NCBI GenBank assembly: GCA_017560125.1
Contig: JAFYOS010000027.1
Location: 1-64,000, forward strand
Direction of reading: 5' to 3'
Length of the DNA: 64,000 nucleotides
From: Bacteroidaceae bacterium
GTDB lineage: Bacteria > Bacteroidota > Bacteroidia > Bacteroidales > Bacteroidaceae
The number at the start of each line of letters is the position of its first letter. The stretch's first letter is position 1. The notes beneath the pieces were generated by a model that worked only from the letters and a program-made list of their open reading frames with translations, was not told the origin of the DNA and ran no database searches. Positions 1 to 64,000 of the stretch are shown piece after piece. Made by a program: the position numbers and the translations under genes.

Positions 1-30
1 CCTTTGCTCTACCAACTGAGCTATGGCACC
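1..30 (-). tRNA. 5' part of a tRNA gene, probably tRNA-Phe (cut by window edge)
   Basis: Read on the minus strand, the sequence starts with a seven-base acceptor strand (GGTGCCA), then TA, a D-stem GCTC/GAGC around AGTTGGTA, and the first bases of the anticodon stem (AAGG). The anticodon lies outside the window. The acceptor and D-arm match my memory of Bacteroidota tRNA-Phe, but the amino acid identity is an inference. A full promoter lies just upstream on the minus strand. Confidence 0.7.
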
Positions 31-51
31 GTTGTTTCTCTTTTGCGAGTG

Positions 52-83
52 CAAAGGTATGACGTTTTTTTTTATTGTGCAAA
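52..83 (-). promoter_or_regulatory. Promoter for the minus-strand tRNA
   Basis: On the minus strand, TTTG (80-83) is followed after 20 bp by TACCTTTG (52-59). This is an exact match to the Bacteroidota -33/-7 consensus, with the tRNA 5' end 21 bases further on. Confidence 0.85.
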
Positions 84-132
84 TATTTTTGAGAAAATCT
101 TTAAAAAATTTTTCTCTTACCCATTTTTGTTA

Positions 133-140
133 TACCTTTG
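133..140 (+). promoter_or_regulatory. -7 box of the tRNA-Pro promoter
   Basis: TACCTTTG matches the TAnnTTTG consensus and lies 15 bases before the tRNA start. Only a T run stands where the -33 TTTG is expected. It is divergent from the promoter of the other tRNA. Confidence 0.75.
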
Positions 141-155
141 CACTACCAAAAGGTA

Positions 156-231
156 CGGAATGTAGCGCAGTTGGTAGCGCACTACGTTCGGGACGTAGGG
201 GTCGGGCGTTCGAGTCGCCTCATTCCGACCA
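156..231 (+). tRNA. tRNA-Pro (anticodon CGG)
   Basis: A complete 76-base cloverleaf with an encoded CCA end. The acceptor CGGAATG (156-162) pairs with CATTCCG (221-227). The D-stem is GCGC/GCGC. The anticodon stem CTACG/CGTAG encloses loop TTCGGGA with anticodon CGG at 189-191. The T-arm is GGGCG-TTCGAGT-CGCCT with one G-T pair, and A228 is the discriminator base. A C1-G72 pair is typical of proline tRNAs. Confidence 0.97.
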
Positions 232-235
232 AACG

Positions 236-272
236 CGACAATCGAATATTTTCGGTTGTCGTTTTCTTTTTT
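236..272 (+). terminator. Terminator after tRNA-Pro
   Basis: CGACAATCGAA (236-246) pairs with TTCGGTTGTCG (251-261), with one G-T wobble and a TATT loop, then a T-rich run to 272. The stretch from there to the next promoter (about 100 bases) shows nothing recognisable. Confidence 0.8.
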
Positions 273-376
273 ATATATAGCACCAATCGGGTTGCTTGTT
301 GTGCAGATATTCGATAGGCTGGCGGGTGCGCATTAGCCTTGTAAACCCCCGAAAACAAAAACAGCTATAAAATGTT

Positions 377-408
377 TTTGTTTTTTTGTTTTAATAACAC
401 TATCTTCG
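377..408 (+). promoter_or_regulatory. Promoter for the gene at 438
   Basis: TTTG (377-380) and TATCTTCG (401-408) are separated by 20 bp. The -7 box carries the TTCG variant. The transcription start would fall about 25 bases before the chosen ATG, which rules out the longer reading frame that begins at 372. Confidence 0.8.
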
Positions 409-437
409 CATCGGAAACATATTTTAATAATATACTT

Positions 438-2204
438 ATGAAAAGATTACATTCTATTGCGGCTCTTGTGGCTGTGTTGTTGTTTGTGGGTTGCGCCAAG
501 GCGCCTCGCCAGTTTACAAACGACGAGGTTACCGAAGCGTGGCACAAGGGCTTGACGCTTCCCGTTGATGCGTCGAAGCAGTTCCCTCCCAAGCCTGTGA
601 TGCCCGATAACGACAATGGTCTTAATGTGCTTGTCGATATTTCGCACCAGTGTACATTTGCCTATTTGTGGGGCATGCCTCCCCAGCTGCGTGCCGATGG
701 TTACCGTGCCATCCCCTCGATGGCGTCGTTGGATGCTGTGCTCAAGGAGGACGGTGTGAGCCGCATGCGCTTGCAGTTCGATGCCGAGAATAATATCTAC
801 CCCTTCGGCTGGGTTCCCAACTATAAATACAATGTGGTGGTTACACAGCAGCTCGACAGAAACGCTCCCATCTACACCAAGGCTGAGTGCAAGGCGCTCG
901 AGGATTTCGTGGCTGATGGCGGTTCGCTCTATATCCTTACTAATGCTCAGAGCAGCGTCGAGGGCTGGAGTATGAACGACCTTGCTGCGGTGTTCGGTGC
1001 AAAATATACCGACAAGACCGACCGCTACAACGATGCTACCTATGCAACCATCGAGGTCGATTCGAACTGGGAGGTTGTGGCTACCGGCGAGAATGGTTTG
1101 CCTGTACGTGCACGCCGCGCCTTCAAGCATGGTCGCGTGGTTATAAGCGGCTATAGCGAAGAGATTCACTTCGAGGAGATTCACGACCAGGCTACCGACG
1201 AAGAGAAGGCTCGCAAAGAGGCCATCAACAAATGGCGTCGCGAGGTGCTCGATGCTTCGTTCGGATGGTTGTGCGAGATACAGCACACATTCGGCGATGA
1301 GTACCGTCCCGGCCAGAGCGGATGGGGTGGCGGTGGTGCCATCTATCCCGAGCTCGAGACCAACCTCGATGGATTTGTGGTTTACTATACCCCCAATATG
1401 GACGAGACACTGAAGCAGACCGTTATTACCGAAATGCCCCGCATTACCGACCAGATAATGGCATGGCTTCCCTCTACACCCACACCCGAGCCCATGTACC
1501 TGTTGCTCGCAGCCGGTGGCGGTGGCGGTTGGGCTGTCAACGCCTATAAGCCCAAGGAGAACGGTATCATCAGCACCGATATTTGGGGCTTGATTGGTAT
1601 CTATGCTCACGAGCTTGCCCACACATTGGGCGGTCCGGCCAATGCCAAGGATGTGAAGGCGGGTGAATCGCCTTTCCACAACCAGGGTGAGGCTCATGCT
1701 GGATGGTTCCAGGGTAAAATCATGGCTATGTACGACAGCACACTGCTCGAGAGAGGTAACAGAAATTGCGAGGAGCTCTTCACTCCCGAGTACCTCAATC
1801 TCGATTTGAAACGCTATACCAACGATGCCGCTTATGCCGACAGCTGCGGCAAAGGCAAGGATTGGGGCAAATCGTGGGTAATATGGCAGAAGATGGACGA
1901 TGTCTATGGCCCTACATGGTACCCCCGCTGGAGAAATATACAATATACCCGCTGGATGGATACCCCCGAGAAGGTGCTCACATGGGAAGAAACTGTAGAG
2001 GATATGTCTATTGCCGTAGGCGAGGACTTGTTCCCCTTCTTCCGCGCCTTGAATACTTCGCTCGACCGCGAGGTTTGTGGCGAGTTGCTCTTCAACGGCG
2101 AGAAGATTACTCTCCCCGCTGCACGCATCGACGCTACAACCCCTCCCGGAAAGGTCAACCTCTCGGCTATTGGCGATTGGTCGAAACCTCTCCCCAAGAA
2201 ATAG
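438..2204 (+). CDS. Lipoprotein with GATase-like and gluzincin-like (HExxH) domains
   Basis: The 588-residue product begins with a lipoprotein signal (MKRLHS..., lipobox LFVGC, Cys at about 19), so it is probably tethered to a membrane and faces the periplasm or cell surface. Residues about 50-250 include an ADGGSLYILTNA segment resembling the ThuA/DUF4350 glutamine-amidotransferase-like fold. Further on is HELAH (H391, E392, H395) with E418 in GEAHAGWF, the HExxH...E pattern of gluzincin metallopeptidases such as the M60 type. I do not recognise the exact family, and peptidase activity is inferred from the motif only. The ATG at 438 is preferred because the promoter lies inside the longer frame. 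The gene is monocistronic: it has its own promoter and a terminator follows it. Confidence 0.75.
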   Translation: MKRLHSIAALVAVLLFVGCAKAPRQFTNDEVTEAWHKGLTLPVDASKQFPPKPVMPDNDNGLNVLVDISHQCTFAYLWGMPPQLRADGYRAIPSMASLDAVLKEDGVSRMRLQFDAENNIYPFGWVPNYKYNVVVTQQLDRNAPIYTKAECKALEDFVADGGSLYILTNAQSSVEGWSMNDLAAVFGAKYTDKTDRYNDATYATIEVDSNWEVVATGENGLPVRARRAFKHGRVVISGYSEEIHFEEIHDQATDEEKARKEAINKWRREVLDASFGWLCEIQHTFGDEYRPGQSGWGGGGAIYPELETNLDGFVVYYTPNMDETLKQTVITEMPRITDQIMAWLPSTPTPEPMYLLLAAGGGGGWAVNAYKPKENGIISTDIWGLIGIYAHELAHTLGGPANAKDVKAGESPFHNQGEAHAGWFQGKIMAMYDSTLLERGNRNCEELFTPEYLNLDLKRYTNDAAYADSCGKGKDWGKSWVIWQKMDDVYGPTWYPRWRNIQYTRWMDTPEKVLTWEETVEDMSIAVGEDLFPFFRALNTSLDREVCGELLFNGEKITLPAARIDATTPPGKVNLSAIGDWSKPLPKK

Positions 2205-2228
2205 ATTTTACTTGACTGATTGATAGCT

Positions 2229-2268
2229 CTGCGGATGTGGGCCCGATGCCTGCATCCGCAGTTTTTTT
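2229..2268 (+). terminator. Terminator after the gene at 438
   Basis: CTGCGGATG (2229-2237) pairs perfectly with CATCCGCAG (2253-2261), followed by seven T. Confidence 0.88.
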
Positions 2269-2354
2269 CTGCGGACACGGTGCTTTTCGAAATCGCTTTC
2301 GCGGCATATATTCAAAATTTGATGTCATAATGTTTTTTTCTCCACAAAAAAGAT

Positions 2355-2362
2355 TACTTTTG
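2355..2362 (+). promoter_or_regulatory. -7 box of the lpd promoter
   Basis: TACTTTTG fits TAnnTTTG, 28 bases before the lpd ATG. No clear -33 box is visible at the expected distance. Confidence 0.6.
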
Positions 2363-2389
2363 TTGGTGGAAACACTAAAATCTGATATT

Positions 2390-3739
2390 ATGTACGATTT
2401 AGCCATACTTGGTGGTGGCCCAGCCGGATATGTGGCTGCCGAGAATGCCGGTGCCAAAGGCATGAAAACCATTCTTTTCGAAAAACGCGAATTGGGCGGT
2501 GTCTGTCTTAACGAGGGTTGCATCCCCACAAAGACATTGCTCTACAGTGCCAAAATGTACGACCACGCCACAGGTGGAAAGAAATATGGCATTACAGCCG
2601 AGAATGTGGCCTTCGAGTACAAGAAGATGGCCGATCGCAAAACTAAGGTCGTGCGTAAATTAGTGGCCGGCATCAAGCTGAAAATGGAGCACAACAATGT
2701 CGAGGTTGTCAAGGGTGAGGCTTTCATCGTTGCAGGCAATGCCGAGGCTGTGACCATAAAATGTGGCGAGGAAACATACAGCGCGTCGCGCCTGCTCATA
2801 TGCACCGGTAGCGAAGCCTTTGTGCCGCCCATCCCTGGAGCACGCGACAACGATGCAGTGCTCACCAACCGCGAAATGCTTGCTCTCACTCAGGCGCCCG
2901 AAAGCCTTGTGGTTATCGGCGGCGGTGTGATAGGAATGGAATTTGCGAGCCTCTACAACAGTTTGGGTGTTCCGGTGACGGTGATAGAGATGTTGCCCGA
3001 GATTTTGGGTGGCCTCGACAAGGAGATAAGCGAAATGCTGCGCGGAATATATGCAAAGCGCGGCGTTCGGTTCAATCTGCGATGCAAGGTTACTGCCATC
3101 GAGGGCAACAAGGTGTGCTTCACCGATGCCGAAGGCAACGAGCAGAGCGTCGAGGGTGACAAGATACTGATGAGCGTAGGCCGTCGTCCCACGCTCGACG
3201 GTTTCGGCCTCGAAAATATCCCCGTCGAAGTGGATAGAGGAATAAAAGTGAACGAATATATGCAGACCACCATGCCCAATGTCTATGCTGCGGGCGACGT
3301 CACCGGCTTCTCGTTGTTGGCACACACGGCAAGCCGCGAGGGCGAGGTGGCGGTGAACCACATGCTCGGCATCGACGACCGCATGGCCTACAATGCCATC
3401 CCGGGTATCGTATATACCAATCCCGAGGTGAGCAGCGTCGGTATTACCGAGGAGCAGGCCGAGGCGCAAGGCATCGAATACCGCCTGAGCAAACTGCCCA
3501 TGACATATGCAGGGCGTTTCGTAGCCGAGAACGAGGGGCAGACCGGATTGTGCAAAATCCTCGCTTCGCCCGATGGCAAGGTGCTGGGTGTGCACATGCT
3601 TGGCAATGCATCGAGCGAGTTCGTGTGTGCCGCCTGCATGGCAATAACCAACGGCCTCACGGTCACCGATTTGCGACGCACGGTGTTCCCTCATCCCACT
3701 GTGTGCGAGATATTGAAAGAGGGATTGTTTGAATTGTAA
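2390..3739 (+). CDS. lpd: Dihydrolipoyl dehydrogenase (E3)
   Basis: This FAD enzyme reoxidises dihydrolipoyl groups with NAD+ in 2-oxoacid dehydrogenase complexes or the glycine cleavage system. The 449-residue product has the FAD-binding GGGPAGYVAA at residues 8-17, the redox disulfide motif GGVCLNEGCIPTK, a second Rossmann motif VIGGGVIGMEFAS for NAD, the YAAGDVTG FAD motif, and a C-terminal HPTVCE holding the catalytic His-Glu pair. The start MYDLAIL is chosen at 2390 because the longer frame from 2237 runs through the previous terminator and the promoter. No E1 or E2 gene is nearby, so its partner complex must be encoded elsewhere. It is followed 21 bases later by the inositol-phosphate synthase gene and may be co-transcribed with it. 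Confidence 0.96.
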   Translation: MYDLAILGGGPAGYVAAENAGAKGMKTILFEKRELGGVCLNEGCIPTKTLLYSAKMYDHATGGKKYGITAENVAFEYKKMADRKTKVVRKLVAGIKLKMEHNNVEVVKGEAFIVAGNAEAVTIKCGEETYSASRLLICTGSEAFVPPIPGARDNDAVLTNREMLALTQAPESLVVIGGGVIGMEFASLYNSLGVPVTVIEMLPEILGGLDKEISEMLRGIYAKRGVRFNLRCKVTAIEGNKVCFTDAEGNEQSVEGDKILMSVGRRPTLDGFGLENIPVEVDRGIKVNEYMQTTMPNVYAAGDVTGFSLLAHTASREGEVAVNHMLGIDDRMAYNAIPGIVYTNPEVSSVGITEEQAEAQGIEYRLSKLPMTYAGRFVAENEGQTGLCKILASPDGKVLGVHMLGNASSEFVCAACMAITNGLTVTDLRRTVFPHPTVCEILKEGLFEL

Positions 3740-3760
3740 TATATGTAAGATAAGATAACG

Positions 3761-5062
3761 ATGGAAAAATGCAATATAAAACCCGCAACGGGTAAATTGG
3801 GTGTAATGTGTATAGGTCTTGGTGCGGTTACCACCACCACAATCATTGGTGTGCTCATGTCGCGCAAGGGCTTGTCGCAACCTGTCGGTTCGTTTGCCTG
3901 CAAGGGTATGATGCGTTTGGGCAAGGGCCGCGACAAAATGTATAAAGAGGTTAAGGACATTGTTCCTGTGGCCGAGCTCGACGATATTGTTTTTGGTGCG
4001 TGGGATCTGTTCCCCGACAACGCCTACGAGGCTGCCGTCAAGGCGGCAGTGCTTCGTCCAGCCGATATAGAGCCCGTAAGGGATGAGCTCGAGGCTATAC
4101 GCCCCATTCCCGCGCTGTTCGACAAGAGCTATGCATCCAATATAGACGGCCCCAATGTGAAGCAGGGCGAAAGCCGTTGGGATCTTGCCAACCAGGTGCG
4201 CGAGGATATACGCCGCTTCAAGGCCGAGAATGGTTGCGACCGCGTGGTGGTTATATGGATTGCAAGCACCGAGAAATTTATTCCGCGCGACAGCGACGTG
4301 CATGGCTCGGTGGCTGCCTTCGAAGCTGCCATGAAGGCCGACGACACAGCGCGCATCGCTCCTAGCATGTGCTATGCCTATGCAGCCATGCGCGAGGGTT
4401 GCCCCTTTGTTATGGGTGCTCCCAACCTCTGCATCGACATACCCGCCATGTGGCAGTTGGCCGAGGAGATGCGCGTGCCCATCGCTGGTAAGGATTTCAA
4501 GAGCGGACAGACCATGATGAAGACCGTGCTTGCTCCTGCCTTCTTCACCCGCCAGTTGGGCGTGACAGGATGGTTCTCTACAAACATCCTTGGCAACCGC
4601 GATGGAGTGGTGCTCGACAACCCCGACAATTTCGAAACCAAGCGTCGCAGTAAAATGTCCGCGGTCGAGAACATCCTCGACAGCGACATCTACCCCGACC
4701 TCTATTCCGATATATATCACAAGGTGCGCATCAACTACTATCCCCCTCGTGGCGACGAAAAAGAGAGCTGGGACAATATCGATATCTTCGGCTGGATGGG
4801 TTATCCCATGACAATAAAGGTGAACTTCCTTTGCCGCGACTCGATACTTGCTGCGCCGTTGGCCCTCGACCTTGTGCTCTTCAGCGACCTTGCACAGCGT
4901 GCGGGATATAGCGGAATACAGGAGTTCCTGTCGTTCTACAGCAAGGCACCCATGCACAAGGATGGCGAGGAGCCCGTTCACGATCTCTTCAAGCAGTTTG
5001 CCATGCTCAAGAACGCCATTCGTGTGATGGCGGGTTACGAGGCCGACCAAGAGCTCGATTGA
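3761..5062 (+). CDS. ino1: Myo-inositol-1-phosphate synthase (MIPS)
   Basis: The enzyme cyclises glucose 6-phosphate to inositol 3-phosphate using a tightly bound NAD cofactor. The 433-residue product has the N-terminal Rossmann segment GLGAVTTTTIIG and the C-terminal signature DIFGWMGYPMTIKVNF, followed by SILAAPLALDLVLFSDLA, both typical of the bacterial/archaeal INO1 family. In Bacteroides such an enzyme feeds the synthesis of inositol phospho- and sphingolipids. Here the CDP-alcohol transferase and phosphatase genes expected beside it are missing, and the neighbours are lpd and argR, so the later steps must be encoded elsewhere. A terminator follows. The name is secure from the motifs; use for lipid synthesis is inference. 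Confidence 0.93.
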   Translation: MEKCNIKPATGKLGVMCIGLGAVTTTTIIGVLMSRKGLSQPVGSFACKGMMRLGKGRDKMYKEVKDIVPVAELDDIVFGAWDLFPDNAYEAAVKAAVLRPADIEPVRDELEAIRPIPALFDKSYASNIDGPNVKQGESRWDLANQVREDIRRFKAENGCDRVVVIWIASTEKFIPRDSDVHGSVAAFEAAMKADDTARIAPSMCYAYAAMREGCPFVMGAPNLCIDIPAMWQLAEEMRVPIAGKDFKSGQTMMKTVLAPAFFTRQLGVTGWFSTNILGNRDGVVLDNPDNFETKRRSKMSAVENILDSDIYPDLYSDIYHKVRINYYPPRGDEKESWDNIDIFGWMGYPMTIKVNFLCRDSILAAPLALDLVLFSDLAQRAGYSGIQEFLSFYSKAPMHKDGEEPVHDLFKQFAMLKNAIRVMAGYEADQELD

Positions 5063-5087
5063 TAATTGCATAAATGCATAAAAATAG

Positions 5088-5130
5088 ACGGTGTAGTGGC
5101 TGAAAAAGCCATTATGCCGTATGTTTTTTT
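5088..5130 (+). terminator. Terminator after inositol-phosphate synthase
   Basis: A 14-bp stem (5088-5101 with 5107-5120, including three G-T pairs) closes a GAAAA loop and is followed by ATG and seven T (5124-5130). Confidence 0.85.
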
Positions 5131-5171
5131 ATTAAAATGATATTTTTATGCAAAAAAACGAATAAAAATTA

Positions 5172-5201
5172 TTGCCGTTGCTGTAAATATGGTTACCTTT
5201 G
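5172..5201 (+). promoter_or_regulatory. Promoter of the arginine operon
   Basis: TTG (5172-5174), a 19-bp spacer and TACCTTTG (5194-5201) fit the Bacteroidota consensus. Transcription would start near 5208, directly in front of the palindrome at 5211-5224. Confidence 0.82.
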
Positions 5202-5210
5202 CGGTTTATT

Positions 5211-5224
5211 AGCATAAATATGCA
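5211..5224 (+). promoter_or_regulatory. Candidate ArgR operator (palindrome AGCATAAATATGCA)
   Basis: GCATA and TATGC form an imperfect palindrome around AT-rich bases, between the predicted transcription start and the argR ATG. ARG boxes in other phyla have the form TGAAT...ATTCA or similar with an A/T centre, so the architecture fits autorepression. Binding is an inference. Confidence 0.5.
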
Positions 5225-5227
5225 ACT

Positions 5228-5710
5228 ATGAAGGTAAAAAATTCTCGCCTCGAAGCAATACGACTCATCCTCTCTACCCACGAGATTGGCAGCCAGGATG
5301 AATTGCTCAAGGAATTGAACAACGAAGGATATACACTGACACAGGCAACCCTGTCGCGCGACTTGCGCCAGTTGCGTGTCGTGAAGACGGTCGGCACCAA
5401 CGGCCACTATAAATATGTGATGCCCCGACAGACGCAGTACAGACACGAAGGCGCTGTGGGCGAAATGCACCCGGTGACTCCGCTACCCGAGGAGAATGGA
5501 TTCATATCCATAAAATTTTCGGGCAACATCGCGGTCATCAGGACACGTCCCACCTATGCAAGCACATTGGCCTATCACATCGACAACTGCGATTTTGCCG
5601 AGATACTTGGAACGCTTGCCGGCGACGACACCGTCATGCTGGTGATAGCCGAGGGCGTTACAAAGAGCGCATTGCTGAAGGTGTTGCGCACAATCATACC
5701 TAATATATAA
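5228..5710 (+). CDS. argR: Arginine repressor ArgR
   Basis: ArgR/AhrC proteins form hexamers that bind operators when charged with L-arginine. The 160-residue product has an N-terminal winged helix (residues about 1-70: KNSRLEAIRLILSTHEI, then TLTQATLSRDLRQLRVVK with the recognition helix) and a C-terminal domain with TLAGDDTVMLVIA, where the GDD segment contacts arginine. It is the first gene of argR-GNAT-argG-argC-argD, with 28 bases to the next gene, so the repressor probably controls its own operon. A palindrome sits in its short leader. Confidence 0.95.
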   Translation: MKVKNSRLEAIRLILSTHEIGSQDELLKELNNEGYTLTQATLSRDLRQLRVVKTVGTNGHYKYVMPRQTQYRHEGAVGEMHPVTPLPEENGFISIKFSGNIAVIRTRPTYASTLAYHIDNCDFAEILGTLAGDDTVMLVIAEGVTKSALLKVLRTIIPNI

Positions 5711-5738
5711 GATAACAAACGAAATATTCTATATAGAA

Positions 5739-6323
5739 ATGGAAGAAAACATAATAAGCGAAGTACCTATCGAGGTAATCGTAGCCGATGGCTCGCACGA
5801 GAAATATGTAGATGAAATACTCGAGACCATCAGCGCCGCCGCCAAGGTTCGCGGCACAGGTATTGCAAAGCGCACCCACGAGTATGTAGCGCAGAAGATG
5901 CGCGAGGGTAAGGCTGTGATAGCACTCGCCGGCGACGAGAAGGAATTTGCTGGTTTTTGCTACATAGAGAGCTGGGGTAACAAACAGTATGTGGCCAATT
6001 CGGGCCTCATTGTGGTTGATAAATTCCGCCGTCGCGGACTTGCGAAGCGCATCAAGAAGACCGCCTTCGAGCTATCGCGCAAGATGTGGCCCAATGCAAA
6101 GCTCTTCGGACTCACCAGCGGTGGCGCCGTTATGCGCATTAACACCGAGCTTGGTTACGTGCCCGTACCCTTTGCCGAGCTCACCGACGACGAGGCCTTC
6201 TGGAAGGGCTGTCAGGGTTGCATTAACCACGACATATTGGAGCGTACAGGCCGTCGCTACTGCATCTGCACAGCGATGCTTTACGACCCCGCAGAGCATG
6301 AAAAAAAGAACGAAAATAAATAA
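5739..6323 (+). CDS. GNAT acyltransferase in the arginine operon, candidate N-acylglutamate synthase
   Basis: The 194-residue product is a GNAT-fold protein. The acyl-CoA binding segment is VVDKFRRRGLAKRIKK (residues about 92-107), preceded by a beta strand and followed by the helix carrying ELSRK. Classical argA and argJ are absent, while argC and argD lie downstream. The acylation of glutamate that starts arginine synthesis is therefore the obvious missing step. Bacteroides uses N-succinyl intermediates, so the donor could be succinyl-CoA. I recall a genetic study in Bacteroides pointing to a GNAT gene for this step, but I cannot verify it here. It contains a Cys-rich KGCQGCINHD segment near residue 157. 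The GNAT family is secure; the substrate is inference. Confidence 0.8.
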   Translation: MEENIISEVPIEVIVADGSHEKYVDEILETISAAAKVRGTGIAKRTHEYVAQKMREGKAVIALAGDEKEFAGFCYIESWGNKQYVANSGLIVVDKFRRRGLAKRIKKTAFELSRKMWPNAKLFGLTSGGAVMRINTELGYVPVPFAELTDDEAFWKGCQGCINHDILERTGRRYCICTAMLYDPAEHEKKNENK

Positions 6324-6332
6324 AATAACAAT

Positions 6333-7535
6333 ATGAGCAAGAAAAAAGTAGTAGTAGCCTTCAGTGGCGGACTCGATACATCATTTACCGTAATGTACCT
6401 CGCACGCGAGAAGGGTTACGAAGTATATGCAGCTTGTGCCAACACAGGCGGTTTCAGCGAAGAGCAGCTGAAGCAGAACGAAGAGAATGCCTACAAATTG
6501 GGCGCAGTGAAATATGTTACACTCGACGTAACAAAAGAGTACTACGAGAAGAGCCTCAAGTACATGATCTATGGTAACGTGCTTCGCAACGGCACATACC
6601 CCATCTCGGTATCATCGGAGCGTATCTTCCAGGCAATGGCCATTGCACGTTACGCTAACGAGATTGGTGCATCGGCTATCGCACATGGTTCAACAGGTGC
6701 CGGTAACGACCAGATTCGTTTCGACATGACATTCCTTGTGCTCGCTCCCAATGTAGAAATCATCACACTCACTCGCGACATGACACTTACACGCGAGTAC
6801 GAGATCAACTACCTTAACGAGCACGGTTTCTCGGCCGACTTCACCAAATTGAAATATTCATACAACGTAGGTATATGGGGTACATCAATCTGTGGTGGCG
6901 AAATCCTCGATTCAAAGCAGGGCTTGCCCGAGAGCGCTTACCTGAAGCAGATTACAAAAGAGGGTAGCGAGGAGCTCAAACTCACCTTCGACAAGGGTAT
7001 CCTTACAGCGGTTAACGGCGAGACATTCGACGATCCCATCAAGGCTATTCAGAAGGTCGAGGAGATTGGTGCTGCATATGGCATCGGTCGCGACATGCAC
7101 GTTGGTGACACCATCATCGGCATCAAGGGCCGCGTAGGCTTCGAGGCTGCTGCGCCCATGCTCATCATCGGTGCACACAAGTTCCTCGAGAAATATACAC
7201 TCAGCAAGTGGCAGCAGTACTGGAAAGACCAGGTTGCCAACTGGTATGGTATGTTCCTGCACGAGAGCCAGTATCTCGAGCCCGTAATGCGCGACATCGA
7301 GGCTATGCTCGAGAGCTCACAGCGCAACGTAACAGGTACAGCCATCCTTCAGTTGTTCCCCAAAGGCTTCTCGACAGTGGGCGTCGATTCACCCTGCGAC
7401 CTCGTTAAGACCAAGTTTGGCGAGTATGGCGAGATACAGAAGGGTTGGACAGCCGAGGATGCGAAGGGTTTCATCAAGGTGACATCTACCCCCTTGCGCG
7501 TATATCACAGTAATCACCCCGACGAACAAATCTGA
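6333..7535 (+). CDS. argG: Argininosuccinate synthase
   Basis: It joins citrulline and aspartate with ATP to give argininosuccinate, the penultimate step of arginine synthesis. The 400-residue product starts with the N-type ATP-pyrophosphatase loop AFSGGLDTSF (residues 9-18) and carries GSTGAGNDQIRFD, which contacts the substrates. It lies nine bases after the GNAT gene and four bases before argC. The length is normal. argH, argB and the carbamoyltransferase gene are not in this window. Confidence 0.97.
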   Translation: MSKKKVVVAFSGGLDTSFTVMYLAREKGYEVYAACANTGGFSEEQLKQNEENAYKLGAVKYVTLDVTKEYYEKSLKYMIYGNVLRNGTYPISVSSERIFQAMAIARYANEIGASAIAHGSTGAGNDQIRFDMTFLVLAPNVEIITLTRDMTLTREYEINYLNEHGFSADFTKLKYSYNVGIWGTSICGGEILDSKQGLPESAYLKQITKEGSEELKLTFDKGILTAVNGETFDDPIKAIQKVEEIGAAYGIGRDMHVGDTIIGIKGRVGFEAAAPMLIIGAHKFLEKYTLSKWQQYWKDQVANWYGMFLHESQYLEPVMRDIEAMLESSQRNVTGTAILQLFPKGFSTVGVDSPCDLVKTKFGEYGEIQKGWTAEDAKGFIKVTSTPLRVYHSNHPDEQI

Positions 7536-7539
7536 TAAT

Positions 7540-8508
7540 ATGATAAAAGTAGGAATCATTGGTGGAGCAGGTTATACAGCCGGCGAGCTTATCCGTCTGT
7601 TGCTCAATCACCCCGAAGTAGAAATAGTATTTATCAACAGCAGCAGTAACGCCGGTAACCGCATTACCGATGTTCACTGCGGTCTGCTGGGCGAGACCGA
7701 CCTTACATTCACCGACCAGCTCCCCTTCGACCAGATAGATGTGCTCTTCTTCTGCACAGCTCATGGCGATACAAAGAAATTCCTCGACCGCGAGCAGTTG
7801 CCCGATGAACTGAAGGTTATCGACCTCTCTATGGACTTCCGCTTGAAGAGCCCCGAGCACGATTTTATCTACGGTCTTCCCGAGCTCAACCGTCGCGACA
7901 CATGCAAGCGTCGTTACGTAGCCAACCCCGGTTGTTTCGCAACCTGCATCGAGCTTGGACTTCTGCCCTTGGCCAAGAAGCATCTGCTCAACGGCGACAT
8001 CTCGGTTAACGCCATCACCGGCTCTACCGGTGCGGGTGTGAAGCCCTCGGCAAGCACACATTTCAGCTGGCGCAACAACAACATGAGCATCTACAAGCCT
8101 TTCGAGCACCAGCATGTGCCCGAAATCATGCAGAGCATCAAGCAGTTGCAGCCCGACTTCGATGGCGCAATCGATTTCATTCCCTACCGTGGCGATTTCG
8201 CGCGTGGTATTTTTGCTACACTCGTGGTAAAATGCGACCTCGACATCGAGGAGGTAAAAAATATCTATGTCGAGTACTACGAGCGCGATTCGTTTACCCA
8301 TGTGGTTGACAAGCCCGTCGATTTGAAACAGGTGGTGAACACCAACAAGTGCCTCATTCACTTGCAGAAATTCGGCAACAAACTGCTCATAACATCAGTA
8401 ATTGACAACCTGTTGAAGGGTGCCAGCGGACAGGCCGTTCACAACATGAACCTGCTCTTCGGACTGGAAGAGACAGTGGGTCTTCGTCTGAAACCCTCGG
8501 CGTTCTAA
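7540..8508 (+). CDS. argC: N-acyl-gamma-glutamyl-phosphate reductase
   Basis: This NADPH-dependent enzyme reduces N-acylglutamyl phosphate to the semialdehyde. The 322-residue product opens with the Rossmann motif GIIGGAGYTAGELIRLL and carries the catalytic cysteine in NPGCFAT (C132), with a conserved HFSWRNNN segment downstream. It belongs to the shorter ArgC type. It is the fourth gene of the argR operon. In this phylum the acyl group may be succinyl rather than acetyl. Confidence 0.95.
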   Translation: MIKVGIIGGAGYTAGELIRLLLNHPEVEIVFINSSSNAGNRITDVHCGLLGETDLTFTDQLPFDQIDVLFFCTAHGDTKKFLDREQLPDELKVIDLSMDFRLKSPEHDFIYGLPELNRRDTCKRRYVANPGCFATCIELGLLPLAKKHLLNGDISVNAITGSTGAGVKPSASTHFSWRNNNMSIYKPFEHQHVPEIMQSIKQLQPDFDGAIDFIPYRGDFARGIFATLVVKCDLDIEEVKNIYVEYYERDSFTHVVDKPVDLKQVVNTNKCLIHLQKFGNKLLITSVIDNLLKGASGQAVHNMNLLFGLEETVGLRLKPSAF

Positions 8509-8520
8509 TATACTAATAAA

Positions 8521-9645
8521 ATGGATTTATATAACGTATATCCCCTTTTTGATATCAACATAGTAAAAGGCGAGGGTTGCAGAGTGTGGGACGATAAAGG
8601 TACCGAATATCTCGACCTCTACGGTGGCCATGCGGTAATCTCCATTGGTCACGCACATCCCCACTACGTTGAGTGCATCTCGTCACAGGTGCAGAAGCTC
8701 GGCTTCTACTCCAATTCTGTGATAAACACATTGCAGACTGCGGTAGCAGAGAAGCTTGGTCGCCTGTCGGGTTACGAGGACTATAGCGCCTTCTTTGTGA
8801 ACTCGGGTGCCGAGGCAAACGAAAATGCTCTGAAGCTGGCTTCGTTTACCAACGGCCGCACACGAGTAATCTCGTTCAAGAAGGCTTTCCATGGCCGCAC
8901 ATCGTTGGCTGTGGAGGTTACCGACAACGCAAAAATCATTGCGCCCATCAACAGCAACAACCACGCGACATACCTTCCCTTGAACGACATCGAGGCAGTT
9001 CGTGCCGAGCTTGCCAAGGGCGATGTTGCGGCTGTCATCATCGAGGGCATCCAGGGTATCGGTGGTATTGTCGTTCCCGAGCCCGAGTTCTTGCAGCAGT
9101 TGCAGGTGGCGTGCGAGGAGACAGGCACCGTGCTTGTCCTCGACGAGATACAGAGCGGATATGGTCGCAGCGGTAAGTTCTTTGCTCATCAGTGGGCAGG
9201 CATACGCCCCGACATCATCACCGTGGCCAAGGGTATAGCCAACGGCTTCCCCATGGGTGCCGTGCTCATCAGCCCCAAGTTCACCGCAGTGTTCGGCCAG
9301 TTGGGAACCACATTCGGTGGCAACCATTTGGCATGTGCTGCAGCTCAGGCAGTGCTCGATGTAATTGAGGACGAAAACCTTCTCGAGAATGTGAATAAGG
9401 TGGGCGAATACCTCATGACCGAGCTCAAAAAAATCCCCGCAATAAAGGAGGTTCGCGGCAAGGGATTGATGATAGGTATCGAGTTCGAAGAGCCCATCAA
9501 AGAGATTCGCACCAAGCTGCTCTTCGAGGAGCATGTCTTCACAGGCGTCAGCGGCACCAACGTCATCCGTCTGTTGCCTCCTTTGAGCCTCAGCATGGAG
9601 CAGGCACGGGATTTCATAGCTCGTCTGCACAAGGTTATCGGCTAA
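8521..9645 (+). CDS. argD: Acetylornithine/succinylornithine aminotransferase
   Basis: A class-III PLP aminotransferase that converts N-acyl-glutamate semialdehyde to N-acylornithine. The 374-residue product has NSGAEANENALKLA (PLP phosphate site), VLVLDEIQSGYGRSG with the cofactor-contacting Asp, and the PLP lysine K237 in TVAKGIANGFPMG. It is the last gene of the operon, 12 bases after argC, and is followed by a near-perfect terminator. Confidence 0.94.
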   Translation: MDLYNVYPLFDINIVKGEGCRVWDDKGTEYLDLYGGHAVISIGHAHPHYVECISSQVQKLGFYSNSVINTLQTAVAEKLGRLSGYEDYSAFFVNSGAEANENALKLASFTNGRTRVISFKKAFHGRTSLAVEVTDNAKIIAPINSNNHATYLPLNDIEAVRAELAKGDVAAVIIEGIQGIGGIVVPEPEFLQQLQVACEETGTVLVLDEIQSGYGRSGKFFAHQWAGIRPDIITVAKGIANGFPMGAVLISPKFTAVFGQLGTTFGGNHLACAAAQAVLDVIEDENLLENVNKVGEYLMTELKKIPAIKEVRGKGLMIGIEFEEPIKEIRTKLLFEEHVFTGVSGTNVIRLLPPLSLSMEQARDFIARLHKVIG

Positions 9646-9665
9646 AAGAGAACCATTTAGATATT

Positions 9666-9702
9666 ATGCGTCGCATCGGTCTTCGATGCGACGCATTTTT
9701 TT
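9666..9702 (+). terminator. Terminator of the arginine operon
   Basis: A perfect 13-bp stem (9666-9678 with 9684-9696) with loop GTCTT, followed by a T run. Confidence 0.95.
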
Positions 9703-9737
9703 ATAAAATATTTTTCAAATTTTCTGTTACATTTCCG

Positions 9738-9745
9738 TACCTTCG
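9738..9745 (+). promoter_or_regulatory. -7 box before the ECF sigma gene
   Basis: TACCTTCG fits TAnnTTCG, 30 bases before the ATG. No convincing -33 box is present. Confidence 0.6.
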
Positions 9746-9775
9746 GCGTCATACAAGTGAACAGCACAAAAAACA

Positions 9776-10279
9776 ATGACAAAAACAGAATTCAAGACAA
9801 GATACATGCCACTATATAAGGAGCTCTACCGGGTGGCACTGCACATGCTCGGCGACAGCAACGAGGCCGAGGATGCTGTGCAGAATTTGTACTTGAAACT
9901 GTGGGAACGGCGCGATGCTTTAGGCGGCATAGAGAGTGACGAGGCCTACTGTCGCCGACTGCTGAAAAATATCTGCATCGACCGATGGCGCGAGATGCGA
10001 CGGCACGAACAGCAGAGCCTCGACGAAGAAGATGTGCCCGACCTTTGCGACGATGCGTATAGCGAGGATGAAATGAACGACAAGCAGAGCTTCCTGAGAG
10101 CCTTCCTCGCGCGCTTGCACGAACGACAACGGCGCATTTTTGTGCTGAGGATGCAAGGCAGTACATACGACGAGATGGAACTGCTTACCGGGCAATCCGC
10201 CACGAGCTTGCGAATGACAATCTCGCGTCTGAAGAGAGAATTGATAGATAGTTACAAACGAAAGAAAGGTTGCGAATGA
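9776..10279 (+). CDS. ECF-type RNA polymerase sigma factor
   Basis: The 167-residue product has sigma region 2 (residues about 10-75: LYRVALHMLGDSNEAEDAVQNLYLKLWE, then CRRLLKNICIDRWRE) and region 4 (about 115-160: LHERQRRIFVLRMQG..., ATSLRMTISRLKREL, the helix-turn-helix). The acidic linker between them is typical of ECF factors. It overlaps the next gene by ATGA, and that gene encodes a single-pass membrane protein that probably acts as anti-sigma factor. I cannot predict the target promoters. Confidence 0.9.
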   Translation: MTKTEFKTRYMPLYKELYRVALHMLGDSNEAEDAVQNLYLKLWERRDALGGIESDEAYCRRLLKNICIDRWREMRRHEQQSLDEEDVPDLCDDAYSEDEMNDKQSFLRAFLARLHERQRRIFVLRMQGSTYDEMELLTGQSATSLRMTISRLKRELIDSYKRKKGCE

Positions 10280-10800
10280 TGGATGCAAGAGAAATGATAG
10301 ACAGATACCTCGACGAGCGTATGAGCCGCGCCGAGGAGCAGGAATTTTTCCGTTACCTGCGTTCGAGCGATTTCCCCGAGGAACTGCAAGATGAGCGGGA
10401 ACTGATATTGCGAATGGCTGCGATGGAGAGCGACCAGGAGCCCCCTGCTGGCATGGAGGAGCGTCTTTCGGCAATGATAGACAGCCTCGAAGAGGAGAGC
10501 GACACCCCCGCAAAGAGAGTGCTTCGACTGGAACTGCGCCACATGTGGCGCGCGGCGGCCATCGTAGCGTTGGTGGCAGCAACCGGGCTTGCCATTGTGC
10601 AGCATGGCAGTGACCGTGACGATGCATTCATCGCCGCCCGCGACAAGGATACATATGCTACGCCCGAAGAGGCATTGCCCCATGCCAAAACCATACTGCG
10701 CGACCTTGTCGCCGTCACCAACAGCACCCGCAATAGTGCGGTCGAGGTTGGCAACGACATAAAAAAACTGAGTATAATAATTAAACGAATAGAGCAATGA
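10276..10800 (+). CDS. Probable membrane-bound anti-sigma factor
   Basis: The start is ATG 10276, overlapping the sigma stop as ATGA; a TTG two codons upstream is less likely. The 174-residue product has an acidic cytosolic helical part (MIDRYLDERMSRAEEQEFFRYL...) resembling anti-sigma N-termini, a basic stretch, one hydrophobic segment (AAAIVALVAATGLAIV, about residues 93-108) and a short outer C-terminus of about 65 residues. Position, coupling and topology support an anti-sigma role; no family signature confirms it. Its own stop again overlaps the next start as ATGA. Confidence 0.65.
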   Translation: MMDAREMIDRYLDERMSRAEEQEFFRYLRSSDFPEELQDERELILRMAAMESDQEPPAGMEERLSAMIDSLEEESDTPAKRVLRLELRHMWRAAAIVALVAATGLAIVQHGSDRDDAFIAARDKDTYATPEEALPHAKTILRDLVAVTNSTRNSAVEVGNDIKKLSIIIKRIEQ

Positions 10801-11318
10801 AACGACTGATAACAATATTCTTTGCACTGCTGCTGATGTTCGCGGCAGCAACCTCGGCGCCCGCCGCAAGCAGGGATGGCAATAGTAACAGCAAGGTTGA
10901 GAGGTTCGTTCAAGGCCTTGCCCGCGACTATTCGTCGCATGTGGAGTACTCCTATATATCGATGAATATGCTCAGGAGCCTCTTTTCCATGATGCTCGGC
11001 GATGATGGTAATGAGCTTGCAAAAAACCTGAAAAGGATGAAGTACATCCGTAAATATGCTTCGAGCGACAGCGAGGGCTACAGGATGCTGAAAAAAGAGA
11101 TGCAGCCCTTCCTCTCGAACAAAGATAAGGTGATGGGCATGGAGCTTGTCGTCGTCAACAAAGAGGGCGCGGAGGCTACTACAATATACAGTAGCAAAGA
11201 CGGCCTGCTGATAATCACCGACGAGAATGGCACCACCCTGACGGTGGTATTTATAGCAGGGCTGTCGATGGATGTTTTCAACGCCATGCAGGAGAACGGA
11301 TTAGAATTGGATTTTTAA
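10797..11318 (+). CDS. Secreted DUF4252 protein
   Basis: The 173-residue product has a cleavable signal peptide (MKRLITIFFALLLMFAAATSAPA) and the DUF4252 pattern: an N-terminal helical part, a long KKEM...NKDKVMGMELVVVNKEG strand region, then LIITDENG and TTLTVVFIAG. DUF4252 proteins are common in Bacteroidota next to ECF sigma genes and have no known function. The ATGA overlap with the anti-sigma-like gene implies coupled translation. It probably resides in the periplasm. Confidence 0.75.
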   Translation: MKRLITIFFALLLMFAAATSAPAASRDGNSNSKVERFVQGLARDYSSHVEYSYISMNMLRSLFSMMLGDDGNELAKNLKRMKYIRKYASSDSEGYRMLKKEMQPFLSNKDKVMGMELVVVNKEGAEATTIYSSKDGLLIITDENGTTLTVVFIAGLSMDVFNAMQENGLELDF

Positions 11319-11333
11319 AAAATAGATACGAAA

Positions 11334-12608
11334 ATGAGAAATATACTAATCGCCATAGTGGCACTATTTACATTTGTCGGCGCACAAGCAGCCGAGCCGC
11401 GAGCAAACAAGGGAAAGGTCAATAAGATAATAAAAGCCATAAAGGAGCTCGATGGCAGGCATGTAAGCGTGAAGGAGTATGATGCCGACTCCGTAGCCGA
11501 GGATGTAAAGAAGCAGTTGTACGAACAGTTCGACGAAAAGAAAGTAGATAAAGTGTGGGCGGCAAACAAGATAACACTGAGCAAGAGCATCCTTGCCGAA
11601 TCGCAGGACGAAGAGGGCTACAACAGCATGCGCGCCTTTGCTGCGACGCTGGGCCTGGGGGACTGCGACAAGCTTGCCGGCATTCCCTTGACGCTGTATA
11701 ACAATAACGACAGCGTAGGCATCGCCTTTTTCAGTGACAAGAACAACACGCTTGTTTTTTCCGACAGTCTGCTGAGCAGAAAATACACCATCGTATATGC
11801 CGATGACGACATCGCGGGTAAATCGCAGAGCATGCTCCAGCAGTTGGTGAACGACGAGCTCGAATCCATCACCAGCGGAGGCCTTATAAAGAAGTTTACC
11901 ACCGACAAGGGAAAACCGGTAGTCTTTGGAGCTGCCGATGATGAAGGGGAGGCTCCCGGCACCGATTTCCAAAGATTCATCCGTCGTTTCGAAAATTTGG
12001 ACGGGAGTGTACATCGCTATGCATGGCGTCCCGACGACGCTGCATTGCATTGCGCACTTACATTAAAAGATACCACCCACTATTCGACCAAAGTGAATGC
12101 CGGTTTCAAAAAATCGAAATACAGCTACGAGAGTTACGCCCCGTCGATACACTATTTCGAAGGCACCGGCGAGAAGGGATACTGGGAATTGTCGGGAAAC
12201 ACCGCCTTTTATCTGCTTTCGAGACAGTATGCGGGAACAAGGATCAGCGAATGGGGTAATCTGGAATGCATCTGGACGGCAGACACATTGGGAATGCGCG
12301 TGTGCCAATATCGGGGCATGAAAAATGTAACCGTCTATCTGGTGGATAATTCAGAGAAAGGGCAATGTGCCGCGCTCGTAGTGAACGGAGGGCTGGATAC
12401 ATTCAAAGCCTTCCTGAACAGCTACACGCTGAACGAAGAAGAGAGTGTTGCAGACAAATACAATGTGATATTTACGCCTATTGGGCACAAGACGCAGGCT
12501 ATCAAAGAGGAGGTCTATGGCAAAAAGAGTGGCTTGCACCTAAAATTCCCCATACTCGACGAGGCATACGAAAAAGGGCTGCTGCCATACTATAAACGCT
12601 CGGAGTAA
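11334..12608 (+). CDS. Secreted protein of unknown function, end of sigma operon
   Basis: The 424-residue product has a signal peptide (MRNILIAIVALFTFVGAQA). The first 150 residues look like a second, diverged DUF4252-type segment (GKVNKIIKAIKELDGRHVSVKEY..., a SMRAFAATLGLGDCDKLAGIPLTLY strand region). The remainder, including GSVHRYAWRPDDAALHCALTLKD, matches nothing I recognise. It lies 15 bases after the DUF4252 gene. The operon ends in a hairpin that doubles as a possible regulatory element of the next gene. Confidence 0.65.
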   Translation: MRNILIAIVALFTFVGAQAAEPRANKGKVNKIIKAIKELDGRHVSVKEYDADSVAEDVKKQLYEQFDEKKVDKVWAANKITLSKSILAESQDEEGYNSMRAFAATLGLGDCDKLAGIPLTLYNNNDSVGIAFFSDKNNTLVFSDSLLSRKYTIVYADDDIAGKSQSMLQQLVNDELESITSGGLIKKFTTDKGKPVVFGAADDEGEAPGTDFQRFIRRFENLDGSVHRYAWRPDDAALHCALTLKDTTHYSTKVNAGFKKSKYSYESYAPSIHYFEGTGEKGYWELSGNTAFYLLSRQYAGTRISEWGNLECIWTADTLGMRVCQYRGMKNVTVYLVDNSEKGQCAALVVNGGLDTFKAFLNSYTLNEEESVADKYNVIFTPIGHKTQAIKEEVYGKKSGLHLKFPILDEAYEKGLLPYYKRSE

Positions 12609-12657
12609 GCCGTCGGCCAATAGTAACATTGTTGTGTGGCGGTTTTTCCTAAAAACT

Positions 12658-12698
12658 ATAGGGAAATCCCTCTGAAATATAGGGGATTTCCCTTTTTT
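12658..12698 (+). terminator. Hairpin ending the sigma operon, overlapping a paired ATAGGG element
   Basis: GGGAAATCCC (12661-12670) can pair with GGGATTTCCC (12683-12692), and TTTTTT follows, so it can terminate transcription. Each arm is also self-complementary, and the two ATAGGG units are 21 bp apart, as in the element at 55954-55990. It may therefore also serve as a protein-binding site for the gene at 12747. Confidence 0.65.
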
Positions 12699-12715
12699 CT
12701 GATAATCGCATTATC

Positions 12716-12723
12716 TACATTTG
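12716..12723 (+). promoter_or_regulatory. -7 box before the DUF4476 gene
   Basis: TACATTTG fits the consensus. Only T residues stand where the -33 box should be. The second ATAGGG unit begins 36-37 bp upstream, suggesting an activator-dependent promoter. Confidence 0.65.
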
Positions 12724-12746
12724 CGATGTAAATAAAAATATATACT

Positions 12747-13190
12747 ATGAAACATTTCAAGTACATTATGATTGCGGCAGTCGTGGCTGTGAGCCTTCTT
12801 AGTCTGCCGGCTGCGGCTGTCGAGCCCGATAAGAAACCTAAGCAGCAGTTCGAACATCGCGACAGAGGCCTCAAGGAACGAAAGCACATGCATCCGCATG
12901 CCATGCGCGACAAGGATTTCTCTCTGGTGCTCAATGTGGTTAAAAAGGCGTCATTCGACGACCGAAAAATAGATGTCATGCGAGTAGCCTGCATAGGCAG
13001 TTATTTCAGCAGCGAGCAGTGTGCCCGTCTGCTGTCGCTCTTGTCGTTCGACGACAACAAGGTGGAGGCGCTCGAGGTGATAGCTCCGCGTTTGGTCGAG
13101 TCGGATAATGCCGAGGATATCCTCAAGAAATTTTCTTTCTCGTCGAGCAGGGATAAGGCCGTAGGCATATTGCTTCGCCGTCAGAAATAG
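12747..13190 (+). CDS. Secreted DUF4476 protein
   Basis: The 147-residue product has a signal peptide (to about residue 25), a basic His-rich linker (EHRDRGLKERKHMHPHAMR) and one DUF4476 domain: helices containing FDDRKIDVMRVA, YFSSEQCARLLSLLSFDDNKVEALEVI and FSFSSSRDKAVGIL. The family is common in Bacteroidota and has no known biochemical function. It is a single gene with its own promoter. It shares an upstream element with the large gene at 56044, so both may answer to the same regulator. Confidence 0.8.
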   Translation: MKHFKYIMIAAVVAVSLLSLPAAAVEPDKKPKQQFEHRDRGLKERKHMHPHAMRDKDFSLVLNVVKKASFDDRKIDVMRVACIGSYFSSEQCARLLSLLSFDDNKVEALEVIAPRLVESDNAEDILKKFSFSSSRDKAVGILLRRQK

Positions 13191-13215
13191 TCGCACGTCT
13201 GGTAGGGCGGGCGCG

Positions 13216-14295
13216 TTATTGCTCCTCTTTTTTCAATCGTTTTATAGCCAGGTGGTGCCCCTCGTCCGCAGCCAATCTGTACCAACGCATGGCTTCGGCA
13301 AGGTCGGGGGTGTCGCACCAGCCCTCCTCGTAGGACTGCCCTATGCGGTAGTGGGCATACGGGTCGGTCGATTTGCGATAGGCCGCTAAAGCCTCTTTCA
13401 GCGATGGCTTCACCGGTTCGCAGCCTTTGCGGTAGAGGTCGCCCATGTTGGTGGGTGCGTACAGCTTGTCGCCGGCCTCAAGGGCCTTACCGAACCAATA
13501 TATAGCCTGTTTGCCATCGGTAGGTACGCCCACGCCTTCGTGGTAGAGCGTGCCTATGTCGTTGAGGACAACCCCATGCAGTTGCCTGCCCTCATGATGC
13601 TCGCGGGCAAGGGCCAGAAGGTGCTGCATATCCTCGTGGGAATATGTTTCGTAGGTTTCGCATCCATCCAATTGCCACGATTTTACCCTGCCAATGGGTA
13701 CATGCTGCGGTATATCCACCTCGACGCACTCCTCGTCGGGAAGCTCGCCGGTGAACTCGCCCGATGGTAGCAGGTTGTGCCGCATCATATATTGCAGGTA
13801 GCCATATATGCGCGGTGTGGATGAGTGAAGGCTCACGCCGAATTCGTACAGCGATTCCTGCGACACATACGAGGCCTCGGCCAAGGGCAACGACAGGTAG
13901 TAGCGCGGCACAACGGTGAGCGTACCCTTGAGCATGGCCACCTCCTCGGAGATAATCTCCTCTACCCACTCCTCGTCGAACGTGTCATATATCGATTGCC
14001 CCTCGTCGATGTCCGATATTTCTGCACCGAGGTATTTTGCCAACGTGTCGGCCATGTAGGGGAAGAGCCGCAAATCGTCGTAGGCCGCCAGATTGTCTAT
14101 GTGCAGCTCGTAAGCGTCGGCTTCGCGTCGCACCATGTAGAGCGTGGTGGATATCCCCTCGCGCATGAAAAACCAGCAGTCCTCCTCGTCGCTTTTTGTG
14201 TATCCATATAGCGTAAGGGTGGGGATGTCGGCGTAGTGCAGGAAATCCTCGCAGTCGAATCCTAGGGGCGAATATATCGTTATGTATGTAGTCAC
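13216..14295 (-). CDS. Sel1-repeat protein of unknown function
   Basis: The product is about 359 residues if read from the GTG at 14295. The first ~200 residues are acidic and unfamiliar. The C-terminal ~110 residues hold Sel1-like repeats (LNDIGTLYHEGVGVPTDGKQAIYWFGKALEAGD, MGDLYRKG..., YRIGQSYEEGW, AMRWYRLAADEGH), a helical protein-binding scaffold. The frame can be extended to an ATG at 14448, but a consensus minus-strand promoter at 14345-14376 lies inside that extension, so I reject it. GTG is unusual here and another start is possible. No signal peptide follows this start, so it is probably cytosolic. It is divergent from prmA. Confidence 0.65.
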   Translation of the reverse strand: MTTYITIYSPLGFDCEDFLHYADIPTLTLYGYTKSDEEDCWFFMREGISTTLYMVRREADAYELHIDNLAAYDDLRLFPYMADTLAKYLGAEISDIDEGQSIYDTFDEEWVEEIISEEVAMLKGTLTVVPRYYLSLPLAEASYVSQESLYEFGVSLHSSTPRIYGYLQYMMRHNLLPSGEFTGELPDEECVEVDIPQHVPIGRVKSWQLDGCETYETYSHEDMQHLLALAREHHEGRQLHGVVLNDIGTLYHEGVGVPTDGKQAIYWFGKALEAGDKLYAPTNMGDLYRKGCEPVKPSLKEALAAYRKSTDPYAHYRIGQSYEEGWCDTPDLAEAMRWYRLAADEGHHLAIKRLKKEEQ

Positions 14296-14344
14296 GGTTC
14301 TTGCGGGTGTTCTTGGTAACTGTTCTGCTGTTTGTAATCGTTTC

Positions 14345-14376
14345 CAAAAATAGAGGTTTTTTATTGTATTCGCAAA
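14345..14376 (-). promoter_or_regulatory. Promoter of the Sel1-repeat gene
   Basis: On the minus strand TTTG (14373-14376), 20 bp, TATTTTTG (14345-14352) match the consensus fully. It is divergent from, and close to, the prmA promoter. Confidence 0.82.
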
Positions 14377-14397
14377 TTTTCTTTTTATGGGTATTCC

Positions 14398-14429
14398 TTT
14401 CGTTATTTCGTGGAATTGTGCTATTTTCG
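14398..14429 (+). promoter_or_regulatory. Promoter of prmA
   Basis: TTTC (14398-14401), 20 bp, TATTTTCG (14422-14429), a TTCG-type -7 box. The prmA ATG follows 18 bases later. Confidence 0.72.
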
Positions 14430-14446
14430 CAAAAAATACGAACAAC

Positions 14447-15295
14447 ATGAATAATTATATAAAGGTTACTTTTGCAGTCACTCCAGCCGAGGAGGCTGCC
14501 GCCGATGTGCTTGCCGCGTTGCTTGCCGATGTCGGTTTCGAGAGCTTTGTACCCGAAGAGACGGGTATGGCTGCTTATGCTCCGGTTGCGTTGTACGATG
14601 CCGATGCAGTAGCTCAGGTGGTCGAGGCCTTTCCGTTAGAGGGTTTCTCTATTACATATGCAGCCGAGGAGATTGAGGGCGAGGATTGGAATGCCGAGTG
14701 GGAGAAAAACTATTTCCAGCCCATCGTGCTCGACGACCGTTGTGTCATTCACAGCACATTCCACACCGATGTGCCCACCGCCAAGTATAATATTCTCATC
14801 GACCCGAAGATGGCTTTCGGTACGGGTTATCACCAAACGACCTGCCACATGTTGCGTGCCATCCTGGGCGAGGATATGACGGGAAAGAGTGTGCTTGACA
14901 TGGGATGCGGAACAGCTCTGCTTGCCATACTTGCCCGCAAACATGGTGCTAGCGATGTGGTGGCAATAGATATAGACGAATTTGCCTACGAGAATGCGCT
15001 CGAGAATATTGCCCTCAACGACACGCCCGACATCGAGGTGCGATTGGGTGGAGCAGAGGTGTTGCGCAGCGACGATTGCTTCGACTATGTGATAGCCAAT
15101 ATCAACCGTAATATCCTGCTTGCCGACATGGCGAAATATGCCGAATGCATGCACTCGGGTTCCATCCTGTTCATCAGCGGTTTCTATACCGAGGATATGC
15201 CTGTGCTCAAGGAGGAGGCTGCGAAGCATGGCTTGCAGTACGAGGCCTATGCCGAGGATAGCAATTGGGCTATGATGCGTTTTGTGAAGGAGTAA
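14447..15295 (+). CDS. prmA: Ribosomal protein L11 methyltransferase
   Basis: PrmA trimethylates amino groups of ribosomal protein L11 using S-adenosylmethionine. The 282-residue product has the N-terminal L11-recognition domain, the linker with FGTGYHQTTCHMLRA, the SAM-binding motif VLDMGCGTALLAILA, the acidic loop VVAIDIDEFAYENA, and the NINRN substrate motif (family NPPY/NI-type). The start at 14447 (MNNYIKVTF) is chosen because the promoter lies inside the longer frame. Confidence 0.95.
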   Translation: MNNYIKVTFAVTPAEEAAADVLAALLADVGFESFVPEETGMAAYAPVALYDADAVAQVVEAFPLEGFSITYAAEEIEGEDWNAEWEKNYFQPIVLDDRCVIHSTFHTDVPTAKYNILIDPKMAFGTGYHQTTCHMLRAILGEDMTGKSVLDMGCGTALLAILARKHGASDVVAIDIDEFAYENALENIALNDTPDIEVRLGGAEVLRSDDCFDYVIANINRNILLADMAKYAECMHSGSILFISGFYTEDMPVLKEEAAKHGLQYEAYAEDSNWAMMRFVKE

Positions 15296-15315
15296 TATCG
15301 TAGATAATATAGATT

Positions 15316-15350
15316 GCGCCCCGCCTTGTGTATGCAACAAGGCGGGGCGC
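15316..15350. terminator. Bidirectional terminator between prmA and the S41 gene
   Basis: A perfect 13-bp GC-rich stem, 15316-15328 with 15338-15350, with a nine-base loop. It lies between convergent genes. T runs on both sides are short. Confidence 0.75.
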
Positions 15351-15376
15351 TCTATTTGTGCAGCCAAGCTGCCCGG

Positions 15377-16417
15377 CTATTCCTCTTCTTTCTCTTTGGT
15401 GAGCTCCCTGGCCAGTTTCAGTGCCTCTTCGATAATGGTATCTACTCCGCGGTTCCAATCCTCGGATGTGATTTGTACGTTCACGTCGGGCTCGATGCCG
15501 AATTCGGTGTGATTGCCGTCGGCGTCGAGAATGGGGCAGGCCGAGAAGCGTACGTTCCATCCGTTGGGCAATGTGTTGCTGAGCGGCAGTCCCGAGCCTC
15601 CGCCGGTTTTGTCGCCCATGATTATTACATGTGGCAGCTCGCGCATCATCATCACAAAGTGGTTGGCAGCGCTATATACCCCGCGGTTGGTGAGCACTAT
15701 CACAGGGCGCAACCATATTGAGCCATCCGAGGGCGACAGATACATGGGCTCGGGCGACGAGAAGGAGTTGTGGCCTGTGCCCGTCTTGTGCTGTATGTAT
15801 CCTGTCTTAATCTTCTTGTCGGTGAAGATTGAGGCCAATGTCTCGGCTGCCGTCAGCATGCCGCCGCCGTTGTTGCGTATGTCGAGTATCAGTGCGCGGC
15901 AGTCGCCTATGGTGTAGAGCAGTGCCGACAGGTTACCTTCGCCGAAATCGTTGTTGAATGTCCCGACGTGGGCATATGCAATGTCCTCCTGCAATATGCT
16001 GTATTTTATTCCATTGTTCAGCATGTAGCGGTTGCCCAAATAGTTGCGTTGCAACGAGTCGCTGAAATTTATGGGGTAGTTGAGCGCCCAATCTCTATAG
16101 AATGTGGTGCCGTAGGGCGATGTGAGGTTTACATGCCCGTCGCGCAGTTCGGCAAGCAGCTCGCCACAAACCTTGAATAGGTCGTAGTCTGTGCTGTTTT
16201 CATCCAGTTTGGAGCGATGCTTGTGGTAAACCGAGTTCCAGTCGAGCCCGAATTCCAGCTTGGCATATTCGAGGAAGCAATAGCGCCGGTCGATTATGTT
16301 CCACAGTGCATCGTAGATCTCCTGGGGCGGTTCATACACCATGTCGTATGGCTCGCAACTGCAAGGCAATATCATTGCAGATATGATTATTGCCAGTATC
16401 TGTATTTTCTTTTTCAT
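15377..16417 (-). CDS. S41-family serine peptidase, lipoprotein
   Basis: The 346-residue product has a lipoprotein-type signal (MKKKIQILAIIISAMILPCSC). After a helical N-terminal part comes the S41/CtpA-like protease core: ALILDIRNNGGG (oxyanion and substrate loop), VIVLTNRGVYSAANHF with the Ser nucleophile, and IIMGDKTGGGSGLP with the general-base lysine. No PDZ domain is obvious, so it resembles the tricorn-core-like S41 group. Its ATG overlaps the stop of the DUF3316 gene by one base (TGATG), so it is the last gene of the parC operon. Its substrate is unknown. Confidence 0.88.
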   Translation of the reverse strand: MKKKIQILAIIISAMILPCSCEPYDMVYEPPQEIYDALWNIIDRRYCFLEYAKLEFGLDWNSVYHKHRSKLDENSTDYDLFKVCGELLAELRDGHVNLTSPYGTTFYRDWALNYPINFSDSLQRNYLGNRYMLNNGIKYSILQEDIAYAHVGTFNNDFGEGNLSALLYTIGDCRALILDIRNNGGGMLTAAETLASIFTDKKIKTGYIQHKTGTGHNSFSSPEPMYLSPSDGSIWLRPVIVLTNRGVYSAANHFVMMMRELPHVIIMGDKTGGGSGLPLSNTLPNGWNVRFSACPILDADGNHTEFGIEPDVNVQITSEDWNRGVDTIIEEALKLARELTKEKEEE

Positions 16418-17286
16418 CAGTAGGAGTATGGGCTATATGATTTCAGAGGGTTTTTGCCCTTTATCTTGTATAGTGTCTTTACAAATCCGAACGACAGCGG
16501 AATGTATGTCATGCTGGTGGGCAGTCCGTTCAGTTTCGAATAATGATCTTCGATTGTGAACGATATGCGCAGAGTGTTCTTCTGCTTCTTGCCCAGCGGG
16601 ATGTCTGCTGCCATTGTGCAGCGCCATGCCAAGGTGTTGCCCGGGTGCGTAAACTTGATGGTGTTGTCGTAATTGCCGAGCCCGAATATCTCGTAGTACG
16701 ACTCCCCGTATTCGGGCGAGAATGCGGCTCCCGCCAATGCTGCATCCAGCTGAAGGCGCAGAATGATGTCTTTTGTGCTCATGCGGTAGCGGCAGAGCCA
16801 TATACCCGATGCACCTAACGAGGTGCGCAGCTTGGCCGACAAGGGATTGTTGCTGTTGGCGGGCATATATATTGCTCCTCCGGCAAGCTCTATCATGGGG
16901 CCGACCATAAGGCGATAGTCATCGTTGCTAAAGCTGAATGTGTGGTAACCGCTCCATGTGCGATTGAGCATCAGTATGTGCTGCTTGGAGTCGTGAAATC
17001 CAGCTGTTCCTAATATGCCGTTGAACCCGGTGCGGTATTTCCACAGATATGTGCCTGTTTGTGCATAGCGTAAGTTCTCGTGCCCGTAGTATATGCCACT
17101 GCCCCAGTAATACTCGTCGGACAGGTAATGGTCGTGGCTGCTTATTTTTGTAAGGCCGTATGTGGAGCAGCTAACCTTTATGTGGCAAGGGTTGATGCTG
17201 TCGCTGTTTGCACATTGCGCTCTTGACATCAGCGGGAGTGCCAATGATGCCAGGAGTGCAATTATATAATGGATTGTCCTTTTCAT
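16417..17286 (-). CDS. DUF3316 secreted/outer-membrane protein
   Basis: The 289-residue product has a signal peptide (MKRTIHYIIALLASLALPLMSRA) and alternating strand patterns ending in aromatic residues (LMVGPMIELAGGAIYM, IILRLQLDAALAGAAF, LRISFTIEDHYS), suggesting a small beta-barrel or beta-rich outer-membrane protein. It resembles the Bacteroidota family DUF3316, of unknown function. Its ATG overlaps the parC stop (ATGA), and its own stop overlaps the S41 start, so all three are probably translated in a chain. Confidence 0.75.
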   Translation of the reverse strand: MKRTIHYIIALLASLALPLMSRAQCANSDSINPCHIKVSCSTYGLTKISSHDHYLSDEYYWGSGIYYGHENLRYAQTGTYLWKYRTGFNGILGTAGFHDSKQHILMLNRTWSGYHTFSFSNDDYRLMVGPMIELAGGAIYMPANSNNPLSAKLRTSLGASGIWLCRYRMSTKDIILRLQLDAALAGAAFSPEYGESYYEIFGLGNYDNTIKFTHPGNTLAWRCTMAADIPLGKKQKNTLRISFTIEDHYSKLNGLPTSMTYIPLSFGFVKTLYKIKGKNPLKSYSPYSY

Positions 17287-19928
17287 TCTTCTTCGAACAG
17301 GTTTAGTTGTACAGCGTTGTCGCCGTCGTCCTCCTCAGCTTCGCCTTCGGCCATCGTTGGCTGTGCCGGCGGCTCGGGCTGGCGGGTGGGGTCCAGTTCT
17401 ATTATCTCGTCTATGGTGTAGGGGGTCAGTCGTTTGCCGCGTGCCTTGAAGCTCTTTGTGCCGATGAACTCGTCGAGCTCCAGCACCAGCGGTTCGCGGA
17501 AAGCGTCGGCGCCGCCGAACATCACCTGTATGCGAGGGTAGGGCGTTTGGCTGAACCATATGAGCTTGTTCTCCTTGTTGTCGCCCAAGCAGTTCTGTCG
17601 CTTGTTGCCGCCGTCGAGCGTGAAGCGCTTCACGTATGGCAGGTTCTGCTGCGAGACATCGTATAGTATGGCTGTCCACACCTTGCCCGGGTCATACTTC
17701 TCTATCACCAGTATGTCGTCCTCGTAGTGGTTGTTCAGGTCGATGGGCGACAGATAGAATTCGCCGTTGTTCCTTATTACGAGTATCTGCTCGTCGCCGT
17801 GGAATTCGCCAAGGTATTCGCCGTGGTTATCGAAATTGATGCGCAGTATGTCGCGGTCGAACCACACGTGGCGTCCTCCAAGGGTCGATTGTCCGTGGCG
17901 TTTCAGCGTTATTCGCTGCACTTCGTTCTTGGTGAGTATGTTACCCATCGACTGGCGTCCCTTGATGGCGATGGTACTGAAATCCTTCTCTATGATGTTG
18001 TTGCGCAGACGGGGGTTGGGCTTCAGCATCACTTTTATTACTTCGGCCTCGCCGTTGGGGTTGGCCGAGAAGTATTCTACCTTTGAGCCGGGGGTGCCTT
18101 GTGTCAGGTCGTACTCCTTGTCACGTGTCATTCCTGTGGCGGCGAAGCGCTTAATGTAGTGTATGCCCTTTTTGCCGTCGCGGTAGGCCACGTTGTATAT
18201 TGTGCGCTTGTCGTTCTTCTTGAACACGTCGATGTGTATGATGTTCGTGCCCACGAAGAGCTTTTCGCTCACTTTTACTATTTTGTACTTACCATCCTTA
18301 TAGAATAGTATGATGTCGTCGATGTCCGAGCAGTTTGTAACGAATTCCTCTTTTTTCAGCGAGGTGCCTATGAAGCCTTCGGCGCGGTTGATGTATAGCT
18401 TCTGGTTTGCTTCCACCACCTTGGCAGCGACGATGGTGTCCAGGTTGCGTATCTCGGTGTTTCGGGGGAAGCCTGCTCCGTATTTTTCCTTGAGCATGGT
18501 GTACCACTTGATGGTGACGTTTACCATGTTGCTCAATTTTTTGTCAATCTCGGCAACCTCCTCTTTTATGCGTGCAATGAGCTCCTCGGCCTTGTCCTTG
18601 TTGAATCGCAGGATGCGTGCCATCTTTATCTCCATCAGGCGCAACAGGTCGTCGCGTGTTATTTCGCGTATGAAGCTCTCTTTGTATGGTGTCAGGCGCA
18701 GGTCGATGTGAGCGAGTGCAGCGTCCATGTCCTTGGCCTGTTCGAATTCCTTGTCTTTGTATATGCGCTCCTCTATGAAGATGCGTTCGAGCGAGGCGAA
18801 GTGAAGCTGTTCAAGCAGTTCGCCCTTGCGAATGAGCAGCTCCTGTCGCAACAGCTCCAGTGTGTTATCCACCGAACGGCGCAGTATGTCGCTTACGGTA
18901 AGGAATACGGGCGTGTTATTGTCGATGACGCAGCAGCAGGGGGTGATGCTTATCTCGCAGTCGGTGAAGGCATAGAGGGCGTCGATGGTCTTGTCCGACG
19001 ATACGCCGGGGGCAAGATGCACCAGTATCTCCACCTTGTCCGAGGTGTTGTCATCCACCTTGCGCACCTTTATCTTGCCGTTGTCGATGGCTTTCAGTAT
19101 GCTGTCGATGACTATGGGGGTTGTCTTGCCGAAAGGTATCTCGGTGATGGAGAGGGTTTTACCATCCTCTAGTTTCGATATTTTTGCTCTTATTCGAACG
19201 CGGCCTGTGCGGTTGCCATCCTGGTAGCGCGACACGTCGATGCTGCCTCCCGTCTGGAAATCGGGGAATAGCTCGAACGGTTCGTTCTTCAGGTAGGCGA
19301 CGGCTGCGTCGCATATTTCGTTGAAGTTATGGGGTAATATGCGCGAGGATAGGCCGACGGCGATACCCTCGACACCCTGTGCAAGCAGCAACGGGAATTT
19401 TACGGGCAACGTGATGGGCTCTTTGTTGCGGCCGTCGTACGACAGCTTCCACTCGGTGGTCTTGGGGTTGAAGATTACCTCGTTGGCGAATTTCGAGAGG
19501 CGCGCCTCTATGTATCGCGGTGCGGCCGCCGAGTCGCCTGTGAGTATGTTACCCCAGTTACCCTGGCAGTCGATGAGCAGTTCCTTCTGTCCCAATTGCA
19601 CCAGGGCACCGCCGATCGATGCGTCGCCGTGGGGGTGATACTGCATGGTGTGTCCCACGATGTTGGCTACCTTGTTGTAGCGGCCATCGTCGAGTTCCTT
19701 CATGGCGTGCAATATGCGTCGCTGCACGGGCTTCAGTCCGTCGTTTAGGTGGGGTACGGCACGCTCAAGAATAACGTACGAGGCATAGTCGAGGAACCAT
19801 GTCTTATACATGCCTGTCAGTTTATGTGTGCCGGGTACGTAATTCGAGTGCGATTGTGTCGATTCCGATTCTTCGTGCGGATTATTGTCGGGGTTCTCCC
19901 GGATATCTTCTTCCTTGTTGTCGCTCAT
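17283..19928 (-). CDS. parC: DNA topoisomerase IV / gyrase subunit A family protein (ParC-like)
   Basis: This type IIA topoisomerase subunit cuts and rejoins DNA to decatenate chromosomes. The 881-residue product has the quinolone-pocket region YHPHGDASIGGALVQL (residues about 97-112), the catalytic tyrosine Y139 in AAPRYIEARLS, the long coiled coil around residues 385-470, and a C-terminal domain without an obvious GyrA box, hence ParC rather than GyrA. The parE partner is not adjacent. The acidic tail ends in VQLNLFEEE, which resembles a sliding-clamp-binding motif. It is the first gene of a coupled parC-DUF3316-S41 operon. Confidence 0.9.
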   Translation of the reverse strand: MSDNKEEDIRENPDNNPHEESESTQSHSNYVPGTHKLTGMYKTWFLDYASYVILERAVPHLNDGLKPVQRRILHAMKELDDGRYNKVANIVGHTMQYHPHGDASIGGALVQLGQKELLIDCQGNWGNILTGDSAAAPRYIEARLSKFANEVIFNPKTTEWKLSYDGRNKEPITLPVKFPLLLAQGVEGIAVGLSSRILPHNFNEICDAAVAYLKNEPFELFPDFQTGGSIDVSRYQDGNRTGRVRIRAKISKLEDGKTLSITEIPFGKTTPIVIDSILKAIDNGKIKVRKVDDNTSDKVEILVHLAPGVSSDKTIDALYAFTDCEISITPCCCVIDNNTPVFLTVSDILRRSVDNTLELLRQELLIRKGELLEQLHFASLERIFIEERIYKDKEFEQAKDMDAALAHIDLRLTPYKESFIREITRDDLLRLMEIKMARILRFNKDKAEELIARIKEEVAEIDKKLSNMVNVTIKWYTMLKEKYGAGFPRNTEIRNLDTIVAAKVVEANQKLYINRAEGFIGTSLKKEEFVTNCSDIDDIILFYKDGKYKIVKVSEKLFVGTNIIHIDVFKKNDKRTIYNVAYRDGKKGIHYIKRFAATGMTRDKEYDLTQGTPGSKVEYFSANPNGEAEVIKVMLKPNPRLRNNIIEKDFSTIAIKGRQSMGNILTKNEVQRITLKRHGQSTLGGRHVWFDRDILRINFDNHGEYLGEFHGDEQILVIRNNGEFYLSPIDLNNHYEDDILVIEKYDPGKVWTAILYDVSQQNLPYVKRFTLDGGNKRQNCLGDNKENKLIWFSQTPYPRIQVMFGGADAFREPLVLELDEFIGTKSFKARGKRLTPYTIDEIIELDPTRQPEPPAQPTMAEGEAEEDDGDNAVQLNLFEEE

Positions 19929-19971
19929 GGCTTGTTTGTTGCGGCTTGCGCTGTTTTAATGTTTATTTCTG

Positions 19972-20004
19972 CAAAAATAATGTTTTTTTAGAAAATAGAG
20001 CAAA
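19972..20004 (-). promoter_or_regulatory. Promoter of the parC operon
   Basis: On the minus strand TTTG (20001-20004), 21 bp, TATTTTTG (19972-19979). The parC ATG follows 43 bases later. Confidence 0.8.
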
Positions 20005-20027
20005 GACGCTCCTGTTTTTAGAATTAG

Positions 20028-20060
20028 TTTGAATTTTATTGGGAATGTTTTATATATTTG
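20028..20060 (+). promoter_or_regulatory. Promoter of the esterase gene
   Basis: TTTG (20028-20031), 21 bp, TATATTTG (20053-20060). It places the start codon at 20093, not at 20039. Confidence 0.8.
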
Positions 20061-20092
20061 TGGGGAATTTCGAATATACGCTGCACACATTT

Positions 20093-21427
20093 ATGAAAAA
20101 AATCCTCTTTACACTCTCTCTATTCCTAAGCCTGTCAATAGCAATGCAAGCGCAGGATACACTTTCTGTCGATCGGTATTTTGCAGCAATTCTGCAAGGT
20201 GAAGAGCTGTCGCAAGCCCCCTCCGGTCGCATAAAGCGTGCAAAAGTAGAACAATACAAATATGCTGTATGGCAGGCATGGTGCAGAGCAAACAAGGCTC
20301 TCCGCGAGGAGACGCTCCCGCCCATCCGTCCTCTTACAAACGCCGACACCCTGCGTTGGCATCTGCCGCACATACTGGAGGGTGATACCCTCATGCCCTT
20401 CTACTTCGGTACCAAAGGTGAACGCCCCGATGGCGGATGGCCATTCATACTCTATCTGCACGGCTCAGGTCCCAAGGAGCACGAATTTTCCACAGGATAC
20501 ATGCTCTGCAAACGTTTCGACGACGCTCCCTCGCTCTATTTTATACCCCAAATACCCAGTGAAAAGCACTACAGGTGGTATCAGCAAGGCAAGCAGTATG
20601 TATGGGAACGCTTGCTGCGCCAGCTTCTTGTAGGTGGAAACGTGGATGCCAACCGCGTCTATCTTTTCGGCATATCCGAGGGCGGGTACGGCAGTCAGCG
20701 CCTCGCAGCCTTTTATGCCGATTATTTGGCGGCAGCCGGCCCGATGGCAGGAGGCGAGATTATAGAAAATGCGCCGATAGAGAATCTGGGGCACATAGGC
20801 TTCTCGCTGCTTACCGGGGCAGAGGATCACATGTTCGGCCGCAACCTTCTTACTCGTCGTGCGGGCGAACTACTGGACAGCCTGCAAAGCCGCTACCCCG
20901 ATGAGTATCGCCACAATGTGCAGCTTATCCCACGCCGCGGACATCATATCGACTATAGTCCCACTACACCGTGGATGCGTAAATTCGCCCGCTCGCCCCG
21001 CCCGCTCCATTTCATTTGGGAGGATTTCCCCATGAATGGACGCTATCGCAAAGGATTTTATAACATCGAAGTCCACGAACGCGATACTGCCGGTGGCAAC
21101 GAGCGCACACGCTACGAAATGACCATTTCGGGTAACGAGGTAAACGTAACCCTGCAACGTGTGCAATATGTGGCGCAGGAGCGCGAACCACGGTGGGGAA
21201 TCCCCATAAAGCAACAGACTGTTACCTTGCCCGTTACAAGGGGAAGATTTACGCTGTATCTGTCGCCGGATATGGTCGATTTCAGCAAAAAAGTAACCCT
21301 TACTGTTAACGGTCGCAGGGTGTTTAGAGGTCGTCTGAAGCCCGATCTGTGCCACCTGACAAACAGTTGCGCATGCTTCTTCGATCCAGAACGCCTTTTT
21401 GCCGCAGGCATTGATGTAGATTTGTAG
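20093..21427 (+). CDS. Secreted alpha/beta-hydrolase (esterase-like)
   Basis: The 444-residue product has a signal peptide (MKKILFTLSLFLSLSIAMQA). The oxyanion strand FILYLHGSGPKEHE and the nucleophile elbow LFGISEGGYGSQR (S195) mark an alpha/beta-hydrolase of the carboxylesterase/phospholipase type. A later GRGHHID-like RRGHHIDYSPTT could supply the catalytic His. The last ~130 residues form a beta-rich domain (ITISGNEVNVTL-like strands). The substrate is unknown. A lipoprotein gene follows 35 bases later and may be co-transcribed. Confidence 0.78.
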   Translation: MKKILFTLSLFLSLSIAMQAQDTLSVDRYFAAILQGEELSQAPSGRIKRAKVEQYKYAVWQAWCRANKALREETLPPIRPLTNADTLRWHLPHILEGDTLMPFYFGTKGERPDGGWPFILYLHGSGPKEHEFSTGYMLCKRFDDAPSLYFIPQIPSEKHYRWYQQGKQYVWERLLRQLLVGGNVDANRVYLFGISEGGYGSQRLAAFYADYLAAAGPMAGGEIIENAPIENLGHIGFSLLTGAEDHMFGRNLLTRRAGELLDSLQSRYPDEYRHNVQLIPRRGHHIDYSPTTPWMRKFARSPRPLHFIWEDFPMNGRYRKGFYNIEVHERDTAGGNERTRYEMTISGNEVNVTLQRVQYVAQEREPRWGIPIKQQTVTLPVTRGRFTLYLSPDMVDFSKKVTLTVNGRRVFRGRLKPDLCHLTNSCACFFDPERLFAAGIDVDL

Positions 21428-21461
21428 CATATCAGCCAATAGGAGGAGTAAAGAACAAAAA

Positions 21462-23417
21462 ATGAAACGAATACTATACATACTCGCAATAGCGCTGTCA
21501 ATCGTTGCTTGTAGCGACGAGATTGACAAGAGCAACCGTTACACCTTCACGGGTGAAACGCTGGCCGACTATTTGCTTAACCGAAGCGAGAAGTATTCAC
21601 ACATGATTACCTTGCTGAAACGTGCCGACCTTTTCAGTTTGCTGCAAACCTACGGACAATACACCCTTTTCCTGCCCGATAATGCCTCGGTGGAAAAATA
21701 TGTGCAGGAGCAGGACAGCATCTACTGGGCTACCAAGGATAGCGACGCTCCTGTAAAGACTGGAATTACCTCGCCGCTGCTGGAAGACCTTAGCGACTCG
21801 ATGGTGAATGTAATCGCCCGCACCCATCTTGTCGAGGGTAATTACCTGACAGCCACCTTCGACGAGGGCGCACTGCCGCGATGGAATTTCTACGACCGCT
21901 ATCTGGGAATTTCATACGAACCAACCGACGAGGGCTTTTACATAAAAGTAAACACCACCGCTGCCATCATAGACAGCGACAACGAGGTGGAAAATGGAGT
22001 GGTGCACATTATGGACAGAGTGATTGAGCCAACCTCCTTGATTATGCCCGAACAGATTGCAAAATACAATTATTTCAGCCTCTTCGGCGAAGCGCTGAAC
22101 GAAACGCGTTTCTGCGATTCGTTGCGACTATTCATCGACGACGATTTCAAACCGCTCGAAACGGTCGATGCCCAATATACCCCGCAAAAGAAATACTACA
22201 GATATACGGGCTTCATAGAGACAGATGAGGTATTCAATGCAGCCGGCATCTACACCCTTGCCGACCTGAAGGCCTTTGCCGAAAAGTGGTACGGAAGCGA
22301 GGAACGCGACAACCCGCGCAGCCCGCGCAACGCCCTCAACAGGTTCGTCGCCTACCACTTTGTGCCGCGCGAACTGCCCTACAACAAGATAATCCCTTTG
22401 CAGGTGGATGAATATTCACTCGACGACCTCATTACCTACGGTCACGACTGCGTTGATTACATGGAAACAATGCTCGGCAAACTGATTAAGGTTACAAAAC
22501 CCCTGAGCAGTGCCGATGGTGCGTGGGTGTATATAAACAGACCTAAGGAGGGCAAGTTCTACAACCACGAGATGCGCAAGCATCTTAACGTGCGCCTTAT
22601 CGAGCCGACGGAATTTATACAATCAAAGGATGAATACTCCCAGTTCAACCCCATTGCCATGAACGGAGTGATACATCCCATCGACAAGATTCTTATATAC
22701 AACGAGGACGAAATGGCGGGCAACATACTCAACGAGCGCATGCGCTTCGATGTTGGCACGCTACTACCCGAGCTTTCTTGTAATAATATAAGATACAGTA
22801 CCCCGTCGCAATATATCCCATATTACTATTGCAAAAATATAGTAAGCCATACGAACGAATCGGATAATTTCCGTTATTTTCTTTATCCATGGTTCTATAT
22901 GTGTGATGCTATTTTTCAGAACCAGAACGAACAATTTGACGTTTCGCTGCGTTTGCCCCCGGTGCCTCAGAGGACATACGAGATTCGTATGGGCATATTC
23001 ATTGTCAATTTCGAGGATAAAAGATTGTGGCCAGGTGTCATGCAGCCTTATTTAGACGGAAAGATTTGCTCGGTACCGATAGACCTCACTGTCAATAACA
23101 ATTCGTTGATATGGGTGAGCGATGCCGATACCAATGACAATGGAGTGGCGTTTGATAAGTATCTGCGCAGCATAGGGTACATGAAGGGACCCGACTCATT
23201 CAAGTTTCTTCTTCTCAAATCCGGTTTTGCTCCTGCACGCAACGAAAATAATAGCTTCCGTAAAATCATTACAAAGGCCCATTTATCCGAGGGTGAACAC
23301 TGGATACGCTTAAGGTTGCTTTCCGAAGGTCTGCCCAATCCATTCGACATCGACTACATAGAGCTTGTGCCGCTGCATATTGTAAGCGACCCCATAAAAC
23401 CCGAGGACAGGCACTAA
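21462..23417 (+). CDS. Fasciclin-domain lipoprotein
   Basis: The 651-residue product has lipobox SIVAC and then SDEIDK, an acidic segment like the Bacteroidota surface-export signal, so it is probably on the cell surface. Two FAS1-type regions are visible: residues about 25-205 (LLKRADLFSLLQTYGQYTLFLPDNASV ... ENGVVHIMDRVI) and about 210-430 (AGIYTLADLKAFAEK ... MNGVIHPIDKILIY). The C-terminal ~200 residues form a separate beta-rich domain. FAS1 lipoproteins often sit near SusCD-type loci, but none is present here. Adhesion or glycan binding is a guess. Confidence 0.78.
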   Translation: MKRILYILAIALSIVACSDEIDKSNRYTFTGETLADYLLNRSEKYSHMITLLKRADLFSLLQTYGQYTLFLPDNASVEKYVQEQDSIYWATKDSDAPVKTGITSPLLEDLSDSMVNVIARTHLVEGNYLTATFDEGALPRWNFYDRYLGISYEPTDEGFYIKVNTTAAIIDSDNEVENGVVHIMDRVIEPTSLIMPEQIAKYNYFSLFGEALNETRFCDSLRLFIDDDFKPLETVDAQYTPQKKYYRYTGFIETDEVFNAAGIYTLADLKAFAEKWYGSEERDNPRSPRNALNRFVAYHFVPRELPYNKIIPLQVDEYSLDDLITYGHDCVDYMETMLGKLIKVTKPLSSADGAWVYINRPKEGKFYNHEMRKHLNVRLIEPTEFIQSKDEYSQFNPIAMNGVIHPIDKILIYNEDEMAGNILNERMRFDVGTLLPELSCNNIRYSTPSQYIPYYYCKNIVSHTNESDNFRYFLYPWFYMCDAIFQNQNEQFDVSLRLPPVPQRTYEIRMGIFIVNFEDKRLWPGVMQPYLDGKICSVPIDLTVNNNSLIWVSDADTNDNGVAFDKYLRSIGYMKGPDSFKFLLLKSGFAPARNENNSFRKIITKAHLSEGEHWIRLRLLSEGLPNPFDIDYIELVPLHIVSDPIKPEDRH

Positions 23418-23567
23418 AATTCAAACACTTCCTTAATTATTTGGTACACAATTGAGCCTTTTTCGGAAAAAATGATTTACTTTGCGCAAACTTTAGGAAC
23501 TATGCCCTTAAAAGTTTCTATGTGTTAGTCCTTTTTTAATTAAAACAATTCAAAGATTTATATAAAG

Positions 23568-25109
23568 ATGGCTCAAGACGATGTATTTAAGAAAGTGGTA
23601 GCCCATTGCAAGGAGTACGGTTTTGTATTTCCTTCGAGTGATATTTACGACGGCCTCGGTGCTGTGTACGATTACGGACAGATGGGAGTGGAGTTGAAAA
23701 ACAATATAAAGACCTATTGGTGGCAGAGCATGGTGCTTCTGCACGATAATATTGTGGGTATAGATTCTGCAATCTTCATGCACCCCACAATTTGGAAGGC
23801 ATCGGGTCACGTAGATGCTTTCAACGACCCCTTGATTGACAACCGCGATTCTAAAAAACGATACAGAGCAGACGTCCTCATCGAGGAGCAGATTGCAAAG
23901 TACGACGAGAAGATAGAGAAAGAGGTGGCTAAGGCTGCAAAGCGTTTCGGCGAGTCGTTCGACCGCGAGATGTTCTGCCAGACAAACCCCAAGGTTCTTG
24001 CCGAGAAAGCTAAGCGCGATGCTCTTCACGAGCGTTTCTCTGTAGCAATGAACAACGTCGATCTCGAGGAGTTGCGACAGATAATCCTCGACGAGGAGAT
24101 TGTGTGTCCTATTTCGGGTACACGCAACTGGACAGAGGTTCGCCAGTTCAACCTGATGTTCTCTACCGAGATGGGTTCTACAGCCGACGGTGCAATGAAG
24201 GTGTATCTTCGCCCCGAGACTGCACAGGGTATCTTCGTGAACTACCTCAACGTGCAGAAGACAGGTCGTATGCGCATTCCCTTCGGTATTGCACAGATTG
24301 GTAAGGCTTTCCGTAACGAGATTGTGGCTCGCCAGTTTATCTTCAGAATGAGAGAATTCGAGCAGATGGAGATGCAGTTCTTCGTGCAGCCCGGCAAGGA
24401 GATGGAGTGGTTCGAGCATTGGAAGCAGTTCCGTCTTAAATGGCACAAGGCACTCGGCTTCGGCGATGACAAGTATAGATATCACGATCACGAGAAGCTC
24501 GCTCACTATGCTAATGCTGCTACCGACATCGAGTTCAAGATGCCCTTCGGCTTCAAGGAGGTTGAGGGTATCCACTCACGTACCGATTTCGACCTCAGTC
24601 AGCACGAGAAATATTGCGGAAAGAATATCAAGTACTTCGATCCCGAGCTGAACGAGAGCTATACTCCCTATGTAATTGAAACATCAATCGGTGTTGACCG
24701 TATGTTCCTCAGCGTAATGTGTGCTGCATACACCGAGGAGGCTCTTGCTAACGGTGAGTCACGCGTGGTGCTCAAATTGCCCGCAGCGCTCGCGCCCGTT
24801 AAGCTTGCCGTTCTTCCCTTGGTTAAGAAGGACGGTCTGCCCGAGAAGGCTCGCGAGATTATGAACGAACTGAAGTTCAGCTTCAATTGTTATTACGAAG
24901 AGAAAGATTCTATCGGCAAGCGCTATCGTCGTATGGATGCCATCGGTACTCCCTACTGTGTGACTGTCGATCATCAGACATTGGAGGATAACATGGTTAC
25001 ATTGCGCGACCGCGACACTATGGAGCAGAAGCGCGTTGCTATTGCCGACCTCCGCGAATTGTTGCAGGATAAGGTAAGCATCACCAGTGTCCTCAAGAAG
25101 CTTTCATAG
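23568..25109 (+). CDS. glyS: Glycine--tRNA ligase (single-chain dimeric type)
   Basis: It charges tRNA-Gly. The 513-residue product is the one-polypeptide alpha2 type also found in eukaryotes and archaea, not the alpha2beta2 type of E. coli. Class II motifs are visible: SDIYDGLGAVYDYGQMG near the N-terminus, motif 2 (GKAFRNEI...FIFRMREFEQMEMQFF), motif 3 (ETSIGVDRMFL) and the anticodon-binding domain (VKLAVLPLVKKDGLPEKA). A near-consensus -7 box (TTACTTTG, 23477-23484) lies upstream. An FKBP gene follows after ten bases. Confidence 0.96.
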   Translation: MAQDDVFKKVVAHCKEYGFVFPSSDIYDGLGAVYDYGQMGVELKNNIKTYWWQSMVLLHDNIVGIDSAIFMHPTIWKASGHVDAFNDPLIDNRDSKKRYRADVLIEEQIAKYDEKIEKEVAKAAKRFGESFDREMFCQTNPKVLAEKAKRDALHERFSVAMNNVDLEELRQIILDEEIVCPISGTRNWTEVRQFNLMFSTEMGSTADGAMKVYLRPETAQGIFVNYLNVQKTGRMRIPFGIAQIGKAFRNEIVARQFIFRMREFEQMEMQFFVQPGKEMEWFEHWKQFRLKWHKALGFGDDKYRYHDHEKLAHYANAATDIEFKMPFGFKEVEGIHSRTDFDLSQHEKYCGKNIKYFDPELNESYTPYVIETSIGVDRMFLSVMCAAYTEEALANGESRVVLKLPAALAPVKLAVLPLVKKDGLPEKAREIMNELKFSFNCYYEEKDSIGKRYRRMDAIGTPYCVTVDHQTLEDNMVTLRDRDTMEQKRVAIADLRELLQDKVSITSVLKKLS

Positions 25110-25119
25110 TCGGTAGTAT

Positions 25120-25722
25120 ATGAAAATCTTAAAGATATATTCGCTGTTTTTGTTCGTGGCGCTCTTTGGTCTTGTTGCTTGCGACGAGACCGAGGAGGCT
25201 GGCGAATATGCCAATTGGTCGGCGCGTAACAGCGCATTTGTAGATTCCATTGCAAGCGTTGCCCGTGCCGATGAATCGGGCGAATGGATGACCTATCTTG
25301 CCTATGGCATGAACGACTCGTTGCAGTGGGACAATCAGTATTATGTCTATTGCAAGGTGCTTCGCAGTGGCGATGGTGTCGAGTCGCCTTCGTTTTCCGA
25401 TACGGTGCTGGTCAATTATCGCGGCCGCTTGATTCCGTCGAAGACCTACCCCGATGGCGCTATTTTTGATGAATCCTATCTCGGACAGCTCGACCCTGCG
25501 GTCAATGTGCCGCAGAAGCTTAATCTGCCGGGTTGTGTGCGTGGATGGACTACGGCTATGATGCGCATGAAGGTTGGCGATGTATGGCGCATATATGTGC
25601 CTGCGGCGCTTGGGTACGAGGGCCGTCAGGATGTCAGCGGAGTGCCTCCTTATTCGACGCTGATATTCGATCTCAACCTGGTAGGTTTCTCTCCTATCGG
25701 TACTCCTGTGCCACAGCAGTAA
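25120..25722 (+). CDS. FKBP-type peptidyl-prolyl isomerase, lipoprotein
   Basis: The 200-residue product begins with MKILKIYSLFLFVALFGLVAC; the lipidated Cys is followed by DETEEAGE, an acidic segment compatible with surface export. The C-terminal half is an FKBP domain: DTVLVNYRGRLIPSKTYPDGAIFDES, LNLPGCVRGWTTAMMRMKVGDVWRIYVPAALGYE, and VPPYSTLIFDLNLVGF. It would assist folding of exported proteins. It is ten bases downstream of glyS and is followed by a terminator. Confidence 0.9.
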   Translation: MKILKIYSLFLFVALFGLVACDETEEAGEYANWSARNSAFVDSIASVARADESGEWMTYLAYGMNDSLQWDNQYYVYCKVLRSGDGVESPSFSDTVLVNYRGRLIPSKTYPDGAIFDESYLGQLDPAVNVPQKLNLPGCVRGWTTAMMRMKVGDVWRIYVPAALGYEGRQDVSGVPPYSTLIFDLNLVGFSPIGTPVPQQ

Positions 25723-25742
25723 ACAGATAATAAAAGCATAAA

Positions 25743-25777
25743 TAGAGCGAGTATATATCTACTTGCTCTATTTTTTT
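25743..25777 (+). terminator. Terminator after the FKBP gene
   Basis: TAGAGCGAGTA (25743-25753) pairs with TACTTGCTCTA (25760-25770) with one G-T pair, followed by seven T. Confidence 0.88.
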
Positions 25778-25789
25778 ATGTAAAATTGT

Positions 25790-25797
25790 TACATTTG
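25790..25797 (+). promoter_or_regulatory. -7 box before the TlpA-like gene
   Basis: TACATTTG fits the consensus, 46 bases before the ATG. The -33 box is weak. Confidence 0.6.
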
Positions 25798-25843
25798 TGA
25801 AAATTTTGCGTTTAATAGATAGGTAGTAATGAATTTTTAGAAA

Positions 25844-26953
25844 ATGAAAAACGTATTATTCTTTCTGTTGGCGTCGCTGATGATGGTGGCGTGCGCTGAT
25901 GACCGCCGTTTTGTGGTGCGAGGCAATGACAAAGGTTTCACCGATGGATATAAGGTGTATATGCTGTGCGAGCAGGGCAATTGTGAACGGCCCGTGCTTT
26001 TTGCCACTGCTGTTATTAAAAACAACTCCTTTGAAATTGATGGCATCGCAGAAAAACCTTTCGATGCGGTTGTTGCGGTGTGCGACTCCACTCATATCGA
26101 TGAGCAGACGATGGAGCTGCTCTCCGAAGATGGGCGTCCCTTCTCGCTGAACCTCTTTGTGGAGCCGGGCGAGATTGTCATCACTCCTTACGATTGGGAG
26201 CAGAACGCGCCGGCCAAGGCGAGTGGCACTCCGTTGAACGATCTTTATAATAGGTTTGTAGCGGATGTCGATAGCGTGAAGAAAAACATAGGGGATGACC
26301 CCGAAACGATGTTCTCTTTCATTGTTCCTTTTATATTAAAGAATATCGACAACGCCGTTGGAGTGACGGTGTTCGATTGCTGGCATTGGTCGATGCCCAA
26401 GGAGATGAAGCTGGAGATACTCGATTCGCTTGAAGCTTGTTATGGTGATAAATATTCCGAGCTTAGAGCCGATACCCGTGCCGAATTGCAGCACCAGCAG
26501 ATGCGCGACAAGCAGCGCGAGGCGGTTGGGGTCGGTTGTAAATATAAGGATATAAAAGATGTTGATGCCGATGGCAGGGTGTTGTCGCTTAGCGGCGTTG
26601 TCGAGAACCCCAAAAACAGATATGTGCTTCTGGAATTTTGGGCTACATGGTGTCGTCCTTGTATGGCCGAGGTTTCCAATCTGCTCGATGCCTATAAAAA
26701 CTACAACGGCAAGGGGTTCGATATATATGCCGTTTCGCTCGACGACGATGCCGATGCGTGGGGTGCTGCCATCAAAGAGCGTGGCATGCAGTGGACGAAT
26801 GTGCTTACCCGCAAGGGGAGCGACGCATGCGATAAATATGGTATTACCGGTGCCGGTGTTAATTTTCTTATAGATTGTGCCACGGGCGAGATAGTTGCTA
26901 CTGATCTGCGTGGCGATGCGTTGCAGAAGAAGCTGAACGAATTGTTAGACTAA
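25844..26953 (+). CDS. TlpA-like thioredoxin-domain lipoprotein with DUF4369
   Basis: The 369-residue product has lipobox MMVAC (Cys about 17). Residues about 22-120 resemble DUF4369 (a beta-rich domain, FVVRGNDKGFTDGYKVYML...). The C-terminal ~140 residues are a thioredoxin fold with redox motif WCRPC (C270, C273), cis-Pro region TGAGVNFLID. Such proteins reduce or shuffle disulfides of exported proteins in Bacteroidota. DUF3467 follows 12 bases later. Confidence 0.9.
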   Translation: MKNVLFFLLASLMMVACADDRRFVVRGNDKGFTDGYKVYMLCEQGNCERPVLFATAVIKNNSFEIDGIAEKPFDAVVAVCDSTHIDEQTMELLSEDGRPFSLNLFVEPGEIVITPYDWEQNAPAKASGTPLNDLYNRFVADVDSVKKNIGDDPETMFSFIVPFILKNIDNAVGVTVFDCWHWSMPKEMKLEILDSLEACYGDKYSELRADTRAELQHQQMRDKQREAVGVGCKYKDIKDVDADGRVLSLSGVVENPKNRYVLLEFWATWCRPCMAEVSNLLDAYKNYNGKGFDIYAVSLDDDADAWGAAIKERGMQWTNVLTRKGSDACDKYGITGAGVNFLIDCATGEIVATDLRGDALQKKLNELLD

Positions 26954-26965
26954 TATATAAATACT

Positions 26966-27280
26966 ATGGAAAATAATAATAAAGAGCAGGGCTTTCCTGT
27001 TGAGCTGAAAGAGAGTGTGGCCGAAGGTGTTTATTCCAATATGGCGGTGGTGGCGCATTCGTCCACAGAATTTGTGCTCGATTTTATATCTGTTTTGCCG
27101 GGAATGAACAAGGCGCAGGTGAAATCGAGAGTTATAATGGCGCCCGAGCATGCCAAACGCCTCATGATGCTGTTGCAGGATAATATCCGCCGCTACGAAA
27201 CGAATTTCGGCGAAATTGGTGGTAACGGGACCTCTGCTCCCTATCCCATGCCCAACATCAAAGTGAAGGGTGAAGCGTAA
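26966..27280 (+). CDS. DUF3467 protein
   Basis: The 104-residue product matches the short Bacteroidota family DUF3467: YSNMAVVAHSSTEFVLDFISVLPG, then AQVKSRVIMAPEHAKRLMMLLQDNIRRYE. There is no signal peptide, so it is cytosolic. In this phylum it usually lies between rpoC and rpsL, which suggests a link to transcription or ribosome synthesis. Here the rpsL side is kept, but a TlpA-like gene replaces rpoC. A terminator separates it from rpsL. Function unknown. Confidence 0.85.
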   Translation: MENNNKEQGFPVELKESVAEGVYSNMAVVAHSSTEFVLDFISVLPGMNKAQVKSRVIMAPEHAKRLMMLLQDNIRRYETNFGEIGGNGTSAPYPMPNIKVKGEA

Positions 27281-27298
27281 TCCTATTACCTTATATAT

Positions 27299-27337
27299 AA
27301 CACAGGGCCTGTATCGTCGGGTTCTGTGTTTTTTTTT
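27299..27337 (+). terminator. Terminator after DUF3467
   Basis: ACACAG (27300-27305) pairs with CTGTGT (27324-27329); inner wobble pairs extend the stem; a T run follows to 27337. The remaining stretch to rpsL is AT-rich leader. Confidence 0.78.
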
Positions 27338-27452
27338 GTGAAAAAATGCTCGAAATGCCCCCTGCGGGCGTGGATATATACACAATATTGCCGAAATGTG
27401 AAAGTTTTTGTAAAAAAATAAATCAAATATTTTTTATTCCGAAAATAATCAG

Positions 27453-27460
27453 TAACTTTG
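27453..27460 (+). promoter_or_regulatory. -7 box of the ribosomal superoperon
   Basis: TAACTTTG fits TAnnTTTG and is preceded by a T-rich stretch at the -33 position. It lies 90 bases before rpsL, leaving an AT-rich leader. Confidence 0.7.
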
Positions 27461-27549
27461 CAGACCGAAAAAGGTGTATTGTGCAATTTTGGCACGAGAT
27501 TGAAACGTAAAATATTAAAAAACAATATAATAATTAAAAACTAAACAAA

Positions 27550-27930
27550 ATGCCTACAATTCAGCAATTAGTAAGAAAAGGCAGAGAGGTATTGGTTGAG
27601 AAGAGTAAATCTCCCGCACTCGACAACTGTCCCCAGCGTCGTGGCGTGTGCGTTCGTGTTTACACAACCACTCCCAAGAAGCCTAACTCTGCAATGAGAA
27701 AAGTAGCTCGCGTACGTTTGACAAACCAGAAAGAGGTTAACTCTTACATCCCCGGTGAAGGTCACAACTTGCAGGAGCACTCAATCGTATTGGTTCGTGG
27801 CGGTCGTGTTAAGGACCTCCCCGGTGTACGTTACCACATCATCCGCGGTACATTGGATACAGCAGGTGTAGCAAACCGTACACAGCGTCGTTCTAAATAC
27901 GGTGCAAAACGTCCCAAGGCTAAGAAGTAA
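27550..27930 (+). CDS. rpsL: Ribosomal protein S12
   Basis: The 126-residue small-subunit protein lies at the decoding centre. The conserved [18 protein letters not shown] segment (residues about 39-56), whose lysine is the streptomycin-resistance site, and the [21 protein letters not shown] loop are intact. It is the first gene of the superoperon. Base and codon use shift here to the GGT/CGT/AAC pattern of highly expressed genes, unlike the GC-richer genes around the cluster. Confidence 0.98.
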
Positions 27931-27951
27931 TTCAAACAGCAGAAGTATAGC

Positions 27952-27993
27952 GAAGTGATTCCTTCTTCGGGGTAAATTAAGGAATACGACTTC
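27952..27993 (+). other. Hairpin in the rpsL-rpsG intercistronic region
   Basis: GAAGT-g-ATTCCTT (27952-27964) can pair with AAGGAAT-acg-ACTTC (27979-27993) around a 14-base loop. A second small hairpin, GACAC-AGAG-GTGTC, lies at 28052-28065. The 190-base gap is long for this operon. In E. coli, S7 binds the S12-S7 gap to control translation, so a similar role is possible. Confidence 0.5.
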
Positions 27994-28120
27994 AAACTAT
28001 TTTTTAATAACCGTTTTGGTTTGTTGGAAAAGTTATGAAGGTTGAGTAAATGACACAGAGGTGTCGTTGAAGATAACAATAACGCAGCCCCAAACAAAAC
28101 ACAATTTTCGATTAAAGAAA

Positions 28121-28597
28121 ATGAGAAAAGCAAAACCAAAAAAACGTGTGATCCTTCCCGATCCCGTTTACAGCGATCAGATGGTATCTAAATTCGTTAA
28201 CCACCTGATGTACGACGGAAAGAAAAACGTCTCTTATACAATTTTCTACAATGCTCTCGATTTGGTAGCAGCTAAAATGAAGAACGAGGAGAAGACTCCC
28301 CTCGAAATCTGGAAGCAGGCTCTCGAGAATATCACTCCCAAGGTTGAGGTTAAGTCACGCCGTATCGGTGGTGCTACTTTCCAGGTTCCCACAGAGATTC
28401 GTGCTGAGCGCAAAGAGTCTATCTCTATGAAGAATATGATCCTCTTCGCTCGCAAACGCGGTGGTAAGACTATGTCTGACAAGCTCTGTGCAGAGATTAT
28501 GGACGCATTCAACAATCAGGGTGGTGCTTACAAACGTAAAGAGGATATGCACCGTATGGCCGAGGCTAACCGTGCATTCGCACATTTCCGATTCTAA
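28121..28597 (+). CDS. rpsG: Ribosomal protein S7
   Basis: The 158-residue head protein of the small subunit initiates 3'-domain 16S rRNA assembly. The start MRKAKPKKR at 28121 matches family N-termini; the frame extends 20 codons upstream from a GTG, but that part is leader sequence. The conserved [19 protein letters not shown] segment is present as [19 protein letters not shown] structured 190-base leader precedes it, and fusA follows after 19 bases. Confidence 0.97.
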
Positions 28598-28616
28598 TCT
28601 TTAATACTTTAGAAAG

Positions 28617-30722
28617 ATGGCTGAAATAGATTTGAAATTGACCCGTAACATCGGTATCATGGCGCACATCGACGCCGGTAAGACAACTACTTCTGAGCGT
28701 ATCCTTTTCTTTACAGGATTGACTCACAAGATCGGTGAGGTGCACGATGGTGCAGCTACAATGGACTGGATGGAGCAGGAGCAGGAGCGTGGTATTACAA
28801 TTACTTCTGCTGCTACAACAGCGTTCTGGAAATGGCAGGACCAGACATACAAGTTCAACTTGATCGATACTCCGGGACACGTTGACTTTACAGCGGAGGT
28901 GGAGCGTTCATTGCGCGTACTTGACGGTGCTATCGCTGCATACTGTGCAGTAGGTGGTGTTGAGCCTCAGTCAGAGACTGTATGGCGTCAGGCTGACAAG
29001 TATAATGTACCCCGTATCGCTTACGTTAACAAAATGGACCGTTCAGGTGCGGACTTCTTCTCGGTAGTTCGTCAGATGAAAGAGGTTCTCGGTGCTAACC
29101 CCTGTCCCATCGCGATTCCTATCGGTGCTGAGGAGCAGTTCAAAGGTATCGTTGACCTTGTTACAATGAAGGCGTTTGTATATGAGGATACTGCTAACCC
29201 CACAGAATATACAATTCAGGATATCCCTGCTGAGGTAGCTGAAGAGGCTGCACAGTGGCGTGAGAATTTGCTCGAGAAGGCTGCTGACTTCGATGAGGAT
29301 TTGATGATGAAGGTTCTCGAGGACCCCGATTCAATTACTCCCGAGGAGTTGAGAGCTGCTATCCGCAAGGGTACACTTTCTTTGGAGCTTACTCCTATGA
29401 CTTGTGGTTCTTCTTTCAAGAACAAGGGTGTTCAGCCTCTTCTTGACTATGTATGTGCTTACCTTCCCTCGCCCCTCGATATCGAGGCTGTTACAGGTAT
29501 GAATCCTAAGACAGACGAGGAGGAGAGCCGTCAGCCTATCGAGTCAGAGAAGACTTCAGCTCTTGTATTTAAGATTGCTACAAACCCCTTCGTTGGTCGT
29601 TTGATCTATATCCGTGTTTACTCAGGTAAGGTTGAGTCAGGTTCATATATCTACGACAGTCGTTCAGGTCGCAAAGAGCGTATCTCACGTATGTTCCAGA
29701 TGCACTCTAACAAGCAGAACCCCGTAGAGGTACTTGGTGCTGGTGACATCGGTGCTATCATCGGTATGAAAGATGTTCGTACAGGTGATACATTGTGTGA
29801 CGAGGATGCGCCTATCGTACTCGAGTCAATGGACTTCCCCGATCCCGTTATCAGCATCGCGGTAGAGCCTAAGACACAGAAAGACCTCGATAAACTTGCT
29901 ACAGGTCTTGGTAAACTCGCCGAGGAGGACCCCACATTTACAGTTCGTACAGACGAGCAGTCAGGCCAGACAATTATCTCTGGTATGGGTGAGCTTCACC
30001 TCGATATCATCATCGACCGTCTGAAACGTGAGTTCGGTGTTGAGTGTAATCAGGGTAAACCTCAGGTTAGCTACAAAGAGGCTATCACAGAGACTGTGCA
30101 GGTTCACGAGACATACAAGAAACAGACTGGTGGTAAGGGTAAGTTCGCTGACATCGTTGTTTCTGTAGGTCCTGCAGATCCCGACTTCAAAGAGGGTGGC
30201 TTGCAGTTTGTTAACGAGGTTAAGGGTGGTAATGTGCCTAAGGAGTTCATTCCCGCTGTTCAGAAGGGTTTCCAGTCTGCGCTTAAGGCCGGTGTTCTCG
30301 CTGGTTATCCCGTAGATTCATTGAAGGTTACTCTTCTCGACGGTAGCTACCACACTGTGGACTCTGACCAGTTGTCATTCGAGGTTTGTGCTATCCAGGC
30401 TTACAAGTCTGCATGCCTCAAGGCTAACCCCGTACTTCTTGAGCCTATCATGAAGCTCGAGGTTGTTACTCCCGAGGAGAGCATGGGTGATGTAATCGCC
30501 GACCTTAACAAACGTCGTGGCCAGGTTGAGGGCTTCGAGACAAGCCGTACAGGTGCTCGCATCGTGAAGGCTATGGTTCCCCTTGCTGAGATGTTCGGTT
30601 ATGTTACATCTTTGCGTACAATCACCTCAGGTCGCGCAACATCTTCTATGATTTACGACCACCACGAGCAGGTTAGCGCATCGTTGACTAAGAATATCCT
30701 CGAGGAGCTCAATAAAAAGTAA
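28617..30722 (+). CDS. fusA: Elongation factor G
   Basis: The GTPase drives translocation of tRNA and mRNA. The 701-residue product has P-loop AHIDAGKTT (residues about 17-25), switch [15 protein letters not shown], and the domain IV-V region with [30 protein letters not shown]. Codon use is strongly biased, as in a highly expressed gene. Some Bacteroidota carry a second EF-G2 elsewhere; this copy is the canonical one in the str cluster. tuf is absent from the cluster. Confidence 0.98.
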
Positions 30723-30730
30723 AACAAATA

Positions 30731-30764
30731 CCTACCGGTTAGCGAATGACTCTTAACCGGTAGG
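30731..30764 (+). terminator. Hairpin between fusA and rpsJ, possible attenuator
   Basis: CCTACCGGTTA (30731-30741) pairs perfectly with TAACCGGTAGG (30754-30764), followed by TTATTACATT rather than a pure T run. It may be a partial terminator or an RNA-processing site separating the str and S10 segments. Confidence 0.6.
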
Positions 30765-30802
30765 TTATTACATTATAAAATCAATTTAATAACTAAACTG
30801 AA

Positions 30803-31108
30803 ATGAGTCAGAAAATCAGAATCAAACTCAAATCTTACGATCACAATTTGGTTGATAAGTCAGCCGAGAAGATTGTGAAGACAGTTAAGGCTACAGGCGC
30901 TATCGTTAGCGGTCCTATACCCTTGCCCACTCACAAACGTATTTTTACAGTTAACCGTTCGACTTTCGTTAACAAGAAGTCACGTGAGCAGTTCCAGCTC
31001 TCTTCATTCAAGAGACTTATCGACATCTACAGCTCTACGGCAAAGACTGTTGATGCTCTTATGAAGCTCGAGTTGCCCAGCGGTGTAGAGGTAGAAATCA
31101 AAGTGTAG
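30803..31108 (+). CDS. rpsJ: Ribosomal protein S10
   Basis: The 101-residue small-subunit head protein also serves as NusE in transcription antitermination. [21 protein letters not shown] and the [28 protein letters not shown] loop are conserved. It is the first gene of the S10 segment, 80 bases after fusA with a hairpin between. Confidence 0.97.
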
Positions 31109-31153
31109 TAAATAAAAAACCAATTTTATATAATTAATTAAATCAAAACTGAA

Positions 31154-31771
31154 ATGCCAGGATTATTAGGAAAAAAAGTCGGAATGATTTCCGTATTCAG
31201 TGCCGAGGGTAAGAATATTCCATGCACTGTTATCGAAGCAGGTCCTTGTGCAGTTACACAGGTGAAAACAATCGAGAAGGATGGCTATGAGGCTGTTCAG
31301 GTTGGTTTCCAGGATCAGAAGGAGAGCCGCGTAAGCAAGCCCCTCCTCGGTCACTTCAAGAAAGCTGGTGTAGCTCCCAAGAGACACTTGGCCGAGTTCA
31401 AGAATTTTGAGACAGCTCTCAACGTTGGTGACGTTGTAACGGTTGACCTTTTCGCAGACACAGTTTATGTTACTGTTACCGGTACATCTAAGGGTCGCGG
31501 TTTCCAGGGTGTAGTTAAAAGACATGGCTTCGGCGGTGTTGGTCAGGCTACTCACGGTCAGCACAACCGAGCTCGTAAACCGGGTTCAATCGGTGCTTGT
31601 TCGTACCCTGCAAAAGTATTCAAAGGATTGCGCATGGGTGGTCAGATGGGTAATGCCCGTGTAACTACTCACAATCTTCAAGTGTTAAAAGTAATACCCG
31701 AGCACAACCTTCTTGTTATCAAGGGTTCTGTTCCCGGTTATAATGGTTCAATCGTAATTGTAGAGAAATAA
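31154..31771 (+). CDS. rplC: Ribosomal protein L3
   Basis: The 205-residue protein reaches the peptidyl-transferase centre of the large subunit. [10 protein letters not shown] at the N-terminus and the [22 protein letters not shown] finger loop are typical; the Gln in this loop is the usual methylation site. Its stop overlaps the rplD start as TAATG. Confidence 0.97.
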
Positions 31772-32409
31772 TGGAAGTCAGCGTATTAAATATTAATGGT
31801 GAGAACACCGGAAGAAAGGTTACGTTAGACGAATCTATCTTCGGCATTGAGCCCAATGAGCATGTAGTATACTTGGACGTTAGACAGTATCTTGCTAACC
31901 AGCGTCAGGGTACACACAAGTCAAAGGAGAGAAGCGAGATTTCAGGTTCAACACGTAAGCTCGGTCGCCAGAAAGGTGGTGGCGGTGCTCGTCGTGGTGA
32001 TATCAACTCTCCTCTGTTGGTAGGTGGTGCTCGCGTATTCGGTCCCAAGCCCCGCGATTATCACTTCAAGCTTAACAAGAAAGTTAAGCAGCTTGCTCGT
32101 AAGTCTGCTCTTTCACAGAAGGCTATCGAGAACGCAATCATCGTAGTTGAGGATTTCGCATTTGAGGCACCTAGCACAAAGGCTTTTGTTAATGTGTTAA
32201 ATAAACTTAATATATGCGAAAAGAAACAACTTTTCGTTTTGCCGTCTAGCAATAAAACCGTATATTTGTCAGCACGTAATTTGAAAAGAACCAATGTTGC
32301 AATCGCTTCAAATATAAACACTTACGGAATCATGAATTCAGACGTATTGGTGATTTCTGAGGGTTCTTTGGAAATTATTAGTAAAACTTTAACCAAAAAG
32401 GAGGCGTAA
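31771..32409 (+). CDS. rplD: Ribosomal protein L4
   Basis: The 212-residue large-subunit protein lines the exit tunnel through its basic loop, here [23 protein letters not shown] (about residues 64-86). In E. coli L4 also represses the S10 operon; I see no matching leader upstream of rpsJ other than the fusA-rpsJ hairpin. It overlaps rplC by one base. Confidence 0.96.
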
Positions 32410-32412
32410 ACA

Positions 32413-32703
32413 ATGGCTATGATTATTAAACCGTTGGTTACGGAGAAGATGACCAAAACAACTGATAAGTTCAATCGTTTTGGCTTCATCGTGCGTCCGG
32501 AAGCTAACAAATTGGAGATAAAGAAAGAAGTAGAGGCGATGTACGACGTGACTGTAGTTGATGTAAATACAATGAACTACGCAGGTAAGTCAAAGAGTCG
32601 TTACACTAAGGCTGGCTTTGTGAAAGGCCGCACTATCGCTGTTAAGAAAGCAATCGTCACTTTGAAGGATGGCGATACTATTGATTTTTACAGTAACATC
32701 TAA
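32413..32703 (+). CDS. rplW: Ribosomal protein L23
   Basis: The 96-residue protein sits at the exit-tunnel mouth and docks SRP and trigger factor. [10 protein letters not shown] at the N-terminus and the extended loop ending [29 protein letters not shown] are typical. A strong Shine-Dalgarno-like AAGGAGG lies 11 bases before the ATG (inside the end of rplD), which is rare in this phylum. Confidence 0.96.
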
Positions 32704-32708
32704 ATAAA

Positions 32709-33533
32709 ATGGCAGTACGTAAATTTAAGCCTACAACACCGGGCCAGAGACATAAGATTATTGGAGCCTTTGATGAAATCACTGCTGCGGTTCCAGAAAA
32801 GTCGCTTGTAAGCGGTAAGCGTTCAACCGGCGGTCGTAACAACACTGGTAAGATGACCATGCGCTACAGAGGTGGCGGTCACAAACGCAAATTCAGATTT
32901 ATCGACTTCAAGCGTAATAAAGATGGTGTTCCCGCTACAGTAAAAAGTATTGAGTACGATCCCAACCGTTCGGCTCGTATCGCACTTCTTTACTATGCTG
33001 ATGGCGAGAAAAGTTATATAATTGCTCCTAACGGTTTGGAAGTTGGCACAGTTCTCATGTCAGGCGAGAATGTAGCCCCCGAGCTTGGAAATACACTTCC
33101 TTTGAAGTCAATTCCTATCGGTACCGTTGTTCACAACATCGAGTTGCGTCCCGGTCAGGGTGCAGCCCTTGTACGTTCGGCTGGTAACTTCGCTCAGATC
33201 GTTTCACGTGAGGAGAACTACTGCGTAATCAAATTGCCTTCAGGTGAGGTTCGTCGTATTCTCGGCACATGCCGCGCGACAATCGGTACAGTAGGTAACT
33301 CGGATCACGCACTCGAGAGTTCAGGTAAGGCTGGTCGTACACGTTGGTTCGGTCGTCGTCCTCACAACCGTGGTGTTGTTATGAACCCCGTTGATCACCC
33401 CATGGGTGGTGGTGAAGGTCGCGCTTCTGGTGGTCACCCCAGATCTCGTAAGGGTCTCTACGCTAAGGGTCTTAAGACACGCGCACCTAAGAAACAGTCT
33501 ACGAAGTACATTATTGAGAGAAGAAAGAAGTAA
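32709..33533 (+). CDS. rplB: Ribosomal protein L2
   Basis: The 274-residue protein is needed for subunit association and peptidyl transfer. The C-terminal [21 protein letters not shown] segment includes the conserved histidines near the catalytic centre. It lies five bases after rplW. Confidence 0.97.
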
Positions 33534-33559
33534 TAACAGGATTAATTTTTTGAAATAAT

Positions 33560-33829
33560 ATGAGTCGTTCATTAAAGAAAGGTCCGTATATCAATGTGAA
33601 ATTGGAGAGCAAAGTGCTTGCCATGAACGAGAGCGGTAAGAAATCGGTCATCAAGACTTGGGCTCGTGCTTCTATGATTTCTCCCGATTTTGTGGGACAC
33701 ACAATAGCTGTTCATAACGGAAATAAATTTATCCCTGTTTACGTAACCGAGAACATGGTAGGTCACAAGTTGGGCGAGTTCGCTCCTACACGTACATTCC
33801 GTGGTCACTCAGGTAACCGTAAAAAGTAA
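33560..33829 (+). CDS. rpsS: Ribosomal protein S19
   Basis: The 89-residue head protein contacts the A-site finger and L5. [16 protein letters not shown], the [22 protein letters not shown] core and the [16 protein letters not shown] tail are conserved. Its length is normal. Confidence 0.97.
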
Positions 33830-33866
33830 ACAGGTTATTAAAAATTGAATTAAATAATAATATATA

Positions 33867-34283
33867 ATGGGAGCAAGAAAAAAAATAGCTGCTGACAAGA
33901 AAAAAGAGGCTCGCAAAAGTCTGTATTTTGCCAGTGCGAGAAATATCCCCTCGTCACCCCGCAAGATGAGACTTGTTGCTGACATGGTCCGCGGAATGGA
34001 AGTCGGACGTGCTTTGGGTGTCTTGAAGTTCTCTACAAAAGCTGCTTCTGCCAACGTTGAGAAACTGTTGCGTTCTGCTATCGCTAACTGGGAGCAGAAA
34101 AACGAGCGTAAGGCCGAGAATGGAGAACTCTATATCTCACAGATTTTTGTGGATGAGGCACGCACACTCTATCGTATGCGTCCTGCACCTCAGGGCCGCG
34201 GATACAGAATCCGTAAGCGTTCTAACCACGTAACAATCTACGTGGATACTAAAGTAAATAACAATCAAAAGGTAGAAGAGTAA
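33867..34283 (+). CDS. rplV: Ribosomal protein L22
   Basis: The 138-residue tunnel protein has a basic N-terminal extension ([17 protein letters not shown]) before the core [14 protein letters not shown], and the tunnel hairpin tip [16 protein letters not shown]. Its stop overlaps the rpsC start as TAATG. Confidence 0.96.
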
Positions 34284-35011
34284 TGGGACAGAAGGTTAAT
34301 CCGATTAGTAATCGCTTAGGTTTCATCAGAGGATGGGATTCTAACTGGTACGGTGGCAAGAACTACGGCGACGAGTTGGTTGAAGACTCTAAGATCAGAA
34401 AGTATCTTAACGTACGTCTCGCTAAAGCCAGCGTTTCTAAGATTGTTATTGAGCGTACCTTGAAGTTGGTTACAATTACCGTATGTACCGCTAAGCCCGG
34501 TATCATCATCGGTAAAGGTGGTCAGGAGGTTGACAAGCTTAAAGAGGAATTGAAGAAGATCACCGACAAGGAGGTTCAGATCAATATCTTCGAGGTTAAG
34601 AAACCCGATTTGGATGCAAACATTGTAGGTAACAACATTGCACGTCAGATTGAGGGTAAAATTGCATACCGTCGTGCAATCAAATCGGCAGTTGCTAACG
34701 CAATGCGTAACGGCGCTGAAGGTATTAAGGTTTTGATTTCAGGACGTTTGAATGGTGCTGAGATGGCACGCTCTGAGATGTTCAAAGAGGGACGTACTCC
34801 CTTGCATACACTCCGTGCCGATATTGACTACTGTCAGACAGAGGCTTTGACAAAAGTAGGTTTGCTTGGTATTAAGGTTTGGATTTGCCGTGGTGAGGTT
34901 TATGGCAAGAAAGATTTGGCTCCTAACTTTACACAGAGTAAGGAGGGCAACTTCAACAACAACCAGGCTGGTGGAAGAAACTTCAAACGTAAGAAAAATT
35001 ACAATCGCTAA
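34283..35011 (+). CDS. rpsC: Ribosomal protein S3
   Basis: The 242-residue protein helps form the mRNA entry channel. The KH domain motif [15 protein letters not shown] (residues about 73-87) and the C-terminal GVLGIKVWI-like [16 protein letters not shown] are present. A basic, Asn-rich tail ([18 protein letters not shown]) ends it. It overlaps rplV by one base. Confidence 0.97.
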
Positions 35012-35031
35012 CGAATTGAATTTCAAGAATT

Positions 35032-35457
35032 ATGTTACAGCCAAAGAAAACAAAATATAGAAGAATGCAGCATGGCCGCCAGAAGGGTTTCGCTCAGAGA
35101 GGTACTCAGTTGGCTTTCGGCTCTTTCGGCATCAAGTGCTTGCAGTATAAATGGATTAACGGTCGCCAGATTGAGGCAGCCCGTATTGCCGTAACACGTT
35201 ACATGCAGCGTCAGGGTCAGATTTGGATCCGCATTTTCCCGGACAAACCTATCACAAGAAAGCCTGCCGATGTACGTATGGGTAAAGGTAAGGGAGATCC
35301 CGAAGGATTTGTATATCCCGTTAATCCCGGCCGTGTGTTGATAGAGGTGGAGGGAGTTCCCTTCGAGGTTGCAAAAGAGGCATTGCGCCTTGCAGCTCAG
35401 AAACTTCCTGTTACAACTAAGTTTATTGTTAGACGCGATTACGACGCTCAAAATTAA
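35032..35457 (+). CDS. rplP: Ribosomal protein L16
   Basis: The 141-residue protein contacts A-site t[14 protein letters not shown], the [24 protein letters not shown] segment and the [22 protein letters not shown] loop, which usually carries a hydroxylated Arg, are conserved. It lies 20 bases after rpsC. Confidence 0.97.
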
Positions 35458-35465
35458 GCATAATT

Positions 35466-35663
35466 ATGAAAATAGCAGAAATTAGAGAGCTCTCTACTCA
35501 GGAGCTCAATGAAAGAGTTGAGGCTGATGTTACTCGTTATGCACAAATGAAGCTGAATCACGCAATTTCACCTCTGGAGAATCCTTCACAGATTAAGGAT
35601 TTGCGTCGCTCAATAGCACGTATGAAAAGTGAGTTGCGTTCTCGCGAATTAAATCAAAAATAA
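35466..35663 (+). CDS. rpmC: Ribosomal protein L29
   Basis: The 65-residue helical protein lies at the tunnel exit. [17 protein letters not shown] and [12 protein letters not shown] (here [19 protein letters not shown]) are typical of the two helices. Eight bases separate it from both neighbours. Confidence 0.95.
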
Positions 35664-35671
35664 AGAGGACT

Positions 35672-35929
35672 ATGGAAGCAAGAAATTTAAGAAAAGAGCG
35701 TGTCGGCGTCGTTGTAAGCAATAAAATGGAGAAAACGATTACCGTTGCCGCTAAGTTCAAAGAAATGCACCCCATCTATGGTAAATTCGTGAGCAAAACG
35801 AAGAAATATCATGTACACGATGAGAAAAACGAGTGTTCAATCGGCGATACAGTACGTATCATGGAGACTCGTCCGTTGAGTAAGACAAAAAGATGGAGAT
35901 TAGTAGAAATCATCGAAAAAGTTAAGTAA
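35672..35929 (+). CDS. rpsQ: Ribosomal protein S17
   Basis: The 85-residue primary 16S binder has [20 protein letters not shown] (here [16 protein letters not shown]) and the [25 protein letters not shown]-fold strands. It is preceded by a weak AGAGGA Shine-Dalgarno-like sequence and lies two bases before rplN. Confidence 0.96.
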
Positions 35930-35931
35930 TT

Positions 35932-36300
35932 ATGATACAGGTTGAATCTAGACTTACAGTATGTGATAATAGCGGTGCTAAGGAGGCTCTTTGCATCCGT
36001 GTACTCGGTGGTACACGTCGTCGCTATGCTTCTGTGGGGGATATTATTGTTGTCGCTGTGAAGAGCGTCATTCCCTCAAGCGATATGAAGAAGGGAGCAG
36101 TTTCAAAGGCTCTTATCGTTCGTACTAAAAAGGAGGTTCGTCGTCAGGACGGATCATACATCCGCTTCGACGATAACGCTTGCATCCTTTTGAACAATGC
36201 AGGTGAAATGCGTGGAAGCCGTATTTTCGGCCCGGTTGCTCGCGAACTTCGTGCTACTGATTTTACAAAGGTAGTTTCGTTGGCTCCGGAGGTACTTTAA
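35932..36300 (+). CDS. rplN: Ribosomal protein L14
   Basis: The 122-residue protein at the subunit interface starts [20 protein letters not shown] and contains the [19 protein letters not shown] loop and [13 protein letters not shown] near the end, all typical. It begins the spc segment, two bases after rpsQ. Confidence 0.97.
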
Positions 36301-36320
36301 CATTATAAAAATCTGAAGTA

Positions 36321-36638
36321 ATGAAAAAATTACATATCAAGAAAGGTGATACGGTTTATGTAAACTCAGGCGAGGACAAAGGTAAGACCGGTAAGGTTCT
36401 TAAAGTCCTCGTAGAGAAGGACCGTGCCATCGTTGAGGGCGTAAACATGGTTTCTAAGAGCACGAAACCCAGCGCTAAAAATCCCCATGGAGGTATTGTA
36501 AAACAAGAGGCTTCAATCCACGTTTCAAATCTTAACCTCATCGACCCCAAGTCTGGCAAGCCCACACGTATCGGTCGCAAGGTTAACGAGAGTGGTGCGA
36601 AGGTTCGTTATGCTAAAAAATCAGGAGAGGAGATTTAA
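36321..36638 (+). CDS. rplX: Ribosomal protein L24
   Basis: The 105-residue assembly initiator has a KOW motif ([25 protein letters not shown], residues about 4-28) and the [20 protein letters not shown] segment. It lies two bases before rplE. Confidence 0.96.
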
Positions 36639-36640
36639 CA

Positions 36641-37198
36641 ATGAGTAATACAGCTAGCCTTAAAAAAGAATATGCCGAGCGTATTGCTCCGGCTTTGATG
36701 AAGCAGTTCAACTATTCTTCACCCATGCAGGTGCCCGTACTCAAGAAAATCGTTATCAACGAGGGTCTTGGTGCGGCAGTTGCTGACAAGAAGATCATCG
36801 ACGTTGCAATCAACGAGATTTCAGCTATCACAGGTCAGAAGGCCGTAGCTACTGTTTCACGCAAAGATATTTCTAACTTCAAGTTGCGTAAGAAAATGCC
36901 TATCGGCGTTATGGTAACATTGCGTCGCGAGCGCATGTACGAGTTTCTCGAGCGTCTTGTTCGCGTTGCTCTTCCCCGTATCCGCGACTTCAAGGGTATC
37001 GAGAGCAAGTTGGACGGTAACGGTAACTACTCATTGGGTATCAAGGAGCAGATTATCTTCCCCGAGATCAACATCGATAACATCATGCGTCTCACAGGTA
37101 TGAACATCACATTCGTTACTACCGCTAAGACAGACGAAGAGGGTTATGCTCTGCTCAAGGAGTTTGGCCTGCCTTTTAAGAACGCTAAAAATTCATAA
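36641..37198 (+). CDS. rplE: Ribosomal protein L5
   Basis: The 185-residue 5S-rRNA-binding protein has [21 protein letters not shown], the [24 protein letters not shown] helix and the [10 protein letters not shown] segment typical of the family. It is followed nine bases later by rpsN. Confidence 0.97.
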
Positions 37199-37207
37199 CA
37201 ATAGAAT

Positions 37208-37507
37208 ATGGCAAAGGAATCAATGAAAGCTCGTGAGGTAAAACGAGCAAAATTGGCTAAGAAGTATGCCGCAAAACGTGAGGCTCTCAAGAAGATCATC
37301 AACACAGGTAACGCTGAGGAGGCTTATGAGGCTGCACGTAAATTGCAGGATTTGCCTTTGAACTCTAACCCCATCCGCATGCACAACCGTTGCAAGTTGA
37401 CTGGTCGTCCCAAAGGTTACATCCGTCTTTTCGGTATATCACGTATCCAGTTCCGCGAGATGGCTTCACAGGGCCTTATCCCCGGAGTTAGAAAAGCAAG
37501 TTGGTAA
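37208..37507 (+). CDS. rpsN: Ribosomal protein S14 (zinc-free form)
   Basis: The 99-residue head protein is the long, zinc-independent type: the region that holds CxxC...CxxC in short S14 reads [19 protein letters not shown], with only one Cys. The C-terminal [22 protein letters not shown] is conserved. A 60-base AT-rich gap separates it from rpsH. Confidence 0.96.
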
Positions 37508-37567
37508 TTTGAGTGTTTAATTATAAATATTGTCAGGGTAGTCCTGATTAATTTAAGTTAAGTTTTT

Positions 37568-37963
37568 ATGACAGATCCTATTGCAGATTATTTGACGAGG
37601 TTGAGAAACGCCATCCAGGCTAAGCACAGGGTGGTAGAGGTTCCTGCCTCGAACATCAAGAAGGAGATTACTAAAATCCTTTTTGAGAAGGGTTACATCT
37701 TGAACTACAAGTTCGTTGAGGATGGCCCCCAGGGCACAATTAAGGTTGCCTTGAAGTACGATGCAAAAAACAAGGTAAACGCTATCCGCAACCTTGTACG
37801 TGTTTCATCACCCGGTTTGCGTCGTTATACGGGATACAAGGATATGCCCAGAGTGATTAATGGATTGGGTATCGCAATCTTGTCGACATCCAAAGGTGTA
37901 ATGACAGACAAAGAGGCTGCTGCTGAGAAGATCGGCGGTGAGGTTCTCTGCTATGTCTACTAA
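37568..37963 (+). CDS. rpsH: Ribosomal protein S8
   Basis: The 131-residue protein starts MTDPIADYLTRLRNA and ends with SSTSKG-type ILSTSKGVMTDKEA and GGEVLCYVY, both conserved. S8 is the translational repressor of the spc operon in E. coli; I see no convincing copy of its target structure in the rpsN-rpsH gap. Confidence 0.97.
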   Translation: MTDPIADYLTRLRNAIQAKHRVVEVPASNIKKEITKILFEKGYILNYKFVEDGPQGTIKVALKYDAKNKVNAIRNLVRVSSPGLRRYTGYKDMPRVINGLGIAILSTSKGVMTDKEAAAEKIGGEVLCYVY

Positions 37964-37982
37964 TAAAGGGAGGAATTGAACA

Positions 37983-38561
37983 ATGTCTAGAATTGGTAAA
38001 TTGCCTATCAGTATCCCCGAAAAGGTGACAGTAACTGTCAGCGATGACAACACAATTACTGTCAAAGGTCCTAAAGGTGAACTTTCACAGAAAATCGATC
38101 CTTCTATCGAGGTAGTTATCGAGAACGGCGTAATTACTTTCCAGTACGCCGGTGGCAAGACAGTTGCCGAGGCTACCAAGCAGGAGCATGCTTATCATGG
38201 TCTTTACAGAGCACTTGTTAACAACATGGTAATCGGTGTTTCAGCCGGTTTCACCAAGGAACTCGAGCTCGTAGGTGTTGGTTACCGTGTGAGCGAGAAG
38301 CCCAACAACGCAATTGAGTTGTTGCTCGGTTTTACTCACCCTATCTACATGCAGTTCCCTGCAGAGGTTAAGGTAACAACAAAATCAGAGAGAAATAAGA
38401 ACCCGCTTATCACATTGGAGTCTTGCAACAAAGAGTTGCTTGGTCTGATTTGCGCAAAGATTCGTTCATTCCGCAAACCCGAGCCTTACAAGGGTAAAGG
38501 TGTTAAGTTTGTTGGCGAGGTTATCCGTCGCAAGTCTGGTAAGTCGGCAGGTGCTAAATAA
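37983..38561 (+). CDS. rplF: Ribosomal protein L6
   Basis: The 192-residue protein near the sarcin-ricin loop has MSRIGKLPISIPEKV, LVNNMVIGVSAGFTKELEL and the C-terminal RSFRKPEPYKGKGVKFVGE. A Shine-Dalgarno-like GGGAGG lies 10-15 bases before the ATG. Its length is slightly above that of E. coli L6. Confidence 0.97.
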   Translation: MSRIGKLPISIPEKVTVTVSDDNTITVKGPKGELSQKIDPSIEVVIENGVITFQYAGGKTVAEATKQEHAYHGLYRALVNNMVIGVSAGFTKELELVGVGYRVSEKPNNAIELLLGFTHPIYMQFPAEVKVTTKSERNKNPLITLESCNKELLGLICAKIRSFRKPEPYKGKGVKFVGEVIRRKSGKSAGAK

Positions 38562-38577
38562 TTAAATACGTAAGCAT

Positions 38578-38919
38578 ATGACTACAAAAATAGAAAGACG
38601 GACTAAGATTAAATATAGAGTACGCAATAAGGTAACTGGTGTTGCTGAGCGTCCCCGTATGAGCGTTTTCCGCAGCAACAAACAGATCTATGTTCAGATA
38701 ATCAACGACCTCACAGGTTGTACATTGGCATCAGCTTCATCACTCGGTCTTGAGGCAATGCCTAAGAAAGAGCAGGCTGCGAAAGTAGGTGAGATGATTG
38801 CACAGAAGGCTAAAGAGGCAGGTATCACAACTGTAGTATTTGACCGTAATGGCTATCTCTACCACGGGAGAATTAAAGAAGTTGCTGATGCTGCACGTAA
38901 TGGTGGGCTTAAATTCTAA
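38578..38919 (+). CDS. rplR: Ribosomal protein L18
   Basis: The 113-residue 5S-rRNA-binding protein shows [19 protein letters not shown] and [26 protein letters not shown]. Its stop overlaps the rpsE start as TAATG. Confidence 0.96.
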
Positions 38920-39440
38920 TGAATATGGCAGTTAATAATAGAGTAAAAGTCGCAAACGACGTTGAGTTAAAAGATAGATTGGTTGCAATCAACCGTGTAA
39001 CCAAGGTTACAAAGGGTGGTCGCACATTTAGTTTCTCTGCAATTGTCGTTGTTGGAAACGAGGATGGTATCATTGGTTACGGACTTGGTAAAGCAAGTGA
39101 GGTAACTGCTGCTATCGCAAAGGGCGTTGAGGCTGCTAAGAAGAATTTGGTTCGTGTTCCCGTTCTCAAGGGAACTGTACCTCACGAGCAGATCGCACGT
39201 TTCGGTGGTGCAGAAGTATTCATCAAGCCTGCATCTCACGGTACCGGTGTTGTAGCCGGTGGTGCTATGCGTGCCGTTCTTGAGAGTGTTGGTATCACTG
39301 ACGTATTGGCTAAATCAAAGGGCTCATCTAACCCTCACAACCTTGTAAAGGCTACAATCGAGGCTTTGAGCTTGATGCGTGATGCACGCATGGTTGCTCA
39401 AAACAGAGGTGTAAGTATGAGTAAAGTTTTTAACGGATAA
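38919..39440 (+). CDS. rpsE: Ribosomal protein S5
   Basis: The 173-residue protein has the N-terminal double-stranded RNA-binding fold with [22 protein letters not shown] and [16 protein letters not shown], then [22 protein letters not shown]. The ATG at 38919 overlaps the rplR stop; an alternative ATG lies two codons downstream (38925). Confidence 0.96.
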
Positions 39441-39451
39441 GGAGAATTATA

Positions 39452-39631
39452 ATGGCTACTATCAAAGTAAAACAGGTGAGAAGCCGCATCGGCGCTCCCA
39501 AGACTCAGAAGCTCACACTTGATGCACTGGGCCTTACAAAAATGAACAAGGTGGTTGAATGTCAAGATAATGCCTCTGTTCGTGGTATGATTAAGAAAGT
39601 TCAGCATTTGGTTGCCATTGTTGAAGAGTAA
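39452..39631 (+). CDS. rpmD: Ribosomal protein L30
   Basis: A 59-residue product, MATIKVKQVRSRIGAPKTQK at the start and MIKKVQHLVAIVEE at the end, matches the short bacterial L30 (the LDALGLTKMNKVVE segment is the family core). A Shine-Dalgarno-like AAGGAGA precedes the ATG by about ten bases. It fills the space between rpsE and rplO in the standard spc order. Confidence 0.95.
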   Translation: MATIKVKQVRSRIGAPKTQKLTLDALGLTKMNKVVECQDNASVRGMIKKVQHLVAIVEE

Positions 39632-39653
39632 TTAATTTTTAAAAGATTTGGCT

Positions 39654-40100
39654 ATGAAATTAAATAATCTGAAGCCTGCCGAAGGCTCAGTAAAAGCTCG
39701 CAAAAGAATTGGTCGCGGAACAGGCTCGGGTAGAGGCGGTACCTCAACCCGTGGTCACAAGGGTGCCAAGTCACGTTCGGGTTACAAGAAGAAGATCGGT
39801 TTCGAGGGCGGTCAGATGCCTTTGCAGCGTCGAGTTCCGAAGTTCGGTTTCAAGAATGTAAACCGTGTAGAGTATAAAGCTATCAACTTGTCAACACTCC
39901 AGGCTCTTGCCGAGAAGAAGTCTCTCGAGACAATCAACATCGCAGAGTTGGTTGCTGCTGGCTTCATTTCAGCTGATCAGCTTGTAAAGGTTCTCGCTAA
40001 CGGTACACTTAGCGCAAAACTTACTGTAGAGGCTCACGCTTTCTCTCAAAAGGCTATCGAGGCTATCGAGGCTGTAGGTGGAACTGTAGTAAAGCTCTAA
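39654..40100 (+). CDS. rplO: Ribosomal protein L15
   Basis: The 148-residue product starts MKLNNLKPAEGS at ATG 39654; a TTG two codons earlier is unlikely. The GRGTGSGRGGTSTRGHKGAKSRSG glycine/basic segment (residues about 19-42) and GFEGGQMPLQRRVPKFGF are diagnostic. It lies three bases before secY. Confidence 0.96.
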   Translation: MKLNNLKPAEGSVKARKRIGRGTGSGRGGTSTRGHKGAKSRSGYKKKIGFEGGQMPLQRRVPKFGFKNVNRVEYKAINLSTLQALAEKKSLETINIAELVAAGFISADQLVKVLANGTLSAKLTVEAHAFSQKAIEAIEAVGGTVVKL

Positions 40101-40103
40101 AAA

Positions 40104-41453
40104 ATGGCTAATAAATTTTCAAACCTTAAATTTGTCCAGACAATGAAAAATATCTGGAAAATTGAGGACCTCAGAATGCGCCTGGGACTCACACTCCTCT
40201 TCGTCGCGATTTACCGTTTCGGTTCATTCGTGGTGTTGCCTGGAATTGACCCCAGCATGCTTACAAAGCTCCAGGAGCAGACAAGCGGTGGCTTGATGTC
40301 ACTTCTTGATATGTTCTCGGGTGGTGCATTCTCTAACGCTTCAATATTTGCACTCGGTATCATGCCCTACATTACGGCATCTATCGTAGTGCAGCTATTG
40401 GCGATGGCTGTTCCTCATTTCCAGAAACTTCAGCGCGAGGGTGAAAGCGGTCGCCGTAAGATGAACCAGTACACACGTTATCTTACCGTGCTCATACTGT
40501 TCATCCAGGCACCTTCTTACTTGATGAACCTGCGCTACACAGCTGCAGGCGCATTCAATGAGTCGGTAAACCTGCTCCTTTTCATGGTTTCTTCAACCAT
40601 CATTCTTGCTGCCGGCAGTATGTTCATCCTTTGGTTGGGTGAGCGTATCACCGACAAGGGTGTAGGAAATGGCGTATCGCTTATCATTATGATTGGTATC
40701 ATTGCTCGTTTGCCCCAGGCCTTCATTCAGGAGTTCGCTTCTCGTATGTCGGCAGCAACAGGTGGTGGTGTCATCATGTTCCTCCTCGAGGTTGTTTTCC
40801 TGCTTCTGGTAATATGTGCAGCAATTGCTTTGTTGCAGGGTACTCGCAAGGTACCTGTGCAGTATGCAAAGCAGACTGCAAGCGGTGCAACATTCAGTGG
40901 TGCACGTCAGTATCTTCCTTTGAAGGTGAATGCCGCAAATGTAATGCCTATTATCTTTGCACAGGCAATAATGTTCATCCCCCTCATATTTACAGGTTTG
41001 TACACTGAGGCTGATGTTCCCACTTTCATTCGATTGATGTTGGACCACACATCATGGGTATATAATCTTGTATTCGCTCTGCTCATTATATTGTTTACAT
41101 ATTTCTACACAGCTATCACAATCAATCCTGTTCAGATGGCTGAGGATATGAAACGCAATAACGGCTTCATCCCCGGTATCAAACCCGGCAAGCCCACAGC
41201 AGAGTATATCGATACGGTTATGTCGCGCATTACATTGCCCGGCTCACTCTTCCTCGCTGCAATCGCAATCATCCCCTCTTTCGCCAATGTATTTGGTGTT
41301 CAGCAGGAGTTTGCACAGTTCTTCGGAGGTACATCACTCCTCATCTTGGTGGGTGTAGTTCTCGATACTTTGCAGCAGATTGAGAGTTACTTGTTGATGA
41401 GACATTACGATGGTCTGTTGAAATCGGGCCACATTAAAGGTCGTATTGGTTAA
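40104..41453 (+). CDS. secY: Protein translocase subunit SecY
   Basis: SecY forms the channel of the Sec translocon in the inner membrane. The 449-residue product has about ten membrane segments (for example TLLFVAIYRFGSFVVLPG and LTVLILFIQAPSYLMNL), the plug-proximal GALGIMPYITAS-like FALGIMPYITASIVVQLL, and the cytosolic loop GTRKVPVQYAKQ. secE and secG are not here. It is the only membrane protein gene in the cluster. Confidence 0.97.
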   Translation: MANKFSNLKFVQTMKNIWKIEDLRMRLGLTLLFVAIYRFGSFVVLPGIDPSMLTKLQEQTSGGLMSLLDMFSGGAFSNASIFALGIMPYITASIVVQLLAMAVPHFQKLQREGESGRRKMNQYTRYLTVLILFIQAPSYLMNLRYTAAGAFNESVNLLLFMVSSTIILAAGSMFILWLGERITDKGVGNGVSLIIMIGIIARLPQAFIQEFASRMSAATGGGVIMFLLEVVFLLLVICAAIALLQGTRKVPVQYAKQTASGATFSGARQYLPLKVNAANVMPIIFAQAIMFIPLIFTGLYTEADVPTFIRLMLDHTSWVYNLVFALLIILFTYFYTAITINPVQMAEDMKRNNGFIPGIKPGKPTAEYIDTVMSRITLPGSLFLAAIAIIPSFANVFGVQQEFAQFFGGTSLLILVGVVLDTLQQIESYLLMRHYDGLLKSGHIKGRIG

Positions 41454-41464
41454 TCTGATTAAGA

Positions 41465-42262
41465 ATGATATTTCTTAAGACTACAGACGAGATAGAACTA
41501 CTTCGGCAGAGTAATCTGCTAGTTGGCAAAGCTCTTGCCGAAGTAGCTAAAATTATAGAGCCGGGTGTGACAACACGTCAGCTCGACAAGGTTGCAGAGG
41601 AGTTCATTCGCGACCACGGGGCAATTCCCACATTCAAGGGATATCCCAATCACGAAGGAACACCGTTCCCAGGTTCCATTTGTGCTTCGGTAAACGAAGT
41701 AGTGGTACACGGAATACCTAATGATATTCCTCTTAAGGAGGGTGACATCATATCCGTCGATTGCGGAACATTGCTCAACGGTTTCTGTGGCGATTCATGC
41801 TACACATTCTGTGTCGGTGAGGTCGATGAAGAAACAAAAAAGTTGTTGCAAGTAACAAAAGAGGCTCTTTACCTCGGTATAGAGCAGGCTGTTCACGGCA
41901 AGCGATTGGGCGACATCGGCAGTGCGATACAGTCACATTGCGAGTCCAACGGCTTCGGAGTAGTTCGTGAATTTGTCGGTCACGGTATAGGACGCGACAT
42001 GCACGAGGCCCCCGAGGTTCCCAACTACGGCCGGAAAGGCAACGGACTTCAATTACGCGAAGGAATGTGCCTCGCCATCGAACCCATGATAACCCTTGGC
42101 AAACGCCAGATATTCATGGAACGCGACGGATGGACAGTGAAGACACGCGATCGCAAGAATGCAGCCCATTTTGAGCACACCATTGCGGTGGGACGCCACG
42201 GCGCCGACATCTTGTCATCGTTTGAGTTTGTTGAAGAAGTATTAAGAAATAAAGGTTATTGA
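41465..42262 (+). CDS. map: Methionine aminopeptidase, type I
   Basis: It removes the initiator methionine from new proteins. The 265-residue product has the five metal ligands: two Asp in [19 protein letters not shown], His in [14 protein letters not shown], Glu in CLAIEPM, and Glu in HFEHTIAV. adk, which often precedes map in other phyla, is missing. infA follows one base later. Confidence 0.97.
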
Positions 42263-42263
42263 T

Positions 42264-42482
42264 ATGGCTAAACAGAATGCTATTGAACAAGATGGTACAA
42301 TCGTAGAGGCATTGTCAAATGCAATGTTCCGCGTTGAATTACAGAACGGTCACGAAGTGATTGCTCACATCTCGGGAAAGATGCGTATGCATTACATAAA
42401 GATACTTCCCGGCGACAAGGTTCGCATCGAGATGTCTCCCTATGATTTGACCAAAGGCAGAATCGTATTCCGATATAAATAA
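42264..42482 (+). CDS. infA: Translation initiation factor IF-1
   Basis: The 72-residue OB-fold factor binds the ribosomal A site during initiation. [35 protein letters not shown] and [25 protein letters not shown] are almost identical to family consensus. It is 12 bases before rpmJ. Confidence 0.98.
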
Positions 42483-42494
42483 AAACTAAATATT

Positions 42495-42611
42495 ATGAAA
42501 GTAAAAGCATCTATCAAGAAACGCACCCCTGACTGCAAAATCGTTCGTCGTAACGGACGTTTGTATTTGATAAATAAAAAGAACCCCAAGTTCAAATTGC
42601 GCCAGGGTTAA
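42495..42611 (+). CDS. rpmJ: Ribosomal protein L36 (zinc-free form)
   Basis: A 38-residue product, [20 protein letters not shown] at the start and NPKFKLRQG at the end, fits L36 in its usual place between infA and rpsM. Of the four zinc ligands (three Cys and one His) of the common form only Cys14 remains; the other positions read Thr11, Asn and Phe. It is therefore the zinc-independent type, like the S14 and S4 of this cluster. Confidence 0.95.
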
Positions 42612-42645
42612 TTTATTGTGATAATTAAATAATATATATTCGTAT

Positions 42646-43026
42646 ATGGCTATAAGAATAGTAGGTGTAGACATTCCTCAGAACAAAAGAGGAGAGATTG
42701 CGTTGACATACATTTATGGTATCGGACGCAGCAGTGCTACCAAAATCCTCGCTAAGGCGGGTGTAGATAAAGATATCAAAGTTCAGGACTGGACAGACGA
42801 TATGGCAGCCAAAGTCCGTGAGGTAATTGGCGCTGAGTACAAGGTAGAGGGTGACCTCCGCTCTGAGATCCAGTTGAATATCAAACGACTGATGGATATC
42901 GGTTGCTACCGTGGCATTCGTCACCGTATCGGTTTGCCTGTTCGTGGTCAGAGCACTAAGAACAACGCACGTACACGTAAGGGACGTAAGAAAACAGTTG
43001 CTAACAAGAAAAAAGCTACGAAATAA
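42646..43026 (+). CDS. rpsM: Ribosomal protein S13
   Basis: The 126-residue head protein contacts P-site t[38 protein letters not shown] and [24 protein letters not shown] are conserved; a lysine-rich tail ([12 protein letters not shown]) follows. It starts the alpha segment. Confidence 0.97.
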
Positions 43027-43039
43027 ATAAGTAATTAAT

Positions 43040-43429
43040 ATGGCAAAGAAAACAGTTGCAACAAAAAAGAGAAATGTGAAGGTCGGTGCAAACGGACAGC
43101 TTCACGTTCACTCGTCATTCAACAACATTATCGTTAGCCTTACTAACGACGAGGGACAGGTTATCTCATGGTCTTCTGCCGGTAAAATGGGCTTCAGAGG
43201 TTCTAAGAAGAACACTCCTTATGCAGCTCAGATGGCCGCTGAGGCTTGCTCAAAGATCGCATTCGATTTGGGCTTGCGTAAAGTGAAAGCATATGTTAAA
43301 GGTCCCGGTAACGGACGTGAGTCGGCTATCCGTACAGTACATGGTGCCGGTATCGAGGTTACAGAGATCGTGGACGTAACACCGCTGCCTCACAATGGTT
43401 GCCGTCCTCCGAAGAGAAGAAGAGTATAA
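43040..43429 (+). CDS. rpsK: Ribosomal protein S11
   Basis: The 129-residue platform protein has [50 protein letters not shown] and the C-terminal [15 protein letters not shown], all diagnostic. It lies 13 bases after rpsM. Confidence 0.97.
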
Positions 43430-43451
43430 CTTATAATATTAGAATTTAGAA

Positions 43452-44057
43452 ATGGCTAGATATATAGGACCTAAAAGTAAGATTGCACGTCGTTTCGGTG
43501 AGCCCATCTTCGGCCCCGACAAAGTGCTTTCAAAGAAGAACTATGCTCCCGGAATGCACGGAAATAACCGTCGTCGTAAGACATCAGAGTACGGTATAAT
43601 GTTGGCCGAGAAGCAGAAAGCTAAATACACTTATGGTGTTCTCGAGAAACAGTTCCGTAATACTTTCAAGAAAGCCGATTCAGCTCCCGGTATCACCGGT
43701 GAGGTTCTTTTGCAGAACTTGGAGTCACGCCTCGATAACATTGTTTATCGTCTTGGTATTGCTCCTACACGCGCAGCTGCTCGTCAGCTTGTAAGCCACT
43801 GCCACATCGTGCTTGACGGTAAAGTAAACAACATTCCTTCATGTTTTGTTAAGCCCGGCCAGATTGTAGGTGTTCGCGAGCGTTCTAAGTCTCTCGAGGT
43901 AATCCAGAACTCATTGGCTGGTTTTAACCACAGCAAGTATTCTTGGTTGGAGTGGGACGAGTCTGCAATGGCAGGTAAGTATCTCAACGTACCCGAGCGT
44001 ACAGAGATCCCCGAGAACATCAAGGAGCAGTTAATCGTTGAGTTGTATAGCAAATAA
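43452..44057 (+). CDS. rpsD: Ribosomal protein S4 (zinc-free form)
   Basis: The 201-residue 16S binder starts [21 protein letters not shown] without the N-terminal Cys cluster of zinc forms. The S4 RNA-binding domain lies at residues about 93-155 ([30 protein letters not shown]). In E. coli S4 represses the alpha operon; no leader pseudoknot is evident before rpsM. Confidence 0.97.
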
Positions 44058-44066
44058 TAATTAACA

Positions 44067-45059
44067 ATGGCGATATTAACATTTCAAAAACCTGATAAGG
44101 TAATAATGTTGGAGGCGACCGATTTCTTCGGAAAGTTCGAGTTTCGTCCTTTGGAACCCGGTTTCGGTACTACCGTTGGAAATGCCTTGCGTCGTATCCT
44201 TCTCTCTTCACTCGAGGGCTTTGCAATCAACTACATCCGCATTGCAGGTGTAGAGCATGAGTTCGCAACAGTTCCCGGTGTAAAAGAGGATGTTACCAAC
44301 ATTATATTGAATCTGAAGAAGGTTAGATTCAAAAGAGTGGTTGAGGAGTTCGAGACTGAGAAAATCTCAATCAACGTAGAAAATACAGAAGAATTCAAGG
44401 CTGGCGACATCAGCAAGTATTTAACCGGATTTGAAGTGTTAAACCCGGAGTTAGTCATTTGCCATCTCGACTCATCGGCTAAAATGCAGATTGAAATCAG
44501 CATCAACAAAGGTCGTGGTTACGTACCCTCTGACGAAAACAGAGAGTTCTGCACCGATCCTGCAATGATTCCAATCGACTCTATCTACACTCCTATACGT
44601 AATGTCATGTATCAGGTAGAGCCCTTCCGCGTTGAGCAGAAGACCGACTACGACCGTTTGGTACTTGAGATTACAACAGATGGTTCCATCCACCCGAAGG
44701 AGGCTCTTAAAGAGGCTGCAAAAATATTGATTTACCACTTCATGTTGTTCTCAGATGAGAAGATCACCATCGAGACCAGCGATATGGACGGTAATGAAGA
44801 GTTCGACGAAGAGGTACTGCACATGCGTCAGTTGCTGAAGAGCAAGTTAGTTGACTTGAACCTTTCAGTACGTGCTCTTAACTGTCTCAAGGCTGCCGAT
44901 GTTGAAACACTTGGTCAGTTGGTACAGTATAACAAAACAGACCTTCTTAAGTTCCGTAACTTTGGTAAGAAATCGCTCACTGAGCTTGATGATTTGCTCG
45001 AGAGTCTGAATCTTTCGTTTGGAACAGATATTTCAAAATACAAATTAGATAAAGAATAA
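44067..45059 (+). CDS. rpoA: RNA polymerase alpha subunit
   Basis: The 330-residue product has the N-terminal dimerisation domain with [25 protein letters not shown] (residues about 26-50) and a C-terminal domain (residues about 250-320: [25 protein letters not shown], then [19 protein letters not shown]) that binds upstream promoter DNA and activators. It lies nine bases after rpsD. Confidence 0.98.
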
Positions 45060-45061
45060 TT

Positions 45062-45529
45062 ATGAGACATAAAAAATCTTTTAATCATTTGGGCCGTACT
45101 GCATCTCACCGTAAGGCTATGTTGTCTAACATGGCAATCTCGTTGATCATGCACAAAAGAATCACTACGACCCTCGCAAAGGCAAAGGAGTTGAAAAAAT
45201 TCGTTGAGCCTTTGATCACAAAGTCTAAAGAAGACACAACAAATTCTCGTCGTGTAGTATTCAGCTACTTGCAGAACAAGGAGGCTATCATCGAACTTTT
45301 CGGTACAATTTCTGAGAAGGTTGCTGAGCGTCCCGGTGGTTACACACGCATCATTAAGCTCGGTAGCCGTCTTGGTGACGCAGCTGAGATGTGTTTCATC
45401 GAGTTGGTTGACTTCAACGAGAATATGGCTAAGCCCGCTGCCAAGAAGGCACGTACACGTCGTTCAGGCAAGAAGGCTGCCGCTCCTGTTGCAACAGAGG
45501 CACCTGCTGAGGAAGCAGCTGCAGAATAA
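45062..45529 (+). CDS. rplQ: Ribosomal protein L17
   Basis: The 155-residue product has the L17 core [29 protein letters not shown] and [16 protein letters not shown], then a Lys/Ala/Glu-rich tail of about 30 residues ([15 protein letters not shown]...AEEAAAE) absent from E. coli L17. It is the last gene of the superoperon and is followed by a strong terminator. Confidence 0.96.
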
Positions 45530-45570
45530 GCCAAAATACGAATATCCCAATAAGGGAGATGTTATACTGA

Positions 45571-45606
45571 AAGTTTGCCGAGCGTGAGTTCGGCAAACTT
45601 TTTTTT
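45571..45606 (+). terminator. Terminator of the ribosomal superoperon
   Basis: AAGTTTGCCGA (45571-45581) pairs with TCGGCAAACTT (45590-45600) around GCGTGAGT, followed by a T run to 45606. Confidence 0.95.
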
Positions 45607-45629
45607 ATCATTATTTATATTTTCTTCGG

Positions 45630-45660
45630 TTGTTTTTTCTCGTCATCGATGCTATATTTG
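45630..45660 (+). promoter_or_regulatory. Promoter of the lipoprotein gene at 45681
   Basis: TTG (45630-45632), 20 bp, TATATTTG (45653-45660). It excludes the longer frame starting at 45630. Confidence 0.78.
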
Positions 45661-45680
45661 CACTTATAAACAACCAACCC

Positions 45681-46370
45681 ATGGGTATTATAAAGAAAAT
45701 AGTATATCCGATACTTCTTGCCACCATTCTTGTGGCATGTTCATCGACCAATGCCTCGCAGGTGATGGCGACGATGAGTGGTTTGCAGGCAGGCGCCACA
45801 TTGGGCGGCGCCATTGGCGGAATGACATCGCGCTCACACCGCGGATACTTCCGAGGAACCACTATTGGAGCGATTTCGGGCGCAGCAATAGCTGCAATAT
45901 CCACAGCCCCACGCAAGCCCCGTGCCGAGCGCGACGACAATTATTCCCAGTACAACGATTCGCCACGCCGCTCCAAAAAGAAGCCGGCTACGAAATATCC
46001 TTCGCCCCTCTCAGGTCTTCGAAGCGATGTGCGCGTAACTAATGTCGTTTTCCGCGACGCATCGGGTGACGCTGTGCTACAGCCCGGCGAGTCGGCAACA
46101 CTCAGCTACGACGTCATCAACGTGACCCCCAACGTCATACCTCTGCTGTTACCGCGCATGGAGCTTGAGCGCAACGCTTCGCACATACATATTTCGCCCA
46201 TGCAGGGAATCACCCATTTGCAGCCGGGCGAAGGTGTGCGATACTCCGTCACCCTCACCGCCGACCGCAAGGTAAAAGGAGGCGACACCCAGGTGCTCTT
46301 CTACCTCTCCTCGGACAACGGCGCCACCTACACCGCGATGAATACATTCCAGTTCAGAACAAAGAAATAA
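45681..46370 (+). CDS. Lipoprotein with glycine-zipper-like segment, unknown function
   Basis: The 229-residue product has lipobox ILVAC (Cys about 18). Residues about 28-75 are Gly/Ala-rich (SGLQAGATLGGAIGGMTSR, GTTIGAISGAAIAAI), like a glycine-zipper membrane segment. A charged linker follows, then a beta-sandwich-like C-terminal domain (residues about 110-225: VTNVVFRDASGDAVLQPGESATLSYDV ... FYLSSDNGATYTAMNTFQFR). I do not know a function. It stands alone with its own promoter, between the ribosomal terminator and metY. Confidence 0.7.
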   Translation: MGIIKKIVYPILLATILVACSSTNASQVMATMSGLQAGATLGGAIGGMTSRSHRGYFRGTTIGAISGAAIAAISTAPRKPRAERDDNYSQYNDSPRRSKKKPATKYPSPLSGLRSDVRVTNVVFRDASGDAVLQPGESATLSYDVINVTPNVIPLLLPRMELERNASHIHISPMQGITHLQPGEGVRYSVTLTADRKVKGGDTQVLFYLSSDNGATYTAMNTFQFRTKK

Positions 46371-46403
46371 TCGGGCAATCGGCTTATGTATTAAATTTCT
46401 TTG

Positions 46404-46411
46404 TATCTTCG
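46404..46411 (+). promoter_or_regulatory. -7 box of the metY promoter
   Basis: TATCTTCG, a TTCG-type -7 box, 46 bases before the ATG. No clear -33 box is seen, and no SAM riboswitch fits in the short leader. Confidence 0.6.
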
Positions 46412-46457
46412 CATGATAAAAATAATCCTCACCAACAGAGTATAAAATATACACAAT

Positions 46458-47744
46458 ATGCAGAACAAAATGAAACCGGGCACCATGTGTGTGCAGGCAG
46501 GATGGACACCCAAGAAAGGTGAGTCCAGAGTATTGCCGATATTCCAGAGTACTACATTCAAATACGAAACAAGCGAGCAGATGGCACGCCTCTTCGACCT
46601 CGAGGACAGCGGCTATTTCTATTCTCGTCTTCAGAACCCCACCGTTGATGCAGTCGGCTCAAAGATTGCCGCTCTCGAGGGTGGTGTCGGTGCAGTCATG
46701 ACCTCATCGGGCCAGGCAGCCAATTTTTATGCTATCTTCAACATCTGCCAGGCGGGCGACCACTTCGTGTCGGCAAGCACCATTTATGGCGGTACATACA
46801 ACCTCTTCTCGGTGACAATGAAGAAGCTCGGTATCGACGTGACCTTCGTCGATGCAGACGCATCGGAGGAGGAGATACAGGCAGCCTTCCGTCCCAATAC
46901 CAAGGCTCTCTTTGGCGAGACAATCTCTAACCCCAGCGTTAATGTGCTCGACCTCGAGAAATTCGTACGCATTGCCCACAAGAACGGCGTGCCCGTCATC
47001 GTGGATAATACCTTTGCAACCCCCGTTAACTGCCGTCCCATAGAGTGGGGTGTAGATATCGTAACTCATTCAACTACAAAGTATATGGACGGTCACGCAG
47101 TAGCTGTAGGTGGCGCGGTTATCGACAGCGGTAATTTCGATTGGGAAGCATATCACGATAAATTTACCTGCCTCACCGAGCCCGACGATTCATACCACGG
47201 CCTCGTCTATACAAAAGCATTCGGCAAGGCAGCATACATCACCAAGATGGTTGCACAGGTGATGCGCGACCTTGGTGCAATGATGGCCCCCGAGAACGCC
47301 TTCCTCCTGAACCTCGGTCTCGAGACACTCCATTTGCGCATGCCCCGTCACTGTGAAAATGCCCAGAAGGTGGCCGAATACCTCGAGGCACATCCCATGG
47401 TCGAGTGGGTTAATTTCTGCGGTCTTCCCAGCAGCAAGTACAATGCACTTGCCAACAAGTATCTGCCCAACGGCGCTTGCGGCGTTCTCGCCTTCGGCAT
47501 CAAGGGTAGCAAAGAGGATGCCATCCGTTTCATGGATACACTCAAGCTGATTGCCATCGTGACACACGTAGCCGATGCTCGTTCATGCATCCTGCACCCC
47601 GCAAGCCACACACACCGCCAGCTCACCGACGAGCAACTGATAGAGGCAGGTGTAGCTCCCGACCTTATGCGTCTGTCGGTCGGAATAGAGGATGTCGAGG
47701 ATATCATCGCCGACCTCGAGCAGGCATTCCAGACACTTGGATAA
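46458..47744 (+). CDS. metY: O-acetylhomoserine sulfhydrylase
   Basis: This PLP enzyme makes homocysteine from O-acetylhomoserine and sulfide, feeding methionine synthesis. The 428-residue product belongs to the Cys/Met-metabolism PLP family: YSRLQNPTVDAVGSKIAALEGG, SSGQAANFYAIFNI, VIVDNTFATP, and the PLP lysine in HSTTKYMDGHA (about residue 210). The length and the LHPASHTHRQLT segment favour the sulfhydrylase over cystathionine synthase/lyase. It is monocistronic with a terminator. Confidence 0.92.
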   Translation: MQNKMKPGTMCVQAGWTPKKGESRVLPIFQSTTFKYETSEQMARLFDLEDSGYFYSRLQNPTVDAVGSKIAALEGGVGAVMTSSGQAANFYAIFNICQAGDHFVSASTIYGGTYNLFSVTMKKLGIDVTFVDADASEEEIQAAFRPNTKALFGETISNPSVNVLDLEKFVRIAHKNGVPVIVDNTFATPVNCRPIEWGVDIVTHSTTKYMDGHAVAVGGAVIDSGNFDWEAYHDKFTCLTEPDDSYHGLVYTKAFGKAAYITKMVAQVMRDLGAMMAPENAFLLNLGLETLHLRMPRHCENAQKVAEYLEAHPMVEWVNFCGLPSSKYNALANKYLPNGACGVLAFGIKGSKEDAIRFMDTLKLIAIVTHVADARSCILHPASHTHRQLTDEQLIEAGVAPDLMRLSVGIEDVEDIIADLEQAFQTLG

Positions 47745-47770
47745 TTCAGAAAACACAATCTGTAAATACC

Positions 47771-47829
47771 AATAGAGCGACAGAGGCTTGGCGGCAACAT
47801 GCGCCGGCTCCTCTGCCGCTCTATTTTTT
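47771..47829 (+). terminator. Terminator of metY
   Basis: The outer stem AATAGAGCG-CAGAGG (47771-47786) pairs with CCTCTG-CGCTCTATT (47810-47825), with an inner GGCG/CGCC hairpin, and ends in six T (47824-47829). It lies directly before the next gene. Confidence 0.88.
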
Positions 47830-47837
47830 CGCAAACC

Positions 47838-48611
47838 ATGACCCCTCAACTACTTGAATACAATCTGAGCCCCGATGTAACAGCCTTCTCCACCATGCGC
47901 GACGGCGGAGTGGGGCAGGGCACATACAGCTCGTTCAATATCACCCACTATTGCGGCGACAGCCCCGAAAATGTCGCAGCCAACAGAGCGCTCTTGTGCG
48001 ACAGGCTCGCCATAGAGGATGCGCGCCTTATATTGCCCCGCCAGACACACGGCACCGAGGTGCTGTATGTCGATGCAGCGTTTCTTGCCCTCGACCGCGA
48101 GGCGCAGACCGAGCGGCTCAACGGCGTCGATGCACTCTTCACCCGCGAGCTGGGGCTCTGCATAGGCGTTTCAACCGCCGACTGCGTCCCCATTCTCATC
48201 TACGACGAACCCACGCACGCGGTGGCAGCCATACACGCCGGCTGGCGCGGAACCGTGCAGCGCATCACCGAGAAAACCATTTCGGCTATGGCCAGCTCTC
48301 TCTCCCTGCCTAGTGCAAAGGCTGTGATAGCCCCCAGCATCTCCCTGGACGCTTTCGAGGTGGGTGACGAGGTTTACGACACATTTCGCGACGCCTCGTT
48401 CCCTATGCAACAGATAGCCAAACGCTACGGTGCCAAATGGCATATAGACCTGTGGGAGGCCAACCGATTGCAGTTGCTCGCCTGCGGCTTGCGCCCCGAA
48501 AATATAACCGTCAGCGGAGTGTGCACACACGCTTCGCACGAACAATTCTTCTCGGCACGCCGTTTGGGCATCTCCTCGGGCCGAATATTCAACGGAATAA
48601 TGATAAAGTGA
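47838..48611 (+). CDS. pgeF: YfiH/LACC1-family protein (polyphenol oxidase domain)
   Basis: The 257-residue product has the family metal/active-site pattern: GTYSSFNITHYCGDSPENV, LPRQTHGTEV with its His, TADCVPILIYD with Cys, and VAAIHAGWRGT with His. Family members act as purine nucleoside phosphorylase/adenosine deaminase or, in E. coli, as a peptidoglycan-editing hydrolase factor; which applies here is open. The start at 47838 is used because the frame upstream is the metY terminator. No separate promoter is visible, so expression may rely on readthrough or a weak promoter. Confidence 0.85.
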   Translation: MTPQLLEYNLSPDVTAFSTMRDGGVGQGTYSSFNITHYCGDSPENVAANRALLCDRLAIEDARLILPRQTHGTEVLYVDAAFLALDREAQTERLNGVDALFTRELGLCIGVSTADCVPILIYDEPTHAVAAIHAGWRGTVQRITEKTISAMASSLSLPSAKAVIAPSISLDAFEVGDEVYDTFRDASFPMQQIAKRYGAKWHIDLWEANRLQLLACGLRPENITVSGVCTHASHEQFFSARRLGISSGRIFNGIMIK

Positions 48612-48737
48612 CGGCGACGGTGAATCTGCCGTGCCAACCCCTCAGCATGCATATCGTACGCTCTGTATGCACCCGCGATTTGTGTGCTTTTTTTTATAAA
48701 AAAAGAGCTTATTTGTTCAAATTTCATTTATTTATAC

Positions 48738-48767
48738 TTGATATGTCATAAATACACCGTATCTTTG
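48738..48767 (+). promoter_or_regulatory. Promoter of the GH97 gene
   Basis: TTG (48738-48740), 19 bp, TATCTTTG (48760-48767). Confidence 0.78.
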
Positions 48768-48790
48768 TCTAAATTTTATAAACAACATCT

Positions 48791-50782
48791 ATGAAAATCT
48801 TAAAACTTTTATTGATTGCGTGCTTGTTCACATTGACAGCACAGGCACAGAAGAAGTATGAGCTTGCATCGCCCGACGGCAAGCTGAAGACAAACATCAC
48901 AGCAGGTAAGCAGCTTACCTACGACATTGTTTTCAACGGTCAGCAGGTAATCGCAGCTGCTCCCATCTCTATGGCATTGGAAAATGGCGAGGTATGGGGC
49001 GAAAACGACAAACCTACAAGCGCAAAACGCAAGAGCGTAAGTGCTAAGGTTGCTTCTCCTTTCTACCGTGCAACAGAGATGGAGGACAACTACAATCAGC
49101 TTGTTCTTTCTTTCAAAGGCAACTGGAGCGTTGAGTTCCGCGCCTACAACGATGGTATCGCTTACCGTTTCGTTAGCAAGAACAAGAAAGCTTTCAACGT
49201 TGTAAACGAAGAGGTTAACCTTCAGTTCAATTCAGATGCCAAGGGTACAGTTCCCTTCGTAATCCGTGGTTCAGACGGTAACTACGAGTCACAGTTCTTC
49301 AATTCATTCGAGAACCAGTACACTGTAAAGAACCTTTCTGAGCTCAACAAGAAACGTCTTATCTTCCTCCCCGCAATGGTAGAGGTTGAGAACAACGTAA
49401 AAATCTGTTTCACAGAGACTGACCTCAACAATTATCCCGGTCTTTACCTCAGCACAGAGAAGGGCGAGAACCTCCTCAGCGGTGTATTTGCAAAATACCC
49501 CAAGGCACTCGAGCAGGGTGGTCACAACAACCTCCAGATGAAGATTAAGGAGCGCGAGAACTACATTGCAAAGGTAGAGGCTCCCCGTTCATTCCCCTGG
49601 CGTATCGCTGTTGTATCTGACAAGGATATCGACATCGCAAATTCAAACCTCAGCTACCTCCTCGCAGCCCCTTCAAAGGTTGACGATATCTCATGGATCA
49701 AGCCCGGTAAGGTAGCTTGGGAGTGGTGGAACTGCTGGAACATCGACGGCGTAGATTTCAACACCGGTGTTAACAACGCTACATACAAGGCATACATCGA
49801 CTTCGCAGGTCGCAACGGTATCGAGTATGTAATCCTCGACGAGGGTTGGGCAGTAAACAAGAAGGCCGACCTCATGCAGGTTGTTCCCGAGATCGACCTC
49901 AAAGAGCTCATCGCTTATGCAGCTGAGCGCAACGTAGGTATCATCCTTTGGGCTGGTTACTATGCATTCGACCGCGACATGGAGAACGTATGTAAGCACT
50001 ACTCAGAGATGGGCGTTAAAGGTTTCAAGGTTGACTTCATGGACCGCGACGACCAGATGATGACAGACTTCAACTTCCGCGCAGCAGCGATGTGTGCTAA
50101 GTACAAGCTCCTTCTCGACCTCCACGGAACACACAAGCCCGCCGGTCTTAACCGCACATACCCCAACGTACTCAACTTCGAGGGCGTTTACGGTCTTGAG
50201 CAGGCTAAGTGGGAAGATCCCAAGATCCTCGATCACGTAACATACAACACACAGCTCCCCTTCATCCGCCAGGTATCTGGTCCTATGGATTACACACAGG
50301 GTGCTATGCTCAACTCAACAAAGGGCAACTACAAACCCAACTACTACGAGCCTATGAGCCAGGGTACACGTTGCAACCAGTTGGCACTTTACGTTATCCT
50401 CGAGTCGCCTCTGAACATGCTTTGCGACAACCCCAGCAACTACGAGCGTGAGCCCGAGTGCACAAAGTTCATCAGCGCAATCCCCACAACATGGGACGAG
50501 ACTAAGGTTATCGACGGTAAGATTGGTGAGTACGTTGTAACAGCACGCCGCAAGGGTGACACATGGTACATCGGTGGTATCACCAACTGGCACGGTCGCA
50601 CAATCGAGGTTGACCTCTCATTCCTCGGTGGCAAGACTATGAAGGGTGAACTCTTCCGCGACGGTATCAATGCATGGAAGAAGGCACGTGACTACAAACG
50701 CGAGGAGAAGAGCGTAGATACAAGCAAGAAATTCAAGATCTACATGGCTCCTGGTGGTGGTTTCTCACTCAAACTCCAGTAA
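48791..50782 (+). CDS. Glycoside hydrolase family 97, probable retaining alpha-galactosidase
   Basis: The 663-residue product has a signal peptide (MKILKLLLIACLFTLTAQA), an N-terminal beta-sandwich domain, a catalytic TIM barrel (residues about 290-560) and a C-terminal beta domain. VILDEGWAV, GIILWAGYYAF and GFKVDFMDRDDQ are GH97 signatures. An Asp at residue 415 (in VDFMD) sits where the retaining subgroup (Bacteroides BtGal97b type) has its nucleophile, whereas inverting SusB-type enzymes use Glu residues elsewhere. E464 or E470 (in NFEGVYGLEQ) could be the acid/base. Substrate is inferred. Codon use resembles the ribosomal genes (AAC, CGC/CGT, TAC), suggesting high expression. There is no SusCD pair nearby. 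Confidence 0.92.
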   Translation: MKILKLLLIACLFTLTAQAQKKYELASPDGKLKTNITAGKQLTYDIVFNGQQVIAAAPISMALENGEVWGENDKPTSAKRKSVSAKVASPFYRATEMEDNYNQLVLSFKGNWSVEFRAYNDGIAYRFVSKNKKAFNVVNEEVNLQFNSDAKGTVPFVIRGSDGNYESQFFNSFENQYTVKNLSELNKKRLIFLPAMVEVENNVKICFTETDLNNYPGLYLSTEKGENLLSGVFAKYPKALEQGGHNNLQMKIKERENYIAKVEAPRSFPWRIAVVSDKDIDIANSNLSYLLAAPSKVDDISWIKPGKVAWEWWNCWNIDGVDFNTGVNNATYKAYIDFAGRNGIEYVILDEGWAVNKKADLMQVVPEIDLKELIAYAAERNVGIILWAGYYAFDRDMENVCKHYSEMGVKGFKVDFMDRDDQMMTDFNFRAAAMCAKYKLLLDLHGTHKPAGLNRTYPNVLNFEGVYGLEQAKWEDPKILDHVTYNTQLPFIRQVSGPMDYTQGAMLNSTKGNYKPNYYEPMSQGTRCNQLALYVILESPLNMLCDNPSNYEREPECTKFISAIPTTWDETKVIDGKIGEYVVTARRKGDTWYIGGITNWHGRTIEVDLSFLGGKTMKGELFRDGINAWKKARDYKREEKSVDTSKKFKIYMAPGGGFSLKLQ

Positions 50783-50811
50783 TAGAGCATCAGGTCTATC
50801 CTGAATAGATA

Positions 50812-50857
50812 AAATAGGTTGCGTCAATATCCATTTGACGCAACCTATTTCTTTTTT
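50812..50857 (+). terminator. Terminator of the GH97 gene
   Basis: AAATAGGTTGCGTCAA (50812-50827) pairs perfectly with TTGACGCAACCTATTT (50835-50850), followed by a T-rich run. Confidence 0.93.
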
Positions 50858-51000
50858 CTCTTGTAAAGATATTCTTCACTCGCTTAAAAAAAATATTCAA
50901 GCAAGCTTGATATTATTTGGCCTTGCCGAAATTCGTTTTCACTCGTTGTTAATAAAAACAATTTTATTAACTCGTTTATATGAATTTTTGCTCGTTTGGT

Positions 51001-51030
51001 GCTATCTTTGAGATAAACCTCGAAGATAGC
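51001..51030 (+). other. 12-bp hairpin between the two promoter copies
   Basis: GCTATCTTTGAG (51001-51012) pairs with CTCGAAGATAGC (51019-51030) with one T-G pair and a six-base loop. Its left arm contains the -7 box of promoter copy 1, so it may affect transcripts or be an operator. No T run follows. Confidence 0.6.
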
Positions 51031-51088
51031 CTTCACTCGCTTAAAAAAATATTCAAGCAAGCTTGATATTATTTTGCTCGTTTGGTGC

Positions 51089-51096
51089 TATCTTTG
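51089..51096 (+). promoter_or_regulatory. Proximal -7 box of thiL
   Basis: TATCTTTG, 24 bases before the thiL ATG; a second identical copy is at 51003-51010. Neither has a -33 box at 19-21 bp. Confidence 0.65.
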
Positions 51097-51120
51097 TAGT
51101 GAAATAGAATCCATACAATT

Positions 51121-52164
51121 ATGAACGAGATAAACAGAACGGAAATATCTACCATTGGTGAGTTCGGACTTATAGAACACCTTACATCAGACATAACACC
51201 TGTCAATCAGGAAACGAAGCTCGGTGTCGGCGACGACGCTGCCATTTTGCAGTTCAACGACGACGAAGAGGTGCTTGTTTCTACCGACATGCTCATGGAG
51301 GGAATACATTTCGACCTCACATATGTACCCTTGAAACACCTTGGATACAAATCGGCGATAGTAAATTTCTCCGATATATATGCCATGAACGGTACTCCTA
51401 AGCAGATAACCGTTTCCATTGCTCTCGGCAAGCGTTTTTGCATAGAGGATATGGAGGATTTCTATGCAGGGCTCAAATTGGCGTGCGAGCGCCACAATGT
51501 GGATATTGTCGGCGGCGACACCACCTCGTCTCTCACCGGTCTTGCCATCAGCATTACTGTTATAGGCACCGCTCCCAAGGGAAAGAGCGTTAAGCGCAGC
51601 GGAGCGAAAACCACCGACCTCATATGCGTGTCGGGCGACCTCGGTGCGGCCTATATGGGCTTGCAGTTGCTCGAACGCGAGAAGATAGCCACTATGGACC
51701 AAGAGGGCGTGCAGCCCGATTTCGCTGGCAAGGAGTACCTGCTCGAGCGCCAGCTGAAGCCCGAGGCTCGTCGCGATATAATAGAGCGTCTGCGCGAAGC
51801 CAATGTAACCCCCACAGCTATGATGGACATTTCGGACGGCTTGTCATCCGAGCTGTTGCACATTTGCAAGCAGAGCAAGGTGGGATGCAGAATATACGAG
51901 GATAAAATCCCTGTCGATTACCAGACTGCGATAATGGCCGAGGAACTGAACCTCAATGTCATCACCTGTGCCCTCAATGGCGGCGAGGACTACGAACTGC
52001 TGTTCACCGTTCCTATTGCCGACCACGAGAAGGTTGCATCCATGAAGGATGTACGCCTCGTAGGCCACATTGTGAAAGAGGAACTCGGAGCAGCCCTCAT
52101 CACCCGCGATGGCGTCGAAATGGAGCTCAAGGCGCAAGGTTGGAATCCCATGAAGAGCAAGTAG
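51121..52164 (+). CDS. thiL: Thiamine-monophosphate kinase
   Basis: ThiL phosphorylates thiamine monophosphate to the active diphosphate with ATP. The 347-residue product shows the PurM-type fold motifs: GVGDDAAIL (Mg/ATP, residues about 36-44), VSTDMLMEGIHF, KSAIVNFSDIYAMNG, and VDIVGGDTTSS; NGGEDYELLFTV is near the end. It starts after the A-B repeat region and is followed one base later by a small membrane-protein gene. No TPP riboswitch is present. Confidence 0.95.
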   Translation: MNEINRTEISTIGEFGLIEHLTSDITPVNQETKLGVGDDAAILQFNDDEEVLVSTDMLMEGIHFDLTYVPLKHLGYKSAIVNFSDIYAMNGTPKQITVSIALGKRFCIEDMEDFYAGLKLACERHNVDIVGGDTTSSLTGLAISITVIGTAPKGKSVKRSGAKTTDLICVSGDLGAAYMGLQLLEREKIATMDQEGVQPDFAGKEYLLERQLKPEARRDIIERLREANVTPTAMMDISDGLSSELLHICKQSKVGCRIYEDKIPVDYQTAIMAEELNLNVITCALNGGEDYELLFTVPIADHEKVASMKDVRLVGHIVKEELGAALITRDGVEMELKAQGWNPMKSK

Positions 52165-52165
52165 G

Positions 52166-52387
52166 ATGTTTGCCCACTATCTTCTACAGATAATAATGCT
52201 GCTGGCCGGTGTTGTCTCCCTGCTGGCAGCACTATTCAATTACGAATGGTTCTTCGGTGCAAGAAACGCCCAGCCCGTCGTTAAGTACATAGGGCGTCGC
52301 AACGCCCGCCTTCTTTATGGCGCAATGGGCGTTCTGCTCATCTTCTCGGCGCTCTTTTTCTACCATCGCATTTCACACCTGTCGTGA
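52166..52387 (+). CDS. Small two-helix membrane protein
   Basis: The 73-residue product has two hydrophobic helices (LLQIIMLLAGVVSLLAALF and LLYGAMGVLLIFSALFFY) flanking a basic loop with NYEWFFGARNAQPVVKYIGRRNAR. From memory it resembles small membrane proteins annotated as Imm17 family in Bacteroidota, but no toxin gene is adjacent, so I make no functional claim. Its start lies one base after the thiL stop, so they are co-translated. Confidence 0.75.
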   Translation: MFAHYLLQIIMLLAGVVSLLAALFNYEWFFGARNAQPVVKYIGRRNARLLYGAMGVLLIFSALFFYHRISHLS

Positions 52388-52419
52388 ACAAAAAAGCGTT
52401 CGGTGACGGTCGCTACCAT

Positions 52420-52447
52420 AGAGGGGCACGCATTGTGCCTCTTTTTT
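52420..52447 (+). terminator. Terminator of the thiL operon
   Basis: AGAGGGGCAC pairs with GTGCCTCTTT (two G-T pairs) around GCATT, merging into a T run. Confidence 0.78.
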
Positions 52448-52460
52448 TATAGACGCAAAT

Positions 52461-52492
52461 TTTGTAAATAGAGCTTCGGCTCCGTACCTTTA
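52461..52492 (+). promoter_or_regulatory. Promoter of the M16-like lipoprotein gene
   Basis: TTTG (52461-52464), 20 bp, TACCTTTA (52485-52492). Confidence 0.75.
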
Positions 52493-52517
52493 CACAGCTA
52501 CTAAACCAACCCCATAT

Positions 52518-54476
52518 ATGGCTCGACAAATACTCATATTGCTGTTGCTGCTGTTGCCGCTATTCTCCTGTGGCAGCGACGACGCCTATCCCTATACACA
52601 GATAGAGAACGACGACTATGCAACGCGTGTATATACCCTGCAAAACGGAGTGAAACTATATCTTACGCAGAACGGCGTCGCTCCACGTGTAGCGCTCTCG
52701 CTCTGCTTCCCGTCGATGACAGCCGCCGGGCTTGATACTCTTTACACCCCTTCGCGCCGCTCGGCCGAATATCCGCTTCTTGCCGCCCGCATTGGCTCCA
52801 ACGGGGCTGTTGTGCACGAGCAGGGCTCTTCGCTGCTCATCAGTGACGATATTCCAGCCTCCGAGCTGGAGAACTGGTCTATCATCATGCGTGGCACGTT
52901 CCGCAAATTCCCCGTGGGGCTATCTGTGGTGGTGTCGGGCGACATCGATTTCGCCGAGGCGGTAACCCTTCTTCGTCGCCACTTCGCCGATGTTCCCATG
53001 TTCGAGCCATCTGCCGTTGCACTGTCATCGGCCGACGATGCCCGATGGCTGCTGAACGCGGTGCCCGTTGCCGACAGCTTCGTTCGGAAAATAGAAGCGG
53101 GTACCATTGCCGCCGCCGATGTCGATGCGATAAAAAATAATTACGCCCTGTTGTGCGAATCGGAATTTTACGACAACGCCTTTCGCGCCCGCGCAATCTC
53201 CTATGTGGCCTTGCGTTCGTGTGCCGGTGGCGATGCGGGCTTCCTTGCCCATCGCCTCGATTCGGTAACCGCAGCCTCGTTCCGCGCCCTCAAGCCAATG
53301 AAGCTCGGTAGGCGTCCGCTCGCTCCCGACAGCATCGATGCCACAGCAAGCAACAGCATCAAGCTGCTCGCTCCGCCACCCACCAAAGTGCTTTTCCCCG
53401 ATGCAGACAACCTCGAGGTGCACTTCGCGCCCTACCGCCCGCATTTTATTGTCGGCGACGAGAGCCGCGATGTCTATCGCCTTGCACTGCTTGTTCCCGC
53501 GTCGGTCGTTCCCGCGTCCATCATGTCGGCCATAGCCAGGTATGTGAACAGCCGCTTCGAATCCCTTGCCACCGATTTTGTGGCCGAGGTGGCTGGCACT
53601 TCGTTGGCGCTCTGTCTGAAAGGGCGTGGCAACGATGCCGCCGTGGCAATCCCCCATGCGGTGGCACGACTGAAGGAATTGCTCCGTGCGCGCCCGCTGT
53701 ACGACTATCTGCTGTCGCAAGGCGAGACGCTCGCTGCCGATAAACGTACCCTTGCGAATATCGCACCCATGTCGGTGGCATATGCAAAGGGCGGCAACCG
53801 TGTTTGCGGCCTTCGTGCCATAGCCGACAGCTTCGCCGAGCAGCTTTTCTCTCCCACCACCGAAATCCTCTACAGCGGCGACAACGCCGACAAGGTGCGC
53901 GAGTCGCTGATGCCGCTTTTCGGCACCACCCCTGTGGCAGCCGCCGGCAGCTATGCCGAGCCCGGTGATACGGCAGCCGCGTGCTACATATTACCCCTAG
54001 CCACCGATGGTGTAACAGCAATAAACATCTCCGATGATACCCCCGATGCAGCCGACGCCGCAGCAATGCTCGTCCACAATGTGGCGGTGCAGTTGTCCCG
54101 CGCGCCACAGACAGGCTTCTATTCCAATGGCGCTTTGGTTGCGCCCCATTCCGCGTCGGAGCAGTTGCCCTTCTCGCGCGAGCTCTTTTCGGCTGCCCAA
54201 TCCATGTTGCTCTATGGCCTGTCGAGCATCGGCAGCGATGCCCCCGGCCTTTTCCGCGAATATCAGCACCGTCGCTTTGCGGGGCACTCCTCCGCAGTGC
54301 TTTACGACGCCCTTATAGGGCTCGACTACTCCGATGTCGAAGAGCTTTACGACAGATGCAGCCGCCGTGCAACCACCCGATTTGTTATAGGCAAGGGCAG
54401 CTCGGCTGCCATGCAGATGCTCATGCGACAGGGCGGGGCGGTGCTGCTCACCCTCGACGAAGTTTTCGGTTACTGA
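52518..54476 (+). CDS. M16-like lipoprotein lacking the catalytic motif
   Basis: The 652-residue product has lipobox LFSC followed by GSDDAY. It then shows features of M16 (insulinase/processing peptidase) proteins: YTLQNGVKLYLTQNGVAPRVALSL at the start, VVVSGDIDFAEAVTLLRRHFADVP (typical M16 strand-helix), and later domain repeats. The zinc motif HxxEH and the distal Glu are missing; the sequence jumps from LSLCFPSM to SRRSAEYPLLAARIGS where the motif should be. It is therefore a pseudopeptidase or a structural relative. Very rich in Ala and GCC/GCG codons, it is clearly GC-richer than its neighbours. Role unknown. Confidence 0.7.
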   Translation: MARQILILLLLLLPLFSCGSDDAYPYTQIENDDYATRVYTLQNGVKLYLTQNGVAPRVALSLCFPSMTAAGLDTLYTPSRRSAEYPLLAARIGSNGAVVHEQGSSLLISDDIPASELENWSIIMRGTFRKFPVGLSVVVSGDIDFAEAVTLLRRHFADVPMFEPSAVALSSADDARWLLNAVPVADSFVRKIEAGTIAAADVDAIKNNYALLCESEFYDNAFRARAISYVALRSCAGGDAGFLAHRLDSVTAASFRALKPMKLGRRPLAPDSIDATASNSIKLLAPPPTKVLFPDADNLEVHFAPYRPHFIVGDESRDVYRLALLVPASVVPASIMSAIARYVNSRFESLATDFVAEVAGTSLALCLKGRGNDAAVAIPHAVARLKELLRARPLYDYLLSQGETLAADKRTLANIAPMSVAYAKGGNRVCGLRAIADSFAEQLFSPTTEILYSGDNADKVRESLMPLFGTTPVAAAGSYAEPGDTAAACYILPLATDGVTAINISDDTPDAADAAAMLVHNVAVQLSRAPQTGFYSNGALVAPHSASEQLPFSRELFSAAQSMLLYGLSSIGSDAPGLFREYQHRRFAGHSSAVLYDALIGLDYSDVEELYDRCSRRATTRFVIGKGSSAAMQMLMRQGGAVLLTLDEVFGY

Positions 54477-54487
54477 TGCCTGTACAA

Positions 54488-54519
54488 TTTGTGTATAATG
54501 CCGAAAATGACTATCTTCG
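54488..54519 (+). promoter_or_regulatory. Promoter of hflX
   Basis: TTTG (54488-54491), 20 bp, TATCTTCG (54512-54519), a full match to the TTCG-type promoter. Confidence 0.85.
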
Positions 54520-54542
54520 CAGACTGTAAAAGAGAATAGCCG

Positions 54543-55790
54543 ATGAAAGAATTTATTATATCAGAAACCAAGGTCGAAACCGCAATCCTTATTGGTCTTA
54601 TCACCCCGTATCAAGACGAGCGCAAGACAAACGAGTATCTCGATGAGCTCGATTTTCTTGCAAGCACAGCCGGTGCGGTAGTGGTTAAACGCTTCACACA
54701 GCGCATCGACCGTCCCCATCCCGTAACCTATGTCGGCAGCGGTAAGCTGGTCGAGATTGGCGCATACATAGAGGAGCGCAAGGATAGCGACGAAGAGATA
54801 GGTATGGTTATCTTCGACGACGAACTGTCGGCCAAGCAGTTGCGTAACATCGAGAAAGAACTGAAAGTGAAGATTCTTGACCGTACATCGCTCATTCTCG
54901 ATATCTTTGCCATGCGAGCACAGACAGCCCATGCCAAGGTGCAGGTCGAGCTTGCCCAGTACAAATATATGCTTCCCCGTCTGCAGCGTCTGTGGACCCA
55001 CCTTGAGCGCCAGGGTGGCGGCTCGGGTAGCGGCAAGGGCGGTAGCGTGGGACTCCGTGGTCCGGGTGAAACACAGCTCGAGATGGACCGCCGTATCATC
55101 CTCAACCGCATGTCGTTGCTTAAGGAGCAGTTGCAACAGATTGACCGCCAGAAGGCTACACAGCGCAAAAATCGCGGTCGCCTTATACGTGTGGCGCTTG
55201 TCGGTTACACCAACGTAGGCAAATCTACCCTCATGAACCTGTTGGCCAAGAGCGAGGTGTTCGCCGAGAACAAACTGTTTGCTACCCTCGACACCACTGT
55301 CCGTAAGGTGATAATAGAGAACCTTCCCTTCCTGCTCTCCGACACCGTAGGATTCATTCGCAAGCTGCCCACCGACCTTGTGGAGTCGTTCAAATCTACC
55401 CTTGACGAGGTGCGCGAGGCCGACCTGCTGTTACATGTGGTCGATATTTCGCACCCCGATTTCGAAGAGCAGATAGAGGTAGTAAACAAGACACTTGCCG
55501 ACCTCAACTGCGGCGACAAGCCCATGATGGTCATTTTCAACAAGGTCGATGCGTACAAAAATGTCCCCAAAGAAGAGGACGACCTCACTCCGCGAACCAA
55601 AGAGAATTTCACTCTCGACGAGCTTAAATCCACATGGATGGGCCGCCTCGCCGATAACTGCCTGTTTATTTCGGCACGCGAGCGCACCAATATCGACAAT
55701 CTGAAAGAGGTTATCTACAAGCGCGTGTGCGAATTGCATGTGCAGAAATACCCCTATAACGATTTCCTTTACCCCACATACGATGAGTAA
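54543..55790 (+). CDS. hflX: Ribosome-associated GTPase HflX
   Basis: HflX binds the 50S subunit and splits stalled ribosomes after stress. The 415-residue product has the N-terminal HflX domain (DELDFLASTAGAVV, HPVTYVGSGKLVEIG, FDDELSAKQLRNIE), the glycine-rich linker GGSGSGKGG before GPGETQLEMDRR, and a GTPase domain with G1 GYTNVGKST, G3 DTVGFIRKLP, G4 NKVD and G5 SARE. It is monocistronic. Confidence 0.96.
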   Translation: MKEFIISETKVETAILIGLITPYQDERKTNEYLDELDFLASTAGAVVVKRFTQRIDRPHPVTYVGSGKLVEIGAYIEERKDSDEEIGMVIFDDELSAKQLRNIEKELKVKILDRTSLILDIFAMRAQTAHAKVQVELAQYKYMLPRLQRLWTHLERQGGGSGSGKGGSVGLRGPGETQLEMDRRIILNRMSLLKEQLQQIDRQKATQRKNRGRLIRVALVGYTNVGKSTLMNLLAKSEVFAENKLFATLDTTVRKVIIENLPFLLSDTVGFIRKLPTDLVESFKSTLDEVREADLLLHVVDISHPDFEEQIEVVNKTLADLNCGDKPMMVIFNKVDAYKNVPKEEDDLTPRTKENFTLDELKSTWMGRLADNCLFISARERTNIDNLKEVIYKRVCELHVQKYPYNDFLYPTYDE

Positions 55791-55806
55791 ATCACACAAA
55801 ATAAAT

Positions 55807-55852
55807 GCAAGCGCCCTATTTGCTGTAAATGCAGAGAGGGTGCTTGTTTTTT
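55807..55852 (+). terminator. Terminator of hflX
   Basis: GCAAGCGCCCT (55807-55817) pairs with AGGGTGCTTG (55837-55846), one G-T pair, then six T. Confidence 0.82.
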
Positions 55853-55953
55853 CTCTATCTCGCTTCTTTTCAACGAGCCAACCACCGCAAAACATCGCCG
55901 GCAATCGAATAGCATCCGTTCTTCTGCGCCCAATGGCGCGTTGCACATAAAAA

Positions 55954-55990
55954 ATAGGGATTTCCCCCTAAATTATAGGGAATTTCCCCC
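55954..55990 (+). promoter_or_regulatory. Paired ATAGGG...TTTCCC element before the gene at 56044
   Basis: ATAGGGATTTCCCCC (55954-55968) and ATAGGGAATTTCCCCC (55975-55990) are direct repeats 21 bp apart; each is internally palindromic. No T run follows, so it is not a terminator. The second unit starts 38 bp before the -7 box. A closely matching element precedes the gene at 12747. Confidence 0.65.
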
Positions 55991-56012
55991 GATTTATAAT
56001 TTCTATAAATTT

Positions 56013-56020
56013 TATATTTG
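56013..56020 (+). promoter_or_regulatory. -7 box before the MG2-like gene
   Basis: TATATTTG; the position of the -33 box reads CCGAT, so no TTG is present. The paired element ends where the -33 box would be. Confidence 0.65.
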
Positions 56021-56043
56021 CAACAGACAATAAAAACAGCCCT

Positions 56044-59000
56044 ATGCTACGCAAAATACTATCTATCGCACTTCTGTTAATGGTCGCTCTTTTCGCTCAC
56101 GCCGACGAAAAGGATCTTGACACCCTTGTGCTGAAGAGCCTTACTGTCAGCAGCATGCTGCCGCAGGAGCGCGTATATTTGCACTTCGACAACAGCGGTT
56201 ACTATCTTGGCGAAACAATGTGGTTCAAGGCATACGTTACTGGTAGCTATGGCCCGGTCATTGCCGGCCCGCAAAGCCGCGTGCTCTATGTGGAGCTTTG
56301 CGCCCCCGAGGGCTACGTGGTGGAAACGAAAAAATACAAGCTCGACGACAAAGGATGCTGTCATGGCGAATTTGACCTTAAACCCTCGCTGCTCTCCGGC
56401 TACTACGAAGTGCGAGCCTATACACGCTATATGCTCAATTGGGGCGACGATGCAATCTTTAGTCGCGTGTTTCCTGTATATGACCAAGTGAACGGCGACA
56501 ACTACGACTTTATGAACATGCTCGACCGCAAGCGTGGAATCTACTATCGTGGCAAATGGGTCACGCAAGAGGGCAAGGACCCCACGCTTGCATTCTATCC
56601 CGAGGGCGGACATCTTGTCGCAGGCATTGAAACGAAAATCGCATTCGAGCTACGCGACAAGAGCGGAAAACCACTGAACGACACTATAGCCATTTTTGCC
56701 GATAAGGAACTGTTGACTACAACGGCTGCCACTCACGATGGCAGGGGTTTTTTTATGTTCACTCCACGGGCAGATATAAAATATCGCGCCGAGGTCAAGC
56801 ATGGCAAAAAGGAGTATAAATTTGAATTGCCGGCAATAGAGAACAATGGAGCAACCGTTGCCGTAAGACACGATGGCGACAGCGTGCGGTTCGCGGTAAC
56901 ATGCAACATGCCTGCCCAAGCAACATCTATTGTAATCCTCAACCGCAATCAGGCATATGTATATAAAAAGGATATAACAACCCTTGCCATGCACCGCGAC
57001 AAGCTGCGCGAGGGCGTGAATCGCTTTCTGCTGCTCACAGCCGACGGCGCCCCTCTGTGCGAGAGGATGTTCTTTGTAAAACACTCCTCACCGCAACAAG
57101 GCGACCTTGTTCCTGTTAGGCTGAAAGCGGAAATTAACGGACAAAATGCCGAGGAAAAAGTTTTTTTCGCTCCTTATAGCAGACTGACGGTAAAAATCAG
57201 CAGCGAGGATGGTTCGCCGCTTCCTTATCATGGCAGTTTTTCGGTGGCGGTAACAGACGAAGAGTACAGCGTAATAACAAGCTACTCGAACAATATCTAC
57301 ACAGATATGTTGCTCTCTTCCGAGCTCAAAGGATACATTCCTGCCGCATCGCAATACTTCGACGATGACAGCGAGAATACCCGCAACAACCTCGATCTGC
57401 TGATGCTCACCAACGGCTGGACATCGTACGATTGGAACATGCTTGCCAATATCGACAGCTGTTTCTCCATAAAGCATCCGATAGAATACGGCATACAGAT
57501 AAAGGGTTGCTTTATGAAAAAGATACCTGTAAAGAAACTCGGTAAGATGGGCACATTCAGGATAATACCTCTAAAAAACATAAAGGTGAACTTCGATTTT
57601 GCATATAATGGCAAAATGGTAAGTTGTTATGAGTTCAAGACAGAGGCAGGGGGAAAATTCCAGTTGGAACTGGATGACTTCTATGGTAAAAAGTACGCAG
57701 CACTCACTCCCGTGCTTACCGGAAATCAGATACAGGATACTATTTTCAAATTCTCTATAGACAAATACTTTTCGCCCAAATTCCGTCTGTACGACTATTG
57801 GCAATGGAATAGGGGCTACAGGCCGGGAAACAAAAAGGCAGGAAACGAGACAATTATAGATGTATTCGGAAGAAACAAGCTCGAAGAGGTGAATATAATA
57901 GCCAAGCCGCATACGGGCCGTGCAACCCGTCCTCCCAAGAGCGAAATTCGCCTCGATTTTATGGACGAGTGGGAGTATGCGCAGGATGTAAGCTATGTAT
58001 ATACACCTCACGATAACTGGATGATGAGCAAGGCCGGAGAAACAAACGACATCTTTGAGGATGTCAATCTTGCCGATGAAATAGAGAACAGGATATATGC
58101 CCAATACGATTATATATCAGAGAGCAACTATATTTCCGAAGAGTATAATCACATGGCGTTGACTACTTCGACAGATAACTGGCGCGTGTATGGCTGGGAA
58201 GGCCCTCGCCACCATGCTTACGAAAATGTACTTACAGCATACGAAGTGTTGCAGAGCGCCTTTTGGCGGCACAACTACAATTGGGCATATTGGGTGAAGA
58301 TGATAGTGCCGCAGGGGGAGTACAGCAGCGAAGAGATTCCGCTCGAGGACAAAGAGTACATAAAAGGTAAAACCCCCATAAAAATGATGGACTTTAAGGA
58401 GATAGTAATCCGCAGCGACGAGCCTACATTGAAGCAGTTCAGGAATGAACGATGGTACGGCCAAAGGAGCGCATTTCTCAATAAAGGGAAATTCCGTTCA
58501 TTCTACTTCGGCTTTCTGCTCCGCAGCTCCATCACCCCGCAGGACGACAAAGAGATAGACGGTTATCCCGGAAATACTGTGTTTCGCAACCAGATGGCAA
58601 GAGGGGGGTTAGTGAAGTTGAAAACGGGCTTGAGAGGCGCTGCCGGCTCTGATACCCAAAAACGCAAGAACGTTAATGGAGTTGATGTGATAGACATGGA
58701 AACTGGTGTAAAATCGTATAACACAGATTTGGTGTTCCAGCAAAAAATGTATCCCGAACATCCAAATTTTGTCGCTTGCTTCATCCCTAACAAAGGAAAA
58801 GAAAAATTACCGGGGGGACTAGTTCCCGAAATAGCCGTAAAGAGTGTACGCCGCTACACCTGCGTGATGGGATACAACAAAAGCAAAAAATTCTATTCGC
58901 CTAATTACTCAATAAAGAAGCCGGACGAAAAAACAAAGGATTACCGTCGTACGTTACAATGGATTCCCAATGCCGAAGTGGGTGACGATGGATGTATCAC

Positions 59001-59088
59001 ATTCAAATTGAACAACAATGGTAAGGAAAGTATCCTGTTGCTGAATGTTGCGGGAATGCATAAAGACAAATTTTATACCATTGAATAA
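56044..59088 (+). CDS. Large secreted MG2 (macroglobulin-like) domain protein
   Basis: The 1014-residue product has a signal peptide (MLRKILSIALLLMVALFAHA). The segment QERVYLHFDNSGYYLGETMW and what follows is the MG2-like opening common to a Bacteroidota family distantly related to alpha-2-macroglobulin. It continues with FYPEGGHLVAGIETKIAFELRDKSGKPL (a second Ig-like domain) and further beta domains. No thioester motif or TonB plug is seen. The C-terminal half, including DVFGRNKLEEVNIIAKPHTGRA, resembles linker regions between receptor plug-like pieces, but no barrel follows. Function unknown. Its promoter shares an element with the DUF4476 gene. Confidence 0.75.
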   Translation: MLRKILSIALLLMVALFAHADEKDLDTLVLKSLTVSSMLPQERVYLHFDNSGYYLGETMWFKAYVTGSYGPVIAGPQSRVLYVELCAPEGYVVETKKYKLDDKGCCHGEFDLKPSLLSGYYEVRAYTRYMLNWGDDAIFSRVFPVYDQVNGDNYDFMNMLDRKRGIYYRGKWVTQEGKDPTLAFYPEGGHLVAGIETKIAFELRDKSGKPLNDTIAIFADKELLTTTAATHDGRGFFMFTPRADIKYRAEVKHGKKEYKFELPAIENNGATVAVRHDGDSVRFAVTCNMPAQATSIVILNRNQAYVYKKDITTLAMHRDKLREGVNRFLLLTADGAPLCERMFFVKHSSPQQGDLVPVRLKAEINGQNAEEKVFFAPYSRLTVKISSEDGSPLPYHGSFSVAVTDEEYSVITSYSNNIYTDMLLSSELKGYIPAASQYFDDDSENTRNNLDLLMLTNGWTSYDWNMLANIDSCFSIKHPIEYGIQIKGCFMKKIPVKKLGKMGTFRIIPLKNIKVNFDFAYNGKMVSCYEFKTEAGGKFQLELDDFYGKKYAALTPVLTGNQIQDTIFKFSIDKYFSPKFRLYDYWQWNRGYRPGNKKAGNETIIDVFGRNKLEEVNIIAKPHTGRATRPPKSEIRLDFMDEWEYAQDVSYVYTPHDNWMMSKAGETNDIFEDVNLADEIENRIYAQYDYISESNYISEEYNHMALTTSTDNWRVYGWEGPRHHAYENVLTAYEVLQSAFWRHNYNWAYWVKMIVPQGEYSSEEIPLEDKEYIKGKTPIKMMDFKEIVIRSDEPTLKQFRNERWYGQRSAFLNKGKFRSFYFGFLLRSSITPQDDKEIDGYPGNTVFRNQMARGGLVKLKTGLRGAAGSDTQKRKNVNGVDVIDMETGVKSYNTDLVFQQKMYPEHPNFVACFIPNKGKEKLPGGLVPEIAVKSVRRYTCVMGYNKSKKFYSPNYSIKKPDEKTKDYRRTLQWIPNAEVGDDGCITFKLNNNGKESILLLNVAGMHKDKFYTIE

Positions 59089-59147
59089 ACTAAGCATGTA
59101 TTTGAAGTTTAACTAATTACATAAGGGAGGCCCTGGGCAAATAACAC

Positions 59148-59437
59148 GTGTTGCGCAAATCGTTACAAATATTAGCCTTGCTGTTCGTCTGCATGTTCGT
59201 CCACGGTCAAACGCCGTTGGATACCCTTGCTATGCGCGCTGTCATGGTCAACCAACTATTCCCGCAGGAGAGGGCGTATCTCCATTTCGATAACACCGCC
59301 TACTACCTGGGTGAAACCATGTGGTTCAAGGCATACACCACCAGCTACCTTACAGACGAAGATAAGCCGCTGAGCAGGGTCGCGAACTGGGCAAGGTGAA
59401 GGCTATAGAATACGAGCTGTTCAATTTTTATAAGTAG
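59148..59437 (+). pseudogene. Remnant of a second MG2-like gene
   Basis: About 76 residues from 59148 align with the start of the gene at 56044 (same signal-peptide layout, LDTLAMRAV..., PQERAYLHFDNTAYYLGETM). Similarity stops at DKPLSR. After one frame change a C-terminal-looking tail (RELGKVKAIEYELFNFYK) runs to TAG at 59437. So the start and the end of a gene have been joined out of frame, probably by an internal deletion. The original ATG now reads GTG. It lies 59 bases after its paralogue. Confidence 0.75.
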
Positions 59438-59528
59438 GGCCGGCTTGCACATCGTGACGGGCGTGTGTGCGCTCAAAAGCATGTAATATTTGCGAGCAAT
59501 GCCAAATATTTGCAAAAATATTTTTTGT

Positions 59529-59548
59529 TTTCGCAAATGTTTGCGAAA
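59529..59548 (+). promoter_or_regulatory. Perfect inverted repeat before korAB
   Basis: TTTCGCAAA and TTTGCGAAA with TG between form a 9-bp perfect palindrome, 61 bases before the korA ATG. It could be an operator. No canonical promoter is clear in this 150-base stretch, which also holds several ATATTTGC-like repeats. Confidence 0.5.
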
Positions 59549-59608
59549 TTTGGGGGCATATACCGTCAGGTATGAAATGAATTATCAAACAAATTGACCA
59601 TCATAATC

Positions 59609-61462
59609 ATGGCAGAACAGACAAAAATTAAAGAACTCGACCAGGTTATCGTGCGCTTTTCGGGTGACTCGGGCGACGGTATGCAGTTGGCGGGTAACAT
59701 TTTTTCCACAATATCGGCAACGGTAGGAAACGACATCTGTACATTCCCCGATTATCCCGCAGATATTCGCGCCCCGCAGGGTGTGCTCACCGGTGTATCG
59801 GGTTTCCAGGTGCACATTGGCGCCGATAAAGTATTGACACCCGGTGACGCGTGTGACGTGCTCGTGGCTATGAACCCCGCAGCGTTGAAGACACAGTGTA
59901 AGTATTGCAAGCCTACAGGTGCTATCATCATCGACTCCGATTCGTTCACAGCGAAAGACCTCGAGAAGGCTGAATTCAAAACCGACGATCCAATTGCGGA
60001 ATTGGGCATTAAGAACGACATTATCAGTTGCCCCATATCATCGATGTGTGTAGAGAGCCTCAAGGATAGCGGCCTCGACAACAAGAGCATGCTTCGTTGC
60101 AAGAATATGCTTGCACTGGGTATCGTGTGCTGGATATTCGACCGCGATTTGAAGCTCGCCGAGGGTATGATCAGAGCGAAATTTGCCAAGAAGCCCGAGA
60201 TAGCCGAGGCTAACATCAAGGTGCTGAACGACGGATATAATTTCGGTCACAATACACACGCATCTATCTCGCACACATATCGCATAGAGAGCAAGGGCGA
60301 AAAGGCCAAGGGCCTCTATATGGATATTAACGGTAACAAGGCTACAGCCTATGGTCTTATGGCGGCTGCCGAGAAGGCAGGGCTCAAATTGTTCCTCGGC
60401 TCGTACCCCATTACCCCCGCGACAGATATTCTTCACGAGCTTGCAAAGCACAAATCGATGGGTGTAATCACCATGCAGGCCGAGGACGAAATTGCAGGTT
60501 GTGCATCGGCTGTGGGCGCTGCCTATGCAGGTGCTCTGGCATGTACATCTACTTCGGGCCCCGGTGTCTGCCTCAAGAGCGAGGCTATAAACCTTGCGGT
60601 AATCACGGAGCTTCCCTTGGTTATCATCAACGTGCAGCGTGGCGGCCCCTCTACCGGTCTTCCCACAAAATCGGAGCAGACCGACCTGTTGCAGGCACTC
60701 TTTGGCCGTAACGGCGAGAGCCCTCTGCCCGTAATCGCAGCCACATCGCCCACCGACTGTTTCGATGCAGCATACAACGCATGTAAAATAGCTGTTGAGC
60801 ACATGACCCCCATCGTGCTTCTCACCGACGCATTCATTGCCAATGGTTCGGCTGCTTGGAAGCTTCCCGACATCAACGAATATGCAGCTATCACTCCCAA
60901 TTTCGTGACACCCGCGATGGCCGAGGGATGGACGCCCTATATGCGTAATCCCGAATCGGGCGCTCGCTATTGGGCTGTTCCCGGTACTCCCGGATTCATG
61001 CACCGCATCGGTGGTCTCGAGAAGAGCAACGCCACCGGCGCCATCTCCACAGCTCCCGACAACCACGAACTTATGGTGAAACTGCGTGCCGAGAAGGTTG
61101 ACCGCATTGCCGACAGCATCCCTAACGTAGAGGTTTATGGTGCCGAGGATGCCGACCTGCTCATCGTAGGTTTCGGCGGCACATACGGCCACTTGCGCGA
61201 GGCTGCCGACGAGCTCATCAAGCAGGGCAAGAAGGTGGCACACGCCCACTTTACATACATCAATCCGTTGCCTCGCAACGCTGCCGAGGTGCTCACACGC
61301 TACAAGAAAGTAGTGGTAGCCGAGCAGAACCTTGGTCAGTTCGCAGCCTTCCTGCGCATGAAGATCGACGGATTCAATCCCTATCAGTATAACGAAGTAA
61401 AAGGACAGCCTTTCACCGTATCGAACTTGGTAGAGGCCTTTACTAAAATAATGGAGGAATAA
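59609..61462 (+). CDS. korA: 2-oxoacid (2-oxoglutarate) ferredoxin oxidoreductase, alpha-gamma fused subunit
   Basis: Together with the beta subunit it oxidatively decarboxylates a 2-oxoacid, or carboxylates succinyl-CoA in reverse, with ferredoxin. The 617-residue product is a gamma-alpha fusion: the N-terminal gamma domain (residues about 1-190, FSGDSGDGMQLAGNIFS) and the alpha domain (about 205-600, GSYPITPATDILHELA, QAEDEIAGCASAVGAAYAG, TSTSGPGVCLKSEAI). The start is ATG 59609; a TTG five codons upstream is less likely. The 2-oxoglutarate rather than pyruvate specificity is inferred from the two-gene architecture. korB follows three bases later. Confidence 0.9.
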   Translation: MAEQTKIKELDQVIVRFSGDSGDGMQLAGNIFSTISATVGNDICTFPDYPADIRAPQGVLTGVSGFQVHIGADKVLTPGDACDVLVAMNPAALKTQCKYCKPTGAIIIDSDSFTAKDLEKAEFKTDDPIAELGIKNDIISCPISSMCVESLKDSGLDNKSMLRCKNMLALGIVCWIFDRDLKLAEGMIRAKFAKKPEIAEANIKVLNDGYNFGHNTHASISHTYRIESKGEKAKGLYMDINGNKATAYGLMAAAEKAGLKLFLGSYPITPATDILHELAKHKSMGVITMQAEDEIAGCASAVGAAYAGALACTSTSGPGVCLKSEAINLAVITELPLVIINVQRGGPSTGLPTKSEQTDLLQALFGRNGESPLPVIAATSPTDCFDAAYNACKIAVEHMTPIVLLTDAFIANGSAAWKLPDINEYAAITPNFVTPAMAEGWTPYMRNPESGARYWAVPGTPGFMHRIGGLEKSNATGAISTAPDNHELMVKLRAEKVDRIADSIPNVEVYGAEDADLLIVGFGGTYGHLREAADELIKQGKKVAHAHFTYINPLPRNAAEVLTRYKKVVVAEQNLGQFAAFLRMKIDGFNPYQYNEVKGQPFTVSNLVEAFTKIMEE

Positions 61463-61465
61463 GCC

Positions 61466-62470
61466 ATGAGTGAATATACAGTACAAGATTTTAAATTCGG
61501 ACAGCCTCGTTGGTGTCCCGGATGTGGCGACCACTCGTTCCTGGGTGCGTTGCACAAGGCAATGAGCGAGCTCGGAGTTGCTCCTCATCAAACAGCCGTA
61601 ATCTCGGGTATCGGTTGCTCATCGCGCCTTCCCTATTATATGAATACATATGGTTTCCACACTATTCACGGTCGTGCGGCTGCCATTGCAACCGGCGTTA
61701 AGATAGCCAACCCCGAGCTGACCGTTTGGCAGGTATCGGGCGACGGCGACGGCCTTGCTATCGGCGGTAACCATTTCATTCACGCAGTGCGTCGTAATAT
61801 CGACCTCAACATGATTTTGTTGAACAACCGCATTTACGGTCTTACCAAAGGACAGTACTCGCCCACATCGGCACGTGGTTTTGTCAGCAAATCGTCGCCC
61901 TATGGCACCGTAGAGGATCCCTTCACTCCCGCAGAGCTCTGCTTCGGTGCGCGTGGACGCTTCTTCGCTCGTTGCGTGGCTACCGACATGCCTGTGGCTG
62001 TTGAGTGCCTCAAGGCGGCTGCACAGCACAAGGGTGCTGCGGTTACCGAGGTGTTGCAGAACTGTGTAATCTTCAATAACGGCACACACGACAGCGTTTA
62101 CAACAAAGAGGGCCGTGCCAAAAATTCAATCCACCTTGTTCATGGCAAGCCCATGATATTCGGCGAGAACAACGAGTATGGCCTCGTGCAGGAGGGCTTC
62201 GGGTTGAAGGTGGTGAAGATTGGCGAGAACGGAATCACCGAGAAGGATATTCTTGTTCACGATGCACACTGCGCCGACACCACATTGCACCTGAAACTGG
62301 CGTTGATGCAGGGTCCCGAATTCCCCATCGCGCTCGGTGTTATCCGCGATGTGGATGCTCCCACATACAACGATTCAATCTACGAGCAGATAGAGGAGGT
62401 TAAGCAGATGAAGAAATATCACAATTTCACCGAGCTGCTTGCAACCAACGAAACCTGGGAGATTAAGTAA
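61466..62470 (+). CDS. korB: 2-oxoacid (2-oxoglutarate) ferredoxin oxidoreductase, beta subunit
   Basis: The thiamine-diphosphate-binding subunit. The 334-residue product has PRWCPGCGDHSFLGAL at residues 13-28 and the TPP/Mg motif SGDGDGLAIGGNHFIHAVRRN (about 92-112) followed by NNRIYGLTKGQYSPTS. A [4Fe-4S] ligand set of the ferredoxin type is not present, as in other KorB proteins; electrons leave through separate ferredoxin. A GGAGG lies 11 bases before the ATG, within the end of korA. A hairpin follows. Confidence 0.93.
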   Translation: MSEYTVQDFKFGQPRWCPGCGDHSFLGALHKAMSELGVAPHQTAVISGIGCSSRLPYYMNTYGFHTIHGRAAAIATGVKIANPELTVWQVSGDGDGLAIGGNHFIHAVRRNIDLNMILLNNRIYGLTKGQYSPTSARGFVSKSSPYGTVEDPFTPAELCFGARGRFFARCVATDMPVAVECLKAAAQHKGAAVTEVLQNCVIFNNGTHDSVYNKEGRAKNSIHLVHGKPMIFGENNEYGLVQEGFGLKVVKIGENGITEKDILVHDAHCADTTLHLKLALMQGPEFPIALGVIRDVDAPTYNDSIYEQIEEVKQMKKYHNFTELLATNETWEIK

Positions 62471-62490
62471 CAGATAATTACAGATAGTAT

Positions 62491-62529
62491 AGAAGGTTGC
62501 TGTGCAGATTATTCTGCCGGTAACCTTCT
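62491..62529 (+). terminator. Terminator of korAB
   Basis: AGAAGGTT (62491-62498) pairs with AACCTTCT (62522-62529) with an inner GCAGA-TTAT-TCTGC hairpin; the T run after it is interrupted. Confidence 0.7.
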
Positions 62530-62549
62530 GTTGTTTACAGACAATGCCT

Positions 62550-64000
62550 ATGAAAAAAATATTGATGATTTCGGCCATAGCCGCGGCGCTTTCTTCGTGC
62601 GCGGGTGGCGAGAAATATTTCGAAAAGCACGCGGTGATACCCGATAGCGCGACGGTGGAGCAGATTATGGATATTGCCGCGCGAGTGGTGCCCACCCCCA
62701 ACCAGTTGGCATGGCAGCAGATGGAGCTCACAGCCTTTCTGCACTATGGAATGAATACCTACACCAACCGCGAGTGGGGCGATGGCAGAGAGAACCCCGA
62801 GTGGTTCAATCCCACAGCCTTCGATGCCGACCAGATTGTCGCTTCCATCAAGGCGGGTGGCTTCAAACTGATAATCCTTACATGCAAGCACCACGACGGC
62901 TTTTGCCTGTGGCCTTCGGCCTTCACCGAGCACAGCGTGAAGAGCTCACCATACAAGGGCGATGTCGTAAAGGAGATAAGCGATGCATGCAAGCGCCACG
63001 GAATAAAATTCGGCGTCTATCTGTCGCCGTGGGATAGAAATGCTCCCTGCTATGGCGATTCGCCCAAGTATAACGAGTATTTCATAAACCAGCTGACCGA
63101 GCTGCTCACCAACTATGGCGAGGTGAGCGAGGTGTGGTTCGACGGCGCATGCGGCGAGGGCCCCAATGGCAAGGTGCAGGAGTATGACTGGAAGGCGGTA
63201 ACCGAAACCATACACCGCTTGCAGCCCGATGCTGTTACGGCCATCTGTGGCGACGACATTCGCTGGGTGGGCAACGAGAGCGGCAAGGGCCGCGAATCGG
63301 AGTGGAATGTAACCCCGCTTGCCCCCAAGGTCTATCCCAATTCCGAGGCACTGCGTAGTGCGCTCAAAATAGAGGAAACAACCCGCGACCTTGGTAGCCG
63401 CGAGCTCATAAGCAAGGCCAAGGAGCTGTTCTGGTATGCATCGGAGACCGATGTATCCATCCGTCCGGGATGGTTCTACCACGACAGCCAGAACAACCAT
63501 GTGCGTTCGCTGAAAAATCTTGTTGATATATATTTCTCGTCGGTTGGTAGCAATTCGTCGCTGTTGCTCAACGTGCCTCCCATGCCCGAGGGCAAATTGC
63601 ACCCCACCGATTCGGTGCGCCTGAAGGAATTCGGCGACTATATTAAGGAAGCCTTTGCACGCGACTATGTGGTGGGTGGAACCACCGCGCAGAATATTGC
63701 CAGTGGCGCTTCGGTGACATATGCAGTGGAGCCCGGCGCCAAGGTCAACACCGTGATGATACAAGAGGATATATCGAAGGGCCAGCGCGTGGAGTCGTTC
63801 ACCGTCGAACTGCTTATAGATGGCCAGTGGATTACCGTTGGCAAGAGCACTACTGTGGGATATAAGCGCCTGCTGCGCTTCCCCGCAACGACTGCCGAGC
63901 AGGTGAGACTGACGGTCGAGGATACCCGTCGCCCTGCCGAGATATTGCGAGTGGGACTCTTCTATTGTCCCGAATTGGGTAGCGACAGCGCCGTTGCCAA
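62550..64000 (+). CDS. GH29 alpha-L-fucosidase, lipoprotein (3' end outside the window)
   Basis: The open frame of 483 codons runs past the window end. MKKILMISAIAAALSSC is a lipoprotein signal; an ATG two codons earlier is possible. The catalytic barrel has FLHYGMNTY, the conserved LTCKHHDGFCLWPSAF, and the nucleophile Asp in EVWFDGACGEG. Later SLLLNVPPMPEG and a beta-rich C-terminal domain match GH29 enzymes. The subfamily with alpha-1,3/1,4 preference is likely but not proven. It would release fucose from host glycans at the cell surface. No promoter is visible within the 20 bases between the korAB hairpin and the start. Confidence 0.9.
   Translation, partial: MKKILMISAIAAALSSCAGGEKYFEKHAVIPDSATVEQIMDIAARVVPTPNQLAWQQMELTAFLHYGMNTYTNREWGDGRENPEWFNPTAFDADQIVASIKAGGFKLIILTCKHHDGFCLWPSAFTEHSVKSSPYKGDVVKEISDACKRHGIKFGVYLSPWDRNAPCYGDSPKYNEYFINQLTELLTNYGEVSEVWFDGACGEGPNGKVQEYDWKAVTETIHRLQPDAVTAICGDDIRWVGNESGKGRESEWNVTPLAPKVYPNSEALRSALKIEETTRDLGSRELISKAKELFWYASETDVSIRPGWFYHDSQNNHVRSLKNLVDIYFSSVGSNSSLLLNVPPMPEGKLHPTDSVRLKEFGDYIKEAFARDYVVGGTTAQNIASGASVTYAVEPGAKVNTVMIQEDISKGQRVESFTVELLIDGQWITVGKSTTVGYKRLLRFPATTAEQVRLTVEDTRRPAEILRVGLFYCPELGSDSAVA

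Follow-up and report, generated by a model that had tools for sequence, protein, structure and literature searches.

Tandem 14-bp dyads at a fixed promoter position upstream of genes for putative secreted proteins in the Bacteroidaceae

We describe a pair of 14-bp dyads of the form TAGGGA-WW-TCCCTA, repeated with a period of mostly 21 or 22 bp at a near-constant distance upstream of a −7 box, which recurs in the genus of the source genome and across the Bacteroidaceae, mainly in front of genes whose products carry signal-like N-termini. We consider it probable, at roughly 80%, that this element serves as operator for a single conserved transcriptional activator, and that the activator governs an envelope regulon which may also include small RNAs. 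The regulatory element is apparently undescribed, no description having been found in a partial literature search.

The paired element and its promoter

The window, namely the whole stretch of 64,000 nucleotides analysed, contains two copies of the element, hereafter pairs A and B. Profile matches refer to R1, a sequence-only profile derived from 25 sites of 12 genomes, which contains the −7 box and whose E-values are rough owing to a shortened calibration. The features are as follows:

12642..12656, + strand: possible partial third unit upstream of pair A, TTTTTCCTAAAAACT; weak, within the profile match 12642-12671 (E = 2.8e-4, site in the training set)
12658..12671, + strand: unit 1 of pair A, ATAGGGAAATCCCT
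12679..12692, + strand: unit 2 of pair A, ATAGGGGATTTCCC
12716..12723, + strand: predicted −7 box of the pair A promoter, TACATTTG; the profile match ends at 12723
12747..13190, + strand: gene for a DUF4476 secreted protein, 147 aa (Pfam PF14771, E = 1.2e-23)
55954..55967, + strand: unit 1 of pair B, ATAGGGATTTCCCC
55975..55988, + strand: unit 2 of pair B, ATAGGGAATTTCCC
56013..56020, + strand: predicted −7 box of the pair B promoter, TATATTTG
56044..59088, + strand: gene for a large secreted MG2-like protein, 1014 aa (MG2 match under the Pfam cut-off, 23.5 vs 32.8 bits); one of six own-genome paralogues with a pair

The first-pass annotation of this DNA had placed ATAGGG units at 12658, 12679, 55954 and 55975, 21 bp apart within both pairs and each passing via an A/T core into CCC, with the second unit starting 37-38 bp before a TAnnTTTG box. 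These observations hold, the run after the A/T core being CC(C): the distances are 37 bp to the box at 12716-12723 and 38 bp to that at 56013-56020, or 36 and 37 when counted from TAGG instead of ATAGGG. On the same strand just upstream of the DUF4476 gene (9776-12608) lie genes for an ECF sigma factor, an unknown 176-aa ORF, a DUF4252 protein and an unknown 424-aa ORF.

The pair is not a product of chance. Single units at one mismatch are weakly enriched in the window (7 matches vs 2.26 expected, a number reached by 5 of 100 shuffles), and pairs at up to three mismatches number 3 where 0.25 are expected; pairs A and B are the two that match exactly. The window has two occurrences of the pattern TAGG-N6-CC...TAGG at 21/22 bp, each followed by the box at the proper spacing. 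Within 143,460 bases of own-genome DNA, which were fetched around known sites and hence are not a random sample of that genome, we counted 7 pairs, 6 of them with the box, against none in the reversed sequence; in 100 two-base-block shuffles the number of pairs averaged 0.33 and did not exceed 3, and none of these pairs was accompanied by the box. Over the whole own genome, the exact one-and-a-half-unit pattern has 5 matches vs 0 in the reversed sequence, and the TAGGG pair at up to one mismatch has 10 vs 0, nine of the ten being promoter sites. At up to three mismatches, signal and reversed control are alike (28 and 24 matches), and the pattern alone therefore cannot pick out weaker sites.

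For the anatomy of the element, 153 sites were collected from the best matches rather than from all of them, including the 25 training sites and a few duplicates present in two genomes; six low scorers were dropped. The unit is the 14-bp dyad TAGGGA-WW-TCCCTA in the 147 sites that passed the score (147/153). TAGG hardly varies in either unit. The right arm is weaker than the left, most so in unit 2. The period is 22 bp in 103 sites, 21 bp in 43 and 23 bp in one; the 21-bp period is thus a lineage feature, 22 bp being commoner in the collected sites. In 131/147 sites the second TAGG is followed, 36-38 nt on, by the start of a TAnnTT(T/C)G box, partly by construction, as R1 holds the box; in a smaller set, TAnnTTTG stands at a fixed place downstream in 24 of 28 promoters. 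If TAnnTTTG is centred at −7 (PMC7366714), the dyads would be centred near −41 and −62/−63, positions that suit a class II activator plus a second dimer.

The canonical Bacteroides sigma-ABfr promoter is described in the same source as a −33 TTTG and a −7 TAnnTTTG (PMC7366714). Our promoters resemble it in the fixed placing of the −7 box, but differ in that the pair, at about −41 and −62/−63, lies outside the core promoter. Its outer unit falls outside the −50 to +1 window which that work had searched (PMC7366714). A TTG near −33 was found 18-25 nt 5′ of the box in 56/131 cases. The earlier statement that the −33 element is missing is correct for both window promoters, neither of which has a TTG at that distance; those 56 promoters prevent its extension into a general rule. 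The closest published motif found is PM2 of B. thetaiotaomicron, which is centred at −10 and −30, carries TGTT near −10 and is described as non-canonical (PMC7366714, PMC12596196). PM2 is likewise described as near-palindromic and tied to a gene set, whereas our element lies upstream of a canonical −7 box; the comparison covers description and position.

Six feoAB-type promoters (L043, L138, L151, L155, L156 and L167) show a long inverted repeat around unit 2, e.g. CCCCCTGCAACG...CGTTGCAGGGGG; another G-rich unit, the third, follows unit 2 at about 19 bp.

Recurrence in the genome, the genus and the family

A search of the own genome (G000; 98.5% complete, estimated 6.4% contaminated) made without the −7 box returned nine pairs at up to one mismatch. 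Six precede MG2-like paralogues and, sharing paralogues of one gene, are not independent; the others lie one each before the DUF4476 gene, a gene for a His-rich protein upstream of feoAB, and a gene for a VDDLYFVP protein (457 aa, no Pfam match). TAnnTTTG stands 36-37 nt past the second TAGG in eight of the nine, and at 28 nt in the ninth. The congener G020 contains five pairs, also found without the box, which follows at 37-38 nt in all five; they precede DUF4476, VDD and MG2-like genes, plus two places without a near ORF.

The DUF4476 gene itself was found in 21/44 genus genomes, and a pair scoring at least 20 lies upstream of it in 16 of these 21 orthologues; among shuffles of the same upstream stretches, at least 19 was attained in 17/420, and at least 20 was reached by a shuffle in three of the 21 stretches. 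R1 has a best match at E ≤ 0.001 in 39/44 genus genomes, including 27 of the 32 without a training site, and no match at this threshold in five congeners (G018, G021, G022, G045 and G058). At E ≤ 1 all 44 match, which is nearly expected from chance alone.

Across the family, R1 matches at E ≤ 0.01 in 92/121 genomes and 24/30 genera, where chance would yield about one genome in 121, E-values being rough; 29/121 genomes have no match at this threshold. Outside the own genus, the figures are 85/114 genomes and 23/29 genera, none of them in training. The exact pattern occurs in 6 of 393 genomes of the order, the own one included. The matches in the other five were not counted, since those of G072, G195 and G286 resemble tandem arrays and those of G216 and G376 coding sequence.

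Three further observations concern individual sites. The C9:304 pair is preceded, at a distance of about 90 bp, by a second, TAGGAATATTCCT-type pair at G000:C9:360-426 (L021, L038), which has a TAnnTTTG of its own, in the manner of tandem promoters. Several pairs of G020 and G041 (L047, L051, L131, L134, L135) appear to drive a repeated stretch of similar sequence with no near ORF. An identical 68-bp site and downstream start is present in two genome bins, L130 (G000:C36:20462) and L150 (G054:C3:30334), and one contig may therefore be a contaminant.

Target genes

At 134/147 sites, a first ORF with a minimum length of 60 aa begins 55-330 nt downstream. By a crude hydropathy rule, 130/134 of the first genes are signal-like, compared with 124/261 control ORFs, these being all remaining ORFs of 200 aa or more from the same stretches, spurious ones included. 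The first-pass annotation had proposed an envelope regulon of two or more genes; the set of secreted or envelope genes now appears far larger than two, given the nine own-genome pairs, the 92/121 family genomes and the 130/134 signal-like targets.

Single-linkage clustering places the 134 first genes in 25 sequence clusters, among which at least 49 genes are VDDxYFVP-like and 15 LTDKM-like. This diversity bears on whether the likeness of the promoters reflects nothing but common descent by duplication, with no shared regulator. Paralogues do lie behind six of the nine own-genome pairs; however, the 25 clusters, and the conservation of the pair while the surrounding DNA differs, make such an origin barely credible.

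Pfam families above cut-off among the targets are SIMPL, the M48 peptidase and DUF1232. BamE falls twice just under its cut-off (22.5 and 22.9 vs 23.2 bits), once together with DUF4476, and DUF4890 and DUF5683 lie well under theirs. The same families are found under the element in different genera, e.g. DUF4476, which is found in the own genus and also in G490, there as a fusion with a BamE-like domain. The gene following several VDD genes is one that we take to be OmpP1/FadL-like. The LTDKM proteins share a conserved L-x-x-x-Q stretch which, we presume, recalls Spy/CpxP; their Pfam search gave no match, and their profile yielded weak matches only against solved structures, the best (E = 0.013) in a low-complexity part. 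The DUF4476 profile returned nothing at E ≤ 1 against solved structures; the domain is reportedly named in a study on spiralian animals.

Six sites without a near ORF are followed by a hairpin and then T-rich sequence, with predicted transcripts of 138-186 nt. Searched against Rfam, these six non-coding targets gave one sub-threshold match (L213), to FopS (RF04319; 43.4 vs 56 bits). FopS RNAs are described as induced by bile salts in B. thetaiotaomicron (PMC11697453). The L213 match begins well inside the predicted transcript, in which it differs from FopS, and the accessible part of PMC11697453 names no upstream operator. These predicted transcripts are at most suggestive of a small-RNA arm of the regulon.

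In three loci (L036:4967-8635, L155 and L167) the operon under the element encodes a His-rich small protein, a fused FeoA-FeoB, a hemerythrin-domain protein and a GerE regulator; the three loci, those with sufficient fetched sequence, agree in this order.

Candidate regulators and the proposed model

The first-pass annotation had likened the pair to sites of LytTR-type regulators such as AgrA, which would here point to the lone multi-TM LytTR protein. The period of the direct repeats and their position fit AgrA-type sites, in which repeats spaced by 21-22 bp directly precede the promoter; the own genome has exactly one LytTR, and LytTR was found in 42/44 congeners. Our units are dyads, however, and a LytTR match at E ≤ 0.001 is absent from element-positive G517 (99% complete, 6 element matches), G487 (96%, element match at E = 1.9e-7), and G448 and G451 (single weak element matches). 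In element-rich G431 the single LytTR found is weak (3.1e-4), and by eye no pair is seen upstream of the own LytTR gene. With four element-positive family genomes lacking a LytTR match, the model fails as a common explanation, and we judge it highly improbable; given assemblies 77-99% complete, LytTR is excluded as the common regulator. The own LytTR protein (L041:5640-6518) is multi-TM and without receiver, and its gene is flanked by what we presume to be a purN-like gene on one side and an OmpP1/FadL-like gene on the other, near groEL.

Dyads could instead be bound by a GerE/NarL-type regulator, the candidate being the GerE protein (PF00196, E = 5e-17) encoded downstream of the His-rich, feoAB and hemerythrin genes and itself under the element. 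Its operon order is conserved in the three loci with fetched DNA long enough (L036, L155, L167), and tandem dyads near −41/−63 resemble NarL-family promoters. Full-length relatives occur in some genera only, however, the listed matches in many element-rich genomes being to the C-terminal domain alone, and the feoAB-operon query has no match in element-positive G439, G463, G495, G497, G529 and G543, although a one-protein query may miss distant GerE proteins. We regard this candidate as quite unlikely.

Somewhat less unlikely, though still doubtful, is an AraC/XylS-type activator on two direct repeats, in which each unit would comprise the A and B box of one monomer. Such a monomer-per-unit mode may be suggested by the weaker right arms, above all in unit 2. 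Direct repeats at 21 bp, with the inner copy over the −35 region and the left arm most conserved, match the AraC/XylS architecture. In the own genome, some 30 bp separate the candidate gene (HTH_18, E = 4e-14) from the VDD-gene pair that lies downstream of it; an adjacent AraC gene is present in G000, G020 and G041. Against it, monomers would not need the dyad symmetry of unit 1, and close orthologues in the sample are confined to the genus; outside, the best match has 31% identity (E = 1.4e-27), and element-positive G448, G487 and G497 have none, in a test of the VDD-adjacent protein only. As specific proteins, the GerE protein of the feoAB operon and the AraC protein next to the VDD gene are both excluded as the common regulator; another GerE or AraC protein, a regulator of the Crp/FNR or Lrp/AsnC type, or one of a new type may fill this role.

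One conserved activator is our preferred reading. A dimer probably fills each 14-bp dyad TAGGGA-WW-TCCCTA, the 21-22 bp period placing the two units on one helix face. The inner unit near −41 would abut or cover the −33 region, with the outer near −62/−63, and the activator would replace or help a weak −33 contact, recruiting sigma-ABfr polymerase to TAnnTTTG. The first-pass claim that one dimeric activator controls both window genes stands as regards a shared operator-like element at a fixed promoter position, whereas the dimer, protein binding itself and, from the position of the element, activation are what we infer.

The targets would be mostly secreted or lipoprotein envelope genes plus a few non-coding transcripts. 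The proposed targets comprise the genes for VDDxYFVP proteins beside OmpP1/FadL-like ones, DUF4476, BamE-like, SIMPL, M48 protease, LTDKM-type and MG2-like proteins, and the His-rich protein upstream of feoAB. As targets are mostly secreted proteins or lipoproteins, the most likely function of the regulon is in envelope homeostasis or stress, although this role, like the signal that would trigger it, is put forward conditionally. The sigma-E, Cpx and Rcs systems of enterobacteria likewise have an M48 protease, BamE-like and small periplasmic proteins and possibly small RNAs as targets, but belong to another phylum with another operator and promoter, and the stress role of our regulon would be by analogy.

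The sensing of envelope damage in gut Bacteroidaceae seems to be little understood. It is possible, at somewhat under even odds, that the element marks a family-wide envelope stress response of the Bacteroidaceae, a counterpart of sigma-E/Cpx/Rcs in which a regulator from a class with no known link to such a role would act on tandem dyads to switch on dozens of envelope proteins and a small-RNA arm. Being conserved and fixed in position, the putative operator provides a ready list of targets, mostly genes of unknown function, together with a bait for the regulator, and would give a first functional context to the DUF4476, VDDxYFVP and LTDKM families.
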